Assembly: GCF_013408425.1 (NCBI RefSeq)
Contig: NZ_JACBYV010000001.1
Span: forward strand, 4,588,001-4,652,000
DNA length: 64,000 nucleotides
Source: Pseudomonas flavescens
GTDB lineage: Bacteria > Pseudomonadota > Gammaproteobacteria > Pseudomonadales > Pseudomonadaceae
Direction of reading: 5' to 3'
Part shown: positions 1-64,000 of the stretch, piece after piece
How positions within the stretch are numbered: position 1 is the first letter of the stretch
Layout: the number at the start of each line of letters is the position of its first letter
Notes under the pieces: generated by a model
The model's database searches: none
Told to the model about the DNA's origin: nothing
What the model saw: only the letters and a program-made list of their open reading frames with translations
Made by a program: the position numbers and the translations under genes

Positions 1-3000
1 AATGGCAACTGGTCCCTGAGCCCTTCCCCGGCGCTGGCCAATGCCAGCGTGGTCACGGTGGTGGCCCGTGACGTCGCCGGCAACATCAGCGCCCCGGCCA
101 GCACGGCCGTGGATGCCGTGGCACCCGGCGTCCCAACCCTGCAATCGAGCAATGGCATTACGTTCAGTGGCAGCGCCGAGGCTGGCAGCACGGTCATCAT
201 CACCGGTGCCGCTGGTGCCGTCATCGGCCAGGTCGTTGCCGACGCCCAGGGCAACTGGACATTCACGCCGCCCACGGCAATCGCCAACGGCACAGTGGTG
301 ACCGTGGTCGCCCGGGACGCCGCCGGCAATACCAGCGGGGCGATCACCAGCACCATCGACGCGGTCGCGCCCAATCCCCCCACCATCGGCGCCAGCAACG
401 GCACGCAGCTGAGTGGCACCGCCGAAGCGGGAGCCACGGTGATTCTCACTGGCTCGGGTGGCGTCGCCATCGGCCAGGTCATTGCCGACGCCAACGGCAA
501 CTGGGCGTTCACGCCGGGCAGTGCATTGGCCAACGGCACCGTGGTCACGGCGGTGGCTCGCGATGCCGCCGGCAATACCAGCGGTCAGGCAGCCACCATC
601 ATCGATGCGCTGGCACCGGCCACACCGACGATCGATGCCAGCAATGGCACGCAGCTTGGCGGTAGCGCCGAAGCAGGCAGCACGGTGGTGGTCACGGATG
701 CCAACGGGCGCATCATCGGCCAGGCCACCGCAACGGCCGATGGAACCTGGACACTCACGCCCTCGCCTGCACTGCCCAATGGCGCGCTGATCAGCGCAGT
801 CGCCCGGGATGCCGTGGGCAATACCAGCGCCGCAGTCAGCACCACCATCGACAGTGTCGCCCCGGTTGCACCCACCATTTCGCCCAGCAACGGCATCGAG
901 CTCAGTGGCACCGCGGAAGCCGGCAGCACGGTGATCATCACCGGCCCGGGCGGCAGCATCATCGGCCAGACCTCGGCGAACGCGGGCGGCACCTGGAGTT
1001 TCACACCCACGACGGCGGTGCCGAACGGCACTCAGGTCAGCGTGGTGTCCCGGGATGCGGCGGGCAATACCAGCCCATCGGCGAGCACGGTCATCGACTC
1101 GCAGGTGCCGGATCACCCCACCGTGAATCCGAGCAATGGCGTGCTGCTGAGCGGTACTGCCGAAGCCAACAGCACGGTGATCATCACCGGCCCGGGCGGC
1201 GCCGCAATCGGCACCACCACGGCCAATGCCAGTGGCAACTGGAGCTTCACGCCCGCCTCGGCGCTGGCCAACGGCACGTTGGTCACTGTGGTGGCCCGCG
1301 ACGCACTGGGCAACCAGAGCGCCCCAGCCAGCACGCTGATCGACAGCATCGCGCCCTCCGCGCCTCTGATCAGTCCAAGCAATGGTCTGGTCATCAGCGG
1401 CAGCGCCGAAGCCGGTAGCACGGTGACCGTACGGGTGGCCGGCAACAGCATCGGTACCGCTCTGGCGGACGCCAACGGCAACTGGTCACTGACCCCGGGC
1501 ACGGCGCTGAGCAATGCCACGCAGATCAGTGCCACGGCCACCGACGTGGCAGGCAACGTCAGCACCGCCGCCACTGCGACGGTCGATGCACAGGCACCCG
1601 GAGCGCCAACCATCGGTGCCAGCAACGGCGTCATCCTGAGCGGGACGGCAGAGGCCGGCAGTACGGTGATCATCACCGGCGCTGGCGGCGTCGCCATTGG
1701 TCAGGCGCAGGTCGACGCTGCGGGCAACTGGTCGTTCATCCCCCCCGTGGCACTCACCAACACCACCCAGGTCACCGTGGTGGCGCGCGATGCGGCGGGC
1801 AACACCGGGCCATCCGCGAGCCTGGTGATCGATACCGTGGCGCCCGTCGTGCCGACCGTGCAACCGAGCAATGGCGTGTCGCTGACCGGTACTGCCGAGG
1901 CCGGCAGTACCGTGATCCTCACCGGCCCTGGTGGGGTGGTCATCGGTCAGACCATCGCGGGGCCAGGCGGGGCCTGGAGCTTCAGCCCACAAACGCCGCT
2001 GCAGCACGGCGCCCAGATCAGCGTCAGCGCCCGGGATGCGGCAGGCAACACGGGAGCGTCCGCCAGCGTCAGCATCGACGCCGTGGCACCTGTTGCACCA
2101 ACCATCGACGCCACCAATGGCGTCTTGCTGCGGGGTACCGCAGAGGCTGGCAGTACCGTCATCCTCACCACCGCCAATGGCAGCCCCCTCGCGACGCTCA
2201 CCGCCGATGCCAATGGCGCCTGGAGCCTGACGCCGGGCACGGCACTGGGCCACGGCACCCTGGTAACCGTTGTGTCGCGGGATGCGGCAGGCAACCTCAG
2301 CGCCTCGGCCAGCACCAGTGTCGACGCCATCGCGCCTCAGACGCCCTTCATCGCCGCCAGCAATGGTGTCGATCTGAGTGGTACCGCAGAGGCGGGCAGC
2401 ACGGTGCGGTTGAGCGTAGGGGGCGTACAGATCGCCCAGGTCATCGCCGATGCCAACGGCAACTGGCATTTCACCCCGCCCCTGGCGCTGCCGGACAACA
2501 CGCTGGTCACCGCGATCGCCGTAGACGCCGCAGGTAACACGAGTGGCTCGGCTAGCGTGACGGTGGACGACTCCGGACCGGACCTGCCCGTCGTCGAGCC
2601 CAGCAACGGCAGCCTGCTCAGCGGTAGCGCTGAACCGGGCAGCACCATCACCGTCAGTGTCGGCGGCCAGCAACTCGGCCAGACCATCGCCGATCCGATC
2701 ACCGGAAACTGGGTGCTGCCGGTTTCACCGGCCATCGCCAATGGCACCTCGGTCAGCGTCACCGCCACCGATGCCACCAACAATGTCAGCGCGCCGGCGA
2801 TCATCGTCATCGACAGCGTGCCGCCAGCGGTGCCAACCATCCAGGCCAGCAATGGCACCCTGCTGACCGGCACGGCCGAAGCGGGCAGTACGGTGATCCT
2901 CACCGGTCCCGGGGGTGTGCCAATCGGTATCACCACCGCCACTGCCAGCGGCAGTTGGAGCCTCAACCCCGGTACACCGCTGGCCAATGGCACCCAGGTG

Positions 3001-3820
3001 ACCGTGGTCGCCCGGGATGCAGCCAACAACACCAGCCCATCGGCCAGCGTCACCGTCGATGCGGTAGCGCCTGCGGCCCCGACCATCCTGGCCAGCAACG
3101 GCACGCTGCTGAGCGGTAGCGCAGAGGTGAACAGCACGGTCATTCTCACCGGCCCGGGCGGCGTGCAGATCGGCACCACCACTGCCAATGGCAGCGGCGC
3201 CTGGTCGTTCTCGCCCAGCCCGGCGCTGGCCAACGGCGTGGTGGTAACGGCGATAGCCAGAGATGCCGCCGGCAACAACAGCGGCTCGGTCAGTACCACC
3301 ATCGATGCCGTGGCACCGGTAGCGCCGACCATTCAGCCGAGCAATGGTGCCCTGCTCAGCGGCACGGCGGAAGCCGGCAGCACGGTGCTACTGACTGGCG
3401 CAGGAGGTGCACCGATCGGCACGGCGCTCACCAACGCCAGCGGCAACTGGAGCTTCGCGCCGGGTAGTACGCTGAGCAATGGCACCGTGGTCAAGGCGGT
3501 GGCCCGCGACGCCGCTGGCAATACCAGCGGCTCGATCAGCACCACCATCGATGGCGTCGCACCCGTAGCGCCAACCATTCAACCCAGCAAGGGCACCCTG
3601 CTGACCGGTACTGCCGAAGCAGGCAGTACCGTGATCCTCACCGGCCCGGGCGGCGCCGCGCTCGGTCAAACCACCGCCAATGCCGGCGGCGCCTGGAGCT
3701 TCACACCCGCAGCGCCGCTGGCCAACGGCACCACGGTGACCGTGGTTGCGAGGGATGCAGCGGGCAATACCAGCACTGCAGCGACCACCAACATCGACAG
3801 CCAGGCACCCAACGCGCCAA
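1..3820 (+). repeat. Tandem ~246-bp Ig-like coding repeats
   Basis: The SNG codons that open successive repeats lie at 148, 394, 640 and 886, exactly 246 bp apart. About sixteen copies are seen, with later ones slightly degenerate. Copies are diverged in DNA but conserved in protein, so copy number could vary by recombination. Confidence 0.85.
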
Positions 3821-5535
3821 GCAACCTGTTCGTTACCGCGGACGGCACGCTGCTCACCGGCAACGCCGAGGCCGGCAGCCAGGTGCGTATCGTGGTCAAT
3901 GGCAACGTCGCCAATCCGATCACGGTGACGGCCACCGCAGCGGGTACCTTCGCCGCCATACTGATCCCGGCACTGGTGGCCGGCCAGCCCATCGGCGTGA
4001 CGGCCATCGACGCGGCGGGTAACGTCAGCGCATCGGCGGGCACCAACGCGCCCAACCTGTCAGCGCCGACCATCAGCGTTGCCGAGGCGGCCGATACTTA
4101 CATCAATGCTGCCGAAGCGGCGGATGGCATCCAGGTGCGCGTTGGCCTGGCCACCGGCGTGCGCGCCGGTGACGTGGTCACCGTCACCTACACCGGCACG
4201 GGTGGTTACCAGTTCAATCAGGCCCATACCGTGACCGCCGCCGAGGCTCTGGCAGGCAGCGCCGTGGTGTCGGTCGTGCCACCCGCTGGCAGCTTCCCCC
4301 AAGGGGCGGCTTCGGTGACGGCGCATGTCAACAATGGCGCCAACTCCCAGGCGGCGAACTTCACCGTCGATACAATCGCGCCGTCCTCTCCGGTGCTCGG
4401 TCTGGTCGGTAACCTGCTGACCATTTCCGGTGAGCCGAACAGTGAACTGACGGTCCGTATCGACCTGGGCGGTACGGTGGCCACCGCCACGGTCACCGCC
4501 AACAACGCGGGCCTGGCCTCGGTGAATCTGCTCACCGGGCTGAACATCGGCCTGAGCTACGACCAACTGCTCAGCGCCCAGGTTTCGGTGTCCGCCAGGG
4601 ATCAGGCGGGCAACCAGAGCAACGTCGCGACCCTGGGCCTGGGTACCAGCCTGCAGCAGCAACCCATCACCCTGGGCAACCTGGCCGTGGACGCCAATCT
4701 CAATCTGCTCAATCTTCCCGCTGCCCGGCTGGGCGTCAGCGGCAAGACCGTGGCGGGTGCCGCACTGGCCGTCGAAGTGCTGACCCCGGTCGGCTACATC
4801 GGCGTCGCCCCGCTGGCTGCCGACGCCAATGGCAATTTCTCGCTCAACTTGCTCAGCCCCACGGTGCTCAGCCAGCTCGGTCTGTCGCTCACCAACATCC
4901 TCAACCTCGGCGGCGATCTGGCGCTGCGCATCACCGCCACTTCCGCGGGCAAGACCAGCGGCGTGTACACCGTCGACCTCGACCCACTGGGCCTGCTCGG
5001 CCTGACCATCGGCAGCGTGCGGGTCGATGGCACGGCAGCGGACGACATCCTCTCCGGTAACGCGACCATCGCCGGCGAGCGGATCTTCGCCGGGCTCGGC
5101 AATGACCTGATCCTCAATGTCGGCTCCGGCGACCGGGTGGACGCAGGCGCAGGCAACGACACCATTCAGATCAAGGCCACCAACTTCGGCAACGTCGATG
5201 GCGGGACCGGTTTCGACACGGTGGTCTTCGATGGCGGGATCGACATCAACTACGGGGCCGCGGGAATCGGCACCTTCAGCAACATCGAGCGCATCGATCT
5301 CGGTACCGGTGATTCGGGCAGCACGCTGACCCTCACCGCAGCCGCCGTCGACGCCATGACCGATTCGAGAAACACCCTGCAGATCACCGGCGAAAGCAAT
5401 GACGTGCTCAACCTCACGGCCAGCGCGCTGAAAACCGGGGCGCAGCAGATCGACGGCATCACCTACGACGTCTATACCTACGGAAGCACCACGCTGCTGG
5501 TGGAAGAGAATACGGTACAGGTCGTGGTCAGTTGA
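1..5535 (+). CDS. Giant Ig-like-repeat adhesin, type I secreted (5' end missing)
   Basis: The frame is open from the first base, so the gene starts upstream and only about 1,844 C-terminal residues are seen. Roughly sixteen repeats of about 82 residues (246 bp) run to about base 3,820. Each has the pattern SNG..LSGTAEAGSTV, G.W.FTP, VVARDAAGNTS. This is the bacterial Ig-like fold of biofilm adhesins such as LapA, BapA and SiiE. Divergent Ig-like modules follow (about 4,060-5,000). The C-terminus has a short RTX-like glycine/aspartate region (GTAADDILSGN, AGLGNDL, GAGNDTI, about 5,030-5,230), typical of substrates of type I secretion. Three secretion genes follow immediately, supporting export to the cell surface. 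Expected role: cell-surface adhesion and biofilm formation. The N-terminus, which would show any surface-retention module, is outside the window. No LapD or LapG is visible here. Confidence 0.9.
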   Translation, partial: NGNWSLSPSPALANASVVTVVARDVAGNISAPASTAVDAVAPGVPTLQSSNGITFSGSAEAGSTVIITGAAGAVIGQVVADAQGNWTFTPPTAIANGTVVTVVARDAAGNTSGAITSTIDAVAPNPPTIGASNGTQLSGTAEAGATVILTGSGGVAIGQVIADANGNWAFTPGSALANGTVVTAVARDAAGNTSGQAATIIDALAPATPTIDASNGTQLGGSAEAGSTVVVTDANGRIIGQATATADGTWTLTPSPALPNGALISAVARDAVGNTSAAVSTTIDSVAPVAPTISPSNGIELSGTAEAGSTVIITGPGGSIIGQTSANAGGTWSFTPTTAVPNGTQVSVVSRDAAGNTSPSASTVIDSQVPDHPTVNPSNGVLLSGTAEANSTVIITGPGGAAIGTTTANASGNWSFTPASALANGTLVTVVARDALGNQSAPASTLIDSIAPSAPLISPSNGLVISGSAEAGSTVTVRVAGNSIGTALADANGNWSLTPGTALSNATQISATATDVAGNVSTAATATVDAQAPGAPTIGASNGVILSGTAEAGSTVIITGAGGVAIGQAQVDAAGNWSFIPPVALTNTTQVTVVARDAAGNTGPSASLVIDTVAPVVPTVQPSNGVSLTGTAEAGSTVILTGPGGVVIGQTIAGPGGAWSFSPQTPLQHGAQISVSARDAAGNTGASASVSIDAVAPVAPTIDATNGVLLRGTAEAGSTVILTTANGSPLATLTADANGAWSLTPGTALGHGTLVTVVSRDAAGNLSASASTSVDAIAPQTPFIAASNGVDLSGTAEAGSTVRLSVGGVQIAQVIADANGNWHFTPPLALPDNTLVTAIAVDAAGNTSGSASVTVDDSGPDLPVVEPSNGSLLSGSAEPGSTITVSVGGQQLGQTIADPITGNWVLPVSPAIANGTSVSVTATDATNNVSAPAIIVIDSVPPAVPTIQASNGTLLTGTAEAGSTVILTGPGGVPIGITTATASGSWSLNPGTPLANGTQVTVVARDAANNTSPSASVTVDAVAPAAPTILASNGTLLSGSAEVNSTVILTGPGGVQIGTTTANGSGAWSFSPSPALANGVVVTAIARDAAGNNSGSVSTTIDAVAPVAPTIQPSNGALLSGTAEAGSTVLLTGAGGAPIGTALTNASGNWSFAPGSTLSNGTVVKAVARDAAGNTSGSISTTIDGVAPVAPTIQPSKGTLLTGTAEAGSTVILTGPGGAALGQTTANAGGAWSFTPAAPLANGTTVTVVARDAAGNTSTAATTNIDSQAPNAPSNLFVTADGTLLTGNAEAGSQVRIVVNGNVANPITVTATAAGTFAAILIPALVAGQPIGVTAIDAAGNVSASAGTNAPNLSAPTISVAEAADTYINAAEAADGIQVRVGLATGVRAGDVVTVTYTGTGGYQFNQAHTVTAAEALAGSAVVSVVPPAGSFPQGAASVTAHVNNGANSQAANFTVDTIAPSSPVLGLVGNLLTISGEPNSELTVRIDLGGTVATATVTANNAGLASVNLLTGLNIGLSYDQLLSAQVSVSARDQAGNQSNVATLGLGTSLQQQPITLGNLAVDANLNLLNLPAARLGVSGKTVAGAALAVEVLTPVGYIGVAPLAADANGNFSLNLLSPTVLSQLGLSLTNILNLGGDLALRITATSAGKTSGVYTVDLDPLGLLGLTIGSVRVDGTAADDILSGNATIAGERIFAGLGNDLILNVGSGDRVDAGAGNDTIQIKATNFGNVDGGTGFDTVVFDGGIDINYGAAGIGTFSNIERIDLGTGDSGSTLTLTAAAVDAMTDSRNTLQITGESNDVLNLTASALKTGAQQIDGITYDVYTYGSTTLLVEENTVQVVVS

Positions 5536-5555
5536 TAGGGAAGCCGTTGCGCAGT

Positions 5556-6806
5556 ATGGATACGCGTCGTCGTGACTGGGTCATTCGCGTTGCAATCGCC
5601 TTGTGCCTGCCCGTGTCCGTGCAGGCCATGCCACTGGACCAGGCGGTACGCAACGGCCTGGCGATTCATCCGCAGGTGCGTGCGGCGCTCTCCGAGGCCG
5701 CACGGGCGGAAACCGAGGTGAAGATCGCCAAGGGTGGCTACTACCCGTCGCTGTCGCTGTCCGGCGGCCCGCAGGAGTTCGATATCGGCGAGGCGGTCTA
5801 CGACGTCACCGTCTCGCAGATGCTTTACGACTGGGGCCGCGTGGACAGCCAGGTGGATACCGCCAAGGCGACCCAGCGCCAGCTTTCGGCCAGCGCAGAA
5901 GTCACCCGCGAAGATGCTGCCCTGGATATCGTCGAGACGTACCTGGACGTGCTGGTCGCGCAGCGCCGCATCGATGCCGTACGCCGCCATATTCGTCTGC
6001 TCGACGACATCCGGGCAATGACCGAGGCGCGCGGTGCGGATGGTTATTCGGACCGTAGCGAGCAGGATCGCGCCGGCCTGGAAATCTCCCGCGCCCAGGA
6101 GCAGCTGGCGCTGGAAAAAGGCGCCCTGCTCGATGCCGGCAACCAGCTCGCGCTGCTCACCGGAGCGCCCCCCGAGGGCCTGGCCGAACCACGGCCGCCC
6201 TCCATGCAGCGCTACCTGGCGACTCGCGACCTGCCGCGCATCATCAGCAGCTCGCCGCTGTACCTGCGTGCCATGGAAGACACCAGCCTGGCCGAGGCGG
6301 AGCTCAGAGGCACCAAGGCAGCGTTGCTGCCACAGCTGAATCTGGAGGCTTCGGCGACACGCCGGGAAATTGGCGGGCGCCTGCAGAACGATTCGATGGT
6401 CAACCTGCGCCTGCGCATGGACACCCTCCAGGGGCTTTCCAACTTCCAGCGCCCCACTGCCGCCGCGCAACGCCTGGAGTCGGCCAGCTGGGGCCAGGAC
6501 GCCATCCTGCGCGACATCCGCCGCCAGTTGCAGAGCCTGTTCGATATCGGCGATTCCCTGCTCTGGCGCGAACATGCCCTCGCCGTGCAGGTGAGGGATT
6601 CGGAACAGGTCGGCGGTCTTTACCGTGAACAGTTCGAGGTCGGTCGCCGCGATGTGATCGACCTGCTTACCGTACAACGTGAACGTTTCGAGGCCGAGCG
6701 CCAGTTGATCGTGCTGCAGGTCGAACGCTTGCGCCTCGAGTACCGTGCCGCCGCGCAGATCGGTCTGCTCGGCCCCCTGTTGGAGAACAGCCTGAATGGA
6801 TCCTGA
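5556..6806 (+). CDS. TolC-family outer membrane channel of type I secretion
   Basis: A 416-residue protein with a signal peptide (DTRRRDWVIR then a hydrophobic stretch ending in SVQA). Its body is the usual TolC coiled-coil and beta-barrel type: LDQAVRNGLAIHPQVRAAL near the N-terminus, YPSLSLSG, and a C-terminal FEVGRRDVIDLLTVQRERF segment. I chose the ATG at 5556 because AGGGAAG lies 12 bases upstream. An in-frame TTG at 5532, overlapping the adhesin stop, would add eight residues but has no clear ribosome site. It sits between the adhesin and the ABC transporter and overlaps the latter by 11 bases, so it is the outer membrane exit duct for the adhesin, as LapE is for LapA. Confidence 0.9.
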   Translation: MDTRRRDWVIRVAIALCLPVSVQAMPLDQAVRNGLAIHPQVRAALSEAARAETEVKIAKGGYYPSLSLSGGPQEFDIGEAVYDVTVSQMLYDWGRVDSQVDTAKATQRQLSASAEVTREDAALDIVETYLDVLVAQRRIDAVRRHIRLLDDIRAMTEARGADGYSDRSEQDRAGLEISRAQEQLALEKGALLDAGNQLALLTGAPPEGLAEPRPPSMQRYLATRDLPRIISSSPLYLRAMEDTSLAEAELRGTKAALLPQLNLEASATRREIGGRLQNDSMVNLRLRMDTLQGLSNFQRPTAAAQRLESASWGQDAILRDIRRQLQSLFDIGDSLLWREHALAVQVRDSEQVGGLYREQFEVGRRDVIDLLTVQRERFEAERQLIVLQVERLRLEYRAAAQIGLLGPLLENSLNGS

Positions 6807-8958
6807 CAACCTGGCAGCAGCCGGCAAGGGAGGCGATCAGGACCCACTGCGTCAGGGCCTGGTGCTGCTCTGCCGCCAGCTCGGCAGACCGCTGACGGGG
6901 GCCGAACTGGCCGATGGCATCGCCCTGGAGCAGGGCCGCCTGCCCCTGCGCATGGTCGCCCGGGCCCTGCGCCGTGCGGATATCGTCGCACGGGTCGCCG
7001 AGGAGCCGCTCAGGCGGATCGACGATTACCTGCTGCCCGCCTTGCTGCTGCTCGAAGACGGACGCTGTGTGGTGCTGGTCAGCCAACACGACGAACAGGC
7101 CGATATTCTCGTGCCCCACAGCGATGGCGGCGTACAGCGTCTGGCCATCGCCGACCTGCAAAGCCTCTACAGCGGCATGGCGGTGTTCGCCAAATGCCGC
7201 TACCGCCCCGATGGGCGTGCCGAAGAGTTCGCCAGCCCAACTCGCGAGCACTGGTTCTACGGGGCCCTCAAGCGCCTGCGCCGCTCCTATGTCGAGGTCG
7301 CCGTGGCGGCCTTCATCGCCAACCTGCTGGCCATTGCCGCTGCGCTGTTCGCCATGCAGGTCTATGACCGCGTGGTGCCCAACGCCGCCTTCGACACCCT
7401 GTGGGTACTGGCCAGTGGCGTGGCCCTGGCCATCGTCCTGGAAAGCCTGTTGCGCGGGCTGCGCGCGCACCTGCTGACGACCCTGGGCAAACGCCTGGAC
7501 CTGCAGCTGTCGTCGTTGCTGTTCGAGCGGGTGCTCAATACCCGGCTGGGCGCCAAGCCCGCCTCGGTCGGCGCCTTCAGCACGCAGATCCGCGAGTTCG
7601 AGTCGGTGCGCGAGTTCTTCACCTCGTCGAGCGCGGCGGTGATCAGCGACCTGCCCTTCGTGCTCATCTTCCTGCTGATCATCGCCCTGATCGGTGGCCA
7701 TGTGGTCTGGGTGCCTGCGGTCGCGGCGGTGCTGATGGTGTTGCCCGGGCTGCTCGCCCAGGGGCGTCTGGCGCGGCTGTCACGGCAGAATCTGCGCGAG
7801 GGGGCGGTGAAGAACGGCATCCTGCTCGAATCCATCGAGCACCTGGAAACGGTCAAGGCCAGCCGTGCCGAGGGCCGCTGCATGCACCTGTGGGAAACCC
7901 TCACGGCGCAGCTCGCCGGCAGCGCGATGAAGACCCAAAGCCTGACCTCGGCACTCAGCTACGGGGTGAGCACGGTGCAGCAGCTCTGCTACGTCGGCGT
8001 GGTGGTGTTCGGCGTGTACCGCATCAGCGATGGCTACCTGAGCATGGGGGCGCTGGTGGCCTGCTCGATTCTTTCCGCGCGGACCATTGCGCCGCTGTCG
8101 CAGATAGCCGGCATTCTCGGCCGCTGGCAGCACACCAAGGTCGCCCTCGAAGGCCTCGACCAACTGATGACCGGCCCGGTGGAGCGCCCCGCCGGCCAGC
8201 GCTTCGTACGCAAGGAAAACCTGGCAGGTGATTATCGACTCGAGCAGCTGCGCCTCAGCCACGATGATGCGCCGCCCATTGTCGACGTCAACGCCTTGAG
8301 CATTCGTGCCGGTGAGCGGATCGCCCTGCTGGGCGGCAACGGCGCCGGCAAATCCACCCTGTTGCGCCTGCTCGCCGGGCTTCTCGACCCGAGCACCGGG
8401 CGGGTGATGGTCGACGACATCAGCCTGACCCAGATCGATCCAGCGGATCGCCGCCGGCATATCGGTTACCTGCCTCAGGACATCGCCCTGTTCTACGGCA
8501 CGCTGCGCGACAACCTCAATCTGGAGGGTGCCGCGGTCAGCGACGAGGAGCTGTTCGAGGCACTCGACGGCGTCGGTCTGGGCGCCTGGGTGCGCAGCCA
8601 TCCGCTGGGTCTGGACATGCCCATTCAGGGCAATGCCAGCCTGTCCGGCGGCCAGCGCCAGGCGGTCGGGCTGGTGCGCGTGCTGGTGCAGGATCCGCCC
8701 ATCGTACTGCTCGACGAACCGACGTCCTCGTTCGACCAGACCAGCGAAAGGCAGGTGGTCGAGTACCTGCAGCAGTGGATCAGCGGGCGCACCCTGATTC
8801 TGGTTACCCACAAGAAGGTCATGCTCTCGCTGGTGGAGCGCGCCGTGGTGATGCGCCAGGGCCGGGTGATCATGGATGGCGCGCTGGATCAGGTGGTGCA
8901 GGACAACGTGGTGAACGCGCCAGCGGAAAGCCGAGGAGGCAATCATGCCGTCCAATGA
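6796..8958 (+). CDS. Type I secretion ABC transporter (LapB-like permease/ATPase)
   Basis: A 720-residue inner-membrane exporter. Residues about 1-130 resemble a C39 peptidase-like domain but lack the usual catalytic cysteine context, so this is probably a degenerate substrate-docking domain. Membrane helices lie between about 165 and 440. The ATPase domain carries Walker A GGNGAGKST (about 512-520), the signature LSGGQ (about 616) and Walker B IVLLDEPTSS (about 636). Length and order fit the transporters of large adhesins (LapB type). The start codon lies inside the end of the TolC-like gene, and the stop overlaps the start of the adaptor gene, so all three are one translational unit. It should energise export of the upstream adhesin. 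Confidence 0.93.
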   Translation: MDPDNLAAAGKGGDQDPLRQGLVLLCRQLGRPLTGAELADGIALEQGRLPLRMVARALRRADIVARVAEEPLRRIDDYLLPALLLLEDGRCVVLVSQHDEQADILVPHSDGGVQRLAIADLQSLYSGMAVFAKCRYRPDGRAEEFASPTREHWFYGALKRLRRSYVEVAVAAFIANLLAIAAALFAMQVYDRVVPNAAFDTLWVLASGVALAIVLESLLRGLRAHLLTTLGKRLDLQLSSLLFERVLNTRLGAKPASVGAFSTQIREFESVREFFTSSSAAVISDLPFVLIFLLIIALIGGHVVWVPAVAAVLMVLPGLLAQGRLARLSRQNLREGAVKNGILLESIEHLETVKASRAEGRCMHLWETLTAQLAGSAMKTQSLTSALSYGVSTVQQLCYVGVVVFGVYRISDGYLSMGALVACSILSARTIAPLSQIAGILGRWQHTKVALEGLDQLMTGPVERPAGQRFVRKENLAGDYRLEQLRLSHDDAPPIVDVNALSIRAGERIALLGGNGAGKSTLLRLLAGLLDPSTGRVMVDDISLTQIDPADRRRHIGYLPQDIALFYGTLRDNLNLEGAAVSDEELFEALDGVGLGAWVRSHPLGLDMPIQGNASLSGGQRQAVGLVRVLVQDPPIVLLDEPTSSFDQTSERQVVEYLQQWISGRTLILVTHKKVMLSLVERAVVMRQGRVIMDGALDQVVQDNVVNAPAESRGGNHAVQ

Positions 8959-10120
8959 CCGGCTGCGCCGACAGCTCGAAGACCCCTTGCTCAGCGCCAC
9001 CCACCCGCTGTTCCGACCCCTGCTGTGGACGATTCTGGCTACCGTACTGCTGGCCATCGCGTGGGCTGCCTGGGCCGAGCTCGATGAAGTGACGCGCGGT
9101 GATGGCCGGGTGGTGCCGTTCACCCGTATTCAGAAGATCCAGAGCCTGGAGGGTGGCATTCTCGATCGTCTGCTGGTCGGCGAAGGCGATCTGGTGGAGG
9201 TCGGGCAACCCCTGGTGCGGTTGGACGAAACGCGCTTTCGTACCTCGTTCCAGGAATCGGCCAACCAGTCGGCGGCCATGCGCGCCACCATCGCCCGCCT
9301 GGATGCCGAAGTGCTCGGCAAGGACCGCATCGCATTTCCCGAGGACATCGACCCCGCCAGCCCCCTGGCCCGCTCCGAGCAGGAGCTGTTCAAGTCGCGG
9401 CGCGACAAACTGCAGGATGGTGTCAGTGCCATCAACCGGCAGATCCGCCTCTCGCAACAGCAACTCGACCTGGTCGAGCCGTTGGTGGCCAAACGTGCCG
9501 TGAGCCAGATGGAAGCACTCAAGCTGAGCCAGGAGATCGCGACGCTCAACGGCAAACTCACCGAACTGCGCAGCAGCTACTTCCAGGATGCCTACACCGA
9601 GCGGCAAAGCAAGAAGGCCGAACTCAGCGCCCTGGAGCCCATCGTCCAGCAGCGCGAGGATCAGTTGCGCCGCACCGAAATCCTTTCACCCGTACGCGGC
9701 CGGGTGAACACCGTGCTGATCAATACCCGCGGCGGGGTGATCCAGCCTGGCGAGCCGATCATGGAGGTGATCCCGGTGGAGGATCGGCTGCTGATCGAAG
9801 CGAGGATCAAACCCCGCGACGTGGCCTTCCTGGTGCCCGGCATGCCCACCAAGGTGAAGATCACCGCCTATGACTACAGCATCTACGGTTACCTGACCGG
9901 CACCCTGGAACAGATCAGCGCCGACACCATCGAGGAGGAGACGGCACAGGGCAAGGAGTTCTACTACGAGGTGCTGATCAAGACCGACGGCAGCCAGCTC
10001 AAGCGGCGCGACGAAATCCTGCCGATCATTCCGGGCATGGTGGCCGAGGTGGATATCCTCAGCGGCAAGCGCACGGTGCTCAACTACCTGCTCAGGCCGC
10101 TGCTGAAGGCGCAGTTGTAA
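8945..10120 (+). CDS. HlyD-family type I secretion periplasmic adaptor (LapC-like)
   Basis: A 391-residue membrane-fusion protein. A short cytoplasmic N-terminus is followed by one membrane helix (PLLWTILATVLLAIAWAAWA), then GDGRVVP and the lipoyl half-motif (EGGILDRLLVGEGDLVEVGQPL). A long coiled coil spans about residues 95-235. The second lipoyl half contains the typical ILSPVRGRVNTV, and a beta-barrel region follows (MPTKVKITAYDYSIYGYLTG). It bridges the ABC transporter and the TolC-like channel. Its start overlaps the end of the transporter gene by 14 bases. Confidence 0.93.
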   Translation: MPSNDRLRRQLEDPLLSATHPLFRPLLWTILATVLLAIAWAAWAELDEVTRGDGRVVPFTRIQKIQSLEGGILDRLLVGEGDLVEVGQPLVRLDETRFRTSFQESANQSAAMRATIARLDAEVLGKDRIAFPEDIDPASPLARSEQELFKSRRDKLQDGVSAINRQIRLSQQQLDLVEPLVAKRAVSQMEALKLSQEIATLNGKLTELRSSYFQDAYTERQSKKAELSALEPIVQQREDQLRRTEILSPVRGRVNTVLINTRGGVIQPGEPIMEVIPVEDRLLIEARIKPRDVAFLVPGMPTKVKITAYDYSIYGYLTGTLEQISADTIEEETAQGKEFYYEVLIKTDGSQLKRRDEILPIIPGMVAEVDILSGKRTVLNYLLRPLLKAQL

Positions 10121-10400
10121 TGAAACCCGACAGGGCGCAGCAGGCATCTTCGCTGTTCGAGACGCCCAGTCGTCGACTGCCGCGGGCGACACGCCGACAG
10201 GCCGGTGTTCCCGCCTGGTGTTAGTCACAAAGTGCTATGGCGTGGCGCATGGCCGCTTGCTATTAAGTATCTACTGGCAAGACCTCTGTGCGTCATCGGC
10301 ATCATCCCTGCCGACGCCATGTACAGGTGGCCGTGCCCTGCGCAACCAGCCGCTCGACGAAGGCTGCTGCGCGTTCGCCGCATCGAGCGACTGCAACGGC
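10121..10400. other. Gap between secretion genes and Tad genes
   Basis: About 280 bases without a recognised gene. A 34-codon reading frame starts at 10120 (TAATG overlap with the adaptor stop) and ends at 10224. It resembles nothing I know and may be chance. I see no convincing terminator or promoter. Confidence 0.4.
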
Positions 10401-10883
10401 ATGGGGATCAGGGAAGTGCCTCACTCTTCAGAAATGCCTTCGGCTCACAAGCAGCGCGGTGCCGTCGCCGTCGAATTTTCCATCGCCTTCATCATTTTCT
10501 TCCTGATCTTCTACGGCCTGGTGGGTTACAGCATTCCGTTCCTGCTCAGCGCCACCTATCAGGAGCTGGCCACCGAAGCCCTGCGCGATGCCATTCGCTC
10601 GCCCGATACCCGCGCGCCCACGCCGGAACAGCAAGCGCTCTATCAGCAGCGCGTGTTGCAGACGATGCGTAATTCCTGGTTGCCGGAAGCCTGGATGCAA
10701 CCCTGCGCGGGCTACGACGGCTTCCTGAAAACCGGTGCGCAGTGGAGCGTCTGCGTACGCCACGACAACCCCGAAAGCATCATGCCGCCATTCTCCATCT
10801 TCGGTTGGAAGGTGCCACAGTTGCCCAGCGAGATACGCGGTGAGGCGACCATTCGCTTGTACAACGCCGGGTCGGGGAGCTGA
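10401..10883 (+). CDS. TadE-like minor pilin protein
   Basis: A 160-residue protein if started at the ATG at 10401, or 149 if started at 10434; neither has a strong ribosome site. The N-terminus QRGAVAVEFSIAFIIFFLIFYGLVGYSIPFLL is the hallmark of the TadE family: a short basic leader, a glutamate inside the hydrophobic helix, and a single membrane segment. The rest (W.PEAW, CAGYDGF, PQLPSEIRGEATIRL) is a small extracytoplasmic domain. TadE, TadF and TadG are minor proteins of Flp/Tad pilus machines. It is two bases from the TadG-like gene, and a second TadE-like gene follows that. The rest of a Tad machine (ATPase, secretin, prepilin peptidase) is not in this window. Confidence 0.75.
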   Translation: MGIREVPHSSEMPSAHKQRGAVAVEFSIAFIIFFLIFYGLVGYSIPFLLSATYQELATEALRDAIRSPDTRAPTPEQQALYQQRVLQTMRNSWLPEAWMQPCAGYDGFLKTGAQWSVCVRHDNPESIMPPFSIFGWKVPQLPSEIRGEATIRLYNAGSGS

Positions 10884-10885
10884 GC

Positions 10886-12958
10886 ATGGAGCGCATTCGA
10901 TCCGACCTGCAGCGCCAGCGCGGTGCGTTCAGCATTCTCAGCGCCGCGACCCTGGTCATGGCCATCCTGTTTCTCTCTCTGGTGGTGGACACCGGGCGCC
11001 TGTATCTGGAACAGCGCAAGCTGCAGAAACTCGCCGACACCGCAGCCCTGGAATCGATCTCCCGACTCGCGGCCGGAAACTGCGCGCTGGACACCGTCAA
11101 CGCACAGCTCTACGCCCTGGAAAACGCTACCTCTTACGGTTTCCCCGGCAGCGACCTGCAGTCGCTGGCCTCCTCCTGCGCAAGCATCACGATCGTCGAT
11201 GGCCTCCGGGTACCGACCATCGATGCCGGTGGCAGGGCCGTCAGGGTGGTCACCAGCAGCCGGGTGCCCGCCAGCATCATCGTGCGTACCGGCGGCCTGT
11301 TCGGCCTTCCCGGCAATGCCACCGTGAGCCTGCAAGCCGTTGCGGTGGCCGAGAAAGACAGTGACCCGCTGACGGTATTCAGCGTCGGCTCGCAACTGCT
11401 CGACCTCAACGGCAACGGCGTGGTGCCGAGGCTGCTCAAGGCCGCCGGAGTGAACCTCAGCGGCCTGACCCTGCTCGACGCCGACGGGCTGGCGAATGCT
11501 CAGGTGACCCCAGCCAGCTTGCTGCAGGCACTTGGCGTGAACCTGGGGATAAACCAACTGAGGGCACTGACCTCCGAGGGGCTGGTAGACCTGGTGGATA
11601 CCCAGATCGGGGTGATCGGTATTCAGAAACTGGTCGATGTATCGGCGAAGCTGGTCGACCACAACCAGGCGCTGGCCGCCGATATCAGAGCCCTGGGCAG
11701 CACCCTGGCGAACTCGCAGTTGCAGAACGCCACGGTAAACCTGCTGGCGACCGACGACCGCCCCGGCCTGTTGAAGCTCGTCAGCGGCCCGGGCCAGGCC
11801 GTCGGCTCGGCACTGGATGCCAAGCTGGCGCTTGGCGACGTGTTATCCACAGGCCTGATGACTGCCGTTCAGGGACGCGGCCTGCTGGTGGATCAACTGA
11901 ACCTTCTCGGCCTGGTGAAGGTGCAGCTTGGCGTCGTGGAGCCGCCAGCCATCGGTATCGGCCCCGTTGGAACGACAGCGTTCAACGCCCAGACTCGCAT
12001 GCACATCGATATCGACAGCTCCGGTGTGCCTCTGGCCAACTCGCTGCTCAATATATTGGGCACCTCGATCAAGCTGCCCATCATCATCGATCTGGTGAGT
12101 GCCAAAGGCGAAGTGACGGATATCGACTGTTCTCGGGCAGAACCGGAGGCGACCATCGACGTCGAGTCCACGGTCGGCAATATCTGTATTGGCGATATGC
12201 CCAACGGCACGCTGTGGTCGACCCGTGCCAGCTGCACCGAATCCAACCTGCAGGACGCCAGCATTCTCCGGCTGCTGAACGTCGACCTGATCAAGGGCAA
12301 GGCTGCAGTGCCGCTGATTGGCACCGGTACCAATCCAGTTCGCGATGAGGTGACGCTCGCCGAGGACGAATCGGAGATCACCCAGGTCAATCAGTTGAAG
12401 ATTGGCGACTCGATCGCCAACCTGCTCTCGCAGGTCACCAGAATGCTAGGGCTCGGGGTGCCGAAGGGAGCGGACGGTTCTCCGGGCTTCACTCCCGCCC
12501 AGGCTGCGCAGATCGCCGATAAGTACCTCGCGGCTCACAGCAGCAAGGATGCCATTCGAGACGCCATGAAAAAGGATGGCCTTACCTGGCCCAGACCCGT
12601 GCTGTTGTTGCTGGATACGACCATGCCCGATGAATGGCACAGCAAGCTGAGTCTGGTGAATTGCTCCACCAACAAGGTGCGCTGCCGCGATGAGCTGATC
12701 ACTTCATTGCAGACAAAACCCCAGGGCGGGCTGCTGAACAGCGTGCTGACCGGCCTGGCCAGCTCGCTTGGCCTGGGTAGCAACGCCCAGCCCTTGCTGC
12801 TCACCATCCTCAATCCGGTAATCGATCTGATCAAACCGCTGCTCAACTCCGTGGGCACGGCCGTCAGTAGCCTGCTCACCAGCCTCGGTCTGGAACTGGG
12901 CAAAAGCGAAATCAAGGTCCACAGCATCAGCTGCGGCATCCCCCAGCTGATTCGATGA
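10886..12958 (+). CDS. TadG-like pilus assembly protein
   Basis: A 690-residue protein. The N-terminus (QRGAFSILSAATLVMAILFLSLVVDTGRLYLEQRKLQKLADTAALE, given here as a landmark, about residues 10-55) is the Tad N-terminal helix found in TadG proteins. The following region (FSVGSQLLDLNGNGVVPRLL, then leucine-rich NLSGLTLLDADGLANAQV) resembles the Tad C-terminal domain. I see no clear metal-site motif of a von Willebrand domain. It probably anchors in the inner membrane with a large periplasmic part. It lies between two TadE-like genes and overlaps the next start (ATGA), so the three are one operon. Confidence 0.75.
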   Translation: MERIRSDLQRQRGAFSILSAATLVMAILFLSLVVDTGRLYLEQRKLQKLADTAALESISRLAAGNCALDTVNAQLYALENATSYGFPGSDLQSLASSCASITIVDGLRVPTIDAGGRAVRVVTSSRVPASIIVRTGGLFGLPGNATVSLQAVAVAEKDSDPLTVFSVGSQLLDLNGNGVVPRLLKAAGVNLSGLTLLDADGLANAQVTPASLLQALGVNLGINQLRALTSEGLVDLVDTQIGVIGIQKLVDVSAKLVDHNQALAADIRALGSTLANSQLQNATVNLLATDDRPGLLKLVSGPGQAVGSALDAKLALGDVLSTGLMTAVQGRGLLVDQLNLLGLVKVQLGVVEPPAIGIGPVGTTAFNAQTRMHIDIDSSGVPLANSLLNILGTSIKLPIIIDLVSAKGEVTDIDCSRAEPEATIDVESTVGNICIGDMPNGTLWSTRASCTESNLQDASILRLLNVDLIKGKAAVPLIGTGTNPVRDEVTLAEDESEITQVNQLKIGDSIANLLSQVTRMLGLGVPKGADGSPGFTPAQAAQIADKYLAAHSSKDAIRDAMKKDGLTWPRPVLLLLDTTMPDEWHSKLSLVNCSTNKVRCRDELITSLQTKPQGGLLNSVLTGLASSLGLGSNAQPLLLTILNPVIDLIKPLLNSVGTAVSSLLTSLGLELGKSEIKVHSISCGIPQLIR

Positions 12959-13515
12959 GGTGTGATGTGAAGCGCGCGGCGAGAGATTCACAGCGAGGTG
13001 CGGTGGCCATCGAATTCGCCGTGCTGTTCGGCGTGTTCTTCGTGGTGGTGTACGCAATCATCGCCTACAGCATTCCCATGCTGCTGATGCTGACCTTCAA
13101 GCAGGTCAGCGCCGACGCGGCCCGCGCCACCCTGCAGGTCGACCCCGGCAACGCCGCCTACACCCAGTTGCTCAGCCGGGAAATCACCCGCGTGGTGGAG
13201 CGCAGCTGGCTGCCGGACAGCTGGCTGGGCGGCAACTGCCCACCACCGGAGCAGGATGCCGCCGGCTTCAGCTGGACCAGCCTGCCCGGCCAGAATGGCC
13301 ACCCCTCCTACGGCAACATCGCCCTTGATGCCCGTGACCCCGATGCCCCGCGCTACGTGCTGCACGTGTGCCTGCAACGCCTCTACAACCGCGAGGGCGC
13401 CAGCGACCAGAGGGCCATCGTGCCGACCCTGAGGCTGCTCGGCATCAGCATTCCGAGCCTTCCGGAGGAAGGCGGCAATGTGGTCATACGGGGGGCAACC
13501 ACGGTGACCCTCTAA
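12955..13515 (+). CDS. TadE/TadF-like minor pilin protein
   Basis: A 186-residue protein with the same architecture as the gene at 10401: SQRGAVAIEFAVLFGVFFVVVYAIIAYSIPMLLML at the N-terminus, then an extracytoplasmic domain containing VERSWLPDSWLGGNCPP and a terminal SLPEEGGNVVIRGATTVTL. The parallel with the first protein (RNSWLPEAW, LPSEIRGEATIRL) indicates that they are paralogues. The start overlaps the TadG-like stop codon by four bases. It ends 27 bases from the convergent phoX gene. Confidence 0.75.
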   Translation: MRCDVKRAARDSQRGAVAIEFAVLFGVFFVVVYAIIAYSIPMLLMLTFKQVSADAARATLQVDPGNAAYTQLLSREITRVVERSWLPDSWLGGNCPPPEQDAAGFSWTSLPGQNGHPSYGNIALDARDPDAPRYVLHVCLQRLYNREGASDQRAIVPTLRLLGISIPSLPEEGGNVVIRGATTVTL

Positions 13516-13535
13516 CAAAACCTCCCGTTTTTAGA

Positions 13536-13551
13536 GGCGCCCTCAGGCGCC
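13536..13551. terminator. Possible shared hairpin between convergent genes
   Basis: GGCGCC-ctca-GGCGCC forms a 6-bp stem at the converging ends of the Tad operon and phoX, and overlaps the phoX stop codon. There is no good T-run on either side, so this is a weak terminator candidate. Confidence 0.3.
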
Positions 13552-15435
13552 GATCACACCGCCATCGTCACGGCTGATGACCATCACCGAAGAGCGTGGA
13601 TGGACACCGGGGCGGTGATCCGGGAAGGTCGAGCCACCCTCCTCACCGGGATGCTGAATGCCCACGAACAGGGTTTTGTAGTCCGGTGAAAAGGCCAGCC
13701 CGGTCACTTCGCAGCCCACCGGGCCAACCATGAAACGGCGAATCTCGCCGGTTTTCGGGTCGGCGCAGAGCATCTGGTTGTTGCCCATGCCGGCGTAGTC
13801 GCCCTTGTTGTTGTACTTGCCGTCTGTCTGGATCCACAGGCGGCCGCCACCGTCGAAGCCGACACCATCCGGGCTGTTGAACATGTTGTGGGCATTGATC
13901 GCGTGGCTGCCGGCCTGAGGCGTACCGGCATGCACAACGGGGTTGCCGGCGACCACGAACAGATCCCATTCGAAATCCTCCGCAGCCGCGTCATCGCCGC
14001 CTTCGCGCCAGCGCAGGATCTGCCCGTACAGGTTGTTGGCACGTGGGTTCGGCCCGCCCACCGGCTGACCTTCCTCACCCCGCTTGCTGTTGTTGGTGAG
14101 GGTGCAGTAGACCTGACCGTCCAGCGGGCTGACGGTGATCCACTCGGGGCGATCCATCCGCGTGGCGCCGACCTGAGTGCCCGCCTGACGCGCCCGAATC
14201 ACCACGTCGCCCTGGCTGGCGAAACCCTTCTCGGCATCGAGGCCGTTCTTGCCTGCGGTCAGCTCGATCCAGCGGCCACGCCCCTTGGGATGATCGGCAT
14301 TGCCGTCACCCTCGTCGAAACGCGCCACATACAGGGTGCCATGGTCGAGCAGATGACGATTGGCCTTGGCATCACCGCGATCGAGGCGGTCACGGGTGAT
14401 GAACTTGTAGATGAACTCGCCGCGTTCGTCATCGCCCATGTAGACCACCACGCGGCCATCGCGGGTCGTGGTCAGGGCGGCGTTCTCGTGCTTGAACCGC
14501 CCGAGGGCGGTGCGCTTGATTGGCTTGGCCTGAGGATCGAACGGATCGATTTCGACGATCCAGCCGTGACGATTCAGTTCGTTGGGTGTTTTCGCCAGAT
14601 CGAAACGCGGATCGAAGTGGTGCCACTCGTTTTCCGCGCTGGCGTGCAACACGCTGAAGCGCTTCTGATCGGCGCTGAACGGCAGGCTGGCATCGCTGCT
14701 GCCGAAGCAGTCGCTGAAGTTCTCTTCACAGGTCAGGTAGGTGCCCCAGGGCGTCTGGCCGCTGGAACAGTTCTGGAAGGTACCGAGCACCTCGATGCCA
14801 GCCGGGTCGGCGGCAGTCTTGAGCAACTCGTGGCCACGTGCCGGGCCACTGACGTCCATCGGCAGGTTGCCATGTACACGGCGGTTGTAGGGCGAGCCCT
14901 GCACGAACGCCCAGCCACTGGCGCCACGACGCACTTCGATCACCGTCACACCCTCGGCATTCTGCGCTTTGCGCACGTCCTCGGCGGATTTCGGCAAACC
15001 ACCGTGAGCCAACAGATAGCGGTAATTGACGTATTCATTGTTGATGGCCATCAGCGCACGATCCGCGTCACCCGGCCAGGGGAAGAAACTCATGCCATCG
15101 GTATTGTCACCGAACTGCTGCAGCTGTTCGGCGGCCGTGTTGCTGCCATCGCCCTTGAACGCCGGGCCACCAGCGTGCAGCGGCTGACCCCAACTGATCA
15201 AGGTACTGAACGAATAGCCGGGCGGCAGGGTGATGGTGTCGGCCGTTGCAGCAGCGATGTTGGCGAAGCCAAGCAGAGAGCTGCCGGCAGCGGCACTGAT
15301 CGAATCGGCCAATACGCTGCGCCCCAGCAGGCCACCGCCGAGAAACAGTGCCGCACCGGTCAGCGCACCTGCGCCGATGAAGCGACGGCGGGAAAGGGTC
15401 AGGCGTTCGAGGTCAGTCAATTGATCGTCATGCAT
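13543..15435 (-). CDS. phoX: PhoX-family alkaline phosphatase (Tat exported)
   Basis: A 630-residue protein of the PhoX/DUF839 family, calcium- and iron-dependent phosphatases that release phosphate from organic esters in the periplasm. The twin-arginine signal LSRRRFIGAG is followed by a hydrophobic stretch ending in SVLADS. Family blocks are visible: NNEYVNYRYL, GTYLTCEENFSDCFG, HGWIVEIDPFDP, LGRFKHENAA, VVYMGDDERGEFIYKF, and near the end HAINAHNMFNSPDGVGFD and GCEVTGLAFSPDYKTLFVGIQHPGE (landmark). I prefer the ATG at 15435 over the GTG at 15438 because AGGAG then lies seven bases upstream. A PhoB box lies about 50 bases upstream, so it should be induced by phosphate starvation. Confidence 0.93.
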   Translation of the reverse strand: MHDDQLTDLERLTLSRRRFIGAGALTGAALFLGGGLLGRSVLADSISAAAGSSLLGFANIAAATADTITLPPGYSFSTLISWGQPLHAGGPAFKGDGSNTAAEQLQQFGDNTDGMSFFPWPGDADRALMAINNEYVNYRYLLAHGGLPKSAEDVRKAQNAEGVTVIEVRRGASGWAFVQGSPYNRRVHGNLPMDVSGPARGHELLKTAADPAGIEVLGTFQNCSSGQTPWGTYLTCEENFSDCFGSSDASLPFSADQKRFSVLHASAENEWHHFDPRFDLAKTPNELNRHGWIVEIDPFDPQAKPIKRTALGRFKHENAALTTTRDGRVVVYMGDDERGEFIYKFITRDRLDRGDAKANRHLLDHGTLYVARFDEGDGNADHPKGRGRWIELTAGKNGLDAEKGFASQGDVVIRARQAGTQVGATRMDRPEWITVSPLDGQVYCTLTNNSKRGEEGQPVGGPNPRANNLYGQILRWREGGDDAAAEDFEWDLFVVAGNPVVHAGTPQAGSHAINAHNMFNSPDGVGFDGGGRLWIQTDGKYNNKGDYAGMGNNQMLCADPKTGEIRRFMVGPVGCEVTGLAFSPDYKTLFVGIQHPGEEGGSTFPDHRPGVHPRSSVMVISRDDGGVIGA

Positions 15436-15484
15436 CACGGCGCTCCTGCTTTGTTCTGATTGGCAGGGACGCTATGTCAATGAC

Positions 15485-15502
15485 ATGACGGTTGGATGAC
15501 AG
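15485..15502 (-). promoter_or_regulatory. PhoB box upstream of phoX
   Basis: Read on the minus strand: CTGTCAT-CCAA-CCGTCAT. This is two 7-bp half-sites spaced by 4 bp, matching the Pho box pattern CTGTCAT-N4-CTGTCAT at 13 of 14 half-site positions. It lies about 50 bases upstream of the phoX start. Confidence 0.8.
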
Positions 15503-15798
15503 TTGTTTGCAGCGCGTGTCAGGCCGTAGCGACGTTATCGACAGGCTGTGTACTGTTCACAAATACGGTGGTCCACTCTGTGGATAACCTGGTAGCTCTC
15601 TGCTACAGGCCATACACCACGGGCGCTACAGGAGAGTGTACAGAATCTGATCAGTAAGCATGATTTACTCACAGGGACTCTGGATAAAATCCATGAGTAC
15701 CTGTGGATAAAGCTTCAGGTGCCACGTATTTCGGGGCCTTCAGCACTCTGGATATTTTTTGAACACTGCACAGACAGCGCGAACCGGCATGTTTCGGG
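15503..15798. other. Gene-free gap with two DnaA-box-like sites
   Basis: Between phoX and the hydrolase there is no coding region. Two exact 9-mers TGTGGATAA lie at 15579-15587 and 15702-15710, with a near match at 15679-15687. The rest shows nothing recognisable apart from the phoX promoter side. Confidence 0.5.
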
Positions 15799-16644
15799 TC
15801 AAAAACGCCGCGTACTCGTCAGCTCTTCCAGTACCCGGGAAGCCACTCTGAACAACACCGACGTGTGGTCTTCGCCTGTTTCTATCTGGAAATCACTGCG
15901 CAGCCCGTACTGCGACAGATCCTCCAGGCGCAGTTGCAGAGCGCGGGCGTCCTGAATTCCCTGCGGGGCCTCACGGTCACCTATCAACAGCGTGAGGCTG
16001 CTGTGGATAAGATCCAGCTGACCGGCGTGGGCACGCTCGAAGAAAGCCCGTTCATGCTCCAGCAGGTAGCGATCACGCCACCACAGGCTCGGGCTGATCG
16101 CCACCACATGCTGGAACAGCGCAGGGCGAGTGAACAGCGTGTAGATGCCGAACATCCCACCAAAGGAATGGCCGACCAGGCTGCGCTGATCCTGATCGAC
16201 CTGGAAGCGTTCGGCGACCCTCGGCATCAGGCGTTTCTCGATGAAGTCGAGAAACAGATCCTGCCCACCCTGGGGTGGTGTATTGCGCTCGGCGGGTTGC
16301 GGCGGCGAGAGATCGAACGCACGGCGCTCGAAGTCCAGGGGCGTGTCGCTCGGGTAACCGATGGCCACCAGAATCGCCCCGCGCAGCCGCTCCTGAGCAC
16401 GCTTGGCAGCGTGGAAGGCCGGGAAGTAGGCATTGCCGTCGAGCAGGTAGATCACCGGGTAGCCGCCGGTGTAGGGCACGTCGCCCTCCGGCAGGCTGAT
16501 CATGATGCGGTACTCGCGCCCTTCGGCGCTCTTCATCATCCATTGCTCGGTACCGTCCAGCACCACCGGCTCGGCCTGGGCAACCGCCAGGCTGCCCAGC
16601 AGCAGCGCGCTCAGCAACCCACGCCACCAGCCAATCGCGATCAC
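15799..16644 (-). CDS. Esterase-family alpha/beta hydrolase, siderophore-esterase like
   Basis: A 281-residue secreted hydrolase: signal peptide GLLSALLLGSLAVAQA, then a putative esterase (Fes/IroE/BesA) fold. Visible motifs are YPVIYLLDGNAYF, the nucleophile elbow GHSFGG with serine, SPSLWW, and a C-terminal GEDHTSV that may carry the catalytic histidine. IroE-type periplasmic esterases hydrolyse catecholate siderophores. The gene starts with GTG overlapping the receptor stop codon (GTGA), so it is translationally coupled to the TonB receptor and probably processes the ligand the receptor imports. The exact siderophore is not known. Confidence 0.8.
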   Translation of the reverse strand: MIAIGWWRGLLSALLLGSLAVAQAEPVVLDGTEQWMMKSAEGREYRIMISLPEGDVPYTGGYPVIYLLDGNAYFPAFHAAKRAQERLRGAILVAIGYPSDTPLDFERRAFDLSPPQPAERNTPPQGGQDLFLDFIEKRLMPRVAERFQVDQDQRSLVGHSFGGMFGIYTLFTRPALFQHVVAISPSLWWRDRYLLEHERAFFERAHAGQLDLIHSSLTLLIGDREAPQGIQDARALQLRLEDLSQYGLRSDFQIETGEDHTSVLFRVASRVLEELTSTRRF

Positions 16645-19016
16645 CAGTTATAACTCAGGCTGGTGACCATGCTGCGCGCTTCGCCGCGGTAGCAGAAGCC
16701 GTCCTGGCAATTGACGTACTGCTTGTCGGTCAGGTTGCGCGCATTGAGGGCCAGGCGTACGCCATCCAGGCCACCGCCGAAGTCGTAGTGCACACCGGCA
16801 TCGATCAGGGTGTAGTCGTCATTCTTGACCGTGTTCAGGTTGTCGCCGTAGACGCTACCGGTGTAGCGAGCGCCAGCCCCGAAGCCCAGGCCGAACGGCA
16901 GTTTGTAGTCCAGCCACAGGGAAGCCAGGTGGCGCGGTACGTCTTTGGGATCCTTGCCTTCGTTACCGTCGTTGCTCTTGGTCACCTCGGGGTCGTTGTA
17001 GCTGTAGCTGGCGGTCAGGTGCAGGCGATCGCTGAGATCGGTGACGGCCTCCAGTTCCAGGCCGCGAGAAACCTGTTCGCCGGTCTGTACGCTATTGAGT
17101 GGATCGAGCAGATCGCGGGTCACGACATTTTCTTGCGTAAGGTGGTAGAGCGAGGCAGTCAGCAAGGTATTGGTGCCTGGCGGCTGGTACTTGAGGCCCA
17201 CCTCATACTGCCTGCCCTCGGTCGGCTTCAGTGGCCCATTGGCGTTGCTTCCGCTTTGCGGCTGGAACGACTCGGCATAGCTGGCATACGGCGCCACGCC
17301 ATTGTCGAACAGGTACAGAGCGCCGAGCTGAAAGGTCGTGGCCGCATCGGTACGCGTGCTGTTGCCACCCGTGAGGTTGTCGCTGACGCGCATGCGCGCG
17401 CGGTCACGGCGCACGCCAGCCGACAGGCGCCAGCGGTCGATCTCCAACTGGTCCTGAAGGTACAGGCCGGTGCGCTGGCTCATGTTGTCCTGATCGGTGA
17501 GCACATTGCCTGGCTTGCTGACGGGCTGATGGTAGTCAGGGGCATTCATGTCGATGGACGGCCCGGGGCCACTGGCATACAACACCGAGCCGTCGAACCA
17601 GGCGTAATCCACCCCGCTGAGCAGGGTGTGTTGCACGGGCCCAGTGGCGAAACGGCTGACCAGACGGGTATCGGTGGTCACCGACTGCATATCTTCGTAC
17701 ACCCCGACAGCGCCGCGTTCCATCACACCGTTGGTAATGGTGCCGGTGGGCTGCAGGTACTGGTTGGTGGTATCCAGTTCGCCGTAACGCAGGTTCTGCT
17801 GCAGGCTGAAGGTGTCGTTGAAGGCGTGTTCGAACTCATACCCTAGCGTCCACTGGCGCTGCTGGAGCTTGTCGAAGTACTCGTCGCCCTGCCAGAAGTC
17901 GCTCAGGCGACCTCCGTCCTGATAGAGCATCGGCGACGCCGCGGTTTCGCGTTCCTGATACTGGGCCAGGACGGTCAGGCTGGTGTCGGGGTCGATCTGC
18001 CAACTCAGCGAAGGTGCAATCATGCGTACATCGTTGTTCAGCTGTTCGATGTAGTTTTCCGCATCGCGGTAGAGGCCGACGGTGCGAAACAGCACGTCGC
18101 CCTCTTCGTCCAGCTGACCACCCAGGTCGAATTGCGCCTGTTGGTGATTGTGGTTGCCGGCCTGTATTTCCACCTGGTTCCTGGCCAGCAGGCTCGGACG
18201 CTTGCTCACCCGGTTGACCATACCGCCCGGGCTGATCTGCCCGTAGAGCACCGAAGCCGGCCCCTTGAGCACCTCGATGCGTTCCAGGGCGTAAGCCTCG
18301 GTGCCATAGATGGAGAGCCAGCTGTTGTAGGGCTGACGCAGGCCGTCGAGAAAGTCTGCGGTCATGGTGGTATCGAAGCCGCGCACGCTGATGGTGTCGA
18401 AGCGCGGATCCAGCCCCGAACCGCCGGTGCGCACACCAGCGGTGTAAGCGACCGCATCCTCGACCGCGTTGACCTTGCGATCGGCGATCTGCTCGGCCGT
18501 TACCACGCTGATGCTCTGGGCAGTTTCCAGGATCGGCCGGTCGCTCTTGGTCGCACTGCTGGCATTGCTGGCGAAGTAACCGCCCGCCGGTGCGAAGGCA
18601 CTCTGCGTCGCCGTGGCCTCGATGCTGGTGGCGTCGAGCTGCACACTGGCCTCGGCCTTGCCCGGCAGCACCACGTAACCCGATGTGGTCTTGCGGGCGA
18701 CCAGCCCACTGCCGCGGAGCAGCGTCGCCAACCCTTCCTCCAGCGAGCCGCCACCGGCCAGGCCCGGGCTACTCAGGCCGCGGACCACATCGGGGGAATA
18801 CGACAGGGTAATGCCCGCACGTTCGGCGAAGGCGCTCAGCGCCTGCTCCAGCGACCCGGCGGCGATGCGCGGGGCAGCGGCATCGGCCGGGGCCGCCTGC
18901 ACCGTCAGGCCCGCCGTGCCACCGAGCAAGGCCAGCGCCAGACAGATGGCACCTGACAACGTACGAGGCTGAAGCTGAAACGGCAGGGGGCTGGCAGAAC
19001 GCATGAGGGTATCCAT
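16641..19016 (-). CDS. TonB-dependent siderophore receptor with signalling (STN) domain
   Basis: A 791-residue outer membrane receptor. Signal region: LSGAICLALALLGGTAGLTVQA. Residues about 45-120 form an STN domain (LEQALSAFAERAGITLSY, GLVARKTTSGYVVLPG), which contacts a FecR-type anti-sigma factor. The plug follows (SISVVTAEQIADRKVNAVEDAV, RIEVLKGPASVLYGQISPGGMVNRVSK as landmarks), then a 22-strand barrel ending in an aromatic residue (LSYNW). I chose the ATG at 19016 with AGAGGGG about 12 bases upstream. The longer open frame to 19151 runs through a palindromic repeat and is not credible. FecI and FecR lie upstream, so ligand-induced signalling via FecR is expected. The substrate is probably a ferric siderophore, and the coupled esterase suggests a catecholate. 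Confidence 0.92.
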   Translation of the reverse strand: MDTLMRSASPLPFQLQPRTLSGAICLALALLGGTAGLTVQAAPADAAAPRIAAGSLEQALSAFAERAGITLSYSPDVVRGLSSPGLAGGGSLEEGLATLLRGSGLVARKTTSGYVVLPGKAEASVQLDATSIEATATQSAFAPAGGYFASNASSATKSDRPILETAQSISVVTAEQIADRKVNAVEDAVAYTAGVRTGGSGLDPRFDTISVRGFDTTMTADFLDGLRQPYNSWLSIYGTEAYALERIEVLKGPASVLYGQISPGGMVNRVSKRPSLLARNQVEIQAGNHNHQQAQFDLGGQLDEEGDVLFRTVGLYRDAENYIEQLNNDVRMIAPSLSWQIDPDTSLTVLAQYQERETAASPMLYQDGGRLSDFWQGDEYFDKLQQRQWTLGYEFEHAFNDTFSLQQNLRYGELDTTNQYLQPTGTITNGVMERGAVGVYEDMQSVTTDTRLVSRFATGPVQHTLLSGVDYAWFDGSVLYASGPGPSIDMNAPDYHQPVSKPGNVLTDQDNMSQRTGLYLQDQLEIDRWRLSAGVRRDRARMRVSDNLTGGNSTRTDAATTFQLGALYLFDNGVAPYASYAESFQPQSGSNANGPLKPTEGRQYEVGLKYQPPGTNTLLTASLYHLTQENVVTRDLLDPLNSVQTGEQVSRGLELEAVTDLSDRLHLTASYSYNDPEVTKSNDGNEGKDPKDVPRHLASLWLDYKLPFGLGFGAGARYTGSVYGDNLNTVKNDDYTLIDAGVHYDFGGGLDGVRLALNARNLTDKQYVNCQDGFCYRGEARSMVTSLSYNW

Positions 19017-19134
19017 TGAGAGAGTGATCCCCTCTAACCGGATGAATCGAAAAAGTCCGACAGACGATTGGAAAGACGGGCCTGCATCGAATGCTCGAGG
19101 CGCAAGCGGCTGTTGCTTTGGGGAAAACCCTATT

Positions 19135-19156
19135 GGTGGGCTGAAGCCCACCCTAC
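19135..19156. repeat. Inverted copy of GGTGGGCTGAAGCCCACC palindrome
   Basis: The palindrome GGTGGGCTGAAGCCCACC plus CTAC is the reverse complement of the three copies starting at 19204, 19392 and 19580. It is a REP-like element just upstream of the receptor gene. Confidence 0.7.
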
Positions 19157-19202
19157 AGCCGAGGGCCCGCGAGATACCGTCCGATTACTTCAGGGCACTG
19201 GG

Positions 19203-19767
19203 CGTAGGGTGGGCTTCAGCCCACCACATCGAACACCCGCCTCAGGCCAACGGCATCACCCGACCCCACCAGCGCGTACGCTCGACGATCCTCACCGGCA
19301 GCAGGTGGGTGATGTTGCTCACCATCACCTCCGGCTCGTCCAGGCGGAAAACCCCGGAAAGGCGCAGGTCGGCAACGGCGGCATCGCAGACGTAGGGTGG
19401 GCTTCAGCCCACCACATCGAACGCCCGCCTCAGGCCAACGGCATCACCCGTACCCACCAGCGCGTACGCTCCACGATCCTTACCGGCAGCAGGTGGGTGA
19501 TGTTGCTCACCATCACCTCCGGCTCATCCAGGCGGAAAACCCCGGAAAGGCGCAGGTCGGCAACGGCGGCATCGCAGACGTAGGGTGGGCTTCAGCCCAC
19601 CACATCGAACGCCCGCCTCAGGCCAACGGCATCACCCGTACCCACCAGCGCGTACGCTCGACGATCCTCACCGGCAGCAGGTGGGTGATGTTGCTCACCA
19701 TCACCTCCGGCTCGTCCAGGCGGAAAACCCCGGAAAGGCGCAGGTCGGCAACGGCGGCATCGCAGCC
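19203..19767. repeat. 188-bp tandem triplication containing the 3' end of fecR
   Basis: Three head-to-tail units begin with the palindrome GTAGGGTGGGCTTCAGCC at 19204, 19392 and 19580, so the period is 188 bp. Each unit holds about 39 bases of palindrome/intergenic DNA and about 149 bases copying the last part of fecR. Copies differ at about three positions each. Only the third unit joins the complete fecR gene; divergence starts after GCATCGCAG. Units 1 and 2 are orphan fragments between fecR and the receptor promoter. Confidence 0.9.
19242..19579 (-). pseudogene. Two orphan fecR 3'-end fragments
   Basis: Two headless copies of the fecR C-terminal coding sequence (fragments with stops at 19242 and 19430) lie in the tandem repeat. 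Because 188 is not a multiple of three, they are not in frame with fecR. They should not make protein. Confidence 0.75.
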
Positions 19768-20547
19768 CAGCCAGCCCTTGCGATAACGCCCTGCTTCGGC
19801 CAGGAAGTCGGTCAGGCGAATGTCGCTGACCACCAGCAGGCCACGTGCCCAGGCGAAAGGATCGATAGGCCCCTTGCCGAGGGTGGTCGTGCCGACTGCC
19901 GACACACCGATCCCCTCGCCGCCCCGTAGCCGCAATTGGCCGGCTGCAGTGGACACCAGCGCTTCGCCACGCTGAACGCGGATCTCGCTGTAATCGTCAT
20001 GCTCGCGCAGCAGCACGCTGGCGTTGCGGCCCTGGCAGGTGGCGAAACGGCAGCGTGCCTGCCACTGCGCGCCCTCCACCAGCGCCTCACCAGCACGCAG
20101 GATCACCTGATGCCCCTCGACATCCAGGGCGCTGCCGGTGTTGAGCATCACCTCGGCAGCCGCATCCAGGCTGATGCGGCGGCGCTCACCCGTCGCAGTG
20201 GCGAAGTCGGCCCGCCAGGTGGGCGAGGTCTGCGTCACCACCAGCGTGGTGCCGCCCGCCACGAGGCCGAAACCGAGCAACTTCAGTGTGCGTCGCCGGC
20301 CCAGATCGGCTTCGGCGCGGCGCAACACGGGGATGGTTTGTGCGGCATCCGGCAACTGACTGGCCTGGAAAAGACCACCCATCTGCTGCAGGCGCTGCCA
20401 GGCCAGTCGATGACGCGCATCGCGCTCCAGCCAGTCCTGTAACTGCTCCGGCACATGGGCACCGGCGCTATCGTCGCGCAGACGCATCTGCCACTCGATG
20501 GCCGCGCAAACGATGGCCTCCGGCAAACGCTCCGCGGCTGCACTCAC
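19618..20547 (-). CDS. FecR-like anti-sigma factor / surface signalling transducer
   Basis: A 309-residue protein starting with GTG at 20547, overlapping the sigma-factor stop (GTGA). A longer frame to 20739 exists but lies inside the sigma gene. The N-terminal cytoplasmic domain has AIEWQMRLRDD, LQDWLERDARHRLAWQRLQQM. A membrane segment follows at about 88-108 (LLGFGLVAGGTTLVV). The FecR core contains LDAAAEVMLNTGSALDV and GEALVEGAQW, and the C-terminal half ends ITHLLPVRIVERTRWWVRV. It sits in the inner membrane, contacts the receptor STN domain in the periplasm and controls the ECF sigma factor. Its 3' end is duplicated downstream. Confidence 0.9.
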   Translation of the reverse strand: MSAAAERLPEAIVCAAIEWQMRLRDDSAGAHVPEQLQDWLERDARHRLAWQRLQQMGGLFQASQLPDAAQTIPVLRRAEADLGRRRTLKLLGFGLVAGGTTLVVTQTSPTWRADFATATGERRRISLDAAAEVMLNTGSALDVEGHQVILRAGEALVEGAQWQARCRFATCQGRNASVLLREHDDYSEIRVQRGEALVSTAAGQLRLRGGEGIGVSAVGTTTLGKGPIDPFAWARGLLVVSDIRLTDFLAEAGRYRKGWLGCDAAVADLRLSGVFRLDEPEVMVSNITHLLPVRIVERTRWWVRVMPLA

Positions 20548-21062
20548 AGCGCTGCCTCGAAGCAGCCGCGGTAACAGTGCAACAGCGCACTCGCCACATG
20601 CCGCTCGACGGTACGGCTGGAAATACCCAGTTGCTCGGCAATCTGCTGATGGGTCAGGCCGCCGAGCTGATAGAGCAGGAAGGCCTCGCGTATGGCTGGC
20701 TTGAGGCCGTCGAGCAAGCAGGCGATTCGCTCCAGGCACTCCAGCGCCTCGTGGCGTACGTCCGGCGACGGGTGACTGGCTTCGGGCAACTGTGCCAATG
20801 CGTCGAGGTAGGCACGCTCCAGCGCGTCACGGCGCCAGTGATCGATCACCAGGCCGCGGGCGATACGAACCAGCAAGGCACGCGGTGCACGATCGCTGAT
20901 CGGCTTGTTACGCATCAGCAGCCGCACGAAGGTGTCCTGAGCCAGATCCGCCGCCTGCTGCGAACAGCCGAGCGAACGCCGCAGCCAGCCATTCAGCCAG
21001 CCGTGGTGCGTGCCGTAGAGCACATCGAGAGGAACGATGGAATCCGTTTCAGGTAGCGACAT
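20544..21062 (-). CDS. FecI-like ECF sigma factor
   Basis: A 172-residue iron-starvation sigma factor. Sigma-2 region: AADLAQDTFVRLLMRN and ALLVRIARGLVIDHWRR. Sigma-4 region: LKPAIREAFLLYQLGGLTHQQIAEQLGISSRTVERHV (landmark), a helix-turn-helix that reads the -35 element. It is upstream of, and coupled to, the FecR gene, and the TonB receptor is its likely target. Genes of this type are normally Fur-repressed. Confidence 0.92.
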   Translation of the reverse strand: MSLPETDSIVPLDVLYGTHHGWLNGWLRRSLGCSQQAADLAQDTFVRLLMRNKPISDRAPRALLVRIARGLVIDHWRRDALERAYLDALAQLPEASHPSPDVRHEALECLERIACLLDGLKPAIREAFLLYQLGGLTHQQIAEQLGISSRTVERHVASALLHCYRGCFEAAL

Positions 21063-21115
21063 GGACGCCCTCCGAGGCCGACAAGCGCGAAGAACAGCGT
21101 GGATAAGCTGGCGAC

Positions 21116-21132
21116 CGCGAACATTATTCGCG
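21116..21132. promoter_or_regulatory. Palindrome upstream of the ECF sigma gene (possible Fur site)
   Basis: CGCGAA-CATTA-TTCGCG is an inverted repeat with a 5-base spacer, about 55 bases upstream of the sigma-factor start. Its AT-rich centre and place suggest an iron-control operator, but its match to the Fur consensus is poor. Confidence 0.35.
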
Positions 21133-21230
21133 AATCGTTCTTATTACAACCACTGACGTGGTTCAGCCGACGGGCAGGGTCGATAAATGGCATCACCTGC
21201 ACCCTGTGATGACAGAAATGCAAGTGCCGA

Positions 21231-21258
21231 TATATGATTCATATATATTTCGTATATC
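21231..21258. promoter_or_regulatory. Palindromic operator of the ParD-like/MetAP operon
   Basis: A perfect 15-bp palindrome TATATGATTCATATA (21231-21245) is followed by a partial copy TATTTCGTATATC. GATATATG and CGTATATC at the ends form a wider inverted repeat. It lies just upstream of AGGAG (21259-21263) and the ATG at 21269. Ribbon-helix-helix proteins such as the downstream ParD-like product typically bind such sites to repress their own operon. Confidence 0.55.
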
Positions 21259-21268
21259 AGGAGCTACC

Positions 21269-21481
21269 ATGGGCATCGTCAATATCGAAGATGAACTGCA
21301 CGACCAGATTCGCAAGGCCAGCAGCGTGTCGTGTCGCTCGATCAACGCCCAGGCCAGCTTCTGGATCCGCATCGGCATGCTGTGCGAGATGAACCCGAAC
21401 CTGAGCTTCAACGAGGTGATCGCCGAGGAAATGCGCGCTGCCGGTGTAGTCCCCCCGCGCCGTGTAGAGGCAGCGGTATGA
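21269..21481 (+). CDS. ParD-like small regulator/antitoxin-like protein
   Basis: A 70-residue protein (GIVNIEDELHDQIRKASS, SCRSINAQASFWIRIG, NPNLSFNEVIAEEM). It resembles the ParD-like family, with a ribbon-helix-helix N-terminus: a short beta strand (GIVNIEDEL) and two helices with SINAQASFW. AGGAG lies six bases upstream of the ATG. Its stop codon overlaps the start of the aminopeptidase (ATGA), so both are made from one message. By position it looks like the antitoxin half of a pair, but the partner is an enzyme, not a ParE toxin. Its role is inferred: autoregulation, and perhaps control of the aminopeptidase. Confidence 0.75.
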   Translation: MGIVNIEDELHDQIRKASSVSCRSINAQASFWIRIGMLCEMNPNLSFNEVIAEEMRAAGVVPPRRVEAAV

Positions 21482-22245
21482 TCAAGAAGCCGGAAGAGAT
21501 CGCCCTGATGGCGGAATCCGGCAGGCTGCTGGCATCGGTATTCAGCCATCTCGATGGGCTCAGCCTGCAGGGCATGTCGACCCTGCAGGTCAACGACCTT
21601 GTGGATAACTTTATCGTCCAGCAGCTCCAGGCCCGCCCTGCCAGCAAGGGGCAGTACGGTTATGCCTATGCGCTGAATGCCTCCCGCAACGAGGTGGTGT
21701 GCCACGGCGTGCCCAGCGCCGGCGAGATTTTGCAAAGCGGTGACCTGGTGAACTTCGACATCACCCTGGAGAAGAACGGCTACATCGCCGACTCCAGCAA
21801 GACCTACCTGATTGGCGAGGTTTCTCCACAGGCCCGGCAACTCGCCGCAGTGACCTATGAGGCGATGTGGAAAGGCATCGGAGCCGTGCGCCCCGGCGGC
21901 CGCCTGGGCGATATCGGTCACGCCATAGAAAAGCACGCCCGGGCCCACGGCTACTCGGTGGTTCGCGAGTATTGCGGCCACGGTATCGGCAAGGAAATGC
22001 ATGAGGCACCGGAAGTGCTGCATTGGGGCAAGGCGAAGACTGGGCTGACGCTTCGCGAAGGAATGACCTTTACCATCGAGCCGATGATCAATCAGGGCCA
22101 GCCTGGCGTACGCACCCTGCGTGACGGCTGGACGGTGGTAACCCGTGACGGCGCCCTGTCGGCGCAGTTCGAACACACGGTGGCGGTCACTAGAGATGGT
22201 GTACAGGTGCTCACGCTAAGGCCAGACGAGACGCCGCAACACTGA
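21478..22245 (+). CDS. map: Type I methionine aminopeptidase
   Basis: A 255-residue enzyme that removes the initiator methionine from new proteins. All five metal ligands are in place: Asp94 and Asp105 (NFDITL, YIADSSK), His168 (YCGHGIG), Glu201 (FTIEPM) and Glu232 (QFEHTV). These equal E. coli D97, D108, H171, E204 and E235 with a constant offset of three. The gene does not lie next to rpsB/tsf, where the housekeeping map is usually found, so it is probably a second copy. It is coupled to the ParD-like gene. It should be catalytically active. Confidence 0.92.
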   Translation: MIKKPEEIALMAESGRLLASVFSHLDGLSLQGMSTLQVNDLVDNFIVQQLQARPASKGQYGYAYALNASRNEVVCHGVPSAGEILQSGDLVNFDITLEKNGYIADSSKTYLIGEVSPQARQLAAVTYEAMWKGIGAVRPGGRLGDIGHAIEKHARAHGYSVVREYCGHGIGKEMHEAPEVLHWGKAKTGLTLREGMTFTIEPMINQGQPGVRTLRDGWTVVTRDGALSAQFEHTVAVTRDGVQVLTLRPDETPQH

Positions 22246-22269
22246 CGCTCGAGCACAGCCCTGCTGTTG

Positions 22270-22923
22270 TTATCCAGCCGTCTCGAGCGTGATCATCACC
22301 CAGGGCAGCATCAACTGTGTCAGCGGCCCGATGCCCAACGCGAACAACAGGGTGCCTACGCCCAGGACAGTCGAACCGGCGAGCAGGAACCCCACCAGGA
22401 GCACGCTCAATTCTATGGCGGTGCGCATGGAACGCAGCGAGTAGCCGGTGACCCGGTTGAGCCCGGTCATCAGCCCGTCCCGCGGGCCACGACCGAGCTG
22501 GGCACCGATGTAAAGGGCCGAACCCAGCCCGCACAGCAGTACCCCGCCAATGGTGAACAGCAGGCGCCAGACGAACGCGTCCGGTGCAGCCAGTAATCGC
22601 AAGCTGATGTCAGCCACAACGCCAATGACCACTGCGTTGGCAATGGTACCGATGCCAGGTATCTCCCGCAGTGGGATCCACAACAGCAGCACCAGGAACG
22701 AAACACCAACCACGATCCAGCCAAAACTGACAGGCAGCAGTTTGGCCAGGCCGACATGCAGCGAATCCCATGGCGACAGGCCGAGATTGCCGCGAATCAT
22801 CAGCGCCATGGAAATTCCGAAGAAGGTCAGGCCGACCATCAGTTGCACGAGGCGGCGCATCAGCTTGCCTGCGCGCAACTGCTCGATTGGGCCAAGCTGG
22901 GCGAGCGTAGCTCTGTTGCCCAT
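22270..22923 (-). CDS. YczE/YitT-family integral membrane protein
   Basis: A 217-residue membrane protein with about five or six helices. It carries the family marks GNLGLSPWDSLHVGL and LGRGPRDGLMTGLNRVTG, each following a helix. The biochemical role of the family is not established. The start overlaps the glmS stop by one base (TAATG), so it may be translated from the glmS message. Confidence 0.8.
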   Translation of the reverse strand: MGNRATLAQLGPIEQLRAGKLMRRLVQLMVGLTFFGISMALMIRGNLGLSPWDSLHVGLAKLLPVSFGWIVVGVSFLVLLLWIPLREIPGIGTIANAVVIGVVADISLRLLAAPDAFVWRLLFTIGGVLLCGLGSALYIGAQLGRGPRDGLMTGLNRVTGYSLRSMRTAIELSVLLVGFLLAGSTVLGVGTLLFALGIGPLTQLMLPWVMITLETAG

Positions 22924-24761
22924 TACTCCACCGTTACGCTTTTGGCCAAGTTACGCGGCTGGTCGACGTCGGTGCCGCGCAGCACGGCCACGTGGTAGGA
23001 CAGCAACTGCAGCGGCAGGGTGTAGAGGATCGGCGCCAGGGCGTCGTGGATGTGCGGCATGTTCACCACGTGGGTGCCCTCGCCGTTGCTCATGCCGGCC
23101 TGCTCGTCGGCGAACACCAGCAGCTCGCCGCCACGGGCGCGTACCACCTGCAGGTTGGACTTGAGCTTGTCGAGCAGCTCGTTGTTCGGTGCAACGGTGA
23201 CCACCGGCATGTCCGCATCCACCAGGGCCAGGGGGCCGTGTTTCAGCTCACCGGCCGGGTAGGCTTCGGCGTGGATGTAGGAGATCTCCTTGAGTTTGAG
23301 CGCGCCCTCCATCGCCACCGGGTACTGAGCGCCGCGCCCCAGGAACAGGGTGTGGTGCTTCTCGGCGAACAGCTCGGAGACCTTCTCGACGATCTTGTCC
23401 ATGGCCAGCGCTTCGTCCAGGCGGGCCGGCAGGCGACGCAGCTCTTCGACGAGTTCGGCAGCCACACCGGCTTGCAGGGAGCCCTTGACCTGGCCGACGG
23501 CCAGGGTCAGCAGCATCAGGCCGACCAGTTGAGTGGTGAAGGCCTTGGTCGAGGCGACGCCGATCTCGGGGCCGGCGTGGGTCAGCAGGGTCAGGTCGGA
23601 TTCACGCACCAGCGAGCTGATGCCGACGTTGCAGATGGCCAGGCTGGCCAGGTAGCCGCCATCGGCCTTGGCGTTGCGCAGGGCGGCCAGGGTGTCGGCC
23701 GTCTCGCCGGACTGGGAGATGCTGACGAACAGGGTGTCCGGCTGCACCGCCACGCGGCGATAACGGAACTCGCTGGCCACTTCGACCTGGCAGGGAATGC
23801 CCGCCAGCCCTTCGAGCCAGTAACGGGCGACCATGCCGGCATGGTAGCTGGTGCCGCAGGCGACGATCTGCACGTTGCGCACCTTGGCGAACAGTTCGGC
23901 AGCCTGAGGGCCGAAAGCCTGCACCAGTACATGATCGCTGCCCAGACGGCCTTCCAGCGTACGCTGCACGACGGTGGGCTGTTCGTGGATTTCCTTGAGC
24001 ATGAAGTGGCGGAACGCGCCCTTGTCGGCCGCATCGGCGCCTTCGTGGTACTGCACCACTTCACGCTGCACAACAGTGCCGTTGGTGTCCCAGATCTGCA
24101 CGCTGTCGCGCTGGATCTCGGCGATGTCGCCTTCTTCGAGATACATGAAGCGATCAGTGACCTGGCGCAGGGCGAGCTGGTCGGAGGCGAGGAAATTCTC
24201 ACCCAGGCCCAGGCCAACGACCAGCGGGCTGCCACTGCGCGCGGCGAGCAGACGATCAGGGCGAGCGGCGCTGATCACGGCCAGACCGTAAGCACCCTGG
24301 AGCTGCTTGACCACCGCCTTCAGGGCGTCAGCGAGGTCGCTCTGCGTTTTCAGGGTGTGATCGAGCAAGTGCACGATGACTTCGGTATCGGTATCGGAGC
24401 TGAAGGTATAACCCAGGCCCTGGAGGCGCTCGCGCAGCGGACCGTGGTTTTCGATGATGCCGTTGTGCACGACGGCCAGCTGATCACCGGAGAAATGCGG
24501 GTGGGCATTGTGCTCGGTCGGCACACCGTGGGTAGCCCAGCGGGTGTGGGCGATACCCAGACGGCCCGGCAGCGGCTCGCTGCTCAGCGCGCTTTCCAGT
24601 TCGCTGACCTTGCCAACGCGACGACGACGCTGCAAGGCGCCCAGATCATCGACCAGTGCCACACCGGCGCTGTCGTAGCCACGGTACTCGAGGCGCTTGA
24701 GGCCCTCGACCAGCACAGCGGTGATGTTACGTTCGGCGATGGCGCCTACGATGCCACACAT
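22923..24761 (-). CDS. glmS: Glutamine-fructose-6-phosphate aminotransferase
   Basis: A 612-residue enzyme making glucosamine-6-phosphate, the first step to UDP-GlcNAc for peptidoglycan and lipopolysaccharide. MCGIVGAI at the start supplies the N-terminal nucleophile cysteine (Cys2) of the glutaminase domain, followed by [10 protein letters not shown] and [13 protein letters not shown]. Two SIS isomerase domains follow ([53 protein letters not shown] as landmarks). The terminal LAKSVTVE is typical. It is ten bases downstream of the DeoR-type regulator gene. Confidence 0.97.
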
Positions 24762-24771
24762 AGCGTTCTCC

Positions 24772-25545
24772 TCAGGAAGCGTCAGCTACCGCGCAGATCA
24801 ACTGGATCCCGCGGGCCGAGAGTTGTTCACGCGCCTCATCAGCGAGACGCTCGTCGGTAATCAGGGTGTGCACGCTGCTCCAGGGCAGCTCGAGGTTGGG
24901 GATGCGGCGGCCGATCTTGTCGCTCTCGACCATCACGATCACTTCACGGGCCACCTCGGCCATCACCCGTGAAAGACCCAGCAGTTCGTTGAAGGTGGTG
25001 GTACCGCGCTGCAGATCGATGCCGTCGGCACCGATGAACAACTGGTCGAAATCATAGGAGCGCAGCACCTGCTCGGCGACCTGCCCCTGGAAGGAGTCCG
25101 AGTGCGGATCCCAGGTTCCGCCGGTCATCAACAGCACCGGCTCGTGCTCGATGTCGCTCAGGGCGTTGGCCACGCTCAGTGAATTGGTCATGACCACCAG
25201 GCCGGGCTTGTGGCCCAGTTCGGGAATCATCGCCGCCGTGGTGGTACCGCTGTCGATGATGATCCGCGCATGCTCGCGAATCCGCGCCACGCCGGCACGG
25301 GCGATGGCCTGCTTGTAGCGGGAAACCGGCTGACTGCTCTCGACGATCAGTTCCTGGGGCAACGGCACGGCACCGCCATAGCGGCGTAGCAGCAGGCCGT
25401 TGGTTTCCAGAGCGGCGAGGTCCTTGCGGATGGTCACTTCGGACGTCGCGAAACGCTTGGCCAAGGCATCCACGCTCACCTCACCCTGCTCGGCGAGCAA
25501 GGTGAGAATGGTGTGGCGGCGCTGCGGTGTGTTGCGCTTCGACAT
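24772..25545 (-). CDS. glmR: DeoR-family regulator upstream of glmS (GlmR)
   Basis: A 257-residue DeoR/GlpR-type repressor. The N-terminal winged helix has [20 protein letters not shown] and [16 protein letters not shown], with RRYGGAV closing it. The sensor domain has [27 protein letters not shown] and GADGID, typical of sugar-phosphate sensing. The same gene lies between glmU and glmS in P. aeruginosa, where it is named glmR. It probably tunes amino-sugar synthesis in response to a sugar phosphate. This is inferred from family and context. Confidence 0.88.
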
Positions 25546-25552
25546 GCTTAAG

Positions 25553-25580
25553 TTTCGATTCGAAAGATAATGGAGCGAAT
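25553..25580. promoter_or_regulatory. Candidate GlmR operator
   Basis: TTTCGA-T-TCGAAA (25553-25565) is an inverted repeat, followed by a GATTCG/CGAATC pair. It lies immediately upstream of the regulator's start. DeoR-family proteins often bind TTCG/CGAA-type repeats, so autoregulation is possible. Confidence 0.4.
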
Positions 25581-25619
25581 CAAAACCTAACGAAGCTTCT
25601 CTGTCAAGACGCTCAAGCC

Positions 25620-25674
25620 CTGTGGATAAGCTGACTCGTCCCGGACTGCAGCCGGAAGATCAAGTTATCCACAG
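25620..25674. other. Inverted pair of DnaA boxes between glmU and glmR
   Basis: CTGTGGATAA (25620-25629) and TTATCCACAG (25665-25674) are exact, opposed DnaA-box-like sites with a 35-base spacer. They could bind DnaA or form a loose hairpin at the end of glmU. Confidence 0.5.
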
Positions 25675-25681
25675 ATGGAGC

Positions 25682-27046
25682 TTACTTCTGCTTTTTGGTC
25701 GGGCGCTGCCAGCCTTCGATATTGCGCTGGCGGCCACGGGCCACGGCCAGGTTCCTGGGGGGCACGTCGTTGGTAATGGTCGAGCCGGCAGCGGTGTTGG
25801 AGCCATCACCGATATCCACAGGTGCAATCAACGCGTTGTTGGAGCCGATGAATACATCCTCTCCGATCACCGTCTGATGCTTGTTGGCGCCGTCATAGTT
25901 GACGGTGATGGTGCCAGCGCCAATGTTGGTGCGCGCACCAATGACCGTGTCACCCAGGTACGTCAGGTGACCCGCCTTCACGCCCTCCCCCAGCACGGCA
26001 TTCTTCAGTTCCACGAAGTTACCCACATGGGCCTTGGCACCCAGCACGCTGCCCGGGCGCAGACGGGCGAACGGGCCGCAATCGGCACCCTCACCCACTT
26101 CGGCACCTTCCAGATGGCTGTTGGCCTTGACGATGGCGCCCTTGCGCAGGGCGCTGTCCTTGATCACGCAATTGGGGCCGATCTGCACGTCGTCTTCGAT
26201 GACTACCCGGCCTTCGAGGATCACGTTGATGTCGATGGTCACATCGCGGCCCACGGTGACATCGCCGCGCACATCGAAACGATGCGGGTCACGCAGGGTG
26301 ACGCCCTGCGCCATCAGGCGGCGGGCGATGCGCTGCTGGTAATGACACTCCAGCTGCGAGAGCTGGATGCGGTCGTTGGCACCGAGCACTTCCATCTCGT
26401 CGGCGGCCCGTTCGGTGGCCACCACCAGGCCGTCGGCCACTGCCATGGCGATCACATCGGTCAGGTAGTACTCGCCCTGGGCATTGCTGTTCGACAGCCG
26501 CCCCAGCCAGTCGGCCAGGCGCTTGCCCGGCACCGCGAGAATGCCGGTATTGCCTTCACGGATCTGCCGCTGCGCTGCGCTGGCATCCTTGTGCTCGACG
26601 ATGGCCTGCACCACGCCCTGATCGTCCCGCACGATGCGGCCGTAGCCGGTCGGATCGGCGAGCTCGACGGTGAGCAGGCCAAGCTGGTCGTCATTGACCA
26701 GAGCCAGCAGGCGCTGCAGGGTCGCGGTCTCGATCAGCGGCACGTCACCGTAGAGGATCAATACGGTATCGGCACTGAGCTGCGGCAGCGCCTGAGCCAC
26801 GGCGTGGCCGGTACCGAGCTGCTCGGCCTGGATGACGAAATTCAGGTCGTCCGCTGCCAGCCGCTCACGCACCTTCTCGGCGCCATGCCCGATCACCACC
26901 TGAATGCTCTGTGGCTGCAGGCTGCGGGCGGTGTCGACGACGTGGGCGAGCATGGGCTTGTGGGCCACCGGGTGCAGGACCTTGGGCAGAGCGGAGCGCA
27001 TGCGGGTGCCTTGGCCGGCGGCGAGGATGACGATATCGAGGGACAT
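25682..27046 (-). CDS. glmU: Bifunctional UDP-N-acetylglucosamine synthesis enzyme
   Basis: A 454-residue cytoplasmic enzyme that acetylates glucosamine-1-phosphate and then transfers uridylyl from UTP. The N-terminal uridyltransferase has [20 protein letters not shown] and later YGDVPL. The C-terminal half is a left-handed beta-helix of hexapeptide repeats ending [26 protein letters not shown] and [19 protein letters not shown] residues. Length is typical (about 455). It works in the same pathway as glmS, two genes away, and follows the ATP synthase genes after a terminator. Confidence 0.97.
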
Positions 27047-27111
27047 GGCGAGCGGTTCCTTGGCAATCGCAGCCGCACGGGTCGGCTGCGAAACAAAAAC
27101 GATAGAAAAGC

Positions 27112-27137
27112 AAAAGGGTAGCCAAGGCTACCCTTTT
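27112..27137 (-). terminator. Intrinsic terminator of the atp operon
   Basis: AAAAGGGTAGCC-AA-GGCTACCCTTTT is a perfect 12-bp stem between atpC and glmU. On the minus strand it is followed by a T-rich tract, as expected for a rho-independent terminator. Confidence 0.85.
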
Positions 27138-27164
27138 ACCAAGCAACGATGAAGCCCGCAGGTA

Positions 27165-27593
27165 TCAGCTACCGCCGAACTTCTTGCGCAGTTGCTGGAC
27201 GGTGCGCAGCTGGGCTGCGGCCTCGGCCAGACGCGTAGCGGCAGAACCGTAGTCGAACTCGGCACCCTGCTCGCTCAGCGCTTTCTCGGCAGCCTTGACG
27301 GCTTCCTGAGCAGAGGCTTCGTCCAGGTCGGCAGCACGTTGCACGGTATCGGCAAGTACCTTGACCATGCTCGGCTGCACTTCGAGGAAGCCACCGGAGA
27401 TGTAGAACACCTCGGTTTCGCCACCCTGCTTGACCAGACGAATCGGGCCCGGCTTGAGGTCGGTGATCAGCGGTGCGTGGCCCGGGGAAATCCCCAGATC
27501 ACCCAGGTTGCCGTGGGCGATCACCATTTCGACCAGACCGGAGAAGATCTCGCCTTCTGCGCTGACGATGTCGCAATGGACTGTCATAGCCAT
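27165..27593 (-). CDS. atpC: ATP synthase epsilon subunit
   Basis: A 142-residue subunit of the F1 central stalk that inhibits ATP hydrolysis. [20 protein letters not shown] is the standard Pseudomonas N-terminus, so I start at 27593 and not at the longer frame to 27629. The N-terminal beta-sandwich ([16 protein letters not shown]) is followed by the two-helix C-terminus ([16 protein letters not shown]). It is the last gene of the atp operon. Confidence 0.96.
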
Positions 27594-27635
27594 ATCTAGC
27601 CTCACGTAAGCGCCCGTTGCCGGGCGCACGGGTGA

Positions 27636-29039
<1,404 letters not shown>

Positions 29040-29900
29040 TTAAACCGCGGCAGCGCCGCCGACGATTTCCGAAATTTCCTGGGTGATCGCTGCCTGACGT
29101 GCCTTGTTGTAAACCAACTGCAGGTCTTTGATGATGTCGCCAGCGTTGTCGGTGGCATTCTTCATCGCAATCATCCGCGCGGCCTGTTCGGCTGCGTTGT
29201 TCTCGACCACTGCCTGATACACCTGCGACTCCACGTAGCGCACCATCAGCCCGTCAAGCAGTTGCTTGGCGTCGGGTTCGTACAGGTAGTCCCAGTGGTG
29301 CTTCAGTTCCTGATCCGGATCGGCCACCAGTGGAATCAACTGCTCCACGGTCGGCTTCTGGGTCATGGTATTGATGAACTTGTTGGAAACCACGGACAAA
29401 CGGTCGATGCGCCCTTCCAGGTAAGCATCGAGCATCACCTTGACGCTGCCGATCAGATCATTGATCGACGGCTCTTCGCCGAGGTGGCTGATCGCAGCGA
29501 CGACGTTGCCACCAAAGTTGCGGAAGAATGCCGCGCCCTTGCTGCCAACCACGCAGAGATCGATCTCCACGCCGCGCTCGCGGTTTGCCGACATGTCCTT
29601 GACCAGGGCCTTGAACAGGTTGGTATTCAAGCCACCGCACAGACCACGGTCCGAACTCACCACCACGTAACCGACGCGCTTTACTTCGCGTTCGATCATG
29701 AAGGGATGACGGTATTCCGGGTTGGCGTTGGCCAAATGACCAATTACCTGGCGGATACGCTCCGCGTAGGGACGGCTAGCTGCCATGCGCTGTTGTGCCT
29801 TGCGCATCTTGCTGACCGCCACCTTTTCCATGGCGCTGGTGATCTTCTGCGTGCTTTTGATGCTCGCAATCTTGCTGCGAATCTCTTTTGCGCCTGCCAT
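29040..29900 (-). CDS. atpG: ATP synthase gamma subunit
   Basis: A 286-residue rotor shaft of F1. It starts [20 protein letters not shown] and ends with the conserved C-terminal helix ([19 protein letters not shown]). [10 protein letters not shown] is the family block. It is in standard operon order between atpA and atpD. Confidence 0.98.
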
Positions 29901-29950
29901 TTCACACCTATCGGGTTAGCAGGCGGGCGCCGTTGGGCGCCCGCTGCGGC

Positions 29951-31495
<1,545 letters not shown>

Positions 31496-31516
31496 AGCTC
31501 TGCTGCCCCTTCAAAC

Positions 31517-32053
31517 TCAAGATTTCAATGCTTCGGCCAGCTTCGCGATTTTGCCGCGAACTGAGCCATCGATAACCAGGTCGCCGGCGCGGATTACGAC
31601 ACCACCAATCAAGGCGGCATCCTCCGCAGCATGCAGGCGCACTTCCCGGCCGAGCCGTGCACTGAGAACCTTGGCGAGTTTGTCTTGCTGTTCATCGCTC
31701 AATGCGAAGGCACTGGTGACATCCACGTCGATCGACTTCTCCTGTTCGGCCTTGTAGAGCTCGAACAGCGAGTAGATTTCCGGCAACAGGGCCAGACGAT
31801 CGTTCTCTGCGACAACGTGGATGAAATTGCGTACCTGGGCGTCGAACTTGTCACCACACACCTCGACGAAGGTGGTGGCCTTGTCTGTACTCGTCAAACG
31901 CGGGGCCTTGAACACGCGCTGCAGGGTGGCGTCTTGCGACACCGCCGCTGCCAGGCCGAGCATGGCTGACCAAGAGGCCAGCTGCTGGTGAGCCTGGGCG
32001 TATTCGAAGGCCGCCTTGGCGTAAGGTCGGGCCAACGTGGTCAGTTCTGCCAT
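31517..32053 (-). CDS. atpH: ATP synthase delta subunit
   Basis: A 178-residue OSCP/delta protein that joins F1 to the peripheral stalk. The N-terminal helical bundle starts [13 protein letters not shown]. The C-terminus has [26 protein letters not shown] sequence (here [10 protein letters not shown]). It is in standard operon order. Confidence 0.97.
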
Positions 32054-32067
32054 GATCGCGCCCTCGC

Positions 32068-32538
32068 TTAAATTTCGGCGGCCAGTTTGGAAACCAGCTC
32101 CGCATGCGCGTTTTGGTCGATAGATGCGCCCAGGATCTTCTCGGCACCGCCAACGGCCAGAGCACCCACTTGGGCACGCAGCGCGTCTTTGATGCTGTTG
32201 ATTTCCTGTTCGATCTCGGCCTGAGCCTGTGCCTTCACGCGATCCGCCTCGACACGAGCCTGTTCACGGGCTTCATCGACGATTTGGGTACCGCGTTTCT
32301 TGGCTTGCTCAATGATCTCAGCAGCCTGTGTCTTGGCTTCGCGCAGTTGTTGACCCGCTTTCTCTTGGGCCAACTCCAGATCACGAGCCGCACGACTGGC
32401 TGCATCCAGACCTTCTGCAATCTTCTTCTGACGTTCTTGCAAAGCCGCAATGACCGGAGGCCACACGAACTTCATGCAGAACAGCACGAAGATAAAGAAG
32501 GCAACGGACTGGCCAATCAGGGTTGCATTAATGTTCAC
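32068..32538 (-). CDS. atpF: ATP synthase b subunit
   Basis: A 156-residue peripheral stalk protein. It has an N-terminal membrane helix ([26 protein letters not shown]) and a long charged coiled coil ([16 protein letters not shown] to [16 protein letters not shown]). It is one copy per gene, used as a dimer. Confidence 0.97.
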
Positions 32539-32595
32539 GCCAACACCTCGCTCGTTCGTTGTCCATCACACCAATCAGCTCGAAAATTCGAGTGA

Positions 32596-32883
<288 letters not shown>

Positions 32884-33016
32884 TTAAGGTTTTTCTAAGG
32901 GTAAAGCGGTAAAGCAAAATCGTTGCTTCCAGTGCCCTTGCGGGCGATCCAGCCGAAACTGGAATCCATCGAAAACGCCGCGCATCCCGCCAGGGCAGTG
33001 GATGCGCGTCACGCCA

Positions 33017-33910
<894 letters not shown>

Positions 33911-33917
33911 TTAAAAG

Positions 33918-34313
33918 TTATCTCTTCATCAGCAAGGGTGCGAACCAGTTGACCAATTGGGTCAGCAGGAACACGCCGAACAACGCCAGCGCATCCAAAG
34001 GCTTCACACCTGCAAACACCAGCGCAAAAAGCACCGCTGTCAGAACCAGTTTCCCAGCTTCGCCGGCGTAGAACGACCGAACGATGGCCTGGGCTGCCCG
34101 CGCTCCGGAAAACCGGAATGCCTTGTGGGCGAAGTACACATTCGGCAGCAAGGCAATCAGCCCGCCACACAAGCCCGAATATCCGCCGATCGAGCCCCGC
34201 CAGTGCCAGCAGGCAGCGGCAAGAACCAATGCCACGATCAGTTGAGCTACCAGAACAGGAAACACCGGCAGTCGATGGAATGGCAGGCGTTTTGGCGTGC
34301 GTATATCCATCAT
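33918..34313 (-). CDS. atpI: ATP synthase assembly-associated protein I
   Basis: A 131-residue membrane protein, first gene of the atp operon, thought to help assemble the c ring. Conserved parts: GGYSGLCGGLIALLPNVYFAHKAFRF and GVFLLTQLVNWFAPLL. It starts at 34313 or at the adjacent ATG (34310). The longer frame to 34424 has no family similarity at its start. Confidence 0.9.
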   Translation of the reverse strand: MMDIRTPKRLPFHRLPVFPVLVAQLIVALVLAAACWHWRGSIGGYSGLCGGLIALLPNVYFAHKAFRFSGARAAQAIVRSFYAGEAGKLVLTAVLFALVFAGVKPLDALALFGVFLLTQLVNWFAPLLMKR

Positions 34314-34442
34314 TTTTCCCGGTAAATCGTACTCAGACTTCGTTACCAAGCTAATCAATAACTTGGCACATTTTGTGCCGTCGAAATGCGCGCAGAGTAT
34401 AGGGGTGGTTCCCACCCCGTTCAACTGCCCGAAAGTCTTTTC

Positions 34443-34452
34443 GCACTAGTGC
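34443..34452. terminator. Short palindrome between parB and atpI
   Basis: GCACTAGTGC lies within a larger imperfect repeat (TGCCCG ... CGGGCA) between parB and the atp promoter region. It is a possible terminator of parAB, but has no clear T-run. Confidence 0.3.
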
Positions 34453-34468
34453 TGCGCGGGCAATTGTT

Positions 34469-35341
34469 TCAGCGGATGTGGGCTAGGACGCCCTGGAGCT
34501 CATCGAGGGAATTGTAGCGAATGACCAGTTGGCCTTTACCCTTCTGACCGTGCTTGATCTGCACTGGAGAGCCCAGGCGCTCAGCCAGGCGCTGTTCGAG
34601 CCGACTGATATCCGGATCGGTCTTGGTGGCGGCTACGGGCTTCTCCTGGGTGTTCAGCCATTGCCGCACCAGCGCCTCGGTCTGACGGACGGTCAGGCCC
34701 CGTGCGACAACGTGTCGCGCTCCTTCAGTCTGCTGTTCGGCAGGCAGGCCCAGCAGGGCGCGAGCGTGACCCATTTCCAGGTCACCGTGGGAAAGCAGGG
34801 TTTTCACCTCTTCGGGCAGAGCGATCAAGCGCAGCAGGTTGGTGATGGTCACCCGCGACTTGCCGACGGCTTCGGCGACCTGTTGCTGCGTCAGCTGGAA
34901 CTCCTGCTGCAAGCGCTGCAGGGCCATGGCTTCTTCGATCGGGTTGAGGTCTTCACGCTGGATGTTCTCGATCAGCGCCATGGCGATGGCGGCTTCGTCC
35001 GGCAGTTCGCGGACCAGCGCCGGGATGCGGTCCAGGCCGGCCTGCTGAGTGGCCCGCCAGCGACGTTCACCCGCGACGATTTCGTAACGGCCATCACCGA
35101 CCGGACGCACCACGATGGGCTGCATCACGCCGTGGGTCTTGATCGAGTGGGCCAGTTCTTCGAGGGCGGTGGCGTCCATGTCGCGGCGCGGCTGGTACTT
35201 GCCGCGCTGGATCAGATCCAGAGGCAGGTGCTGCAACTCACTGGTATCGGCCTTGACCGCTTCTTCCTCAAGGGCGTCGACGCTGGTGCCCCCCAACAGG
35301 GCGTCCAGGCCTCGTCCCAGCCCACGTTTCTTGGCGGCCAT
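34469..35341 (-). CDS. parB: Chromosome-partitioning protein ParB
   Basis: A 290-residue CTP-dependent DNA clamp that loads at parS and spreads. The N-terminus KKRGLGRGLDALLG contacts ParA. GERRWRA is the CTP-binding motif, ENIQREDLNPIEEA belongs to the same domain, and the helix-turn-helix is LTQQQVAEAVGKSRVTITNLLRLIALP. Two parS sites occur in recF. It is 11 bases downstream of parA. Confidence 0.97.
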   Translation of the reverse strand: MAAKKRGLGRGLDALLGGTSVDALEEEAVKADTSELQHLPLDLIQRGKYQPRRDMDATALEELAHSIKTHGVMQPIVVRPVGDGRYEIVAGERRWRATQQAGLDRIPALVRELPDEAAIAMALIENIQREDLNPIEEAMALQRLQQEFQLTQQQVAEAVGKSRVTITNLLRLIALPEEVKTLLSHGDLEMGHARALLGLPAEQQTEGARHVVARGLTVRQTEALVRQWLNTQEKPVAATKTDPDISRLEQRLAERLGSPVQIKHGQKGKGQLVIRYNSLDELQGVLAHIR

Positions 35342-35352
35342 GCACAGATTCC

Positions 35353-36141
35353 TTATACGGTTGCGGTGTGGGCGTTCGCGCGCTGCCGGCGAACCAGTTC
35401 GCCAGCCAGCGCCAGATAGGCGATCGCACCACGGGATTGCTTGTCGTAGACCAGCGCCGGCATGCCGAAGCTCGGCGCTTCGGCCAGTCGCACGTTACGC
35501 GGGATCACGGTTTGATAGAGCGTCTCGGGGAAATGTTCCTTGAGCTGCGCCGATACATCGTTGGTCAGGCTGATGCGCGGGTCGTACATGGTGCGCAATA
35601 GGCCTTCGATCTTCAGCGACGGATTGAGCAGCTTGCCGATGCGCTGGATGCTGTTGACCAGATCGCTCAGCCCCTCGAGTGCGTAGTACTCGCACTGCAT
35701 GGGGATGATCACTCCATCGGCGGCGACCAGGGCATTGACCGTCAGCATGGACAGCGCCGGTGGGCAGTCGATGAGGATGTAATCGTAATTTTCGCGGATC
35801 GGCGCCAGCGCATAACGCAGGCGGCTTTCCTTCATCTTCATTTCCAGCAGGGACACTTCCGCGGCGGTCAGGTCGCGGTTGGCGGGCAGCAGCTGGTAGC
35901 CACCATGCTCGGAAAACTGCATGGCCTCGACCAGATTGCACTCGCCGACCAGTACGTCGTAGATCGAGTGCTCCAGCGCCTGCTTGTCCACACCGCTGCC
36001 AGTGGTGGCGTTGCCCTGCGGGTCGAGGTCGATGAGCAGCACACGGCGTTTGGTCGCAACCAGGGAAGCCGCCAGGTTGATGCAGGTGGTGGTCTTGCCC
36101 ACCCCGCCTTTCTGGTTGGCGATTGCGAATACTTTAGCCAT
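35353..36141 (-). CDS. parA: Chromosome-partitioning ATPase ParA
   Basis: A 262-residue ParA/Soj ATPase. The deviant Walker A KGGVGKTTTCINLA is at the N-terminus, with DLDPQGNATTGSG and IDCPPALSMLTVNAL. It works with ParB to segregate origins. It lies next to rsmG and mnmG, as usual in Pseudomonas. Confidence 0.98.
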   Translation of the reverse strand: MAKVFAIANQKGGVGKTTTCINLAASLVATKRRVLLIDLDPQGNATTGSGVDKQALEHSIYDVLVGECNLVEAMQFSEHGGYQLLPANRDLTAAEVSLLEMKMKESRLRYALAPIRENYDYILIDCPPALSMLTVNALVAADGVIIPMQCEYYALEGLSDLVNSIQRIGKLLNPSLKIEGLLRTMYDPRISLTNDVSAQLKEHFPETLYQTVIPRNVRLAEAPSFGMPALVYDKQSRGAIAYLALAGELVRRQRANAHTATV

Positions 36142-36154
36142 GTTGCCGTTCCCC

Positions 36155-36799
36155 CTAAACCGAGCGACGCAGTATCAACAGATGGCGCTGACCTTGGCAA
36201 CCGGGAACCTTGAGCACGTGGGTTGCAGTGAGACGGAAGTCCGCTGGCAATGCCTGCAACTCATCGTCCGGATGCACGCCTTTCATTGCCAGCCACTGGG
36301 TCTGGGTATCGCCAAGGTGGCGCGTCCAGTTGGAAAAATCCTCCAGAGAGCTGAAAGCCCGTGAACAGATACCGCCGAACGGCCGCTCAGGCGTGAAGCC
36401 TTCCACACGGCTGTGGATAACTTCCAGGTTGGCCAGCTTCAGCTCGAGTTTCACCTGGGTCAGGAAGCGGGTTTTCTTGCCGTTGGAATCGAGCAGTGTG
36501 AAGCGCCGCTCCGGAAACAGGATAGCCAGCGGAATACCCGGCATGCCGCCGCCACTGCCGACATCCAGCCAGTTATCCCCAGCCTCCGCGACGAAGGGCA
36601 CCACGCTGAGGCTGTCGAGCAGATGACGCGAGACCATCTCGTCGGGGTCGCGTACAGCGGTCAGGTTGTAGGCCTTGTTCCACTTGATCAGCAAGGCCAG
36701 GTAGGCGAGCAATTGCTGGTGTTGCTGCTCGGACAGGGTGACACCCAGTTCGAGGGCGCCTTGTTGCAATTCTTCGGCGTGGCGAGAGGTCACGGACAT
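36155..36799 (-). CDS. rsmG: 16S rRNA m7G527 methyltransferase
   Basis: A 214-residue enzyme (formerly GidB). SAM motif: [15 protein letters not shown], then [17 protein letters not shown]. The start overlaps the mnmG stop by one base (TGATG). An exact DnaA-box 9-mer lies within the gene at 36412. Confidence 0.97.
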
Positions 36800-38694
36800 C
36801 AGGCGGTCTGCTCCATCTGGCGAGCGGCGCCACGTTTCTTCAGGTGGATCAGCAACAGGGAGATCGCGGCCGGGGTGACACCCGGAATCCGCGATGCCTG
36901 GCCCAGGGTCTGTGGTCGGGCATTGCCGAGCTTGTGCTGGATTTCCTTGGACAGACCGGAAATCGTTGCGTAGTCGATATCCACAGGCAGCGCGGTTTCT
37001 TCACTGGCGCGCAAGCGAGCGATCTCGTCCTGCTGACGCTCGATGTAACCCGCGTACTTGGTCTTGATCTCGACCTGCTCGGCGACCTGCGGATCCTCGG
37101 CGCCTTCACCGGTCACCTGGACCAGGCCGGCGTAGTCGATCTCCGGGCGCGCCAACAGGTTGAGCAGGTTGTACTCGTGGGTCAGCGGCGTGCCGAAACG
37201 CTCGACGAGCGCATCGCCCTGAGGCGTGTTCGGGCGCACCCAGGTACCTTTCAGGCGCTGCTCTTCACGGAAGATACCTTCACGCTTGGCCTCGAAGGCT
37301 GCCCAACGATCGTCGTCGACCAGGCCGAGCTCGCGACCTTTTTCGGTCAGGCGCAGATCGGCGTTGTCTTCGCGCAGGATCAGCCGGTACTCGGCCCGCG
37401 AGGTGAACATGCGGTAAGGCTCCTGGGTACCCAGGGTGATCAGGTCGTCGACCAGCACGCCGATGTAGGCCTCATCGCGACGCGGGCACCAGCTGTCCTT
37501 GCCCTGGGCACGCAACGCGGCATTGGCACCGGCCAGCAGGCCCTGTGCACCGGCTTCTTCGTAGCCGGTGGTGCCGTTGATCTGACCGGCGAAGAACAGC
37601 CCGCCGATGACCTTGGTCTCCAGGCTGTACTTCAGGTCGCGCGGGTCGAAGTAGTCGTACTCGATGGCGTAGCCCGGACGCACGATGTGGGCATTCTCCA
37701 TCCCGCGGATGCTTTGCACGATCTGCAACTGCACGTCGAACGGCAGCGAGGTGGAGATTCCGTTGGGGTACAGCTCATGGGTGGTCAGGCCTTCCGGCTC
37801 GATGAACACCTGGTGACTGTCCTTGTCGGCGAAGCGATGGATCTTGTCCTCGATGGACGGGCAGTAACGCGGCCCGACACCCTCGATGACCCCGGAATAC
37901 ATCGGCGAACGGTCGAGGTTGGCAGCGATGATTTCGTGGGTACGCGCATTGGTGTGAGTGATCCAGCAGCTCACCTGGCGAGGATGCTGTTCCTTGCTGC
38001 CCATGAACGACATCACCGGAATCGGCGTATCGCCTGGCTGCTCGGTCATCGCCGAGAAGTCCACCGAGCGACCATCGATGCGTGGTGGCGTACCGGTTTT
38101 CAGGCGACCGACGCGCAGCGGCAGTTCACGCATGCGTTTGGCGAGGGCATTCGAGGGCGGATCACCGGCGCGGCCGCCGGAATAGTTCTGCAGGCCGATG
38201 TGGATAAGTCCACCGAGAAAGGTCCCGGTGGTCAGCACCACGGAATCGGCGAAGAAACGCAGGCCCATCTGAGTGACCACGCCCTTGACTTCGTCCTGCT
38301 CGACGATCAGGTCGTCCGCAGCCTGCTGGAAGATCCACAGGTTGGGCTGGTTTTCCAGGATCTCGCGTACCGCTGCCTTGTACAGGATACGGTCAGCCTG
38401 AGCACGGGTCGCACGTACTGCCGGGCCCTTGCGGCTGTTGAGTACGCGGAACTGGATGCCACCCTTGTCGGTGGCGATCGCCATGGCACCACCCAGGGCG
38501 TCGATTTCCTTGACCAGATGGCTTTTGCCGATCCCGCCGATGGCCGGGTTGCAGCTCATCTGCCCGAGGGTTTCCACGTTGTGGGTCAGCAGAAGGGTTT
38601 TTACACCCATGCGCGCCGCTGCAAGCGCAGCCTCGGTACCGGCATGGCCGCCGCCGATGACGATCACCTGAAAACGGGAAGGGAAATCCACCAC
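36799..38694 (-). CDS. mnmG: tRNA uridine-5-carboxymethylaminomethyl synthesis enzyme MnmG
   Basis: A 631-residue FAD enzyme (formerly GidA) that, with MnmE, modifies U34 of certain tRNAs. It has [35 protein letters not shown] and [14 protein letters not shown]. It starts with GTG at 38694 (GTG-GTG, giving MVDFPSRF), with GAGGTG upstream, matching the Pseudomonas protein start. Confidence 0.97.
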
Positions 38695-39503
38695 GCACCT
38701 CGTGCCTGTTGAGTAAGGGAGCTTTTTGGTTTGAAAGCGAGAAAGGGCGGCAAGTATAGGGACTTAGGCAGGTTGAAAGAAGCCTTTTGCACAAAAAATA
38801 GCCAATCGGGTGTCAGGGAAATCGTCCGATGTCCCGATGCGCTTCACCTTGTCCGCTCATCGCTCCTGCAGGTCAGATGGTCTGGAGGTAAATAAAAGAA
38901 AAAAGAATGATTTTTTTAAAAGGCTTGTTTTTATGTTTATAAATGGTGGCGGGCATTTCTGTGGATACATTGCTACAGGCCTTTAACCACGTGATGTACA
39001 GCGATGTATGAAAGCGGGATTAACCTGGGCTGAGGGTGTTAGGTAGCGGTTATCAGCCTGTGTGTAAAACGGGTACTTATGCACAGGGTGGGTTATCCCT
39101 AGCTTTGTCACCGGGTTATGGGCATAGCTCAGTGGCGGTTTTCCACAGGGTTTATTTGGGCTGTTGAAATCCTCGATAGGCAGGTAATGAGCTACGAGAC
39201 AGGGTGCGGCTGGCAGGTCCTGGTCAGAATGCGGGGCCTGCAAGTGAGAGAAATTGCAGACAGGGGAGAGGCTTTTGTATGAGGGAGATGGCTGGCTGAA
39301 TGGAGCAAGCCGCAACCTGTAGGAACCCCCTTGTGGGCGATGAGATGGCGTGATGCTGCAAAATTTGGCAGGACTGCCATTCACCGCGGCGGTCGGCCGA
39401 CAGGGCGTGCGGAACGCCTGTGGCCCCTGGGGATAAGTGCAGATCGGTCAGCAGGCGGGAGAGCAAGCAGGGCTTTGCGCGAAGCTACAGAGCCCCGACA
39501 TGT
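38695..39503. other. Origin-like intergenic region between mnmG and mnmE
   Basis: About 810 bases without a gene. An AT-rich block (38889-38945) is followed by DnaA-box-like sites: an exact TTATGCACA at 39077-39085 and single-mismatch sites at 38960 (TGTGGATAC), 39059 (TGTGTGTAA), 39139 (TTTTCCACA) and 39428 (TGGGGATAA). The AT block and first box align with those of oriC. It lies where E. coli has oriC, just upstream of mnmG (gidA). The mnmG promoter must also lie here. Confidence 0.6.
39317..39343. repeat. REP-like fragment
   Basis: TGTAGGAACCCCCTTGTGGG followed by CGATGAG resembles the start of common Pseudomonas REP elements. It is a single degenerate copy. Confidence 0.35.
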
Positions 39504-40871
39504 TCATTTACCGATGCAGAAGCTCGAAAAGATGCGCCCCAGCAGATCGTCCGAGCTGAAGGCACCGGTGATCTCACCGAGCGCCTGCTGAGCCTGCCGC
39601 AGGTCCTCGGCGAGCAGTTCCCCGGCGCCTGCGAGCGTCAGTTGGGCGTGGCCGTGGTCGAGGTGGCTCTGTGCCTGGTGCAAGGCATCGAGGTGGCGGC
39701 GGCGCGCGCTGAAGCCGCTTTCAGCGGTCTGCTGGAAGCCCATGCAGGCTTTCAGGTGTTCACGCAGCAGGTCCAGGCCTTCGCTGGATTTGGCCGATAG
39801 CACCAGCGTGGCATGGCCATCGTCGCTGAGTTGCAGGCCGACAGGTTCGGCGGAAAGGTCTGCCTTGTTGCGGATCAGGGTGACACGAGCAGGGTCCGGG
39901 CGCCGCTCGAGAAACTCCGGCCACAGCGCGAAGGGATCATTGGCCTCGGGTGCAGTGGAATCGACCACCAGCAGCACGCGGTCCGCTTCGCCGATTGCCT
40001 TCAGCGCACGCTCCACGCCAATGCGCTCGACCTGATCGTCGGTATCGCGCAGCCCTGCGGTATCCACCACATGCAGTGGCATGCCATCGATGTGGATATG
40101 TTCGCGCAGCACATCCCGGGTGGTACCGGCGATGTCGGTGACGATGGCGGCTTCGCGCCCGGCCAGCGCATTGAGCAGGCTGGATTTTCCGGCATTCGGC
40201 CGGCCGGCGATCACCACGTTCATGCCATCGCGCAACAATGCGCCCTGGCCCGCCTCACGCAACACTGTGGATAACTGTGTGCGTACAGCTTCGAGCAGGC
40301 TCAGTACGTGGCCATCGGCCAGAAAGTCGATTTCCTCTTCTGGGAAGTCGATGGCGGCTTCGACGTAGATACGCAGGCTGATCAGTCGCTCAGTCAGCTC
40401 ATGCACTCGACGGGAGAATTCGCCTTGCAACGAGCGCACGGCATTGCGCGCCGCCTGGGCGGAACTGGCTTCGATCAGGTCGGCGATCGCTTCCGCCTGA
40501 GCCAGGTCGAGCTTGTCATTGAGGAATGCCCGTTCGCTGAACTCACCAGGGCGGGCCTGGCGTGCGCCCAGTTCCATGCTGCGTTGCAGCAGCATGTCCA
40601 GAACCACGGGACCGCCATGGCCCTGGAGCTCGAGCACGTCCTCCCCGGTAAAGGAGTTGGGTCCGGGGAAGAACAGCAGCAGGCCTTCGTCGATCACCTC
40701 GCCGGAATCGTCATGCCAGGCACCGTAGTGCGCATGCCGTGGTGTCGGCTCGATACCGCTCAGGGTAATGGCGATCATCCGTGCACGGGGCCCGGAGACT
40801 CGCACGATGCCCACACCGCCACGACCCTGGGCAGTGGCGACGGCGGCGATGGTTTCACGGGATGTGGACAT
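39504..40871 (-). CDS. mnmE: tRNA modification GTPase MnmE
   Basis: A 455-residue GTPase (TrmE) and partner of MnmG. I start at [20 protein letters not shown] (40871), the family N-terminus; the frame to 40907 extends too far. P-loop: [14 protein letters not shown], then DIAGTTRD and DTAGLR. The C-terminal FCIGK with its cysteine is conserved. An exact DnaA-box 9-mer lies in it at 40266. Confidence 0.97.
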
Positions 40872-40897
40872 AAAACTCTCCAAACGCTGGATAGCAA

Positions 40898-40918
40898 AAC
40901 GCCCCACGAGGGGGCGTT
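40898..40918 (-). terminator. Intrinsic terminator of yidC
   Basis: AACGCCCC-acgag-GGGGCGTT is an 8-bp stem. On the minus strand it ends GGGGCGTTTTGC, with a short T-run, between yidC and mnmE. Confidence 0.75.
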
Positions 40919-40944
40919 CTGTGTAGCCGGCGAAGCTTAGTAGA

Positions 40945-42684
40945 TCAGGCTGCGGAAGCCTTGGTCTGCGCTTCGATCTTGCGGGTAATGTACCACTGCT
41001 GGGCGATGGACAGGACGTTGTTGACCACCCAGTACAGCACCAGACCAGCCGGGAACCACAGGAAGAAGAAGGTGAAAATGATCGGCATCATTTTCATCAC
41101 ACGAGCCTGCATGGGGTCCGGCGGCGTCGGGTTCAACTGCTGCTGGATGAACATGGTAGCGCCCATGATGATCGGCAGGATGAAGAACGGGTCCTTGATC
41201 GACAGGTCGGTGATCCACAGGATCCACGGTGCCTGACGCATCTCGACGGATTCCAGCAGGGTCCAGTACAGGGCCAGGAACACCGGCATCTGCACGAGGA
41301 TCGGCAAGCAGCCGCCCAGCGGGTTGATCTTCTCTTTCTTGTACAGCTCCATCATCGCCTGGGACATCTTCTGGCGATCGTCACCGAACTGTTCCTTCAG
41401 CGCCTGCAGGCGCGGCGAGACGGCACGCATGCGCGCCATGGAACGGTAGCTGGCGGCCGACAGCGGGAAGAAGGCCAGCTTGATGATCAGCGTCAGCACG
41501 ATGATCGAGAAGCCCCAGTTGCCGAGCAGGTTGTGGATATGTTCCAGCAACCAGAAGATCGGTTCGGCAAGGAACCACAGGATGCCGTAGTCGACGGTCT
41601 TGTCCAGGCCCGGCGACAGCGCCGCGAGATCCTTCTGGATCTTCGGACCGGCATACAGGGTGGTGCTGGCCTGGGCTTCGGCGCCGGCAGGGATGTTCAG
41701 AGCCGGGCCGGTGTAGCCGATGATGTAGTTACCCTGGCTGTCCTTGCGGGTCTGCACCAAGTTGGTATCGTCTTTCGAAGGAATCCACGCGGTCACGAAA
41801 TAGTGCTGCAACCAGGCAACCCAGCCGCCCTGCACGGTTTCCTTGAGGCCTTGCTTGTCGATGTCTTTCATCGACACCTTGGTGTACGGCTTCTCGGCGG
41901 TCCACAGCGCTGCACCCAGATAGGTGGCAGTGCCGGTGGCGGTGCTGGAAGACGGGTCACCGCTGTTGTCACGCTTGAGCTGGGCGAACAGGTTACCGGT
42001 CCACGGTGTGGCACTCTGGTTGTTGATCAGGTAGGTCACGCCGATCTGATAACCATTGCCACTGATGCAGCCAGCTTTCTTCTGCTCCACTTCCTTGGCC
42101 GAGCAACTGGTATCGAGGCCACGGTTGAAGGTGAAACGCTTGATGTAGTTGACGCCGGCTTCGCTGAAGCTCAGGTCGACGACCAGTTGGTCCTGACCAT
42201 CAGCCAGTTGATAGACGCGCTGCTCGCTGTTGTACAGCGGGCGACCATTGGCGCGGGCGTCAGGGCCGTTTGCACCGGTCAGGCCGCTTTGCGCCAGGTA
42301 CAGGTGCTCGCTGCCATTGTCGAACAGCTGGAACGGAACATCGGGACGGTCCTGACGACGCGGGTAGTGGGGCAGTTGCAGGCGCACCACATCACCACCG
42401 CGTGGATCGATGGCCAGATCCAGAACGTCGGTTTTAACCTGGATCAGCTCATCGCTGACAGCGACGGCCTCCACCGGGCTTGGATCGGTGCCTTCGGCGT
42501 TTGCCGTCGGGACATCGTCATTGCTGGCAACGGAGGCGGTTTCCGGCAAGCCTGGGGTGGCCTTGCCGGTGGAAGCTGTCTGATTCGGCAGAGCGGCCTG
42601 GCCGTAGTCCTGGTTCCATTGGAGAACCATCATGTAGGACACGACTGCCAGGGCGACGATCAGGATCGAGCGTTTGATATCCAT
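40945..42684 (-). CDS. yidC: Membrane protein insertase YidC
   Basis: A 579-residue inner-membrane insertase. The N-terminal helix is [19 protein letters not shown] long periplasmic beta domain spans about 60-350. The conserved core helices contain [24 protein letters not shown] sequence (here [16 protein letters not shown]), [20 protein letters not shown] and a final [20 protein letters not shown]. It is three bases downstream of yidD. Confidence 0.97.
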
Positions 42685-42686
42685 GA

Positions 42687-42932
42687 TTATTCGGCCATCG
42701 AAGAGGATCGGGAGTGTTTCGCGAGGGGCACCGGATCGTAGCCTCCGGGATGCCAGGGGTGACAGCGTCCCAGACGACGAACGGTCAGCCAGCCACCACG
42801 CAGGACGCCATGGGTTTCGATGGCTTCAAGCGCGTAGCAGGAACAAGAGGGGTAGAAACGACAATGACTGGCCATCAATGGACTGATGGCGTACTGGTAA
42901 AACCGGATTGGAGCTTGGACCAGTTTACGCAT
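42687..42932 (-). CDS. yidD: Membrane protein insertion efficiency factor YidD
   Basis: An 81-residue protein. It has [34 protein letters not shown] (landmark) with the conserved cysteines, and [13 protein letters not shown]. It aids YidC-dependent insertion. Its start overlaps the end of rnpA by eight bases, the usual arrangement. Confidence 0.96.
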
Positions 42933-43329
42933 GGGGATTGTCGTTCACCCCGGTCTGGGCATCGGGCTGTTGGGCAGGCTTGCTGCGGGCGAGGCGTTTC
43001 CACAGCTTGCCGAACTGTTGAGCCAGTTCGGCGTTCTGCAGATCACCAAGGCCTTTACGCGCGACCACCACGATGTCCCAGCCCACCAGGTTGTCTTGGT
43101 TGAGGCGGAACGATTCGCGGATCTGGCGTTTCAGGCGGTTGCGCTCAACGGAGAGCTTGACGCTCTTCTTGCCGATCACCAGACCTAGGCGTGAATGATC
43201 AAGCTCATTGTTGCGCGCAAGCAGCAGGACACTCTTGCCCGGCGCTTTGCCACTGGGAGAGTCGAAGACTGCCTTGAATTGCCGGGGAGTTAGCAGGCGC
43301 TTCTCCCGGCCGAAGCCTCGACTCACCAC
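42925..43329 (-). CDS. rnpA: Ribonuclease P protein component
   Basis: A 134-residue protein subunit of RNase P, which matures tRNA 5' ends. It has [15 protein letters not shown] and the RNR signature [15 protein letters not shown]. It starts with GTG (GTG-GTG-AGT). It lies between rpmH and yidD, the standard place. Confidence 0.97.
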
Positions 43330-43341
43330 AAGACTGGAAAA

Positions 43342-43476
43342 TCAGACTGCGAGACGAGCACGGCCCTTGGCGCGACGACGCGACAGGACGGCACGGCCGT
43401 TCTTGGTAGCCATGCGAGCACGGAAACCGTGGGTACGAGCGCGTTTGATGGTGCTGGGTTGGAAAGTGCGTTTCAT
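43342..43476 (-). CDS. rpmH: Ribosomal protein L34
   Basis: A 44-residue basic protein ([20 protein letters not shown], then [24 protein letters not shown]). The sequence is complete and typical. It marks the left border of oriC. Confidence 0.98.
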
Positions 43477-43996
43477 GATGCGGTTACCTGGTTGTCGACA
43501 ACGGACCGGAATGGTCCCCGTTTTAAGAGACCGGCGATTCTAGAGAAAGCCGCAGGCCAGGTCAATTTCCAACCAGGTGTTTTCCATATAGAGAAATATA
43601 AAGGAAAGAATCTTTTTAGAAAGGCTTGTTATGTTTTTTATAATTAGCCAATTCGGTTTCTGTGGATAAGTAGCTTGGCGTCTCTGCTTTCGGGGGCTAC
43701 GAGAATCCGAAACCCTGTCAGAAAGCGGTGCTGCGCCTGTTGGATCAGCGGGCATAAGCTGGGGAAGAAACGCCTGTTTACCCACAGGCCGATTATCCAC
43801 TCGGTTTTCCCCCTGCTTTCACACCGGCCTCATGGGCTGTTATCCACAGGGTTCAAAGTTGTTCAGCCGACGTGCGGTGTTTTTATAACACCTTGATTTG
43901 TCATGTACTGATCACCTTTCCTATGTGGATAACTCTGGCCGTGGAGGCTACAATAGCGGCTGTTTTTGCCTCAGCGCTTTTGATCAGGGGATGTCC
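43477..43996. other. oriC: Chromosomal origin of replication (oriC)
   Basis: Gene-free region between rpmH and dnaA. The AT-rich unwinding block spans about 43583-43645. DnaA boxes: exact at 43661-43669 (TGTGGATAA), 43840-43848 (TTATCCACA) and 43924-43932 (TGTGGATAA). Single-mismatch sites are at 43778-43786 and 43793-43801. This is the standard Pseudomonas oriC location. Confidence 0.92.
43924..43954 (+). promoter_or_regulatory. dnaA promoter with overlapping DnaA box
   Basis: TACAAT at 43949-43954 is a good -10. The expected -35 position falls on the DnaA box at 43924-43932, so DnaA binding should repress its own gene. Confidence 0.5.
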
Positions 43997-45478
43997 GTGT
44001 CCGTGGAACTTTGGCAGCAGTGCGTAGAACTCCTACGCGACGAACTGCCTGCCCAGCAATTCAACACCTGGATCCGTCCACTACAGGTAGAAGCCGAAGG
44101 CGACGAGCTGCGTGTCTACGCACCCAATCGTTTCGTGCTCGACTGGGTCAATGAAAAGTACATGGGTCGTATGCTCGAGCTGCTCGGTGAGCGTGCCACG
44201 GGCCTGGTACCGGCGATATCGCTGTTGATAGGCAGCCGCCGCAGCTCCACGCCTCGTGCAGTGCTGACGCCCTCGCCCTCGGTGTCCAACTACAGCAGCC
44301 CGTCCGCGCCTGCACCGCAGGTCAGCGCACCGCCGCCCAAACCGCCTGTGCAAGCCGAGCCGTCGCGGGCCAGTTTCGATTCCATGGCGGGTGCTGCGTC
44401 CAGTGTCGCGCCGGCTCGTGGTGAGCGTAACGTACAAGTAGAAGGTGGCCTCAAGCACACCAGCTACCTCAACCGCACGTTCACCTTCGACAACTTCGTC
44501 GAAGGCAAGTCGAACCAGCTGGCTCGTGCCGCTGCCTGGCAGGTCGCGGACAATCCCAAGCACGGTTACAACCCGCTCTTCCTTTATGGTGGCGTCGGCC
44601 TCGGCAAGACTCACTTGATGCATGCGGTGGGTAATCACCTGCTGGCCAAGAATCCGAATGCCAAGGTGGTGTATCTGCACTCCGAGCGTTTCGTGGCCGA
44701 CATGGTCAAGGCGCTGCAGCTCAATGCCATCAACGAGTTCAAACGCTTCTATCGCTCGGTGGATGCGCTGCTCATCGATGACATCCAGTTCTTCGCCAAG
44801 AAGGAGCGTTCGCAGGAAGAGTTTTTCCATACCTTCAATGCCTTGCTCGAAGGCGGCCAGCAGGTGATCCTCACCAGCGACCGCTACCCGAAGGAAATCG
44901 AAGGCCTGGAAGAGCGCCTCAAGTCGCGCTTCGGCTGGGGGCTGACCGTTGCGGTCGAGCCACCCGAGCTGGAAACACGTGTAGCGATCCTGATGAAAAA
45001 GGCCGACCAGGCCAGGGTCGATCTGCCACACGACGCCGCATTCTTCATCGCCCAGCGTATTCGTTCCAACGTACGTGAGCTTGAAGGTGCGCTGAAGCGT
45101 GTGATCGCGCATTCGCACTTCATGGGCCGCGATATCACCATCGAGCTGATTCGCGAGTCGTTGAAGGATCTGCTGGCCCTTCAGGACAAGCTGGTCAGTA
45201 TCGACAACATCCAGCGCACCACGGCGGAGTACTACAAGATCAAGATTACCGATCTGTTGTCCAAACGCCGTTCGCGGTCGATCGCGCGGCCGCGTCAGGT
45301 GGCCATGGCGTTGTCGAAGGAATTGACCAACCACAGCCTGCCTGAAATAGGTGTGGCCTTCGGCGGTCGCGATCACACCACTGTATTGCACGCCTGTCGT
45401 AAGATTGCTGAACTTAGAGGATCCGACGCGGATATCCGCGAGGATTACAAGAACCTGCTGCGTACACTGACAACGTGA
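43997..45478 (+). CDS. dnaA: Replication initiator DnaA
   Basis: A 493-residue AAA+ initiator. I choose the GTG at 43997, because AGGGG lies six bases upstream and the protein then begins (M)[17 protein letters not shown] as in other Pseudomonas. The ATG at 43991 directly abuts AGGGG. Domain I is N-terminal, and a proline/serine-rich linker spans about 85-150. Walker [10 protein letters not shown], Walker B LLIDDIQF, and domain IV with [15 protein letters not shown] bind the boxes. Confidence 0.97.
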
Positions 45479-45513
45479 TGCGCAATTCCATGCACGAGGC
45501 AAGGGACTAGACC

Positions 45514-46617
45514 ATGCACTTCACCATTCAACGCGAAGCCCTGTTGAAACCCCTGCAACTGGTCGCCGGCGTCGTGGAACGCCGCCAGACCTTGCCGGTT
45601 CTGTCCAACGTTCTGCTGGTCGTCGAAGGCCAGCAGCTGTCGCTGACCGGCACTGACCTGGAGGTCGAACTGGTCGGGCGTGTGGCGCTTGAAGATGCTG
45701 CCGAGCCGGGTGAGATCACCGTGCCGGCGCGTAAGCTGATGGACATCTGCAAAAGCCTGCCGTCTGATGCGCTGATCGACATTCGTGTCGACGAGCAGAA
45801 GCTGCTGGTCAAGGCCGGTCGCAGTCGCTTCACGCTGTCCACCCTGCCTGCGAACGATTTTCCTACCGTTGAGGAAGGCCCAGGTTCGCTGACCTTCGAT
45901 CTGGTGCAGAGCAAGCTGCGTCGTCTGATCGAACGTACCAGCTTCGCCATGGCCCAGCAGGACGTACGTTACTACCTCAACGGCATGTTGCTCGAGGTGC
46001 AGACGGGTGTTCTGCGCGCTGTCGCTACCGACGGCCATCGCCTGGCGATGTGTTCCATGGAAGCCAGCATCGAGCAGGTCGAGCGTCATCAGGTGATCGT
46101 GCCGCGCAAAGGTATCCTGGAACTGGCTCGTCTGCTTACCGAGCAGGATGGCAGTGTCAGCATCGTCCTGGGCCAGCACCACATCCGCGCGACCACGGGT
46201 GAATTCACCTTCACCTCCAAACTGGTAGACGGCAAGTTCCCGGATTACGAGCGCGTATTGCCGCGTGGCGGTGACAAGCTGGTCGTCGCTGATCGCCAGG
46301 GCCTGCGTGAAGCCTTCAGCCGCACCGCGATTCTGTCGAACGAAAAGTACCGCGGCATTCGCCTGCAACTGGCGTCCGGCCTTCTGAAAATTCAGGCCAA
46401 CAACCCGGAGCAGGAAGAAGCCGAAGAAGAAATTGCCGTCGAGTACAACGGTGGTGCGTTGGAGATCGGTTTCAACGTCAGCTATCTGCTCGATGTCCTG
46501 GGTGTAATGACCACCGAGAAGGTGCGTCTGATTCTGTCCGACTCCAACAGCAGTGCACTGGTGCAGGAAGCCGATAACGACGACTCGGCTTATGTCGTCA
46601 TGCCGATGCGCCTGTAA
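45514..46617 (+). CDS. dnaN: DNA polymerase III sliding clamp (beta)
   Basis: A 367-residue clamp. It starts MHFTIQREALLKPLQLVAGVVERRQTLPVLSNVLL (landmark) and ends YVVMPMRL, the usual C-terminus. It follows dnaA by 35 bases, in the dnaA-dnaN-recF-gyrB order. Confidence 0.98.
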   Translation: MHFTIQREALLKPLQLVAGVVERRQTLPVLSNVLLVVEGQQLSLTGTDLEVELVGRVALEDAAEPGEITVPARKLMDICKSLPSDALIDIRVDEQKLLVKAGRSRFTLSTLPANDFPTVEEGPGSLTFDLVQSKLRRLIERTSFAMAQQDVRYYLNGMLLEVQTGVLRAVATDGHRLAMCSMEASIEQVERHQVIVPRKGILELARLLTEQDGSVSIVLGQHHIRATTGEFTFTSKLVDGKFPDYERVLPRGGDKLVVADRQGLREAFSRTAILSNEKYRGIRLQLASGLLKIQANNPEQEEAEEEIAVEYNGGALEIGFNVSYLLDVLGVMTTEKVRLILSDSNSSALVQEADNDDSAYVVMPMRL

Positions 46618-46652
46618 TTGTCGCTGCCGCTAGCGGCACTCCAGGCGTTATT

Positions 46653-46711
46653 GAAATCAGCTTTGGCATGTTCGGATCAGATACTGATCCGCTACATCCA
46701 AAGCTGATTTC
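46653..46711. other. Long nested hairpin between dnaN and recF
   Basis: Outer arms GAAATCAGCTTTGG (46653-46666) and CCAAAGCTGATTTC (46698-46711) pair perfectly over 14 bp. Inside, ATGT/ACAT and then CGGATCAG-ATA-CTGATCCG pair again. The whole 59-base structure is nearly one stem. It ends in GTTTCT with no long T-run. It may attenuate, terminate or stabilise the dnaN message. Confidence 0.75.
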
Positions 46712-46758
46712 GTTTCTGGTCCCTCAATTGTTTGCTCCCCTCCTCCACGGTCCGCTTG

Positions 46759-50282
<3,524 letters not shown>

Positions 50283-50302
50283 GAATTGCATTTGCGACGC
50301 AC

Positions 50303-50331
50303 AAAAAACCCGGCTTAAAGCCGGGTTTTTT
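50303..50331 (+). terminator. Intrinsic terminator of gyrB
   Basis: The stem CCCGGCTT-A-AAGCCGGG is flanked by an A-run on the left and TTTTTT on the right, 20 bases after the gyrB stop. It may also serve the convergent lipid operon. Confidence 0.93.
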
Positions 50332-50364
50332 ATTGTTAATCAGCTAGTTATCGATACTTGAGCT

Positions 50365-51297
50365 TCAAGCCCACCAGTACCGCACCATATGGAAGAACAC
50401 CGGGGCCGCGAAGCACACCGAATCGAGGCGGTCGAGCATGCCGCCGTGGCCTTCGATCATGTGGCCCCAGTCCTTCACGCCGCGATCGCGCTTGATCGCC
50501 GACATCACCAAGCCGCCGGCGAAGCCGAGCAGGCACACCAGCAAGGCGAACAGGCCGGCCTGCCAGAAGGCGAACGGGGTGATCCAGTACAGCGACGCGC
50601 CGATCAGGGTCGCCAGGGCCACGCCACCGAAGAAGCCCTCCACGGTCTTCGACGGCGACAGGTTGGGGGCGATCTTGCGTTTGCCCGCCAGCTTGCCGCA
50701 GACGTACTGCAGCACGTCGGATATCTGCACCACGATCACCAGCCAGGCGATCAGCAGCAGGTTGCGGCCCTCGTAACCGGCGATCTGCAGGGTCAGCAGC
50801 GCCGGCACGGTGGAGATGCAGTACACGGCGATCATCAGCCCCCACTGCACCTTGGACGTGCGCTCCAGGAAGCGTGTGGTGTCGCCGCCCAGGGAGGAAA
50901 GGATCGGCAGCAGCAGGAACAGGTAGACCGGAATGAAGATGGCGAACAGACCGTACCAGCCAATGCCGATCAGCAGGTACTGCATCGGCAGCGCGAAGTA
51001 GAACGCCGCGACCAGTGCCGGATAGTCGCTGCGCCGGGTCGGCGTCAGGGTCATGAACTCGCGCAGGGCATAGAACGACACGCAGTAGAACAGCACCACC
51101 ACGCCGATATTGCCGAACAGGAAGGCGAAGCCGATCACCAGCACCATCGCCCACCAGGCATTGATGCGCGCATTGAGGTTGTCGATGACCGGATGTGGAC
51201 CGGGGCCGGCACGAAATTTCAGCAGCCAGCCGATCAGGCTGGCGAGCAGCAGCAGGGCGCCAATGCCGGCGAACAACAGCAAGGTATTGCGATCCAT
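50365..51297 (-). CDS. CdsA-like phosphatidate cytidylyltransferase (YnbB-like)
   Basis: A 310-residue polytopic membrane enzyme. The CTP-transfer signature is clear: LSPSKTVEGFFGG then SAIKRDRGVKDWGHMIEGHGGMLDRLDS (landmark). CdsA enzymes make CDP-diacylglycerol from phosphatidate and CTP. I start at the ATG at 51297 with GGAGG upstream; the longer frame to 51396 is not credible. It is a second, non-housekeeping copy in style: it ends a six-gene operon whose first gene is a CDP-alcohol phosphatidyltransferase-like protein, so its product may feed that enzyme. E. coli YnbB is the nearest analogue by context. Confidence 0.85.
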   Translation of the reverse strand: MDRNTLLLFAGIGALLLLASLIGWLLKFRAGPGPHPVIDNLNARINAWWAMVLVIGFAFLFGNIGVVVLFYCVSFYALREFMTLTPTRRSDYPALVAAFYFALPMQYLLIGIGWYGLFAIFIPVYLFLLLPILSSLGGDTTRFLERTSKVQWGLMIAVYCISTVPALLTLQIAGYEGRNLLLIAWLVIVVQISDVLQYVCGKLAGKRKIAPNLSPSKTVEGFFGGVALATLIGASLYWITPFAFWQAGLFALLVCLLGFAGGLVMSAIKRDRGVKDWGHMIEGHGGMLDRLDSVCFAAPVFFHMVRYWWA

Positions 51298-51298
51298 C

Positions 51299-51919
51299 TC
51301 AAACCTCCTCGGGAGCCAGGGCCAGCAGAGCGTCGCGGGCGCGTTCGAGGAAAGCGTCTTTGCCCTCTTCCTCGCCCAAGCCCAGTGGTGCGCCAAAATT
51401 CAGGGTGCACAGCAGCGGTAATGGCAGGGCTCGGCCCTTGGGCATCACCCGATTGAGGTTGGCGATCCACACCGGGATCACTTCCACGTCCGGCCGCGTC
51501 TTGGCCAGGTGATAGAGACCTGCCTTGAAGGGCAGCAGGCCGTCCTCGAGGTTGCGTGTGCCTTCCGGGAAGACGATCAACGAGTCGCCCTCTGCCAATG
51601 CGTCGAGCATCGACTGCAGTGGGTTGGCATTTGGGTCACTGCGTTGACGGTCCACCAGCACACCATTGAAAACCCGCTGGATCAGGAAGCTGCGCAATGA
51701 GCCCCTCATCCAGTAATCCGACCCGGCTACCGGGCGGGTGCGTTTGCGCAATTCGGCAGGTAGCGATGCCCACAGCAGCACGAAGTCACCGTGGCTGCTG
51801 TGGTTGGCGTAGTAGATGCGCTGTACCGGTTGCGCGGTGCTGCCCAGCCACAAGGCGCGGGCTCCCGTGAGCAGACGCGCACCGGAGGTGATGAGAAAGG
51901 CGACCAGTGACGCAAGCAT
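51299..51919 (-). CDS. PlsC-like 1-acylglycerol-3-phosphate acyltransferase
   Basis: A 206-residue acyltransferase. The HX4D motif is NHSSHGDFVLL and the second block is FPEGTRNLEDG. It is short, with one N-terminal hydrophobic helix. It should acylate a lysophospholipid-like acceptor and give phosphatidate, the substrate of the CdsA-like enzyme encoded one base further on. E. coli ynbABCD has no such gene, so this is an addition. Confidence 0.85.
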   Translation of the reverse strand: MLASLVAFLITSGARLLTGARALWLGSTAQPVQRIYYANHSSHGDFVLLWASLPAELRKRTRPVAGSDYWMRGSLRSFLIQRVFNGVLVDRQRSDPNANPLQSMLDALAEGDSLIVFPEGTRNLEDGLLPFKAGLYHLAKTRPDVEVIPVWIANLNRVMPKGRALPLPLLCTLNFGAPLGLGEEEGKDAFLERARDALLALAPEEV

Positions 51920-51929
51920 GGACAGCTCC

Positions 51930-52388
51930 TTATCCGAATCGAATGTGTGAAAGCCAGGGCATCAAGACGATGGCCGCCAGGGCGATGAATACCTGCAGGC
52001 CGAGCCACAGGCCCTGAAGTCGCAGCAGACGCAGCGCGCCCTGGCCGCGTTGATCCCAGGAGCGAGAACGCTGATCGGCCTTATGGCCAAGCATGACCAG
52101 CGCCTGATCGAGCTCGGCGGTGCGGCGGGCGAGTTGCGTCGGGTCGCCCGACACGTGCGTGAACAGCTCGGCATCCAGCGCCACGCGCAGCGCGTAGTAC
52201 TTCTGCAGCAGGCCGCAGACCAGCAGAAGTACGCACACTGCACCGCCGGTAGTGAGCGCCATGAAACCGAGCAGCGGTCCCAGGCCGATAACCAGAGCGA
52301 TCAGGGTCAGGGCGCTGGAGAAACGGTCGAGTGCTTTGCCGCGGCGCAACAGCCCGGCGATCAGTTGCAGGTGCATTTCATCGGTCAT
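51930..52388 (-). CDS. Small membrane protein of the lipid operon
   Basis: A 152-residue protein with about three membrane helices (LTLIALVIGLGPLLGFMAL, GAVCVLLLVCGLLQKYYAL, and LWLGLQVFIALAAIVLMPWL near the end). I do not recognise the family. Between helices two and three there is a charged stretch. It overlaps the phosphatase gene by 11 bases and is ten bases from the acyltransferase gene, so it belongs to the operon. It may be an accessory subunit of the lipid enzymes. Confidence 0.7.
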   Translation of the reverse strand: MTDEMHLQLIAGLLRRGKALDRFSSALTLIALVIGLGPLLGFMALTTGGAVCVLLLVCGLLQKYYALRVALDAELFTHVSGDPTQLARRTAELDQALVMLGHKADQRSRSWDQRGQGALRLLRLQGLWLGLQVFIALAAIVLMPWLSHIRFG

Positions 52389-53727
52389 GCAAGGCGCCTC
52401 CAGCTGTGGCGGCCGGTTGGCTCAAGATGCCCTCCAGCGCCTGTAAATGAGCGTTTCCAAGCACAACCTGGGGGCGAGCCTGGCGAAGCACTGAAACCGC
52501 CTCTGCGACGCTCCTGCAGCGGCCGCTGTGCAGCAGCCAGGCAGCGATAGCGGTGGCGCTGCGCGAGTAGCCAAGCGCGCAGCACACCAGCACCGGCCCG
52601 TGCTCGCGCAGATCGTCGATGGCCACCGCCGCCTGCAGGCAGTGCGCGGTGCTCGGGGCGATCAGATCGAGGCAAGCCAGTTCGCGGTAGACCTTGCCTT
52701 CAACCCGGCACGGCAGTTCGGCACACAGGTCGGCGATAGCGCTGAAGGCCTGCCCTTCTCCCTTGGCTGGAATGCGACCCAACCAGACGCCGTCGGCCAC
52801 TTCATCGGGTTGCGGATGCTTGCGCGTCCAGGCCCGAGAGTTGATCCAGGCACCCAGCAGATAAGGCGCCAACAACCAGGTGCTGGCAGCGCTGAGGCGG
52901 CCGTCGGCACGCTTCTGAAAACCCTGTGCATCGAACAGTGCATAGTTCAGCGCCACCATCAGCAACGAAACCGCCGGCCACAGCAACCACAGAGCGAAGC
53001 CGCCGAAGTGGATCGCCAGCGCACTGCACAGCGCTGCACCGAAGGCGTAGCGCAAGGCCAGCCGCCAGCGCTTCGGATCGCGAGCCAGGCGCCAGGCGAA
53101 CAGTGGGCTGCGCCCCTCGCTGGGCCATAGCCACAGGCACAGGAAGCCGGCGAGCATGCCGGTCGGCACGTCGATGAAATGATGCTGCCAGGTGGTCAGT
53201 ACCGACAAACCGATCAGAGAGAACCAGACGTGCAGCACGACACGCCATACACCAGCCGCCGAATGGGCAAAGCAGGCCCAGAGCACCACCAGCAGGGTGA
53301 TGTGCAGCGAGGGTGCCTGATTGAAGGGTTTGTCGAAGCCCATCAGTACGTCGAACATCAGCCCGAACAGGCCATCCAGCGCCGGACGGTCGAAGGTGAA
53401 GCGCAGCGGCCAGAGCAGGAAGCAGGTGATGCAGATCACTTGCGCGGTCAGCAAACGCAAGCCGAGCCTGTCCACTGCACCACGGGTGGCCGGTAGCAGG
53501 AAGGCCAGGCCGTAGAGCAGATCGATCGACCAGTAGGGAATGATCGTCCAGGGCCACAGGGGAATCTGCCGCTCCCAGGCGAATACCAGGCTGCCGACGT
53601 CATCGCGCTGCCCGGTGAACCAGTTGGCGAAGCCATAGGTGCCGAAGAACAGTGGCGCGAGCAGTAGCAGCCAGAGGACGCCGCGCTTCCATAACCCGCT
53701 TTCGCGGATGACCGCGGCGGGCGTCAT
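52378..53727 (-). CDS. PAP2-like membrane domain fused to dual-specificity phosphatase (YnbD-like)
   Basis: A 449-residue protein. I start at the ATG at 53727, overlapping the previous stop (TGATG); the longer frame lies in the upstream gene. Residues about 1-270 form a polytopic PAP2/Ipt1-type domain with FNQAPSLHI and TTWQHHFIDVPTG. The C-terminal third (about 310-440) is a dual-specificity phosphatase with the CX5R loop CALGYSR in VLVCCALGYSRSATAIAAWLL. This matches E. coli YnbD. It may remove head-group or lipid phosphates. Confidence 0.82.
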   Translation of the reverse strand: MTPAAVIRESGLWKRGVLWLLLLAPLFFGTYGFANWFTGQRDDVGSLVFAWERQIPLWPWTIIPYWSIDLLYGLAFLLPATRGAVDRLGLRLLTAQVICITCFLLWPLRFTFDRPALDGLFGLMFDVLMGFDKPFNQAPSLHITLLVVLWACFAHSAAGVWRVVLHVWFSLIGLSVLTTWQHHFIDVPTGMLAGFLCLWLWPSEGRSPLFAWRLARDPKRWRLALRYAFGAALCSALAIHFGGFALWLLWPAVSLLMVALNYALFDAQGFQKRADGRLSAASTWLLAPYLLGAWINSRAWTRKHPQPDEVADGVWLGRIPAKGEGQAFSAIADLCAELPCRVEGKVYRELACLDLIAPSTAHCLQAAVAIDDLREHGPVLVCCALGYSRSATAIAAWLLHSGRCRSVAEAVSVLRQARPQVVLGNAHLQALEGILSQPAATAGGALHDR

Positions 53728-55484
53728 CAAGACACCCGCTGCGCCAGGGACACGCTGAAGATGCCCCACTCGTCGACACGTTGAGTCAGCTTGCGAAAGC
53801 CTGCCGCTTCGACCAACTGATCCATTTCCGCCTGGCTGCGCCGACGCATCACCCACGCCTCGCCGCCACGGTGGCTGGTCAGCGCGCGAGCGATCAGCTC
53901 CAGTTGCGGGTGCCACGGCTGACCGGTATAGATCAGGTAGCCGCCCTCTTCCACGGCTGCCGCCAGACCCGCCAGCGAGTCGCCGACCATCTGGTTGCTG
54001 CCGAACAACTCATAGAGGCCGGAGACCACTGCCAGTGTCGGCTTCGGATCCAGCGCAGCCAGGTCGGCTTTGTCGAAAGCATCGCCTTTGACGAAGCGGG
54101 CGATGCTGCCCAGGCCCTTCTGCTCGATCAGCGCGGCACCGTCGCGCACGTTGATGTCGCTGTAGTCGCGCAGCAGGATCGAGTCGGGCTTGTCGGTACC
54201 CTGCTCCAGCGCTTCAAGGATGTAGCGGCCGTGGCCTGCAGCGATATCGACGATGCGTACCTGGCGCGCTTGCTCACGCAATTTGCCCATGGCCAGGCGC
54301 AGCAGTTCTTCGGCGTGCACCTTGCGTTGACGGATACCCCGCCAGCCGATGGAGTTCAGGTAGTTGCGATCGATCAGTCGGCCCACTGGCGAGCTGCCGG
54401 TGGGCGTATTGCGGTAAACGTAATCCAGGGTACTGCCGGAATCGAAGCCGGTGTCGAAACCCAGCTTCACGCCCGCAGAAACACTGCTGCCAAGCCGCAT
54501 GCTGGCCCGCGTGGCGCGCCAGTAGAGATCGCGCAGTGAGTTCTTCGGCAGCGGTGCAGCCAGTTCTTCCGCCTCGGCGCAGCTCCAGCCGAGGCGGTCG
54601 GCGTCCAGCAGTGAGGGTCGCTGCAGCGGCTGCTCGAAGGCTTTCAGTACGAAGCGGCGAATGCGGGTCAGTGCGTGGGCACGGTCACGCTCGCCCAGGG
54701 TGTCATGGAAGAACCCGGGCAGGCTGTGCATTTCTTTGTCCAGGCTGCCCAGGCGCTCGAAGAACTGCTCCTGGGGCTTGCGGTGCACCACGAAATCGCT
54801 GCCGGAGATCAGCAACTGGGTGGGGATCTGGATCGCCTGAGCGTCGGCGACCACGCGCTCGGCAGCCTCGTACAGGCCCAGCAGCATGTTCACCGAGATC
54901 GGCCGGCTGATCAGCGGGTCCTGTTCGAAGGACGCTATGCGCTGCGGATCGTGGCTGAGGTACTTGGCCTTCACGTAGCTGTTGACGAAAAAATTGCCAC
55001 GCCAGGCGCGCATGAGCTTCAACCCGGGCCGTGCGAACGGTACGTACAGCTTGACCTTGAAGGCGGGTGAGGCGAGCACCAGTGCGCGGATCTTCGGTGC
55101 GTAGTCATGCGCCCAGGTGGCGATGATCACCGCACCGACGCTTTGCGCCAGTACCACCATGTCCGCGGTATCGATGCCGTGAGCGCTGGCGATGTGATCG
55201 ATGAAGGTCTGCACGTCGCGCACGCTGGTGGCGAAGCTTGGGCTATCGCCCCGTGCACCCGGTGATTCACCGTGACCGCGAGCGTCCCAGGCGAAGAAAT
55301 CGAAACCCTGCAGGCCCAGCTCCTCGACCAGGTGGGCCATGCGCCCGCCATGTTCGTGGCCGCGGTGGAACATGACGACAGCACGACGGGGCGTGTCGGG
55401 CTGTGCATCTGCAGCAGGCCAGTGACGGTAGAACAGGCTGACGCCGTCATGGGTCGTGAAGGTATTGGAGCGGACTTCATTCAT
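53727..55484 (-). CDS. Alpha/beta hydrolase fused to methyltransferase (YnbC-like)
   Basis: A 585-residue fusion. Residues about 1-290 are a lysophospholipase-like hydrolase: FFAWDARGHGESPGARGD, nucleophile motif VVLAQSVGAVI (serine about 116), and GSDFVVHR with a late histidine in LPGFFHDTLGERDRAHAL. Residues about 340-585 are a class I SAM methyltransferase with VRIVDIAAGHGRYILEAL. The same fusion and length are found in E. coli YnbC. Its substrate is unknown; a lipid with a removable acyl group and a methylated head is a guess. Confidence 0.82.
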   Translation of the reverse strand: MNEVRSNTFTTHDGVSLFYRHWPAADAQPDTPRRAVVMFHRGHEHGGRMAHLVEELGLQGFDFFAWDARGHGESPGARGDSPSFATSVRDVQTFIDHIASAHGIDTADMVVLAQSVGAVIIATWAHDYAPKIRALVLASPAFKVKLYVPFARPGLKLMRAWRGNFFVNSYVKAKYLSHDPQRIASFEQDPLISRPISVNMLLGLYEAAERVVADAQAIQIPTQLLISGSDFVVHRKPQEQFFERLGSLDKEMHSLPGFFHDTLGERDRAHALTRIRRFVLKAFEQPLQRPSLLDADRLGWSCAEAEELAAPLPKNSLRDLYWRATRASMRLGSSVSAGVKLGFDTGFDSGSTLDYVYRNTPTGSSPVGRLIDRNYLNSIGWRGIRQRKVHAEELLRLAMGKLREQARQVRIVDIAAGHGRYILEALEQGTDKPDSILLRDYSDINVRDGAALIEQKGLGSIARFVKGDAFDKADLAALDPKPTLAVVSGLYELFGSNQMVGDSLAGLAAAVEEGGYLIYTGQPWHPQLELIARALTSHRGGEAWVMRRRSQAEMDQLVEAAGFRKLTQRVDEWGIFSVSLAQRVS

Positions 55485-55494
55485 TGGAGCATCC

Positions 55495-56115
55495 CTATTC
55501 CACAGTGGGGGAAGCCGCTTGCGCCAGACCTTGGCGTACGCGGTTGTAGAGCGTGTACAGCAGCAGCGCGGTGATGATCGCGAGAATCGGGTTTATCCAG
55601 CTCAGCGGCAGCAGCGCGGTAGCTACACCAGCGCCGAGCACGCCAAAGCAGAAGGCGCGGTCGCTTTTGCCCATCGGCCCGTCGTAGCGCCGTGAAGCGC
55701 CCACCATGGGCCCCATGACGCCGGCGTACTCGCTGATCAGCGCGGCGATGACCAACAGCACCACCAGCACGGGAGACACGCCGGGCAATAGCGCGAAAGG
55801 CAGGAACAGCGCGGCATCGGCGATCACGTCGCAGAGTTCGTTGAGGTAAGCGCCGAGTGTGGATTGCTGGCCGAACTCACGGGCCAGCATGCCGTCCACC
55901 GCATTGAGCGCCATCCGCAGCAGCATCCACAGCGGGATCAGCGCGAACAGCCAGAGGTGGTCGGGAAAAAAGGCGAGCAGCAGACCTATCAGCACCGACA
56001 CGGCGGCAGCGCTCAACGTGACCTGATTGGCTGTCACGCCACGGTCGAAGAGGCGCTGAACCAATGGGCGCAGCAGGTTCTGGAAGCGAGGTTTGAGCTG
56101 ATAAATCGAAAGCAT
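55495..56115 (-). CDS. CDP-alcohol phosphatidyltransferase-like protein (YnbA-like)
   Basis: A 206-residue membrane protein and first gene of the six-gene lipid operon. It has the CDP-alcohol transferase region NAVDGMLAREFGQQSTLGAY then LNELCDVIAD. The usual pattern is D-x2-D-G-x2-A-R-x8-G-x3-D-x3-D. Here Asp 2 (74), G75, A78, R79, G88 and Asp 4 (96) are kept, but the first Asp is Asn71 and the third is Asn92. Whether it is active, with altered metal binding, is open. Six helices are predicted. The head-group acceptor is unknown. Confidence 0.85.
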   Translation of the reverse strand: MLSIYQLKPRFQNLLRPLVQRLFDRGVTANQVTLSAAAVSVLIGLLLAFFPDHLWLFALIPLWMLLRMALNAVDGMLAREFGQQSTLGAYLNELCDVIADAALFLPFALLPGVSPVLVVLLVIAALISEYAGVMGPMVGASRRYDGPMGKSDRAFCFGVLGAGVATALLPLSWINPILAIITALLLYTLYNRVRQGLAQAASPTVE

Positions 56116-56348
56116 GTTTGGAACTCCCTTCCGCCATCTTTCTGTATGTGGCCGAACGCCAGCTTAGCCGGTCGGGCACCCACAAGCGATACGCCAACGT
56201 GATCATTGTCATGTTGCCGCATGAAAACTTATGCCCAATTTATCGACATTTCAGGTACCGATAAAAGTCCATTTTTATCAGTACCTTGAGAGGACTATTT
56301 AGATTTTACGGTAAAACGTTCAACAGGTTATCCACAGATCGTGACGAC
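56116..56348. other. Regulatory gap upstream of the lipid operon
   Basis: This AT-rich stretch holds an inverted repeat, GGTACCGATAAAA (56254-56266) / TTTTATCAGTACC (56273-56285), with one mismatch in 13. An exact DnaA box TTATCCACA follows at 56328-56336. The promoter of the lipid operon must lie here. Confidence 0.55.
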
Positions 56349-57125
56349 TCAGGCGAGATCGTTGGCCGTCTCTACGGCAGTGCTCTGTGGATCGAGAGCA
56401 CCGAGTTCCTGTTGCGCCTGGCTGACCCATGCGAAAGCGCGGTCGTTGAGGTTGGCGATCGCTCGCGGGCCTTCGCCCTCGGCAAACAGCGGCGGGCCGA
56501 ATACCACCTGCACCGTACCCGGCTTCTTGCCCCAGCCCTCTTTCGGCCAAAACTGGCCAGCGTTGTGGGCGACGGGCAGCACCGGTAGCTTGCTGTTAAC
56601 CGCCAGCGCCGTACCACCTCGGGAAAACTTGCCGATCTGGCCGTCCGGAATCCGTGTGCCTTCAGGGAAGACCAGCACCCAGGCGCCCTGCTCCAGACGT
56701 GCGCGACCCTGGCTGGCGAGCTGTTTGAGGGCCGCCTTGGGGTTGCTGCGGTCGATGGCGATTGGCTTGAGCATGGCCATCGCCCAGCCGAAGAACGGCA
56801 CGTACAGCAACTCGCGCTTGACCACCTGGCTCAGTGGCTCGAAGTAGGCGCACAGGAAAAAGGTTTCCCAGGTGCTCTGGTGCTTGGCAAGGATCACGCA
56901 GGGTTGGTCGGGAATGTTCTCCTGGCCCTTGATCTCGTAGCGAATGCCGGCGACCACCTTGGCCAGCCATACGGCGCAGCGGCACCAGTTCTGCACCACG
57001 AACCGGTAGCGTGCCCGAAACGGCAGGAAGGGTGCGACGAACACGCTGATGATGCACCAGACGAACGAGCTGGAGGACAGCAACAGATAGAAGAGGAAGG
57101 TTCTGAAGAACTGCACTGTCGACAT
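56349..57125 (-). CDS. Lysophosphatidate acyltransferase-like protein
   Basis: A 258-residue acyltransferase of the PlsC type. One N-terminal membrane helix region is followed by KHQSTWETF (an HX4E form of the HX4D motif), then LVFPEGTRIPDG and LPVLPVAHNAG. It should add the second acyl chain to lysophosphatidate in the inner membrane. I start at the ATG at 57125 (MSTVQFFRTF). It lies 35 bases downstream of gmhB, as in other Pseudomonas. Confidence 0.9.
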   Translation of the reverse strand: MSTVQFFRTFLFYLLLSSSSFVWCIISVFVAPFLPFRARYRFVVQNWCRCAVWLAKVVAGIRYEIKGQENIPDQPCVILAKHQSTWETFFLCAYFEPLSQVVKRELLYVPFFGWAMAMLKPIAIDRSNPKAALKQLASQGRARLEQGAWVLVFPEGTRIPDGQIGKFSRGGTALAVNSKLPVLPVAHNAGQFWPKEGWGKKPGTVQVVFGPPLFAEGEGPRAIANLNDRAFAWVSQAQQELGALDPQSTAVETANDLA

Positions 57126-57160
57126 GTGAGCAATTACCGTTGCAGGCCTGGCCTGCGCTA

Positions 57161-57691
57161 TCAAGTGAGAAGCTGAGCAGCGACCGCTGCCAGATCATCG
57201 AATACCAGGGTTCCCGCTGGCAATGCTTTGGCCAGGGTGCGTTGACCCTTGCCGGTTTTCACCAGCACGGGCTGACAATCGACGGCCAGTGCCGTTTGCA
57301 GGTCACTGCCGCTGTCGCCGACGAACCAGATTCCGCTCAGTGGTACGCCATAGTGCTCGGCGATCTGGCGCAGCATGCCGGGCTTCGGCTTGCGGCAATC
57401 GCAGCCATCATCCGGACCATGCGGGCACTGCACGATCAGGCCGACTTCACCGCCCTGCTCCGCCACCAGCTCGCGCAGCCGCGTGTGCATGGCCTCCAGC
57501 ACGGCCAGCGGGTAGTAACCGCGGGCGATACCGGATTGGTTGGTCGCCACCGCCACCGTCCAGCCCGCTTTGCTCAGGCGAGCGATGGCCTCGATGGAGC
57601 CCGCTATCGGGATCCACTCGTCGAGGCTTTTGATATACGCATCGGAGTCATGATTGATGACGCCGTCGCGGTCGAGAATGATCAGCTTCAT
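57161..57691 (-). CDS. gmhB: D-glycero-D-manno-heptose 1,7-bisphosphate 7-phosphatase
   Basis: A 176-residue HAD phosphatase for the heptose of the lipopolysaccharide core. HAD motif I is KLIILDRDGVIN, motif II ATNQSG, the zinc site CPHGPDDGCDCRKPKPGM, and late motif FVGDSGSDL. I start at the ATG at 57691 and not at 57706. Confidence 0.94.
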   Translation of the reverse strand: MKLIILDRDGVINHDSDAYIKSLDEWIPIAGSIEAIARLSKAGWTVAVATNQSGIARGYYPLAVLEAMHTRLRELVAEQGGEVGLIVQCPHGPDDGCDCRKPKPGMLRQIAEHYGVPLSGIWFVGDSGSDLQTALAVDCQPVLVKTGKGQRTLAKALPAGTLVFDDLAAVAAQLLT

Positions 57692-57766
57692 AGCTGCAAG
57701 CTCCAAGCCTCAAGCTGCAGGCCAAAGCCGCTACGTGCAGCTTGTGGCTTGCAGCTTGCGGCTGCT
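57692..57766. repeat. AGCTGCAAGCT-type repeat between gmhB and glyS
   Basis: AGCTGCAAGCTCCAAGCCTC followed by AAGCTGCAG pairs with GTGCAGCTTGTGGCTTGCAG followed by CTTGCGGC. These are opposed copies of a short palindromic repeat, giving a long imperfect hairpin, typical of Pseudomonas intergenic repeats. Confidence 0.6.
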
Positions 57767-59821
57767 CTAGCCCAGCACGGAGATATCGGCGACACCCAGG
57801 AACAGCCCGCGCAGACGCGCCAGCAGCGCATAGCGATTGGCACGTACCTTGGGGTCTTCGGCGTTGACCAGCACCGCTTCGAAGAAGCTGTCCACCGGCT
57901 TGCGCAGCGACGCCAGCTGCGCCAGTGCTTCGCGATACTGGCGCTCTCGCGCCAGTGGCTGCACAGCGTTGTCGGCCTGCTGAATGGCCGCGTTGAGGGT
58001 GAACTCGGCTGGCGTATCGAAGTAATGCGCCTCGATGCTCTTGGCGATCTGCCCGTCGGCCTTGCTCAGCAGGTTCGACACACGCTTGTTGGCCGCGGCC
58101 AGGGCCTCGGCCTCCGGCAGCTGGCGGAAGGCCTGAACGGCCTGCACGCGCTGATCGAAGTCCAACGGCGACTTAGGGTTCACCGCACGAACGGCCTGGT
58201 ACACGGAGACATCCACGCCTTCGTCTTCATAACGCGCACGCAGGCGGTCGAAGATGAAGTCCAGCACCTGTGGCGCCAGGCCCTGTGCCTTGACCTTGCC
58301 GCCAAACTGGCGGATGGCGAAGTCGACGGTGGCACCCAGATCCAGATCGAGACCCTTCTCGATGAGAATGCGCAGCACGCCCAGTGCCGCCCGGCGCAGG
58401 GCGTAGGGGTCCTTGCTGCCGGTGGGCAGCATGCCGATACCGAAGATACCGACCAGCGTGTCCAGCTTGTCCGCCAGCGCCACGGCGGCACCGGTCAGCG
58501 TGCTCGGCAGTTCGGCACCGGCACCGCGCGGCATGTACTGCTCGTTCAGCGCCAGGGCAACGTCCTGTGGCTCGCCGTCGTTCAGCGCGTAGTAGTAACC
58601 GGCGATACCCTGCATCTCCGGGAACTCGCCGACCATTTCACTGGCCAGGTCGCACTTGCTCAGCAAACCGGCGCGGGCACCACGGCGGGCGTCGCCACCG
58701 ATGCGCTCGGCGATGAAGCCGGCCAGGGCCGAGACACGCTGGGCCTTGTCATAGACGGTGCCGAGCTGGGCCTGGAAGACCACGTTGGCGAGACGCGTGT
58801 TGAAGCTTTCCAGCTTCTGTTTCTTGTCCTGCTTGAAGAAGAACTCGGCATCGGTGAGACGCGGGCGCACCACCTTCTCGTTGCCGGAGATGATCTGCGC
58901 CGGATCCTTGCTTTCGACGTTGGCCACGGTGATGAAGCGCGGCAGCAGCTTGCCGTTGGCGTCCAGCAGGCAGAAGTACTTCTGGTTGTCCTGCATGGTG
59001 GTGATCAGGGCTTCCTGCGGTACTTCAAGGAAACGCTCTTCGAAAGAGCAGACCAGCGGTACCGGCCACTCGACCAGCGCACTGACTTCCTCGAGCAGTG
59101 CTGGTGGCACGATGGCCGTGCCCTGCTGCTCGGCAGCCAACTGGTCGACGCGCTTGGCGATCAGCTGACGACGCTCGCTGGCATCGGCGATCACATAGGC
59201 GGCACGCAGTTCCTGGGCGTACATGGCCGGGGCCGAGATACGCACCTCGTGGTTGGCATGGAAGCGATGCCCGCGGGACACGCGCCCAGCCTTCTGGGCG
59301 AGGATTTCGCAATCGATCACCTGGTCACCGAACAGCATCACCAGCCACTGGCTCGGGCGGACGAATTCGGTCTTGCGCGCGCCCCAGCGCATGCGCTTGG
59401 GAATCGGCAGTTCGTTCAGCGAGTTTTCCACGATGCCCGGCAGCAGCCCGGCGGCGCCCTGCCCCGGGATGTGCTGGCTGAACTTCAGCTTCGGCCCGCT
59501 CTGATCGATGGCGTCCAGCTCGACGCCACACTTCTTGGCGAAGCCGAGGGCGGCCTGGGTCGGGTTACCGTCGGCGTCGAAGGCGGCCTGCAGCGGCGGG
59601 CCGTCGAGATTGACGGTGCGATCCGGCTGCTGGGTGGCAAGCTGTTCGACCAGCACCGCGAGGCGGCGCGGCGCGGCATACATGCGCGCGCTGTTGTAGC
59701 TCAGGCCAGCGGCCTTGAGGCCCTTTTCAACGCCGGCAAGAAAGGCATCGCCGAGGTTCTTCAGGGCTTTGGGTGGCAGCTCTTCGGTGCCCAGTTCAAC
59801 GAGAAAATCGAGCGCACTCAT
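57767..59821 (-). CDS. glyS: Glycyl-tRNA synthetase beta subunit
   Basis: A 684-residue subunit of the alpha2beta2 glycyl-tRNA synthetase. It begins [16 protein letters not shown] and has PKRMRWG and an anticodon-binding C-terminal helical region. Length is typical. It overlaps glyQ by four bases (ATGA). Confidence 0.98.
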
Positions 59822-60765
59822 TCTGCTGCCTCCAGCTTGGCCAGTACTTCATCACGCAGATCGGGGGCGGCGAGCGGGAAGCCCAGGCGGCGTCGGGCCT
59901 GCAGATAACTCTGCGCCACGGCGCGGGCCAGGGTGCGCACGCGCAGGATGTACTGCTGGCGCGCGGTCACCGAAATGGCGCGGCGGGCGTCGAGCAGGTT
60001 GAAGGTATGGGAGGCCTTGAGCACCATCTCGTAGGTCGGCAGTGGCAGCTCCAGTGCGATCAGGCGATTGGCTTCGCTCTCGTAGAAATCGAACAGCTCG
60101 AACAGCTTCTCGACGTTGGCGTGTTCGAAGTTGTAGGTCGACTGTTCCACTTCGTTCTGGTGGAACACGTCGCCGTAGGTCACCTTGCCGAACTGGCCGT
60201 CCGTCCACACCAGATCGTAGACCGAGTCGACGCCCTGCAGGTACATGGCCAGGCGCTCGAGCCCGTAGGTGATCTCACCCGTGACCGGGTAGCACTCGAT
60301 GCCACCAACCTGCTGGAAATAGGTGAACTGGGTGACTTCCATGCCGTTGAGCCAGATTTCCCAGCCCAGACCCCAGGCGCCCAGGGTCGGCGATTCCCAG
60401 TTGTCTTCGACGAAACGGATGTCGTGCACCAGCGGATCGATGCCGATGGCCTTCAGCGAGCCCAGGTACAGCTCCTGGAAGTTCTCCGGGTTCGGCTTGA
60501 GCACCACCTGGAACTGGTAGTAGTGCTGCAGACGGTTTGGGTTCTCCCCATAACGACCGTCGGCCGGGCGGCGCGATGGCTGCACGTAAGCGGCATTCCA
60601 GGTTTCCGGGCCGATGGCACGCAGAAAGGTGGCAGTGTGGAAGGTACCGGCGCCCACTTCCATATCGTAGGGTTGCAATACCACACAGCCTTGCTCGGCC
60701 CAGTATTGTTGCAGGGCGAGGATCAAGTCCTGGAAGGTGCGCACGGCAGGCGTTGTCTGGCTCAC
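59818..60765 (-). CDS. glyQ: Glycyl-tRNA synthetase alpha subunit
   Basis: A 315-residue catalytic subunit. It starts with GTG at 60765 ([18 protein letters not shown]), with AGGTGA upstream; the longer frame to 60834 has no family match. Core blocks: [19 protein letters not shown] and [20 protein letters not shown]. Confidence 0.97.
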
Positions 60766-61118
60766 GAAAAATTCACCTGTTGGGGCTGCGACAGAAAGCC
60801 GGAGAGTATACCCGAAGCAAGGCGCAGCCCGCATGCTGCGCCGTCTCTACTGACCGACTTGCGTGCGCGACGGTGGTGCGTTGGCCACATCGGCTACGAC
60901 CCCATGAAATATCCTGTCAATAATAATCACTCGCGTTAAAATGCCGGTTTTTCTGCGCTCGTCCGTCTTTATGGAGATGGGGATGAGCTCCGCCTACTCG
61001 CATGCAGATGCTCGAATCGTCTTGCAGAGCGGCATCGTTTATCTACGGACAGCCACGGTGTCAGGCCTGCGTCGCACGCAGAGCCGACCGTGTTCATGAC
61101 AATAAACAGGGTGTGTCG
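60766..61118. other. Divergent regulatory gap between glyQ and the PepSY gene
   Basis: About 350 bases with a Fur-box-like site at 60916-60934. No coding region is convincing. The rest shows nothing recognisable. Confidence 0.5.
60916..60934 (+). promoter_or_regulatory. Fur-box-like site upstream of the PepSY operon
   Basis: GTCAATAATAATCACTCGC matches the 19-bp Fur consensus GATAATGATAATCATTATC at about 13 positions. It lies about 185 bases upstream of the PepSY gene, whose family is often iron-repressed. Confidence 0.6.
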
Positions 61119-62747
61119 ATGAAAGAGGGATTTCGCCAGTCCATGGCCTGGCTGCATACCTGGACGGGGCTGGTGGTGGGCTGGGTGCTGTTTTTCGTGT
61201 TCGTGACCGGCACCGCCGGTTACGTGGACGATGAAATCACCCGCTGGATGGAGCCCGAGCGGCCGCTGCAGGTACGCGTCGAAGGCGTGGAACGCAGCGC
61301 AATGCTCGAGCGCGGCCTCAAGCGCCTGGAGCAGGTCGCCAGCAACGCCAAGAGCTGGACCATCACCCTGCCGCATACTTCGCTGCGTCCGCGTGGCGAG
61401 CAGGGCCTGGCGATCGCCTGGGAAGACCTGCCCGAGCGTGGCCACGATTTCGGCCGCCGCGGCCGTGAAGAGCTGAACGCCGAAACCGGCCTGCCGCGCC
61501 AGGAAGTCGAGCCGCGCGCCACCGGTGGCGGTGCCGCCCTCTACGAGATGCACTACATACTGCATTACATGCCCTACAACGTGGGCATCACCATCGTCGG
61601 CGTGTGCACCATGCTGATGCTGCTGGCGATTCTCACCGGAGTCATCACCCACAAGAAGATCTTCAAGGACTTCTTCACCTTCCGCCCTGGCAAGGGGCAG
61701 CGCTCCTGGCTGGACGCGCACAACGTGATCAGCGTGATGGCGCTGCCGTTCTTCCTGATGATCACCTACAGCGGCCTGGTCTTCTTCGTCTTCAACTACA
61801 TGCCGGCAGGGGTCGCGGCGGTATATGGCACCGGCAACCTGCAGCAGCGCGCGCTGTTCGATGACCTCTTTGCCCGTGACAAGCGCGAGCATCTGCCCGC
61901 CAGTCGGCCGCAAGCCTCGCTCGAAGAACTGGTGCAGCGCGCCGAAGCGCAATGGCCCGAGCGCGGCGTGTCGAGCCTGACCATCAGCCAGGTGAAGGGC
62001 GAGCCGGCGCGTGTCGACGTGCAGCGGATCATCGGCGATTCGGTCAACGTTTACGACCCGGTGATGCTGAGCTTCGCCGCTGCCGATGGCCAGCCTACGC
62101 TCTACCCGGACAAGACCCACGGCGCCGGCAAGACCCACCGCATGCTGATCGGCCTGCACGAGGGGTTGTTCGCCGACTGGTGGCTGCGCTGGCTGTACCT
62201 GATCGCCGGCCTGCTCGGCTGCGGGATGATCGGTACCGGGCTGGTGCTGTGGACGGTCAAGCGGCGTAATCAGCACCTCAAGCGCAATGATGCTGCGGCA
62301 CTGTTCGACGCCTATGGCCTGCGCGTCGTGGAAGTGCTCAATGCCGGTACCCTGGTCGGCCTGCCGGTGGCGGTGGCCGCCTACTTCTGGGCCAACCGGC
62401 TGTTGCCGGTGGGCATGGGGGATCGTGCGGACTGGGAGATGCACTGCCTGTTCCTGACCTGGGGCTGGCTGTTCCTCTATGCTTCGCTGCGGCCGCTGAA
62501 GAAGGCCTGGCTGGAGATGGCCTGGATGGCCGTGGCGGCCTACGGGCTGGTTCCCGTGATCAACGGCCTGACCACCGACCGCCATCTGGGCGTGACCCTC
62601 GTCGAGGGTGACTGGGTGCTGGCCGGGTTCGATCTGAGCATGTTCGGCCTGGCGGCGCTGTTCGCCTATGGCGCCATGAAGATTCGTCGTCGCTGGCTGA
62701 AGGCCGATGCGGCAGCTGCGTTGTCGGGCAAGGAGGCGCTGGCATGA
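61119..62747 (+). CDS. PepSY-associated membrane protein (iron-uptake reductase like)
   Basis: A 542-residue protein. It starts at the ATG at 61119 (KEGFRQSMAWLHTWTGLVVGWVLFFVFVTGT, landmark), the PepSY-associated TM pattern with histidine and WxGLVVGW. Further helices occur around 165 and 210 and at 365-525; conserved His residues could bind haem. Such proteins (FoxB/PiuB/FegB-like) help release iron from imported siderophores at the inner membrane. The Fur-like site upstream supports this. Confidence 0.85.
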   Translation: MKEGFRQSMAWLHTWTGLVVGWVLFFVFVTGTAGYVDDEITRWMEPERPLQVRVEGVERSAMLERGLKRLEQVASNAKSWTITLPHTSLRPRGEQGLAIAWEDLPERGHDFGRRGREELNAETGLPRQEVEPRATGGGAALYEMHYILHYMPYNVGITIVGVCTMLMLLAILTGVITHKKIFKDFFTFRPGKGQRSWLDAHNVISVMALPFFLMITYSGLVFFVFNYMPAGVAAVYGTGNLQQRALFDDLFARDKREHLPASRPQASLEELVQRAEAQWPERGVSSLTISQVKGEPARVDVQRIIGDSVNVYDPVMLSFAAADGQPTLYPDKTHGAGKTHRMLIGLHEGLFADWWLRWLYLIAGLLGCGMIGTGLVLWTVKRRNQHLKRNDAAALFDAYGLRVVEVLNAGTLVGLPVAVAAYFWANRLLPVGMGDRADWEMHCLFLTWGWLFLYASLRPLKKAWLEMAWMAVAAYGLVPVINGLTTDRHLGVTLVEGDWVLAGFDLSMFGLAALFAYGAMKIRRRWLKADAAAALSGKEALA

Positions 62748-63040
62748 AAGAAGGTTCGATGGCGCGTTATCGCTGGCTGGTCGCCTCGCGCGTGTTGGCT
62801 GCTGCACTGGGTGGCTATGCCCTGACCTCCGCGCTGACCGTCTTGTTGTCGCTCGTCTGGCCGCTGCCGAAAAGCCAGGCCGTGCTGGCCGCCACGATGC
62901 TCAGCTTTACCCTGTATGCCGGTGCGGTGATCTGGGTGTTCAGCGTGCGCAGCGTGACCCGCGCCTGGCTGGGCATGCTGATCCCCACCGCGGTGATCGC
63001 GCTGCTGTGCTGGGTGCTGCAATCGGGAGGTCCGGCATGA
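62744..63040 (+). CDS. DUF3649-like small membrane protein
   Basis: A 98-residue protein with three helices (VLAAALGGYALTSALTVLLS, AVLAATMLSFTLYAGAVIWV, WLGMLIPTAVIALLCWVL). It resembles DUF3649, which accompanies PepSY iron-uptake proteins. The start overlaps the PepSY stop (ATGA). An internal ATG at 62759 is an alternative. Confidence 0.8.
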   Translation: MKEGSMARYRWLVASRVLAAALGGYALTSALTVLLSLVWPLPKSQAVLAATMLSFTLYAGAVIWVFSVRSVTRAWLGMLIPTAVIALLCWVLQSGGPA

Positions 63041-63858
63041 CCCTGAACCTCTCCATTCTGCTCGCCAGCCTGGGTGGGTTCATCGCCCTGGCGCTGGCCA
63101 TGGACAAGCACTGCAAGCACCTGCTGCGCCGGGTACTGTCGCCGTTTTGGTTGCGTGCTTTGCGTATCGCAGGCTGGTCGCTGCTGGCCCTGGCATTGGC
63201 CCTGAGCCTCAGTCGGTGGGGCGTGAGTGTCGGTGCGGCGGCCTGGCTGGGCTGGTTGTCGGTCGCCGGGATCGTGCTGGTTTTCTACCTGCCGAAGTGG
63301 CCCTGGCAGCCCTCGCCGGGTAAGGCCGCGCCGCGTCGCGAGAAGAAACCTGCGCTGGTCGAGAACCTCGTGGCGCAGCCGGTCGAGCGCCTGCACTGGA
63401 TGCGTCGTGGAGCCACCGGCGTGTTGCTGCTGGTGCCCCTGGCGGTGCTTGGCCTGTTACTGACCGCTTCGCCAAAGCCGCTGCACAGCGACGATGCCGT
63501 GCACGGCCAGGTCGGCCCCTGGGCGTTCACCCTGGCCGAGGCGCAGCGCAAGGCGCCGCATCGGGTACTGGGTACGCCATTCAAGGCCTTCGAAGTACGC
63601 TTTTGCGAAACCTGCGATGACCAGATACGCGCGGCCTATCTGAAGATCCGCAAGCCACGTTCACTGCGTGCCGCGGGCCTGGTGTTCTCTGGCAACCGCT
63701 GGGATCGTTGGGTGGAAATCCAGATTCCCGCCAAGGCCACACTCAGCGATCAGCTGTGGCTGACCGTGGAAGGCAAGGACGGCAGCGTGCATCACGCGGC
63801 GGTGGATATCGACAAAGTGTCGCCCGAGCTGGCGGCGTTTCTCGAACGCGAATCCTGA
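63037..63858 (+). CDS. DUF3325-like protein with an extra C-terminal domain
   Basis: A 273-residue protein. Residues about 1-90 resemble DUF3325 (ASLGGFIALALAMDKHCKHLLRR then two more helices), which usually forms a separate small protein of about 110 residues. Here it runs on, in one frame, through a third segment (RRGATGVLLLVPLAVLGLLL) into a domain of about 140 residues with FCETCDD (CxxC) and VEIQIPAKATLSDQLWLTVEG. I do not recognise this domain. The start overlaps the previous stop (ATGA), so it is the third gene of the iron-linked operon. Confidence 0.75.
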   Translation: MTLNLSILLASLGGFIALALAMDKHCKHLLRRVLSPFWLRALRIAGWSLLALALALSLSRWGVSVGAAAWLGWLSVAGIVLVFYLPKWPWQPSPGKAAPRREKKPALVENLVAQPVERLHWMRRGATGVLLLVPLAVLGLLLTASPKPLHSDDAVHGQVGPWAFTLAEAQRKAPHRVLGTPFKAFEVRFCETCDDQIRAAYLKIRKPRSLRAAGLVFSGNRWDRWVEIQIPAKATLSDQLWLTVEGKDGSVHHAAVDIDKVSPELAAFLERES

Positions 63859-63883
63859 GTGACGGATGTGCAGGGGCCTATAG

Positions 63884-64000
63884 TTCCCACGCTCTGCGTG
63901 GGCATTCATCCTGTGGCGCTCGCGCCACGATTTGCGAACTCGGATAACGATGTACGGACGCAGAGCGTCCTGCCAATGCATTACCACGCAGAGCGTGGGA
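63884..64000. repeat. BIME-like composite palindromic repeat (truncated by window edge)
   Basis: TTCCCACGCTCTGCGTGG (63884-63901) is mirrored by CCACGCAGAGCGTGGGA (63984-64000). Between them are hairpins GTGGCGC-TC-GCGCCAC (63913-63928) and GGACGC-AGA-GCGTCC (63956-63970). This resembles the common Pseudomonas repeat that starts GTTCCCACGCTCTGCGTGGG. Confidence 0.75.

Follow-up and report, generated by a model that had tools for sequence, protein, structure and literature searches.

The closest described system to the locus reported here is arc1A-F of Pseudomonas aeruginosa (PA2541-36; antagonism resistance cluster 1), which Ting et al. (2022) presented as one of three Gac/Rsm-controlled clusters that are needed under attack by Burkholderia thailandensis (PMC8926400). 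Five of the six products of this Gac/Rsm-induced operon were predicted to be phospholipid enzymes, four of them resemble enzymes of PG synthesis, and the Arc1 defect was not explained by any single toxin tested (PMC8926400). Loss of arc1A makes P. aeruginosa more vulnerable when lipase effectors are delivered through the T6SS; in that test arc3A was the stronger and arc1A an auxiliary factor (PMC12663445). A preprint describes Gac/Rsm defence across Pseudomonas (PMC11888443). PA2541 has also been named among the targets of RsmA; its single site coincides with the ribosome-binding site (PMC4066749). No lipid product of the arc1 genes was found in the accessible portions of the published work on Arc1 and the T6SS (PMC8926400, PMC12663445, PMC11888443). 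The second system for comparison is ynbABCD of Escherichia coli; the word ynbA is absent from the text of PMC8926400, and a literature search on the ynb names returned no title concerning these genes.

The window, i.e. the whole 64,000-nucleotide stretch of the Pseudomonas flavescens genome that was analysed, contains six ORFs on one strand (minus) at 50365-56115, whose adjacency was confirmed. The features are as follows, with genes numbered in the direction of transcription:

55495..56115, minus strand: gene 1, arc1A/ynbA orthologue, 206 aa, CDP-alcohol phosphotransferase fold (PF01066, identity to YnbA and arc1A, motif)
53727..55484, minus strand: gene 2, arc1B/ynbC orthologue, 585 aa, fusion of a monoacylglycerol-lipase-like hydrolase with Methyltransf_20 (Pfam, identity to YnbC, structure matches)
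52378..53727, minus strand: gene 3, arc1C/ynbD orthologue, 449 aa, a PAP2-like membrane domain joined to a dual-specificity phosphatase (DSP) domain (Pfam, identity to YnbD, motifs)
51930..52388, minus strand: gene 4, arc1D orthologue, 152 aa with three predicted membrane segments (matching neither Pfam nor NCBIfam)
51299..51919, minus strand: gene 5, arc1E orthologue, 206 aa, PlsC-like acyltransferase (Pfam, motifs NHSSHGD and FPEGTRN)
50365..51297, minus strand: gene 6, arc1F/ynbB orthologue, 310 aa, CdsA-like CTP-transferring enzyme (PF01148, identity to YnbB and arc1F)
56120..56132, minus strand: candidate RsmA site, a GGA hairpin just 5' of the gene 1 start codon, where the ribosome-binding site is likely to be
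50303..50331, no strand assigned: palindromic stem with A and T tracts, a probable terminator common to gyrB and the operon (site scan)

The junctions calculated from the coordinates are +10, -1, -11, +10 and +1 bases in gene order 1 to 6, and the largest gap is thus the 10 bases that the original prediction had given. For gene 6, the ATG at 51297 was preferred over the TTG at 51396 of the ORF list, giving a product of 310 aa; the Pfam, NCBIfam and YnbB comparisons were made with the form lacking the first codon (309 aa). The convergent gyrB gene ends at 50282, and the stem at 50303-50331 sits between it and the operon; terminator-like palindromes in the region as a whole are no more frequent than in shuffled sequences (7 versus 8.1). 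On the gene 1 side lies an acyltransferase gene (56349-57164), which we take to be hdtS. No sigma-70-like site was found between 56349 and gene 1 (2 sites in the scanned region against 2.1 expected), and one of the two sites lies upstream of the presumed hdtS.

A search with a published PA2541 primer in 25 genomes of a neighbouring genus gave one match, a P. aeruginosa-like region (L158) in which all four pieces of the published PA2541-deletion primers could be placed around gene 1 with 0-1 mismatches. Its six proteins are 74, 79, 62, 46, 72 and 81% identical to the window proteins of genes 1-6, in the same order (CDP-OH, hydrolase-methyltransferase, PAP2-DSP, small protein, PlsC, CdsA), and a GGA motif likewise precedes the first gene. 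Judged from these sequences, the window operon can firmly be taken as the gene-for-gene orthologue of arc1A-F; the assignment to PA2541-36 rests on the P. aeruginosa-like L158, and the names arc1B-F follow from gene order. The surroundings differ: in the P. aeruginosa-like genome the locus follows a 1221-aa ORF, presumably tamB, whereas in the window it lies between gyrB and hdtS. The Arc3A family is also encoded in the window genome. The cluster and its phenotype in P. aeruginosa are already known, and the window operon is a further instance of the cluster.

Four of the six products are also homologous to proteins of E. coli MG1655: gene 1 to YnbA (46% identity), gene 6 to YnbB (39%), gene 2 to YnbC (57%) and gene 3 to YnbD (41%). 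The original prediction, which had called the locus an expanded ynbABCD, was right about these four homologues; the label itself is misleading, because the six-gene set already exists as arc1A-F with a phenotype. The two systems share an Asn/Asn motif in YnbA, but the E. coli operon has the order A-B-C-D and neither a PlsC-like gene nor a small membrane gene. These two had been regarded as additions. They are indeed absent from E. coli but not special to the window genome: of the 17 families sampled, E. coli being taken as a family, 9 contain both genes (one of these has them apart), and the eight families without both include one cut contig.

We consider it reasonably probable that the operon is arc1A-F of P. 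flavescens in function as well, that is, a phospholipid branch that is induced through Gac/Rsm when an attack is sensed and that shields the membrane from the phospholipase toxins of rivals. By analogy, through descent from a shared arc1, a role in defence is likely in this species. The alternatives are weighed below together with the genes on which they bear.

Among the best 80 of 520 relatives in a contig scan, all named Pseudomonas, 79 have all six genes in the same order; the exception (L074) lacks the last two genes, its 6 kb contig breaking off within the cluster. The presumed hdtS is also at the locus in 35 of these 80, and in 24 of those 35 gyrB is too. Of 199 genomes from the same genus as the window, 111 have the methyltransferase family of gene 2 (one of them marginal); with about 110 of the 199 having it, the cluster is patchy in the genus and hence dispensable, which weighs against the main reading. 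PF12147 was found in 16 of 369 genomes of the class, with 13 scoring above the cut-off, and 27 of 398 genomes of the phylum have it; the two sets overlap, and the phylum set includes nine genomes of the window's genus. From these sets 33 regions were taken, PF12147 matches below about 40 bits being left out. Besides the window's own family (f1), contiguous six-gene clusters in the same order occur in f14, f109, f191, f206 and f219. In f170 the six genes keep this order with a 717-aa WG-repeat ORF inserted, in f4 the last two are swapped, and in f151 all six lie in two places. In Ynb letters, f68 has A-B-C-D as in E. coli, f76 A-B-PlsC-C-D, f66 A-B-C and f70 C-D-small, and partial sets were found in f126, f188 and f133 (a cut contig). 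The six-gene order in 79 of 80 Pseudomonas loci and its recurrence in other families contradict a random association of neighbours, and the same recurrence contradicts the view of the six-gene form as a Pseudomonas novelty.

A total of 115 loci (L001, L003-L082, L124-L156 and L158) were compared, of which about 112 are distinct, as the equal-length contigs L133/L069, L138/L017 and L139/L020 are probably identical; 92 of the 115 belong to Pseudomonadaceae and are not independent. YnbA was found in 113, YnbB in 110, YnbC in 115 (by selection of the loci), YnbD in 110, PlsC in 105 and the small protein in 107. The original prediction had proposed to check whether PlsC and the small gene always co-occur, and they do not: both are present at 103 loci, PlsC alone at two, the small gene alone at four (including the cut contig L074) and neither at six. 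A phylogenetic tree of YnbC (41 rows, among them seven of the 80 named Pseudomonas loci, L132 being left out) joins E. coli to L156 (99/99), outside a 34-row group (93/94, not starred) in which all six-gene rows fall together with some of the partial sets. Long branches were flagged by the program, joins other than those named are unsafe, and the tree does not tell whether the six-gene or the four-gene form is older.

The small gene instead keeps company with the PAP2/DSP gene. With a profile, the small gene was found at 107 of the 110 loci with YnbD (the exceptions being L001, L129 and L130 only) and at none of the five loci without YnbD. In one genome (G149), YnbD lies about 42 kb from an A-C-PlsC-B cluster, and the small gene is right beside YnbD (E 4.9e-15). 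Two f219 genomes also retain the small gene, in the arrangement C-D-small, although A lies on the opposite strand there and the neighbourhood contains neither PlsC nor a CdsA-like gene. Thus, PlsC and the small gene are not strictly tied together, and what is new here is that the small membrane gene travels with the YnbD-type PAP2/DSP gene, even where the latter has moved away. Gene 4 itself matched no Pfam or NCBIfam family, and its homologue search gave at least 120 matches, with no Pfam domain among those listed; distant members were absent among the listed matches and were found by the profile built from close relatives. The co-occurrence suggests that the gene 4 product is probably a subunit or partner of the gene 3 phosphatase.

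The family calls of the original prediction agree with the Pfam and motif evidence, with the PAP2 half of gene 3 below the cut-off in the window protein (17.5 versus 27.2 bits). PAP2 was nevertheless matched at E<=0.01 in 10 of 11 diverse gene 3 homologues, the window protein included, and the motifs PL.....(R/K)P, NQ.PSLH and S.L...QHH..D are invariant in all 11. Canonical PAP2 proteins have PSGH and an Arg after the Ser of motif 3; gene 3 deviates from both, with PSLH and a Ser without the following Arg. The DSP half scored 42.2 bits (cut-off 33.5), and C383 and R389 of its CX5R motif, together with D354, are invariant in the 11 homologues; we read D354 as the putative general acid. Compared with solved chains, the gene 3 profile matched protein-tyrosine and dual-specificity phosphatases, PTPMT1 (3rgo) ranking seventh with 4.7e-11, and no PAP2 enzyme was among the best 60 of the 174 chains matched. 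Gene 3 therefore shares with PTPMT1-type phosphatases a DSP domain with a conserved Asp and CX5R, but it differs in that six other PTP/DSP chains score higher and in its fusion to a PAP2-like membrane domain.

Gene 2 matched Hydrolase_4 with 247.7 bits (cut-off 27) and Methyltransf_20 with 517.3 bits (cut-off 21), and the best solved-structure matches of its hydrolase half are monoacylglycerol lipases. A search with PADLOC for an anti-phage system gave one weak match among the six proteins (gene 2 to the Mad2 model, 1.9e-4), and the operon is not taken for such a system. No role in PG synthesis is known for a hydrolase/methyltransferase fusion, which argues against taking the operon for a duplicate of that pathway. 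Gene 5 scored 67.1 bits with Acyltransferase (cut-off 23). The PlsC/AGPAT signature consists of HX4D and FPEGTR, and gene 5 carries both, conserved, as NHSSHGD and FPEGTRN. Gene 6 scored 234.7 bits with CTP_transf_1 (PF01148, cut-off 24) and fell below the NCBIfam equivalog model for phosphatidate cytidylyltransferase (84 versus 385). A second CdsA-type gene and three other genes of the CDP-alcohol phosphotransferase type lie elsewhere in the genome, and the arc1-type set is accordingly an additional one.

The monoacylglycerol-lipase-like hydrolase and the conserved PlsC motifs, together with the published protection by arc1A against lipases (PMC12663445), are also what would be expected of repair or salvage, in which lysophospholipids are removed or given back an acyl chain by the hydrolase and the PlsC-like enzyme, and the other products recycle phosphatidate into ordinary PG with no new lipid. 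This is the alternative that survives best, and we still hold it to be unlikely, since such a pathway needs neither the methyltransferase domain nor the invariant, altered transferase of gene 1, and since regeneration of PE from lyso-PE in P. aeruginosa already depends on Aas (PMC8926400).

The second new observation concerns the metal site of gene 1. The protein scored 30.2 bits with CDP-OH_P_transf (PF01066, cut-off 22) but fails the four-Asp motif D1xxD2GxxAR...GxxxD3xxxD4, its own motif being NxxDGxxARx8GxxxNxxxD, with Asn at D1 and D3. Among 113 YnbA homologues, all have Asn at D1 and D3 and Asp at D2 and D4, as in the window gene, and the basic position is Arg in 111 and Lys in two. In the homologue search for gene 1, 8000 candidates were scored, and the 120 among them that were listed, all close relatives, do not delimit the Asn/Asn group. 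Two of the three other PF01066 genes in the genome have four Asp and are taken for PgsA and PssA; the third (L162) gave no match to the search pattern. In PgsA1 of Mycobacterium tuberculosis, Mg-1 is held by D1, D2 and D3 and Mg-2 by D3 and D4, D4 being the presumed base (PMC6506517). The central transfer by gene 1 may therefore not run in the usual way, because two of the four metal-binding Asp residues are missing. The original prediction had proposed a chain in which phosphatidate is made, activated with CTP and transferred to an alcohol; this chain is plausible, and its transferase step is less certain than was held, because the metal-binding motif is altered.

The solved structures closest to gene 1 by sequence (6h53 and 5d92) are mycobacterial/archaeal phosphatidylinositol-phosphate synthases, from which gene 1 differs by Asn for D1 and D3 and by the lack of an Arg after D4. 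An Arg directly after D4 is described as conserved in users of inositol phosphate (PMC6506517), and the residue is Val in both window gene 1 and E. coli YnbA; for this reason the acceptor may not be inositol phosphate and may be another phosphorylated polyol. In the alignment with AF2299, the Arg residues of its phosphate pocket fall on R153 and R192 of gene 1, the mycobacterial alignment being one residue off at R153; in our reading, R153 and R192 would correspond to R155 and R195 of PgsA1. The highly conserved stretch GKSDRA falls in the phosphate pocket in our alignment.

That all 113 homologues carry Asn at D1 and D3, positions that hold metals in PgsA1 (PMC6506517), could also mean that gene 1 encodes a CDP-DAG-binding scaffold or sensor and no transferase, and that the operon regulates lipid flux without making a head group. 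However, both Asn residues are kept together with D2 and D4 in all 113 and GKSDRA is conserved, so that the site looks like a working one and not like decay; moreover, the CdsA-like gene is present at 110 of the 115 loci. We regard a scaffold or sensor as quite improbable. An ordinary stress-related spare copy of PG synthesis, unlinked to antagonism in P. flavescens, is very improbable, as arc1 mutants of P. aeruginosa do not differ from the wild type in their survival of heat, peroxide, salt or detergent, even if four arc1 products resemble enzymes of that pathway (PMC8926400).

With regard to the control assumed for an inducible defence branch, the leader of gene 1 in the window (GGAAGGGAGTTC) contains a candidate GGA hairpin. 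ANGGA was found within 40 nt in 61 of 82 distinct gene 1 leaders of the Pseudomonas family (90 leaders in total, from the window, the 80 named loci and 9 of 12 further Pseudomonadaceae loci, with L137-L139 left out). In 45 of the 82 it lies in a short hairpin (loop of 6-8, at least three pairs, one G-U allowed), against a mean of 6.9 and a maximum of 15 in motif-keeping shuffles; the leaders are related, so this comparison gives no probability. Gene 2 leaders are above the shuffles as well (34 of 67; mean 6.0, maximum 13), and those of gene 5 are not (13 of 74; mean 6.4, maximum 15); hairpins were found in none of 70 gene 3 leaders, two of 85 gene 4 leaders and none of 63 gene 6 leaders. The fold of the 26-nt hairpin in the window is not better than that of shuffled sequences (z -0.70), and a different fold results when a longer stretch is taken. 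A candidate RsmA hairpin preceding gene 1 is a third new element, and Rsm control would not be general, because 21 of the 82 distinct leaders have no ANGGA.

The best reading is an inducible branch that would make or remodel a PG-like phospholipid under lipase attack, with both product and chemistry proposed from the enzyme families. The PlsC-like product of gene 5 would re-acylate a lyso-lipid or lysophosphatidate, the CdsA-like product of gene 6 would form CDP-diacylglycerol, and gene 1 would transfer the phosphatidyl group to a phosphorylated polyol. The DSP domain of gene 3, together with gene 4, would then take off the leftover phosphate in a PTPMT1-like manner, while the PAP2 domain may act on a second lipid phosphate. 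The hydrolase of gene 2 might trim a lyso-lipid or monoacylglycerol, and its methyltransferase might methylate an intermediate or the product. Such a pathway would yield a phospholipid that is PG-like, possibly methylated, and able to withstand or mend damage by lipases. Bis(monoacylglycero)phosphate, considered as a possible product, found no support in one listing.

The Asn/Asn site of this CDP-alcohol phosphotransferase-like protein, kept in all 113 homologues, invites a wider proposal that we put forward tentatively and consider rather unlikely: Arc1A/YnbA may form a CDP-alcohol phosphotransferase subfamily of its own, with a two-metal centre rebuilt on two invariant Asn residues, and may make, with its partners, an undescribed class of phospholipid that serves as an inducible anti-lipase shield across Proteobacteria including E. 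coli.

Three clusters have been linked to the resistance of P. aeruginosa against interbacterial toxins, arc1 among them. The relation of arc1 to ynbABCD of E. coli, to a pair formed by a phosphatase and a small protein, and to a transferase with an unusual active site makes the lipid question testable in laboratory strains. The Asn/Asn site and the pairing of YnbD with the small protein are two details that should ease a test of what the arc1 genes produce.

GGA hairpins were found in the leaders of gene 2, which encodes the YnbC-type hydrolase-methyltransferase fusion (window 53727-55484), in 34 of the 67 distinct Pseudomonas sequences, a frequency above that of the shuffled controls. This excess points to a possible second candidate Rsm site inside the operon, in the stretch upstream of gene 2. 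Before gene 1 (YnbA type), the ANGGA motif is absent from a subset of Pseudomonas leaders (L037-L042, L045, L046, L048, and others), and thus Rsm control may have been lost in these loci, or a different start may be used there.

The YnbC match is longer in the homologous loci L006, L009, and L010 than in the window, and the alignment places an additional stretch of the L006 protein within its methyltransferase half.

Several genes were also recorded beside or within the clusters, or elsewhere in the window genome (G000):

Window 56349-57164, minus strand (that of the operon), directly upstream of the operon: second PlsC-like gene, presumably hdtS
G000:C1:3957221-3959902: DUF2339 (Arc3A family) gene
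L154 10208-12361, between YnbC and YnbD: WG-repeat protein of 717 aa
L131 8143-8883 and 8730-9269, adjoining the cluster: PEMT-type phospholipid methyltransferase and SnoaL-like gene
L126 11025-11621, next to YnbA: SnoaL-like gene

The DUF2339 gene represents a second published antagonism-defence family in the window genome. L131 carries a partial set of the cluster genes, and its PEMT-type methyltransferase and SnoaL-like neighbours, together with the SnoaL-like gene in L126, hint that the head group may be methylated.
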